From an uncultured Eubacteriales bacterium (lineage in GTDB: Bacteria; Bacillota; Clostridia; Christensenellales; Aristaeellaceae), in assembly GCA_900553295.1 (NCBI GenBank), contig USCR01000049.1:1-14675 (forward strand): a stretch of 14,675 bases of DNA, given 5' to 3'. Position numbers and translations under genes: made by a program. Shown one piece after another: positions 1 to 14,675 of this stretch (positions are counted from its first letter, which is position 1; the number at the start of each line of letters is the position of its first letter). Below the pieces are notes generated by a model. That model made no database searches. It saw nothing but the letters and a program-made list of their open reading frames with translations, and was not told where the DNA came from.

Positions 1-543
1 GTGAATTTGGTCTGGATCCGGAAAAAGGGCATATCATCAATGGTCAATTTGTCCCGGTTTACCTTGTTTGATCCCGCCTTGCCTGCTTCCGTGCTGGCGA
101 TCCAAAGCCAGTACCCCCTCCTGGAGCCCGGCTTGGTGGAGGTGGAGATTACCGAGAGTGCCGGCAATGTGGAAAGCAAGAGCCTTTCGGATGCCATGGA
201 CCGGTTCCATCAGCTGGGACTGCAATTTGCCTTGGACGATTTCGGCTCCCAGTACGCCAATGCCGCCCTGCTGACCCATGTGAAATTTAACTGCCTGAAG
301 CTGGACCGGACGCTGATTTCCGATCTGGCCGGAAACCGTTGCAGCCAGATGCTGGTGCGGGATTTGGTGGAGATTTGCCATACCAGCGGCATGCGTTGCG
401 TGGCGGAAGGCGTGGAAACCCAGGCACAAAAAGAGGTGCTGCTCCAGGCTGGCTGTATCTATGGCCAGGGATTTCTCTTTGATCCCCCGCTTTCGGCGGA
501 AGCGTTTGAGAAAAAATATTTGCATGGGACGCAGAAGCAATAG
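1..543 (+). CDS. EAL-domain c-di-GMP phosphodiesterase, 3' fragment
   Basis: This is the C-terminal ~180 residues of an EAL domain, which hydrolyses the second messenger cyclic-di-GMP to pGpG. The reading frame is open to the window edge, so the true start, the EAL signature itself and any sensory or GGDEF domain lie upstream; the GTG at base 1 is simply an internal codon. Conserved catalytic elements are all present in order: VNLSR (metal-binding Asn16), EITES (Glu49), DDFG (Asp79-Asp80), KLDR (Lys100), AEGVET (Glu136) and GQGFLF (Gln156). The visible half therefore looks catalytically intact. The domain ends a few residues before the stop, so nothing follows it. The next gene is convergent (minus strand), and the hairpin at 696-743 may also end this transcript. 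The family call is firm; the input signal and full architecture cannot be seen. Confidence 0.9.
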   Translation: MNLVWIRKKGISSMVNLSRFTLFDPALPASVLAIQSQYPLLEPGLVEVEITESAGNVESKSLSDAMDRFHQLGLQFALDDFGSQYANAALLTHVKFNCLKLDRTLISDLAGNRCSQMLVRDLVEICHTSGMRCVAEGVETQAQKEVLLQAGCIYGQGFLFDPPLSAEAFEKKYLHGTQKQ

Positions 544-689
544 GAGAAGACCTTTGCATGGCAGGCATTGGGCAAACAGTGAAAGCGGCGTTTCGCCTGT
601 GCACTGCCGTGCATGAGCTGAATCATCTGTGTGGGCACAAGGAAGAATTCCCCCAGGGGAAAAGCACCGGAAAACCTGAACAGAAAAAA

Positions 690-743
690 CAAGAAGCTCC
701 CTCTCTGACGCGCAGTTTTTGCACTGTGTGCCGGAGAGGGAGC
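690..743 (-). terminator. Rho-independent terminator of the sigma/PrsW operon
   Basis: A perfect 10-bp stem pairs 696-705 (GCTCCCTCTC) with 734-743 (GAGAGGGAGC). The interior can add a further five pairs. Read on the minus strand the stem is followed by a T-rich run (TTCTTGTTTTTTCTG), the classic intrinsic terminator layout, about 30 bases past the stop of the last operon gene. On the plus strand it is followed only by ATTTTC, so it may work weakly in both directions and also close the EAL transcript. Confidence 0.85.
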
Positions 744-775
744 ATTTTCAGCCTGCCGCCCAGGCCCGTACTACG

Positions 776-1168
776 TTATGATTTTCCTGCGCTGGCAGGC
801 GTGCGCGGTATCTTGGAAATGGACGCCCCGCCATCGCCAATCCACTTTTGCGTATAGCGCCGGACGCGCTTGCGATGCCATTGCCTGTACAGCCTATCGG
901 CGCCAAGGCCAACCAGGCAGCCCAGGAAAAAGAAAACCACGGCAATGATTACGTAATGGCTCCCGCTGCCCTCAAACACAAGCGAACCGTAGGATTCGGT
1001 ATAGCTGGCGACGGTCATGCCGGTTTTGCCATTGAGTAGAAAGAGAAGCGCCAGGGACAGTACCACGCAGCTGAGGCCCATGAGCAGCTTCCTTCGTTGG
1101 AGTTGCTTTTCGCGGATGACCTCGGCGCGCCGGAAGACCTCCTGCATTAAGGCATCATTGATGCGCAT
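776..1168 (-). CDS. Two-span membrane protein of unknown function (last gene of sigma operon)
   Basis: The product is 130 residues. It has a short, strongly charged N-terminus (1-28, rich in Arg, Glu and Lys), a first membrane span at about 28-46, an exposed loop of about 25 residues, a second span at about 71-90 and a basic C-terminal tail. By the positive-inside pattern both ends should be cytoplasmic. I recognise no family. The start is taken as ATG 1168 because GGGGTG sits six bases upstream; an in-frame GTG three codons earlier (1177) would itself lie in that ribosome site. The start overlaps the end of the PrsW-like gene (1155), suggesting coupled translation. A charged N-terminal helix followed by a span resembles the layout of small membrane anti-sigma factors, so a sigma-regulator or accessory role is possible, but this is inference from layout and operon position only. 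Confidence 0.75.
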   Translation of the reverse strand: MRINDALMQEVFRRAEVIREKQLQRRKLLMGLSCVVLSLALLFLLNGKTGMTVASYTESYGSLVFEGSGSHYVIIAVVFFFLGCLVGLGADRLYRQWHRKRVRRYTQKWIGDGGASISKIPRTPASAGKS

Positions 1169-1799
1169 GTTTTTCACCCCGTTCTAACCGTTGTCTTGCA
1201 AAGAGAACTTTACCTGCGCCAATCAGGGCGACCGGGAGCATATACCCAAGCACACGGGAAAGGCCGGCGCAGGACACCAGCAAATTGTATAGCGCATGGA
1301 CCGTGACGGTAACCGCGTAAACGGCCATCAGGCCGGTTACGGTTTCCATGGCCATGCGATGGATCATTTGTATGGACAGAATAAGCATCAGCGCACACGC
1401 AACGTGTATCGCGGAGGAAAAGAAACACCGGAAAAACAGCGCCAGCAGCGACGCGTTCCCAGAGGAAAAAAGCAAAGCAATGCTTTCCAGCAAAGAAAAC
1501 CCAATGCCTATGCCAATGACAATTTCCTGCGTTTCCCCTTCCTGTAACTGCCATATGAAAAAGAAAAGCGCAAACAGCAGGAGCTTTGCTCCCTCTTCCA
1601 CCAGGGGACTGATGTACAGTACAGCGGCCATGCTGTCGTATTGCACGATTCCTGCAAGAACACCGCTGACAGTACCGGAGATAAAGGCGGCCAGCATGCC
1701 ACCGGAGACCGCGGCCAGCAGGCGGCGAGCATTTCCCCGAAGCAACAGCGCGGCCAGCAGCGGCCCGCTGATGCAGGCCAGCAAGAGCTCAGAGCGCAT
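1155..1799 (-). CDS. PrsW-family intramembrane metalloprotease
   Basis: The product is a 214-residue, very hydrophobic multi-span protein with the spaced motifs of the PrsW/CAAX-protease-like superfamily: EExxK (Glu68-Glu69-Lys72), GIGFSLLES with Glu105, a membrane His132 and HALYN (His168, Asn172). In Bacillus subtilis, PrsW performs site-1 cleavage of the anti-sigma factor RsiW, freeing an ECF sigma factor. Finding such a protease three genes after an ECF sigma gene fits that role. The start ATG 1799 is preferred: an AAGGAAGGTG ribosome site lies upstream and it overlaps the previous gene by 11 bases. An in-frame TTG at 1835 would add 12 residues. It is shorter than many PrsW proteins but the motif set is complete. 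The substrate is not evident from sequence. The family assignment rests on motifs read by eye. Confidence 0.8.
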   Translation of the reverse strand: MRSELLLACISGPLLAALLLRGNARRLLAAVSGGMLAAFISGTVSGVLAGIVQYDSMAAVLYISPLVEEGAKLLLFALFFFIWQLQEGETQEIVIGIGIGFSLLESIALLFSSGNASLLALFFRCFFSSAIHVACALMLILSIQMIHRMAMETVTGLMAVYAVTVTVHALYNLLVSCAGLSRVLGYMLPVALIGAGKVLFARQRLERGEKHAHQ

Positions 1800-2562
1800 G
1801 GCACGCTTCACCTTCCTTAGAAACGGATCGGGCAAAATAGGCCAGAAACCCCAGCATCAATAGCTGAAAGACGTTGTATGCCACGCCTGTGCACAGAAAA
1901 GAAGCGCACTCGCAGTATACCAGGATGAGCACCGGGCCGGGCATGGCTAATTGCGCAAGCGTGCCTTTCCCCTTGAGCAGCCGGATGAACTGGACGAGGG
2001 AGAGCAGCCATATCAAACTGCAAAGCAGCTTGACCTTTTCCCAATGGACAGCCGGCAGCAGGAAAGCAAACGTCTCTGCCACCATCAATGCGCCCAGCAG
2101 CAGTGCATACAAAGCAAAGGTGCGGGAGGACAGGTCCACCTTTGTGCGCAGAGCGCTGCGCACGGCAATCAACATCAGTGGAATGGCCCAAAGCAGGTTA
2201 ATTAACCAACTGCTGGTCCAAACCATCCAACCAATGCAATTCAGCAGGATAAAAACCCCCATGAGCGCCGCAAAGGCCTTGCTTGATTTCTCCGGCTGCG
2301 CCGCACGGGGAAGCCCCGCGTTGAGAATCAGCCAAAAGCCCAGATAGGCCGCATCGCAGGCAGAGAGGATCACCGGCGTGCTGCCCCGGATCATCAGGTG
2401 CGCCAGCCAATAAACATCCCCCAGGAAAAGGCAGACGACTGCAACGGTTATCGCGTACAGCGCAGGATACCCCGGCACGTGAAGGGTCTTTTGAATCAAC
2501 CAGCATGCCAGCACCATACAGACCAGACAATGCAGCATTTCATAGAGAATCGTTGCGTCCAT
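1789..2562 (-). CDS. Multi-span (7-8) membrane protein of unknown function
   Basis: The product is 257 residues with hydrophobic stretches at about 5-25, 33-56, 62-84, 95-115, 117-136, 147-169, 177-195 and 207-245, giving seven or eight spans with short loops. No catalytic motif, ATP-binding or anti-sigma domain is visible. The arrangement resembles the membrane sensor halves of some receptors, with no output domain. The ATG at 2562 has GGAGA upstream, and the gene begins inside the preceding small ORF (overlap 2562-2540) and ends 11 bases inside the PrsW-like gene. It is therefore translationally embedded in the ECF sigma operon. A sensor or sigma-restraining role is a reasonable guess from context, but no function can be assigned from the sequence. 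Confidence 0.8.
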   Translation of the reverse strand: MDATILYEMLHCLVCMVLACWLIQKTLHVPGYPALYAITVAVVCLFLGDVYWLAHLMIRGSTPVILSACDAAYLGFWLILNAGLPRAAQPEKSSKAFAALMGVFILLNCIGWMVWTSSWLINLLWAIPLMLIAVRSALRTKVDLSSRTFALYALLLGALMVAETFAFLLPAVHWEKVKLLCSLIWLLSLVQFIRLLKGKGTLAQLAMPGPVLILVYCECASFLCTGVAYNVFQLLMLGFLAYFARSVSKEGEACHAL

Positions 2563-2665
2563 GTTGCTTCGTCTCCATGTGCAGCGTTTTTACAAGCATG
2601 GCGGCAACCACGCCAAAGAGAAAGGCCAGCACCGCAATCAGGCAGCAGGTGAGAAGTTCATGCAT
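2540..2665 (-). CDS. Small single-span membrane protein (41 aa)
   Basis: This 41-codon gene starts at ATG 2665, two bases past the sigma factor stop, behind a very strong AGGAGG ribosome site that lies inside the end of the sigma gene. It encodes MHELLTCC then one hydrophobic helix (about residues 4-25, with two cysteines at 7-8 near its start), then a short hydrophilic tail with Lys, His, Arg and Asp. It overlaps the start of the next gene by 23 bases. The ribosome site, tight spacing and clean membrane-peptide composition make it very likely real, although its length means automatic annotation would probably miss it. Function is unknown; it could be a small regulator of the sigma factor, the multi-span protein or the protease. 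Confidence 0.75.
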   Translation of the reverse strand: MHELLTCCLIAVLAFLFGVVAAMLVKTLHMETKQHGRNDSL

Positions 2666-2666
2666 A

Positions 2667-3197
2667 TTACCTTTCCTCCTTACGTAGCCATTCGCGCAGC
2701 CTCTTTTTCCCGCGATAGGCCAGGTTATCCACTTTTTTTTTATCCATGCCCAGGACTGTGGCCGCCTGGGCATAGCTGATGTTTTCCAGATACAGCAGCG
2801 TCAGCACCCGGCGTTCGCCCTCGGGCAAGCGGCTCAAGTGCGCCAGTACTTCCTGCCGCTCCTCCTGCTGCAGGTAGACTGCTTCTGCGCTGGAAGCCGC
2901 CAGGCATTGCGCTGCGCCCAGGTTCATTTGGTTCATTCGCAGGTTCCGGTACCGCGAAATGGATAAATTTCTTGCGATCCGGTATAGCCAGCCCTGAAAG
3001 CTGCCGCCACGCCACAGGCTCTTTCGCAAGGCCACCACGGCAAAGGCGTCCAGCGCCATTTCCTCAGCCTCCGTGACACTGTGCAGAAAGGTAAAGCAGA
3101 ACAGCGTCAGCCGGTTCATGTGCCGGTCCATAAGCTCCCTGAGCCCGTCATCCTCCCCACAGAGAAAGCGGGCATACAGCTCTTCATCGGTAATCAA
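2667..3197 (-). CDS. ECF-family RNA polymerase sigma factor
   Basis: The product is a 176-residue sigma-70-like factor of the extracytoplasmic-function type. The region 2 core is at about 20-85, with the DNA-melting segment around GGSFQGWLYRIARNLSISRYR. A linker of about 25 residues follows, then region 4 at about 112-170, with a helix-turn-helix around ISYAQAATVLGMDKKKVDNLAYRGKKRL that contacts the -35 element. Regions 1.1 and 3 are absent, as usual for ECF factors. The start must be TTG 3197: the frame is closed upstream by TGA at 3236-3234 and has no ATG or GTG in between. A GAGG lies ten bases upstream. It heads a five-gene membrane operon with a PrsW-like protease, suggesting that its activity is controlled by membrane proteolysis. 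No clear promoter of its own type is recognisable upstream. Confidence 0.93.
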   Translation of the reverse strand: MITDEELYARFLCGEDDGLRELMDRHMNRLTLFCFTFLHSVTEAEEMALDAFAVVALRKSLWRGGSFQGWLYRIARNLSISRYRNLRMNQMNLGAAQCLAASSAEAVYLQQEERQEVLAHLSRLPEGERRVLTLLYLENISYAQAATVLGMDKKKVDNLAYRGKKRLREWLRKEER

Positions 3198-3306
3198 ACA
3201 TTCTTTGCCTCGCTTTCTTGATGTATTGCCTGCTCATTTTGGAAGGTACCATGTTTTCAAGGAGAACGCAAACCCTCTTGGGGCAAAAATCCGGGCGAGG
3301 ACAAAG

Positions 3307-3379
3307 AAAAAACAATCAGCACGGGGCCTCAAAGGGGACGCATGGCGTGCCCCGCCGCACCGGCAGAGCACGCCACGCG
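3307..3379 (-). terminator. Probable terminator region of the surface-protein gene
   Basis: Just past the surface-protein stop (3387) two alternative GC hairpins can form. One is an 8-bp stem, 3343-3350 (TGGCGTGC) with 3368-3375 (GCACGCCA), extendable by three pairs after one mismatch. The other is a 6-bp stem, 3322-3327 (CGGGGC) with 3349-3354 (GCCCCG). A run of six T on the minus strand (3312-3307) follows the second stem after nine bases. The gap between stem and T run is longer than ideal, so efficiency is uncertain. Confidence 0.4.
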
Positions 3380-3386
3380 CCGGGAA

Positions 3387-6300
3387 TCACCGGCGGTTAC
3401 CTAAAAACTTGTTCTTGCCCAGCAGGTAGCCGAACACCAGAATGGTGCCGCATCCCAGGAGCATTGCCAGCAGGGGCAGCAGCGGGAACTGGTCCCCGGT
3501 CTGCGGCGCAGGCTTGACCACATCCAGCCTGGCTGCTTCGGAGACAACCTTTTGCCCAATGTCATCCTGTATGACGCAATAATACTGGTTGCCGTTGAGC
3601 TCAATGCTGGCGGTAACGGTCAGCTGGCTGGAAACAGCCCCGGCTACGGGCGTTCCTTCTTCCGCAATGGCGCTGGCAAAGACGCTGCTCTCACCGCGCG
3701 TGCCCGGAATGACATACCACTGATAGGCATACGGCTGCACGCCACCGGAAACGGAAACGCTGAAAACCGCGTCCTCGCCCACCAGGCGTGTGGCATCCTG
3801 GGGCGACTGGAGCAGGATCAAAGCCGGCTGGGAGACATACAGCGTTGCGGCGCCGGAAATCACCCGCTGGTTGACCACATCCTGCACCACACAGTAGTAA
3901 CGGTAGCCGTTCAGCGCCTGGCTGGCGGTAACGGTCAGGGTGGCGGCATTGGCCCCGGAGATGGGGGAGCCCGCGCCGGAGGCGGGATCACCCGACTGCC
4001 CGGCGGGAATACGGTACCACTGATAGGTCAGGGGCAGCTCGCCGCCGGAAACCCCCACGGCAAAGGTGCCCGTTTCACCGCTTTCCAGGCAGGCATCATC
4101 GGGGGAGAAAAGCAGCTTCAGCGGTGACTGCGTTACGCGCAGCGTGGCCGCGGCGGAAACAACCTGTTGCGCCACCATATCCTGTACCACGCAGTAATAG
4201 CGGTTGCCGTCCATGGCGTAGTCGCCCGTTACGGACAGACGGTCGCTGGTGGCCCCGGAGATGGGGGAACCAGTGCCGGAGGCGGGATCGCCGGACTGTC
4301 CGGCAGGAATGAGATACCACTGATAGGTCAGGGGCAGCTCGCCGCCGGAAACGCTTACGGTAAAGGGGGCTGTCTCGCCCTTTTTCACGGAAATATCCTG
4401 GGGGGAGGACAGCAGCACCAGCGGGGATTTCCGTACCGTGAGCATTGCGGCGTCCGATACAACCTGCTGCGCCACCGAATCCTGTACCACGCAGTAATAC
4501 CGGTTGCCATCCATGGCATAGTCCGCAGTGACGGAAAGGGTGGGGGTGGTGGCGCCGCTGATGGGGGAACCGGCGCCGGAGGCGGGATCGCCGCTCTGGC
4601 CGGCGGGAATCATATACCATTGATAGGCCAGGGCCGGTTGACCGCCGGATACCGTAACGCGGAAGACCGCGCTTTCACCTTTGCGCAGAGCGGCATCCTG
4701 GGGCGAGGACAGTAGCTTCAGCAACGGGTAACTGGTATATGTGGCAGTATAGGTGGTATCCTTGGAGACCGGCTCGATGGCTGGCTGCCAGGAGGAGAAA
4801 ACATAGTACCAGGAATCGTCCGGCTCACGGTGCGGCGTTTCTCCCGTGTAGCTGGGGATAACCCCTGCATCCAGGTCGCGGTTAGCATCCAGCAGAGCGC
4901 CGTCCCAGTTGAGCCAGAAGACATTGTAGGTCACGGGCTTCCAGTTGGCCACGTAGGTTCTGTTGACAAAGTCAGATTCAGTTCCAAATTTTTGATTCCA
5001 TTGGACAGTTACATCCAGCTTTGGTGTGGTGAGTCCGACCACTTCCTCTTCACATGTCCAGCCAACAAAAACGTAATCCTTGCGCCAGGGGTTGACCAGG
5101 GGGAAGCCATCGACGTTAGAAAAGTAGATCTGGGGATTGTCCGCCAGCACTACGTCAGCGCCATCACCATCACCATCGGCGACGTAGGTAATGGTGCGGA
5201 AATTCACCTTGGGTTGATCTTTCGTCCAAATCGCAAACAGCTGAATGTTCGATGCCTCAACCTTGATCTCGGCACCTGGGATATACCCGGCTGTCGTGCT
5301 GTTCTTATCCGCTGACCAACCTACAAAAATGTAGCCCTCACGCCGCGGAACCTCGTTTGGAATGGTGCCCGTATGGTTTTCTTCCACCCAAAACGGATTT
5401 GGCATATTTTCCACGGTTTCTCCGCCTGCGTTTTCGTCAAAGTACACCAGTGTCATAAAGTGATAACGGATAAGCTCGATGTCGACTTTTTGGCCTTCTT
5501 TGCTCGGCCTAACTTTATACTCTGCCGTAGTAGAGACTTTGTGCGGATCAGTGACAGGAGTGTCTGGATCATCCTGCCATGAGGTGGCGGTGATTTTGAC
5601 GTCGCCTACGGGCATGTACAGGTAGACATAGCCGTCCTTGTCAGTTACCCCTTCAATGTAACTTTTGCCCCTTCGGTCGGCATATGGCGGCACCTCCGTA
5701 TAGGTGACGGTCACGCCCTCCATCGGGGTTTTCTTTTGCGAACCTTGTTCCAGGACGCGTACGTCTACCTGATAGAGATAGTGTTCGCAGGGCGCGAGCT
5801 CAAACTCCTTAAAGGTAAAGGAGTAGTGAAAATCGGAGTACTTTTCATGGGCCAGGTCATAGTGCGCTGACCAGACGTGTCCGGCCAGCTGCGCCCAGGC
5901 TTCCAGCTTCACCAGGGCATCAATTTCCCCCTGCAGGCAGGAGAGCTCCTTGCAGACGTGCCACTCGTTGGGATTGATGGGCCGCACCCCCACCAGCGGA
6001 TCGGGGTCTCTGCCGCCCTCGTCCCCCGTGAGATCAGCCGAAATGGCAATGCCCGCGGCAATGTCGCAGCCTATGCCGGCAACGGAAAGCACATCCAGGG
6101 AGGGCCCAAGGGTCAGGTCCACTTCAAAGCTGCCATTGGCAATGATCTCTTCCACATTCAGCTGGGGTTTTTGCGATAGGTTGCTGAACTTCGGCGTGGA
6201 GAAAGGCGCGGCTTTGAAGCCGAAGCCGGTTTTGCCGTCCTGCATGTCAAAGCTGACTTTCGTGTCTCCTTCAACAAAGAGCCCAAGCCCAACCCCGACT

Positions 6301-7001
6301 TCCAGCCCCACGCCGGGTATGCCGGAGAAAGGAAACTTCAAAATGGGAATCTCCTGGGCAAAGTTGTCGCTGACTTCAAGGACAGCATCCTTCAAATTAT
6401 AGCTCACCCAGGTGTTCGTTTCCAGGGTGAAACCGTTGTATTTTACCTGGACGTAGAAATCCCCGGTGAGCGCGCCGCTAAATTTCAGCGTACCGGCAGG
6501 GTTGCTAAAGGAAAGATTCTGGCTGAAAGGAAAGGTTTTGGAGGTATCGATGCCAATTTTGAAAAACAGCTCCTCCGGCTGCACATCCTCGGGGCTGCAG
6601 GTAAAGACCATGCGGTCGGACTGAACCGTGACCTGGGTGGGGAGAAAGAAGAAGGCCTCCAGTGTTGTTTCGTCAATAAAGGCCACCGGTGTCCCGGGCG
6701 CGATGCGTTTCGCCTCGCTGGTGGGATTGTAGAGGGTATAGGTGGTATTGTCATCGGAAGCATCCATGCTCATGCTGGCATCCGCGTAAAGAATGGCGGA
6801 ACCTTCACGCATGACGACGAAATTGGCATCATCGGTGATGTCTTCAGCGTTTAGGTTCAGGTCGATATACAGCGGATCATTCCCATAGAGCGCCTTGCTC
6901 TCAATGGTAAAGTCCTCTTCGGCGGCAGCCGAACAGATGCCCAGGCTAAGCACCAGGGCCAGCAGAAGCAACAGGGAGAGAAGCCTTCTACGCATCGTCA
7001 T
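3387..7001 (-). CDS. Large sortase-anchored surface protein with InlB-type and Ig-like repeats
   Basis: The product is a 1204-residue secreted, cell-wall-anchored protein. Order: signal peptide (1-27, basic start, Leu-rich core, cleavage near SAAAEE); a beta-rich region I do not recognise (about 30-405); a prealbumin-like/CarboxypepD-reg-type domain (about 408-512); two InlB/Flg_new-type repeats (about 514-595 and 602-690, each with a FVGW core) and a related repeat (690-760, ending TYTATYT); four Ig-like repeats of 100 residues (761-1162); and a C-terminal sorting signal APQTGD (1165-1170) with a hydrophobic span (about 1173-1195) and basic tail KNKFLGNRR. Such proteins usually act in adhesion or surface binding; the ligand is not evident. 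The motif is not canonical LPxTG but resembles [S/N/P]PxTG motifs used by clostridial class B sortases, and a class B sortase lies about 1.9 kb away. ATG 7001 has GGTGA upstream; ATG 6995 is an alternative start. Confidence 0.9.
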   Translation of the reverse strand: MTMRRRLLSLLLLLALVLSLGICSAAAEEDFTIESKALYGNDPLYIDLNLNAEDITDDANFVVMREGSAILYADASMSMDASDDNTTYTLYNPTSEAKRIAPGTPVAFIDETTLEAFFFLPTQVTVQSDRMVFTCSPEDVQPEELFFKIGIDTSKTFPFSQNLSFSNPAGTLKFSGALTGDFYVQVKYNGFTLETNTWVSYNLKDAVLEVSDNFAQEIPILKFPFSGIPGVGLEVGVGLGLFVEGDTKVSFDMQDGKTGFGFKAAPFSTPKFSNLSQKPQLNVEEIIANGSFEVDLTLGPSLDVLSVAGIGCDIAAGIAISADLTGDEGGRDPDPLVGVRPINPNEWHVCKELSCLQGEIDALVKLEAWAQLAGHVWSAHYDLAHEKYSDFHYSFTFKEFELAPCEHYLYQVDVRVLEQGSQKKTPMEGVTVTYTEVPPYADRRGKSYIEGVTDKDGYVYLYMPVGDVKITATSWQDDPDTPVTDPHKVSTTAEYKVRPSKEGQKVDIELIRYHFMTLVYFDENAGGETVENMPNPFWVEENHTGTIPNEVPRREGYIFVGWSADKNSTTAGYIPGAEIKVEASNIQLFAIWTKDQPKVNFRTITYVADGDGDGADVVLADNPQIYFSNVDGFPLVNPWRKDYVFVGWTCEEEVVGLTTPKLDVTVQWNQKFGTESDFVNRTYVANWKPVTYNVFWLNWDGALLDANRDLDAGVIPSYTGETPHREPDDSWYYVFSSWQPAIEPVSKDTTYTATYTSYPLLKLLSSPQDAALRKGESAVFRVTVSGGQPALAYQWYMIPAGQSGDPASGAGSPISGATTPTLSVTADYAMDGNRYYCVVQDSVAQQVVSDAAMLTVRKSPLVLLSSPQDISVKKGETAPFTVSVSGGELPLTYQWYLIPAGQSGDPASGTGSPISGATSDRLSVTGDYAMDGNRYYCVVQDMVAQQVVSAAATLRVTQSPLKLLFSPDDACLESGETGTFAVGVSGGELPLTYQWYRIPAGQSGDPASGAGSPISGANAATLTVTASQALNGYRYYCVVQDVVNQRVISGAATLYVSQPALILLQSPQDATRLVGEDAVFSVSVSGGVQPYAYQWYVIPGTRGESSVFASAIAEEGTPVAGAVSSQLTVTASIELNGNQYYCVIQDDIGQKVVSEAARLDVVKPAPQTGDQFPLLPLLAMLLGCGTILVFGYLLGKNKFLGNRR
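3516..4721 (-). repeat. Four tandem 300-bp repeats (100-residue Ig-like units)
   Basis: Within the surface-protein gene, four units start at residues 761, 861, 961 and 1061 (4721-4422, 4421-4122, 4121-3822, 3821-3516). Each begins L-x-LL-x-SP-x-DA, has VSGG...YQWY and ends near RYYCVVQD...V. Units 1-3 keep exact 300-base register and share an almost identical GQSGDPASGxGSPISGA segment, visible on DNA as near-identical blocks about 300 bases apart (around 3961, 4261 and 4561). Unit 4 is diverged in that segment and two residues longer. The similarity of units 1-3 points to recent duplication or gene conversion. Confidence 0.9.
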
Positions 7002-7012
7002 TGTTTTTCACC

Positions 7013-7032
7013 GGCGCGTGCATGCACGCGCC
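7013..7032. repeat. Perfect 20-bp GC palindrome just upstream of the surface-protein start
   Basis: GGCGCGTGCA is followed directly by its exact reverse complement TGCACGCGCC, with no spacer. It ends 12 bases before the ATG at 7001 and abuts the ribosome site. It could be an operator for a dimeric regulator or, in the mRNA, a hairpin that hides the ribosome site. No sigma-A-like promoter could be recognised between it and the upstream terminator. Confidence 0.7.
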
Positions 7033-7103
7033 CCTCACGGGTCCTTCCTTCATGGGTTTGGGTCAGTGGTGGGCGGGAACCTTGCTGCGTTTTAGCAGGT
7101 CAT

Positions 7104-7151
7104 GAAAAAACGCAAACGTTTCCGGCTGGCATGGAGACCGACCGGAAACGT
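7104..7151 (-). terminator. Rho-independent terminator of the sortase operon
   Basis: A perfect 10-bp stem, 7116-7125 (ACGTTTCCGG) with 7142-7151 (CCGGAAACGT), encloses a 16-base loop. On the minus strand it is followed by TTGCGTTTTTTC, an intrinsic terminator beginning nine bases past the stop of the last gene (7160). It separates the sortase operon from the surface-protein gene, which therefore needs its own promoter or read-through. Confidence 0.85.
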
Positions 7152-7159
7152 GTCAGGCA

Positions 7160-7714
7160 TTATTCCGCCTGTGGCTCGTTGGTGGAAAAGGCAATCCCGT
7201 ACAACAGGCTGCGGGCAAAATTGTCATCCGCTTCTGTTTGCTCCGCAAAGTCGTCGTGGTACTGGATCAATTCCACAAAGTACCCTTCGTAGATGGTGAA
7301 AAGGGAATCCACGTCCCATTCATCATTGGAGCTGACGAACAGGTACAGGTTACCCTCGGGGGAGGTCTCCGTGGCATAGGTTGGGTTTTCATACTGGGAG
7401 CCGGCAATCTCCTGCAGCTCTTGTATCTCCTCTTCCGTCAGATCCGACATGGACATGCCCGCGTACACGTCGGAGGGCGCAATGCTGATGACCACGTCGG
7501 CGTGATCGTCGCTGTGAACCGTGGCGCGAACCTGATCGGCGGGGGCGTAGGGGCTGAACTCAATGTCCAGGGTCCCGGTATAGGTCAGCGTAATGGTCAC
7601 CGGGCTATCCGGCTGGGAAAGGGGAATGGTGGTTTCCACCGCCGTGATCTCTTCCGCGCAGGCAAAGCTCATCATGAGCAGTGCGGCAAGCAACAGTGCA
7701 ATCAACTTCTTCAT
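7160..7714 (-). CDS. Small acidic secreted protein of unknown function
   Basis: The product is 184 residues: a signal peptide (1-20, MKKLIALLLAALLMMSFACA, likely cut at ACA|EE) then a strongly acidic, soluble domain with predicted beta strands and an acidic helical stretch (DLTEEEIQELQEIAG, 91-105). The cysteine at 19 is not in a convincing lipobox, so free export is likelier than lipid anchoring. I recognise no family. The ATG at 7714 follows GGAGGT at six-base spacing; the longer frame upstream is not used. The ATG overlaps the stop of the SH3b gene (ATGA), so the two are probably translated together. It is the last gene before the terminator at 7104-7151. Confidence 0.8.
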   Translation of the reverse strand: MKKLIALLLAALLMMSFACAEEITAVETTIPLSQPDSPVTITLTYTGTLDIEFSPYAPADQVRATVHSDDHADVVISIAPSDVYAGMSMSDLTEEEIQELQEIAGSQYENPTYATETSPEGNLYLFVSSNDEWDVDSLFTIYEGYFVELIQYHDDFAEQTEADDNFARSLLYGIAFSTNEPQAE

Positions 7715-8289
7715 TGACTTACCTCCTCCAAACCGAAGCTCAGGGGCACCAGGAATTCCTTCATCATGAAACCGCAAATGTTCTTCTGGGTATCATAAAC
7801 CTGGCACCAGGTTTTGCTTTCAGCGATTACCTGCAGGGTGGACCCGGAATAGTAGATGTCGTGGACGGCGGTGGACTTGGAGGGCGCCCAGCGCATGTTC
7901 ACATAGCCCGAAGGCGTGGAGGGCTTGACCGACGCGAGGTAGTAAGTAGACTTGAAGTCCTTGAAGGATAGGCTTTCCGCGGTGCTGGGCTGGGTGGAGG
8001 GCGGTGTCAGGCTTAGGTATCGGGTCATGACATAGCCGTCACGTCCGCCATAGCCGATATGCGCCCAGGTGTTGCTGTTTAGAAATTCATAAACAACAAC
8101 CGCCGCGCCATTGGGAATGGAGGTAAGGATGTTATTGCCCAGGTCGGTGGAGCTGCGCATGTTCAGGGATTTCTTGTTTGCTGTGTTTACATAATATACC
8201 ATGGCATCGGCATAGGCGCTGACCAGCAGGGGGGCGCACAGCGCGGCCACCAGTACCAGGGCAAGCAATCCTGTCCAAACTTTTCTCAT
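7711..8289 (-). CDS. Secreted protein with two bacterial SH3 (SH3b) domains
   Basis: The product is 192 residues: signal peptide (about 1-28, ending VSAYADA) and two SH3b-type domains at about 31-94 and 115-182, joined by a Ser/Thr/Pro linker. Typical landmarks are LNMRSSTDLGNNILTSIPNGAAVVV in the first and VNMRWAPSKS, GSTLQVI and WCQV in the second. SH3b domains commonly bind cell-wall peptidoglycan and accompany wall hydrolases, but no catalytic domain is present here, so this could be a wall-binding adaptor. The ATG 8289 follows AAGGAGC with eight-base spacing. It lies 61 bases after the I42 inhibitor gene on the same strand and overlaps the next gene by four bases, consistent with one operon with the sortase. 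Confidence 0.88.
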   Translation of the reverse strand: MRKVWTGLLALVLVAALCAPLLVSAYADAMVYYVNTANKKSLNMRSSTDLGNNILTSIPNGAAVVVYEFLNSNTWAHIGYGGRDGYVMTRYLSLTPPSTQPSTAESLSFKDFKSTYYLASVKPSTPSGYVNMRWAPSKSTAVHDIYYSGSTLQVIAESKTWCQVYDTQKNICGFMMKEFLVPLSFGLEEVSQ

Positions 8290-8350
8290 GTTGATGCTCC
8301 TTTTCGATGGCGTTTATTGCTCAAAACAAGTGGAAACCTTGAAAGGTACT

Positions 8351-8764
8351 TTACTCAATGGCCCCTTCCGTAAAGGTGGTGGCGACGATGGTCACCTGCA
8401 GCTCACTGTCTACGGCAATGTCGTACACCAGCGTGTACAGGGGGGCCTCCGCTTCCCAGGAGCGGCCATATGTAAAGGTGACGGTGGTGCGTCCCTCCGC
8501 TTTTCCTTCAAAAGCGTAGCGCTGGAAGCCGCCTACGCCCGTGGCGGTTTCTTCTGCGGCATCCTGGGCAAATCCGTCGTCAACCACGGCCACGACCTTT
8601 TCATCCGCCACGATGGCGGTCCAGGTGTAGCCGGTGGTGGGGTTGCCACGCAGGATCACGGCCGGCTCCGTGGGGGTGTTCCCGTCCTCCTGGGCGAAGG
8701 CGGAGAACGTCAAGGCCGCCAGCAGCACCAGCGCCAGGAACAGACAAATGCGTTTCATTTTCAT
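8351..8764 (-). CDS. Chagasin-like cysteine-protease inhibitor (I42 family), secreted
   Basis: The product is 137 residues: signal peptide (about 1-24, SAFA|QE) and one compact beta domain with the three inhibitory loop motifs of chagasin/ICP proteins: NPTTGYTW (41-48), GVGGFQRY (76-83) and an RPW-type loop read here as RSWE (101-104). Family members block papain-like cysteine peptidases by wedging these loops into the active site. With Ser in place of Pro in the third loop, affinity may differ. The protein should act outside the cytoplasm. It sits between the sortase gene and the SH3b gene, so it probably belongs to their operon. Whether its target is a bacterial protease, a host protease or protection of the surface proteins is not visible from sequence. 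An AAGGA ribosome site precedes ATG 8764. Confidence 0.9.
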   Translation of the reverse strand: MKMKRICLFLALVLLAALTFSAFAQEDGNTPTEPAVILRGNPTTGYTWTAIVADEKVVAVVDDGFAQDAAEETATGVGGFQRYAFEGKAEGRTTVTFTYGRSWEAEAPLYTLVYDIAVDSELQVTIVATTFTEGAIE

Positions 8765-8892
8765 TGCTTTTCATCCTTTCATAAATGCTTCAGGGCTGAG
8801 TGTGTGTGCTTCCGGGGAAACGATGCGGGGGACCTGATCGCGGGCTATCGCCTTTGCAGTTTTTTAATATCGGGCGGTTGCCAGCGAAAGCG

Positions 8893-9846
8893 TTACTGCG
8901 TGGGTGCGTCCGTGGATTCGCCGGGGCGTACGCGCCGGGCACATACCAGCAGGCGCTCCCGGTCGTCCCCTGTGCAGGTGGAGAGAATCAGCAGTTGGTC
9001 GCCCGTGTTTACGTCCACCGGTGCGGGAAACGCATTCAACCGTAGCAGGGCGGCCAGCGTCTCCTCCTGTTGCGCTGAGGTCATTTGATTGTACATGGTG
9101 TAGTTGACAAAGCGGGTGGAACCGTAGACGGTATTCACGCGCAACGCGGCAAAGACCAGGAAATCCCCCTCTTCGTACTGCGTATCACAGGCGATGATGG
9201 GGTGGGTACGGAAATAGCTGTAGGTCTCATATTTTCGCAGATTGCCAAACATTGCCCCGGTTTTCATATTGTGCCCGTACAAAATCAGCGCCTTGGGGTT
9301 GCCGGTCAGGTCGCAGCCCATATCCAGAAAAATCGCGCCGTTGTCATTGTGATATCCCAGGTAATCCCGGTTCAGGTAGTAGGTGTTATCCCGCTGCACC
9401 ACGGCGATGTCCAGCTGCTCCGGAATGGTGAGCCAGGCGACAATGTCCTGATTCTGCTGCTTGAGCTTTGCAAAACGTGGCGACATGATTTTGAAGGTGA
9501 TGGGGGTCGCCGTGGGGGAAGCTGTCGAGGGGCTGCTGTCCGCTGCCAGGGGTGAGGCGGCGGCGGATGCAGCCTGCGGCGTGGGGGAAGCAGTATACGC
9601 AGCCGCTTCCTGAATAGCCAGCAGGTTCGCTTGCTGCAGCACCGCTGCCTGCTGCCTGCTGCGTAGGGCTTGAAGGCCATAATTCGCCAGCTCGATCAGG
9701 GCAAATACAAAACCTGCTGCGGCCAGGACCATCACCAGTTTGCCAAGCTTGCTCCATAGGGAGGGGCGCCGGTGTGCTGGGGGCCTGGGCGCCCTGGACG
9801 GCGGGCGCTGCCGCGCTGGGGAGGGGGCAGGACTATAAGGCGTCAC
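8893..9846 (-). CDS. srtB: Class B sortase
   Basis: The product is a 317-residue membrane-anchored transpeptidase that cuts a sorting motif and joins the protein to the cell wall. An unusually Pro/Arg-rich cytoplasmic N-terminus (about 1-35) is followed by one membrane span (about 37-58), an Ala/Ser/Thr/Pro linker (about 82-116) and the sortase B domain (about 120-305): LTIPEQLDIAVVQRDNTYYL, GAIFLD, YGHNMKTGAMFGNL with catalytic His192, LSTC with Cys291, and Arg298. The longest frame begins at 9945, but GTG 9846 is chosen because AGGAGG lies five bases before it; the residues added upstream look like untranslated leader. It is the first gene of a minus-strand run with secreted proteins. Its probable substrate is the APQTG protein at 3387-7001. 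Confidence 0.9.
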   Translation of the reverse strand: MTPYSPAPSPARQRPPSRAPRPPAHRRPSLWSKLGKLVMVLAAAGFVFALIELANYGLQALRSRQQAAVLQQANLLAIQEAAAYTASPTPQAASAAASPLAADSSPSTASPTATPITFKIMSPRFAKLKQQNQDIVAWLTIPEQLDIAVVQRDNTYYLNRDYLGYHNDNGAIFLDMGCDLTGNPKALILYGHNMKTGAMFGNLRKYETYSYFRTHPIIACDTQYEEGDFLVFAALRVNTVYGSTRFVNYTMYNQMTSAQQEETLAALLRLNAFPAPVDVNTGDQLLILSTCTGDDRERLLVCARRVRPGESTDAPTQ

Positions 9847-9892
9847 ACTCACCTCCTGGTACAAAACAACAAACAATACGCTCTCATATATT

Positions 9893-9955
9893 AAGTCGCA
9901 GCATGGCAATAAAATCCTTATCAAAAATGGAGAAATTTTTACCATGCTGCGACTT
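9893..9955 (+). terminator. Long inverted repeat with plus-strand terminator layout
   Basis: AAGTCGCAGCATGG (9893-9906) pairs perfectly with CCATGCTGCGACTT (9942-9955); a smaller 6-bp stem, 9923-9928 with 9935-9940, can form in the loop. On the plus strand the distal arm runs into a seven-T tract, a terminator-like ending, yet both flanking genes are on the minus strand. On the minus strand it lies in the sortase leader or promoter area and has no T run. It may end an unannotated plus transcript or antisense RNA, or be a structured leader or mobile remnant. Confidence 0.55.
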
Positions 9956-10069
9956 TTTTATGTTTTTCTGTTTTTCAAAGGGAAAGGGGGAAAAGGAAAA
10001 GACAATCCGCAGTGGGATAGCGTCGAGGAAAGGTGCATGACCGATGGCAACCGGCGCGGAAAAGCGGGG

Positions 10070-10774
10070 TTATTTCTTTTGCCCGTAGTAGGCGTTGGGA
10101 CCGTGCTTGCGCAGGAAATGCTTGTCCCGCACATAGTCGGGCAGGGAGGGAGTATCCTGGGCCTTGGGCAGGGCTTCGGTGTGCCAGGCCATCATGGCCA
10201 CTTCCTCCAGCACCACGGCGTTGTGCACTGCTTCCATGGGATCTTTCCCCCAGGCAAAGGGACCGTGATGACGGGCCAGCACGCAGGGAACGTGCAAAGG
10301 ATTCAGGTGATGCGCCTCGAAGTGCGCGGCAATCACCTTGCCGGTTTCCAGCTCATAGGCGCGCTCAACTTCCTCCTGGGTGAGATCCCGGGCGCAGGGA
10401 ACGGCCCCATAAATGTAATCGGCATGGGTGGTGCCATAGGCGGGAATGTCCCGGCCCGCCTGGGCCCAGATGGTTGCCCAGCGGGAGTGCGTATGGACAA
10501 TGCCGCCCACTTCCGGAAAGCGCCGGTAGAGCTCCGCATGCGTGGCCGTGTCCGAGGAGGGATTCAGCTCACCCTCCACCCGGTGACCTTCCAGATCCAT
10601 AACCACCATGTCCTGGGGCTTGAGCTCCTCATAGGGCACGCCGGAGGGCTTGATGACGAACAGCCCCTTGTCCCGGTCAATGCCGGATACGTTCCCCCAG
10701 GTGAAGGTGACCAAGTGATGGGCAGGCAGCAGCAGATTGGCTTTGCAGACCAATTCCTTCAATGCTTCCAACAT
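10070..10774 (-). CDS. araD: L-ribulose-5-phosphate 4-epimerase
   Basis: This class II aldolase-type zinc enzyme interconverts L-ribulose 5-phosphate and D-xylulose 5-phosphate, feeding L-arabinose-type sugars into the pentose phosphate pathway. The 234 residues match the family length. Signatures: GNVSG (27-31) and KPSG (42-45) for phosphate binding, the zinc histidines VHTH (His94, His96) and His170 in HHGPF, Asp75, and [14 protein letters not shown] (114-127), characteristic of AraD/UlaF/SgbE enzymes. The start ATG 10774 has AAGGAGG nine bases upstream; the extra frame to 10843 is unlikely because it begins before the predicted transcript start. No araA or araB lies in the window, so the gene may serve arabinose or a related pentose or ascorbate route. 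It is transcribed divergently from the ABC importer. AraD and UlaF cannot be separated firmly by eye. Confidence 0.92.
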
Positions 10775-10814
10775 GCGGGAATGCCTCCTTTGCAATATGT
10801 CCGTACTTTTTTTC

Positions 10815-10843
10815 ATTGTATCACAGATCATGCAGCGGCGCAA
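10815..10843 (-). promoter_or_regulatory. Promoter of the araD-like gene
   Basis: On the minus strand an extended -10 TGATACAAT ends at 10815 (TACAAT 10820-10815), with a weak -35 TTGCGC (10843-10838) at 17-base spacing. It lies about 40 bases before the start codon. The same GTGATACAAT appears in the divergent promoter. Confidence 0.6.
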
Positions 10844-10898
10844 GGCGTCTTTTGCGGTATGGATAGGATCCCTATTCTAATATGAAATAATTTATATA

Positions 10899-10952
10899 TT
10901 GATAAAACATCAAAAGTTTTATGAAAAAATTTATGGACTTAACACATAAAAC
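10899..10952. promoter_or_regulatory. Candidate operator cluster between the divergent genes
   Basis: The palindrome TTGAT-AAAAC-ATCAA (10899-10913) lies upstream of the ABC promoter. In the same stretch ATAAAAC occurs at 10902-10908 and again at 10946-10952, with its inverted form GTTTTAT at 10916-10922. The second copy falls in the -35/-10 spacer. This spacing suits a dimeric repressor or activator shared by both divergent units; the regulator is not identified. Confidence 0.4.
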
Positions 10953-10962
10953 GTGATACAAT
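10934..10962 (+). promoter_or_regulatory. Promoter of the ABC importer operon
   Basis: TGGACT (10934-10939), a 17-base spacer and TACAAT (10957-10962) preceded by TG form an extended -10 sigma-A-type promoter. The predicted start of transcription is near 10969, giving a leader of about 100 bases before ATG 11072. Confidence 0.65.
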
Positions 10963-11071
10963 ATGACTAAATAAAGCAAATTGTCACCTGGAGGAGGAAA
11001 AAGCCGGCCGACGAGCGCGGGTGTATTTCCTGCGCCTTCCGGGCGACCGTAGAAGGAAAGGGCTGAGTCAA

Positions 11072-12217
11072 ATGAGTGTGAACATTTTCATCCGTGATGC
11101 GGTGAAAAAGTACGGGGAAAACACGGTCATCCAGGATCTGACGCTGGACATCCACGGGGGAGAATTCTTTACACTGCTGGGGCCTTCCGGATGCGGAAAG
11201 ACTACGCTTCTGCGCATGATTGCGGGATTCAACTCCATTGAGGGCGGGGATTTCTATTTTAATTCCACGCGGATCAATGATTTGGACCCGGCCAAGCGGA
11301 ATATCGGCATGGTATTCCAGAATTATGCGATTTTTCCCCACATGAGTGTGCGGAAGAATGTGGAATTCGGCCTGAAGAACCGCGCCTTTGACCGAAGCAA
11401 GCTCCATGCCCATGCGGATAAATTCCTGAAACTGATGCAGATAGACCAACTGGCCGACCGCATGCCGGACCGCCTCTCCGGCGGCCAGCAGCAGCGTGTG
11501 GCGCTTGCCCGGGCGCTGTGCATCGAGCCGGACGTATTGCTCATGGACGAGCCCCTGTCCAACCTGGATGCCAAGCTGCGGTTGGAAATGCGCACAGTCA
11601 TTAAACAGATTCAGAACAATGTGGGCATCACCACCGTATATGTTACCCATGACCAGGAGGAAGCCATGGCGGTATCCGACCGCATTGCGGTGATGAGCGG
11701 CGGCGTGATCCAGCATGTGGGCACCCCCAAGAACATTTATCAGCGGCCCGCAAACCTGTTTGTGGCCACCTTTATTGGCCGCAGCAATATCCTGGATGGC
11801 CGGATTGTGGAGGCCGGAGAAGGCAAGGCCACGGTGGAGCTCCCCACCGGTTATCGGGTAACCTTTGAGAATCTGTCGCCGGCTTACTGCAAACCCCAGC
11901 AGGTGAAGCTGTGCGCCCGCCCGGAAGAGCTGATTGTGGAAACGGAGGGTACAGAAGGGCTGCGCGCCGTGATTGACGATTGCGTGTTCCTGGGCCTGAA
12001 TACGCACTATTTTGTGCATCTCACCAGTGGGGAAACGGCGGAGATCATCCAGGAATCCACCATTGACTCGGTCATCGCTCCGGGGACGGAGGTACGGCTG
12101 CGCCTGAACACCCGGAAGGCAAATCTGTTTACCGAGGATGGTTCCACCAATATCCTTACGGGGGTGCAGAATGATCTGGCCGCCATGGACGGCAGGAAGA
12201 AGGCGGTGGGCGCATGA
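11072..12217 (+). CDS. ABC importer ATPase, Fe3+/AfuC-type
   Basis: The product is the 381-residue nucleotide-binding subunit that powers uptake. Walker A GPSGCGKT (37-44), Q-loop Gln83, signature LSGGQ (135-139), Walker B VLLMDE (155-160) and switch His193 (VTHDQEEAM) are all intact. A C-terminal part (about 235-360) has the look of a TOBE-type regulatory domain. The family is the one containing FbpC, PotA and AfuC. ATG 11072 is chosen over the GTG at 11021: AAGGAAAGGG lies upstream, while the strong GGAGGAGG at 10987-10994 is too far from any start. Its TGA overlaps the permease ATG (ATGA), so the two are coupled. Substrate cannot be told from the ATPase alone. Confidence 0.93.
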   Translation: MSVNIFIRDAVKKYGENTVIQDLTLDIHGGEFFTLLGPSGCGKTTLLRMIAGFNSIEGGDFYFNSTRINDLDPAKRNIGMVFQNYAIFPHMSVRKNVEFGLKNRAFDRSKLHAHADKFLKLMQIDQLADRMPDRLSGGQQQRVALARALCIEPDVLLMDEPLSNLDAKLRLEMRTVIKQIQNNVGITTVYVTHDQEEAMAVSDRIAVMSGGVIQHVGTPKNIYQRPANLFVATFIGRSNILDGRIVEAGEGKATVELPTGYRVTFENLSPAYCKPQQVKLCARPEELIVETEGTEGLRAVIDDCVFLGLNTHYFVHLTSGETAEIIQESTIDSVIAPGTEVRLRLNTRKANLFTEDGSTNILTGVQNDLAAMDGRKKAVGA

Positions 12218-13863
12218 AAATCAGAAAACCGGAGGTCTGGACGGCCATCACCTGGATCTTCCTGGGGCTTTTTGTCCTGTTCCTGATTTATCCCCTGTTT
12301 GGCATTTTGCGCCAGTCGGTGTTCAATGCGGAGGGACAATTCAGCCTGGAGCAGTTTGACAAGTTCTTTTCCACGCCCTACTATTCCCAGACCATCCTGA
12401 ACAGCTTTAAGGTTACCATTGCGGTAACGGCCGTAACGCTGCTGCTGGGCATCCCCTTTGCATATTTCTATTCCTTCTATCAGTTAAAGGGATCAAAGTT
12501 TCTGTTTGTGGTATCCATCCTCTGCTGCATGTCGGCCCCCTTTATCGGCGCCTATGCTTGGATCATGCTGCTGGGGCGCAATGGGGTTATTACCAGCTTT
12601 ATCAAGGATATCTTTGGCATACAGATTCAAAGCATCTACGGCTTTGGCGGCATTTTGATGGTTCAGGCGCTGAAGTTTTTCCCGCTGGTGTTTGTGTACA
12701 TGAACGGCGCCTTCAAGTCCATTGACAACACTCTGCTGGAAGCCTCTGCCAACATGGGCTGCACCGGAGTGAAGCGCTTTTTCACGGTGGTGATGCAGCT
12801 GTCCATGCCAACCATTCTGGCGGCATCGCTGCTGGTGTTCATGCGTGCCTTTGCGGACTTTGGTACGCCGCTGCTCATTGGCGAGGGGTATCGCACCTTC
12901 CCTGTGGAAATCTACAACCAATACCTGGGTGAAAATGGCACGGACCATAACTTTGCCGCAGCCATATCGGTCATTGCCATCCTGGTGACGGCCGTGGTGT
13001 TCTTCATTCAGAAATGGGCTACCAAGAAATACAATTTCTCCATCAGCGCCCTGCATCCAGTGCAAAAGCGCAAGCCCAAGGGCCTGGGCGGCGTACTGAT
13101 GTACTTGTACTGCTATGGGTTGATTGCCCTGGCCTTCCTGCCGCAGATCTACATTGTTTACCTCTCCTTCCGCAACTGCGAAGGCGCGGTGTTCAAGCCC
13201 GGATTCTCCCTGATCAACTACGAAAAGGCCATGAAGAAGCTGCTGGTGCGCTCCATCGAGAATACCGTGATATTTGGCGTGGTTTCCCTGGCGATTATCA
13301 TTCTGTTGGCCATTCTCATTGCTTACCTGGTGGTGCGCCGGCCCAGGCCATTGAATCATGCTATTGACACCATGTCCATGCTGCCGTACATCATGCCGGG
13401 CTCCATCATTGGTATTGCGCTGGTGATCGCCTTTGGCAGGCAGCCCTTCGCCCTGACGGGCACCATGGCCATTATGATTATAGCCCTGGTCATACGGCGA
13501 ATGCCCTACACCATACGCTCCGCTACGGCAACGCTTCAAAGCATCCCCCTCAGCACCGAGGAGGCGTCCATCTCCCTGGGGGCGGGCAAGATCAAGACGT
13601 TCCTCACCGTCACCACCCCCATGATGGCCAATGGTATCATGTCCGGCGCTGTGCTCAGCTGGGTGGCCATTGTGACGGAGCTGTCCAGTGCGATTATCCT
13701 GTACAATAACAAGACCATCACCTTGACCATGTCCACCTATGCGGCTATTTCGCGGGGAAATGACGGCTTGGCCTGCGCCTTTGCGGCGATTCTGACGGTG
13801 CTGACAGCCCTTTCCCTGATTCTGTATCTGGCGGTAACCAAATCGGAAGACATCAAGCTGTAA
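12214..13863 (+). CDS. ABC importer permease, fused double-domain (FbpB-type)
   Basis: The product is 549 residues with about 12 membrane spans in two homologous halves, so one polypeptide supplies both transmembrane units. Each half carries an EAA loop for docking the ATPase: EASANMGCTGVKRFF (176-190) and EASISLGAGKIKTFL (450-464). The linker around 268-292 is basic. This architecture is typical of the Fe3+/AfuB class of importer permeases. It starts at ATG overlapping the ATPase stop and is followed after 57 bases by the solute-binding protein, giving a complete importer in one operon. Specificity is determined largely by the binding protein. Confidence 0.93.
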   Translation: MKIRKPEVWTAITWIFLGLFVLFLIYPLFGILRQSVFNAEGQFSLEQFDKFFSTPYYSQTILNSFKVTIAVTAVTLLLGIPFAYFYSFYQLKGSKFLFVVSILCCMSAPFIGAYAWIMLLGRNGVITSFIKDIFGIQIQSIYGFGGILMVQALKFFPLVFVYMNGAFKSIDNTLLEASANMGCTGVKRFFTVVMQLSMPTILAASLLVFMRAFADFGTPLLIGEGYRTFPVEIYNQYLGENGTDHNFAAAISVIAILVTAVVFFIQKWATKKYNFSISALHPVQKRKPKGLGGVLMYLYCYGLIALAFLPQIYIVYLSFRNCEGAVFKPGFSLINYEKAMKKLLVRSIENTVIFGVVSLAIIILLAILIAYLVVRRPRPLNHAIDTMSMLPYIMPGSIIGIALVIAFGRQPFALTGTMAIMIIALVIRRMPYTIRSATATLQSIPLSTEEASISLGAGKIKTFLTVTTPMMANGIMSGAVLSWVAIVTELSSAIILYNNKTITLTMSTYAAISRGNDGLACAFAAILTVLTALSLILYLAVTKSEDIKL

Positions 13864-13920
13864 CCCTCCAGGCGGTGGCGCCTGGTTGCAAATCACTTTC
13901 TTGTAAGGAGGTATCCCCTA

Positions 13921-14675
13921 TGAAGAGACTGGTTTCCCTGCTTGTGGCGGCGGCGATGCTGCTGGTGGCTTTTTCTGCGGTGGCGGAAGAAATCAGCGGC
14001 CCCCTGGTACTGTACAGCTCCATGACGGACAACGACATCGATAACCTGATCGAAGCGTTCAACGAGGTGTACCCCAACGTGGAGGTTGAGGTGGTGAACG
14101 GCTCCGCGGGCGAGCTGGCGGCGCGAATCCGCGCGGAAAAGGACAACCCCCAGGGCGACCTGCAGTGGGGCGGATTGTCCCCCGCGGACGGCGATGCCAA
14201 CGACGATATTTTTGCCGAATACCTCTCCCCCTATGAAGCAGATCTCCCCGACGCCTACAAGTCGCATAACGGGCGGTACAACCAGGATCACCTGAGTACC
14301 ATCTGCTTCTGCATCAATGTGGAGCTGGAAAAGGAGCTGGGGCTGAATATCCAGAGCTACGAGGATCTGCTGGACCCGGCGCTGAAGGGCCGCATTGTGC
14401 TTTCCGACCCCAACTCCTCCTCGGCGGCGTGGAATAATATGTGCAATATCTTTGCCGTATATGGCTATGATACCCAGGAGGCCTGGGACTATCTGCGGGC
14501 GCTGCTGGAAAACGGCCTGGTGATCTCCACTTCTTCCTCCGTGTGCTTCAAGAGCGTGGACAGCGGCGAATATGTGGTTGGCCTTACCTATGAGGATGGC
14601 GCCGATACGCTGCTGAAGGCTGGCTCCACCAATATCCGCATGCAGTACCCCACCAATGGTGCATCGGCTACGTCC
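13921..14675 (+). CDS. ABC importer solute-binding protein (AfuA/FbpA-type), 3' truncated
   Basis: The 251 residues visible run to the window end without a stop. A signal peptide (about 1-22, ending SAVA|EE) precedes a binding domain with typical class landmarks: LVLYSSMTDNDIDNLIEAF (28-46), GSAGELAARIRAEKDNPQGDLQWGG and LLDPALKGRIVLSDP. An AAGGAGGT ribosome site sits seven bases before the ATG. There is no lipobox cysteine, which is unusual for a binding protein of a cell without an outer membrane. Family members bind Fe3+, thiamine, phosphonates or sugar phosphates (AfuA); the ligand cannot be decided here. Confidence 0.9.

Follow-up and report, generated by a model that had tools for sequence, protein, structure and literature searches.

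The window, a stretch of 14,675 nucleotides, carries on its minus strand one tightly coupled operon of five genes (3197-776) encoding an ECF sigma factor, a 41-aa single-span peptide, a multi-span membrane protein, a PrsW-family protease and a two-span membrane protein, and the same gene order was found at 13 other loci (14 in total). We tentatively propose, at a little under an even chance, that the operon works as a self-contained module for sigma release: the two-span protein of gene 5 (protein B) would restrain sigma, the multi-span protein would sense, PrsW would cut B, and an M50 protease would follow. Control of ECF sigma factors by PrsW is already known, and the module would be a variant of such control.

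Operon structure and the ECF sigma factor

The distances between consecutive genes, from gene 1 to gene 5, are +1, -23, -11 and -14 nt, that is, a 1-nt gap followed by overlaps (Table 1), and a GTG at 1177 is an alternative start for gene 5. The preliminary description of this DNA had proposed five coupled genes on the minus strand closed by a terminator, and all five genes and the terminator were confirmed. Its count of 7-8 spans for the product of gene 3 had to be revised, as nine hydrophobic segments were found by hydropathy and nine helices were predicted by AlphaFold2 (pLDDT 87). The hairpin at 743-684 was absent from the output of a simple terminator scan that covered loops of 3-8 only.

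Table 1 Features of the operon in the window
Feature	Coordinates	Strand	Description and basis
Gene 1, ECF sigma factor	2667..3197	-	176 aa, TTG start; Pfam Sigma70_r2 and r4_2, TIGR02937
Gene 2, single-span peptide, probable remnant of two-span protein A	2540..2665	-	41 aa; HMM of A second span, alignment
Gene 3, multi-span membrane protein, likely sensor	1789..2562	-	257 aa; hydropathy, AlphaFold2, conserved in module loci
Gene 4, PrsW-family intramembrane protease	1155..1799	-	214 aa; PF13367, invariant residues
Gene 5, two-span protein B, candidate anti-sigma factor and PrsW substrate	776..1168	-	130 aa; topology, motif
Ribosome-binding region upstream of sigma TTG	3207..3217	-	GAAAGCGAGGC, invariant
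Intrinsic terminator at operon end	684..743	-	10-bp stem, T-rich tail, -31.5 kcal/mol, z -4.87

Gene 1 is an ECF sigma factor, being small (176 aa) and containing sigma regions 2 and 4 only (PF04542 and PF08281, above the Pfam cut-off). It also matched TIGR02937 of NCBIfam at 62.3 bits (cut-off 42.9), and no group-specific NCBIfam model was above its cut-off among the best 25 of 94 matches. The TTG start is supported by GAAAGCGAGGC, which is invariant upstream of it: the sequence is identical, 9-10 nt 5' of the TTG, in the five window-type leaders aligned (L002 and L003 are nearly identical loci). No ECF-type promoter was recognised upstream of sigma in the window, and a loose pattern matched one of the 14 leaders (L033). 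A scan of positions 1-4000 returned no sigma-70-type site, with 1.5 expected. The leaders of L023 and L026, read by eye, have housekeeping-type TTGACG-N17-TATAAT or TACAAT before sigma.

The products of genes 2, 3 and 5 had been left without a family in the preliminary description, and profile searches placed none of them in an established family above threshold in NCBIfam or Pfam. In Pfam, genes 2 and 3 had no match and gene 5 had sub-threshold matches only; relatives of these proteins yielded scattered weak matches only. The absence of a zinc-type anti-sigma motif was likewise borne out, since a motif scan of genes 1-5 found HxxxCxxC in none of the five operon proteins.

The module is rare but recurrent

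Scanning species genomes with the alignment of the multi-span protein retrieved four related loci, L001-L004, from metagenome-assembled genomes named uncultured Clostridia, Candidatus Limiplasma, uncultured Eubacteriales and Candidatus Avichristensenella, and all four have the five-gene set and order of the window. Profile searches matched 4/396 genomes in the order sample (G002, G004, G060 and G315), 8/391 in the class sample (seven real, G412 spurious) and 3/299 in the phylum sample (G764 and G840 real, G771 not). In one small order the match was 1/9, which was the centre genome itself. G412 (L028) was dropped because no further module gene was recognised around the ORF that gave its multi-span match, and G771 (L034) as a spurious multi-span match where module genes were not recognised.

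After annotation of the surroundings, nine distant module loci were obtained (L012, L013, L022-L027 and L033), with the order sigma, two-span protein A, seven-span protein, PrsW and two-span protein B. The complete five-gene set lies on one strand in identical order at 13 of the 14 loci; at L033 the contig stops after PrsW, and at L027 the reading frame is broken between the genes for the multi-span protein and PrsW. The conservation of gene order, which the preliminary description had left to be checked, thus extends over 14 loci including the window, and its repetition at 13 other loci indicates an arrangement beyond chance. Searches with the PrsW protein found no match on plasmids.

Compared with the window, sigma was 63-75% identical within the window clade and 24-40% identical at the distant loci (values for 12 of the 13 other loci, with L003 left out), and PrsW identity was 24-66% across the other loci and 24-29% in the nine distant ones, where L027 is a partial frame. 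Pairwise protein distances were correlated between genes at r 0.90-0.97 (L003 left out), and those of sigma with those of the other module proteins at r 0.91-0.96; in the permutations, which covered four of the ten pairs, those with no more than nine loci, at 300 each, none reached the observed r.

The product of the gene upstream of the operon (7001-3387, minus strand) is a large protein in which Ig-like and Flg_new repeats occur, and a sortase gene lies near the operon in the window. A long gene of like kind stands before sigma in L002, L003 and L004, where it is cut by the contig end in L004 and Flg_new was confirmed only in L002. L001 has no long gene before sigma and instead carries there a relative of the gene at 7160-7717 of the window, and in L027 a protein with Flg_new repeats directly follows the module. 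The leader of the surface gene next to the operon served as the source of a regulon motif, which had a single strong place in each of G002, G003 and G004 (E <= 1.4e-13) and nothing better than E 0.56 in G001.

Two paralogous two-span proteins

The eight distant loci with a complete module carry both two-span proteins, A right after sigma and B after PrsW. Mean identity in these loci was 0.23 between A and B within a locus, 0.34 among A and 0.35 among B; judged from their sequences, A and B are paralogues predating the split of these lineages. In all 24 two-span sequences, which include three without known genome context (P0025, P0028 and P0029) and several with starts picked by eye, the predicted topology comprises an N-terminus of 20-34 residues, of which 6-12 are K/R, an outside loop 22-30 residues long and a tail in the cytoplasm. 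The outside loop of each (24/24) contains a small-residue motif, such as YGS, MAS and similar, shortly before the second span, and in gene 5 of the window it is Y60-G61-S62. The C-terminal tails range over 5-40 residues, with B of the window clade having a basic tail of 28-40 residues (7/7) and distant B one of 5-19 residues (8/8).

Searches with the two-span profile against 13 genomes gave 21 strong hits (E <= 5.4e-26), all of them module genes, and the next hit was at E 3.2e-4. No sigma gene was found at E 0.01 beside the weak hits in the nine loci checked (about 3.1 kb each), nor was a pair of sigma and two-span protein found outside a complete module in the 13 genomes and these nine loci.

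A known anti-sigma domain was detected in none of the 24 members by Pfam or NCBIfam (best weak match E 2.6e-4, in one member), and DUF4179 weakly matched two of the 24 (best E 0.03). The class I anti-sigma domain, a four-helix cytoplasmic domain, is given an average of 101 +/- 33 residues in PMC7406223; the two-span proteins have an N-terminus of 20-34 residues, a C-terminal tail of 5-40 and no HxxxCxxC, and thus lack such a domain. Class II domains (CnrY-like) are described there as two short helices of under about 50 residues around sigma2 and sigma4 (PMC7406223). By length only, the N-terminus falls under this limit of about 50 residues, and it is shorter than two helices would need in the under-50-residue class that PMC7406223 set aside.

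In the window, the 41-aa peptide stands where A would be and matches the second span and tail of A; gene 5 (B) would therefore be the best candidate for both the sigma restraint and the protease substrate. With so short a segment in the cytoplasm, it would be no surprise that a zinc-type anti-sigma factor is not visible. The earlier proposal that the restraint is one of three unknown membrane proteins is partly supported, in that the comparison singles out gene 5 and points to the 41-aa peptide as the remnant of its paralogue.

Probable degeneration of protein A in the window clade

Throughout the window clade a peptide of 41-42 residues occupies the position of A, and it aligns to the second span and tail of A. 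With an HMM of the second span of A, four peptides scored 14.0-16.5 bits, and a score of at least 14.0 was reached by 0/958 unrelated hydrophobic 41-residue windows (best 6.0) and 4/1998 shuffles (best 15.1). A model of the first span of A gave no signal with the peptides. The two-span profile touched the L004 peptide at E 0.19, over the part corresponding to the second span.

B was also considered as the source. With a second-span model of B that included window-clade B, the peptides scored 8.9-18.4, and 0/984 windows and 41/2000 shuffles reached 8.9; with a model of distant B only they scored 3.9-10.3, and 4/986 windows and 238/1999 shuffles reached 3.9. A was preferred, the B-model signals being weaker or less specific: it fits the peptide better because the distant-B model scores low, and mainly when this is taken together with the position of the peptide. 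As the peptides are mutually related and the windows overlap, these scores represent one well-supported event and not four independent tests. The dN/dS of the peptide was about 0.25-0.63 in four pairs, to be read with caution for the 23 nt shared with the next gene. The peptide is probably a truncated A that has lost the cytoplasmic helix and the outside loop and is still under selection. The probable truncation and the longer basic tail of B coincide once, which suggests possible compensation.

The PrsW-family protease and the multi-span protein

Gene 4 matched PF13367 with E=1.3e-9 and 38.3 bits, above the curated cut-off of 23.5. Eight residues are invariant in 14/14 PrsW sequences (E68, E69, K72, F101, E105, H132, H168 and N172), and they include the EExxK of helix 3 (E68, E69 and K72) and the histidine of helix 5 (H132). 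The published PrsW motifs are given as EExxK, a histidine in the fifth helix and HxxxD (PMC4602095). In contrast to the published HxxxD, the last motif is HxxxN in all 14 sequences (H168 and N172), the form given for type II CAAX protease (PMC4602095). The protease motifs noted in the preliminary description thus held on alignment in 14/14 sequences, and the PrsW of the window is very probably catalytic, as far as its residues tell. M50 proteases were present in 13/13 module genomes and also in 14/14 control genomes; being near-universal, their presence gives weak support for a second cut.

The multi-span protein is 203-267 aa long across clades. In gene 3 of the window, alternate loops contain 11 K/R versus 2 in the others, which marks the basic cytoplasmic side. 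The distant homologues were predicted with high confidence to be seven-helix proteins; the model of P0122 has seven helices, whereas hydropathy with the threshold unchanged gave only 5 segments for the short homologue P0037 and 4 for P0122, which is also short. The best fold matches of the distant homologues were GPCR/rhodopsin-type bundles, at scores below proof of kinship. Microbial rhodopsins carry the retinal-binding lysine inside the last helix. No lysine is found there in the window protein or in P0122, where K249 and K195 and K199, respectively, are at the cytoplasmic end only, so neither has the residue typical of microbial rhodopsins. Pfam searches of 54 multi-span members returned scattered weak matches only, among which DUF6962 matched 3/54 (best E 0.0029). 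P0120 was set aside, since by eye it is part of a multi-span protein joined to a LuxR-type helix-turn-helix, and it is listed with sigma/LuxR-type HTH domains. We regard the multi-span protein as the likely sensor of the module.

Proposed mechanism and alternative explanations

In Bacillus, PrsW and then RasP cut RsiW, which releases SigW (PMC3498285). The module resembles this system of Bacillus subtilis in having an ECF sigma factor, a PrsW with EExxK and the helix-5 histidine, a membrane-bound candidate restraint and an available M50 protease. It differs in that it has no zinc-type anti-sigma domain, the candidate restraint being a two-span protein with a cytoplasmic N-terminus of 20-34 residues, and in that the protease, the multi-span protein and the restraint candidates are encoded in one operon; in Bacillus, prsW and sigW-rsiW are located apart. 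We infer roles for three proteins, B as the binder of sigma, PrsW as the protease that cuts B, and the multi-span protein as the sensor, and the identity of the signal is likewise a matter of inference. In the resting cell, the short basic segments that B has in the cytoplasm would keep the ECF sigma factor membrane-bound, and in the window clade the 41-aa peptide would hold sigma jointly with B. On its signal, the multi-span sensor would let PrsW cut B, putatively close to the small-residue motif (YGS in the window) within the short outside loop, and a general M50 site-2 protease would cut the remaining stub and free sigma. The PrsW cut site in RsiW is A168/S169; the site was not found in the literature searched, and a resemblance between it and the small-residue motif is therefore offered as a suggestion only.

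Known anti-sigma domains are described as touching sigma2 and sigma4 through helices, of which class II CnrY uses two (PMC7406223), and one N-terminal segment per two-span protein would thus fit a divided version. As in CnrH-CnrY of Cupriavidus metallidurans, the cytoplasmic anti-sigma segment, here a candidate only, is very short (PMC7406223). CnrY, however, brings both helices in a single protein, whereas the two-span proteins each offer one short segment at the N-terminus. The comparison of the multi-span protein with sensory rhodopsin II/HtrII scored below the level that proves kinship, and the last-helix lysine is at the cytoplasmic end only; HtrII has two spans, and in contrast to that system the partner and output of the module are unrelated. 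A seven-helix receptor of the rhodopsin/GPCR kind acting through an intramembrane protease on an ECF sigma factor, with a split anti-sigma factor to which A and B would each give one helix (for sigma2 and sigma4), and with the 28-40-residue basic tail of B replacing the helix lost by A in the window clade, where the peptide is left, is put forward as a distinctly improbable elaboration.

The strongest rival to proteolytic release is allosteric release of the SigM type, in which the two-span protein and the peptide, or A and B, would hold sigma and respond without proteolysis, and PrsW would serve turnover or another substrate. In Bacillus subtilis, two small membrane proteins, YhdL and YhdK, restrain SigM, and its release is described as allosteric and without regulated proteolysis (PMC11081497). 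As in that operon (PMC11081497), the sigma gene of the module is joined by two small membrane proteins, either A and B or the peptide and B. Unlike there, PrsW and the multi-span protein belong to the operon, and at 14/14 loci PrsW, its motif intact, follows the multi-span gene and precedes the place of B, which suggests that the protease is integral to the module. We therefore consider release without proteolysis unlikely.

Two further explanations dispense with the two-span proteins as restraint. The multi-span protein could itself tether sigma through its cytoplasmic loops or tail, leaving the two-span proteins as accessories or sensors, and its basic cytoplasmic loops and its presence at 14/14 loci are consistent with this. 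However, the loops are short, its length varies strongly between clades while sigma stays similar, and the conserved charged N-terminus of the two-span proteins looks more like a protein-binding segment, so that we judge such a tether quite unlikely. Sigma could also be controlled by its own transcription with no anti-sigma factor, the membrane genes being an effector set, for example for peptide protection or processing. The PrsW superfamily is described as including putative bacteriocin-processing enzymes (PMC4602095), and the promoters readable before sigma in L023 and L026 are of housekeeping type, with a single leader fitting the loose ECF-type pattern. Against it, the operon begins with sigma, the distances of sigma are correlated with those of the other module proteins, and pairing with PrsW is already known as a way of controlling an ECF sigma factor, which makes this explanation more improbable still.

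Significance of the module

Among titles and abstract openings of the literature on PrsW, ECF sigma factors and two-transmembrane anti-sigma factors, no description of the five-gene arrangement was found. Control of surface proteins by the module is plausible. If the proposed release of sigma by cutting of B is true, the operon would be a compact sigma-control module that brings along a sensor, a protease and an exceptionally small anti-sigma factor, and PrsW activation would become directly testable, with a dedicated membrane partner encoded alongside. An anti-sigma domain of about 30 residues, missed by domain searches, may then explain ECF operons that seem to be without an anti-sigma factor.

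Surface-protein genes next to the sigma operon

Upstream of the ECF sigma operon lies a run of same-strand genes for surface or secreted proteins (window 3387-9945, minus). The leader of the Ig/Flg_new protein gene in this run is apparently non-coding, and its alignment with the corresponding leader of L002, a related locus with the same five genes, showed identity at 134 of 178 aligned bases, roughly as high as for the sigma gene. The leader contains a stem resembling a terminator, its RNA fold gave a z of -2.47, and a perfect 20-nt palindrome, GGCGCGTGCATGCACGCGCC, is located immediately 5' of the gene start. No family reached the gathering score in the Rfam search of this leader.

Features upstream of the sigma operon in the window
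Feature	Position	Strand	Remarks
Sortase	8893-9945	minus	
Chagasin-type inhibitor I42	8351-8764	minus	
SH3-domain protein	7711-8289	minus	
Protein of unknown kind	7160-7717	minus	
Leader of Ig/Flg_new surface-protein gene	7002-7160	minus	alignment with L002, RNA fold, Rfam search
Ig/Flg_new protein	7001-3387	minus	member of surface/secreted gene run

Variation among related operons

In L003, another related locus, the sigma factor, the peptide and the multi-span protein match their L002 counterparts at 99-100% identity, but the figure drops to 89% for PrsW and 71% for the two-span protein, a pattern that would fit a recombination event or a join made in assembly inside the operon. At the distant locus L027, the genes for the multi-span protein and PrsW are each interrupted and read only as partial frames (L027:4707-5601), owing either to assembly error or to decay. 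Upstream of the module in L033, also distant, a protein (L033:156-752) resembles by eye those with surface-layer homology repeats, and looks like a further surface neighbour of the module.
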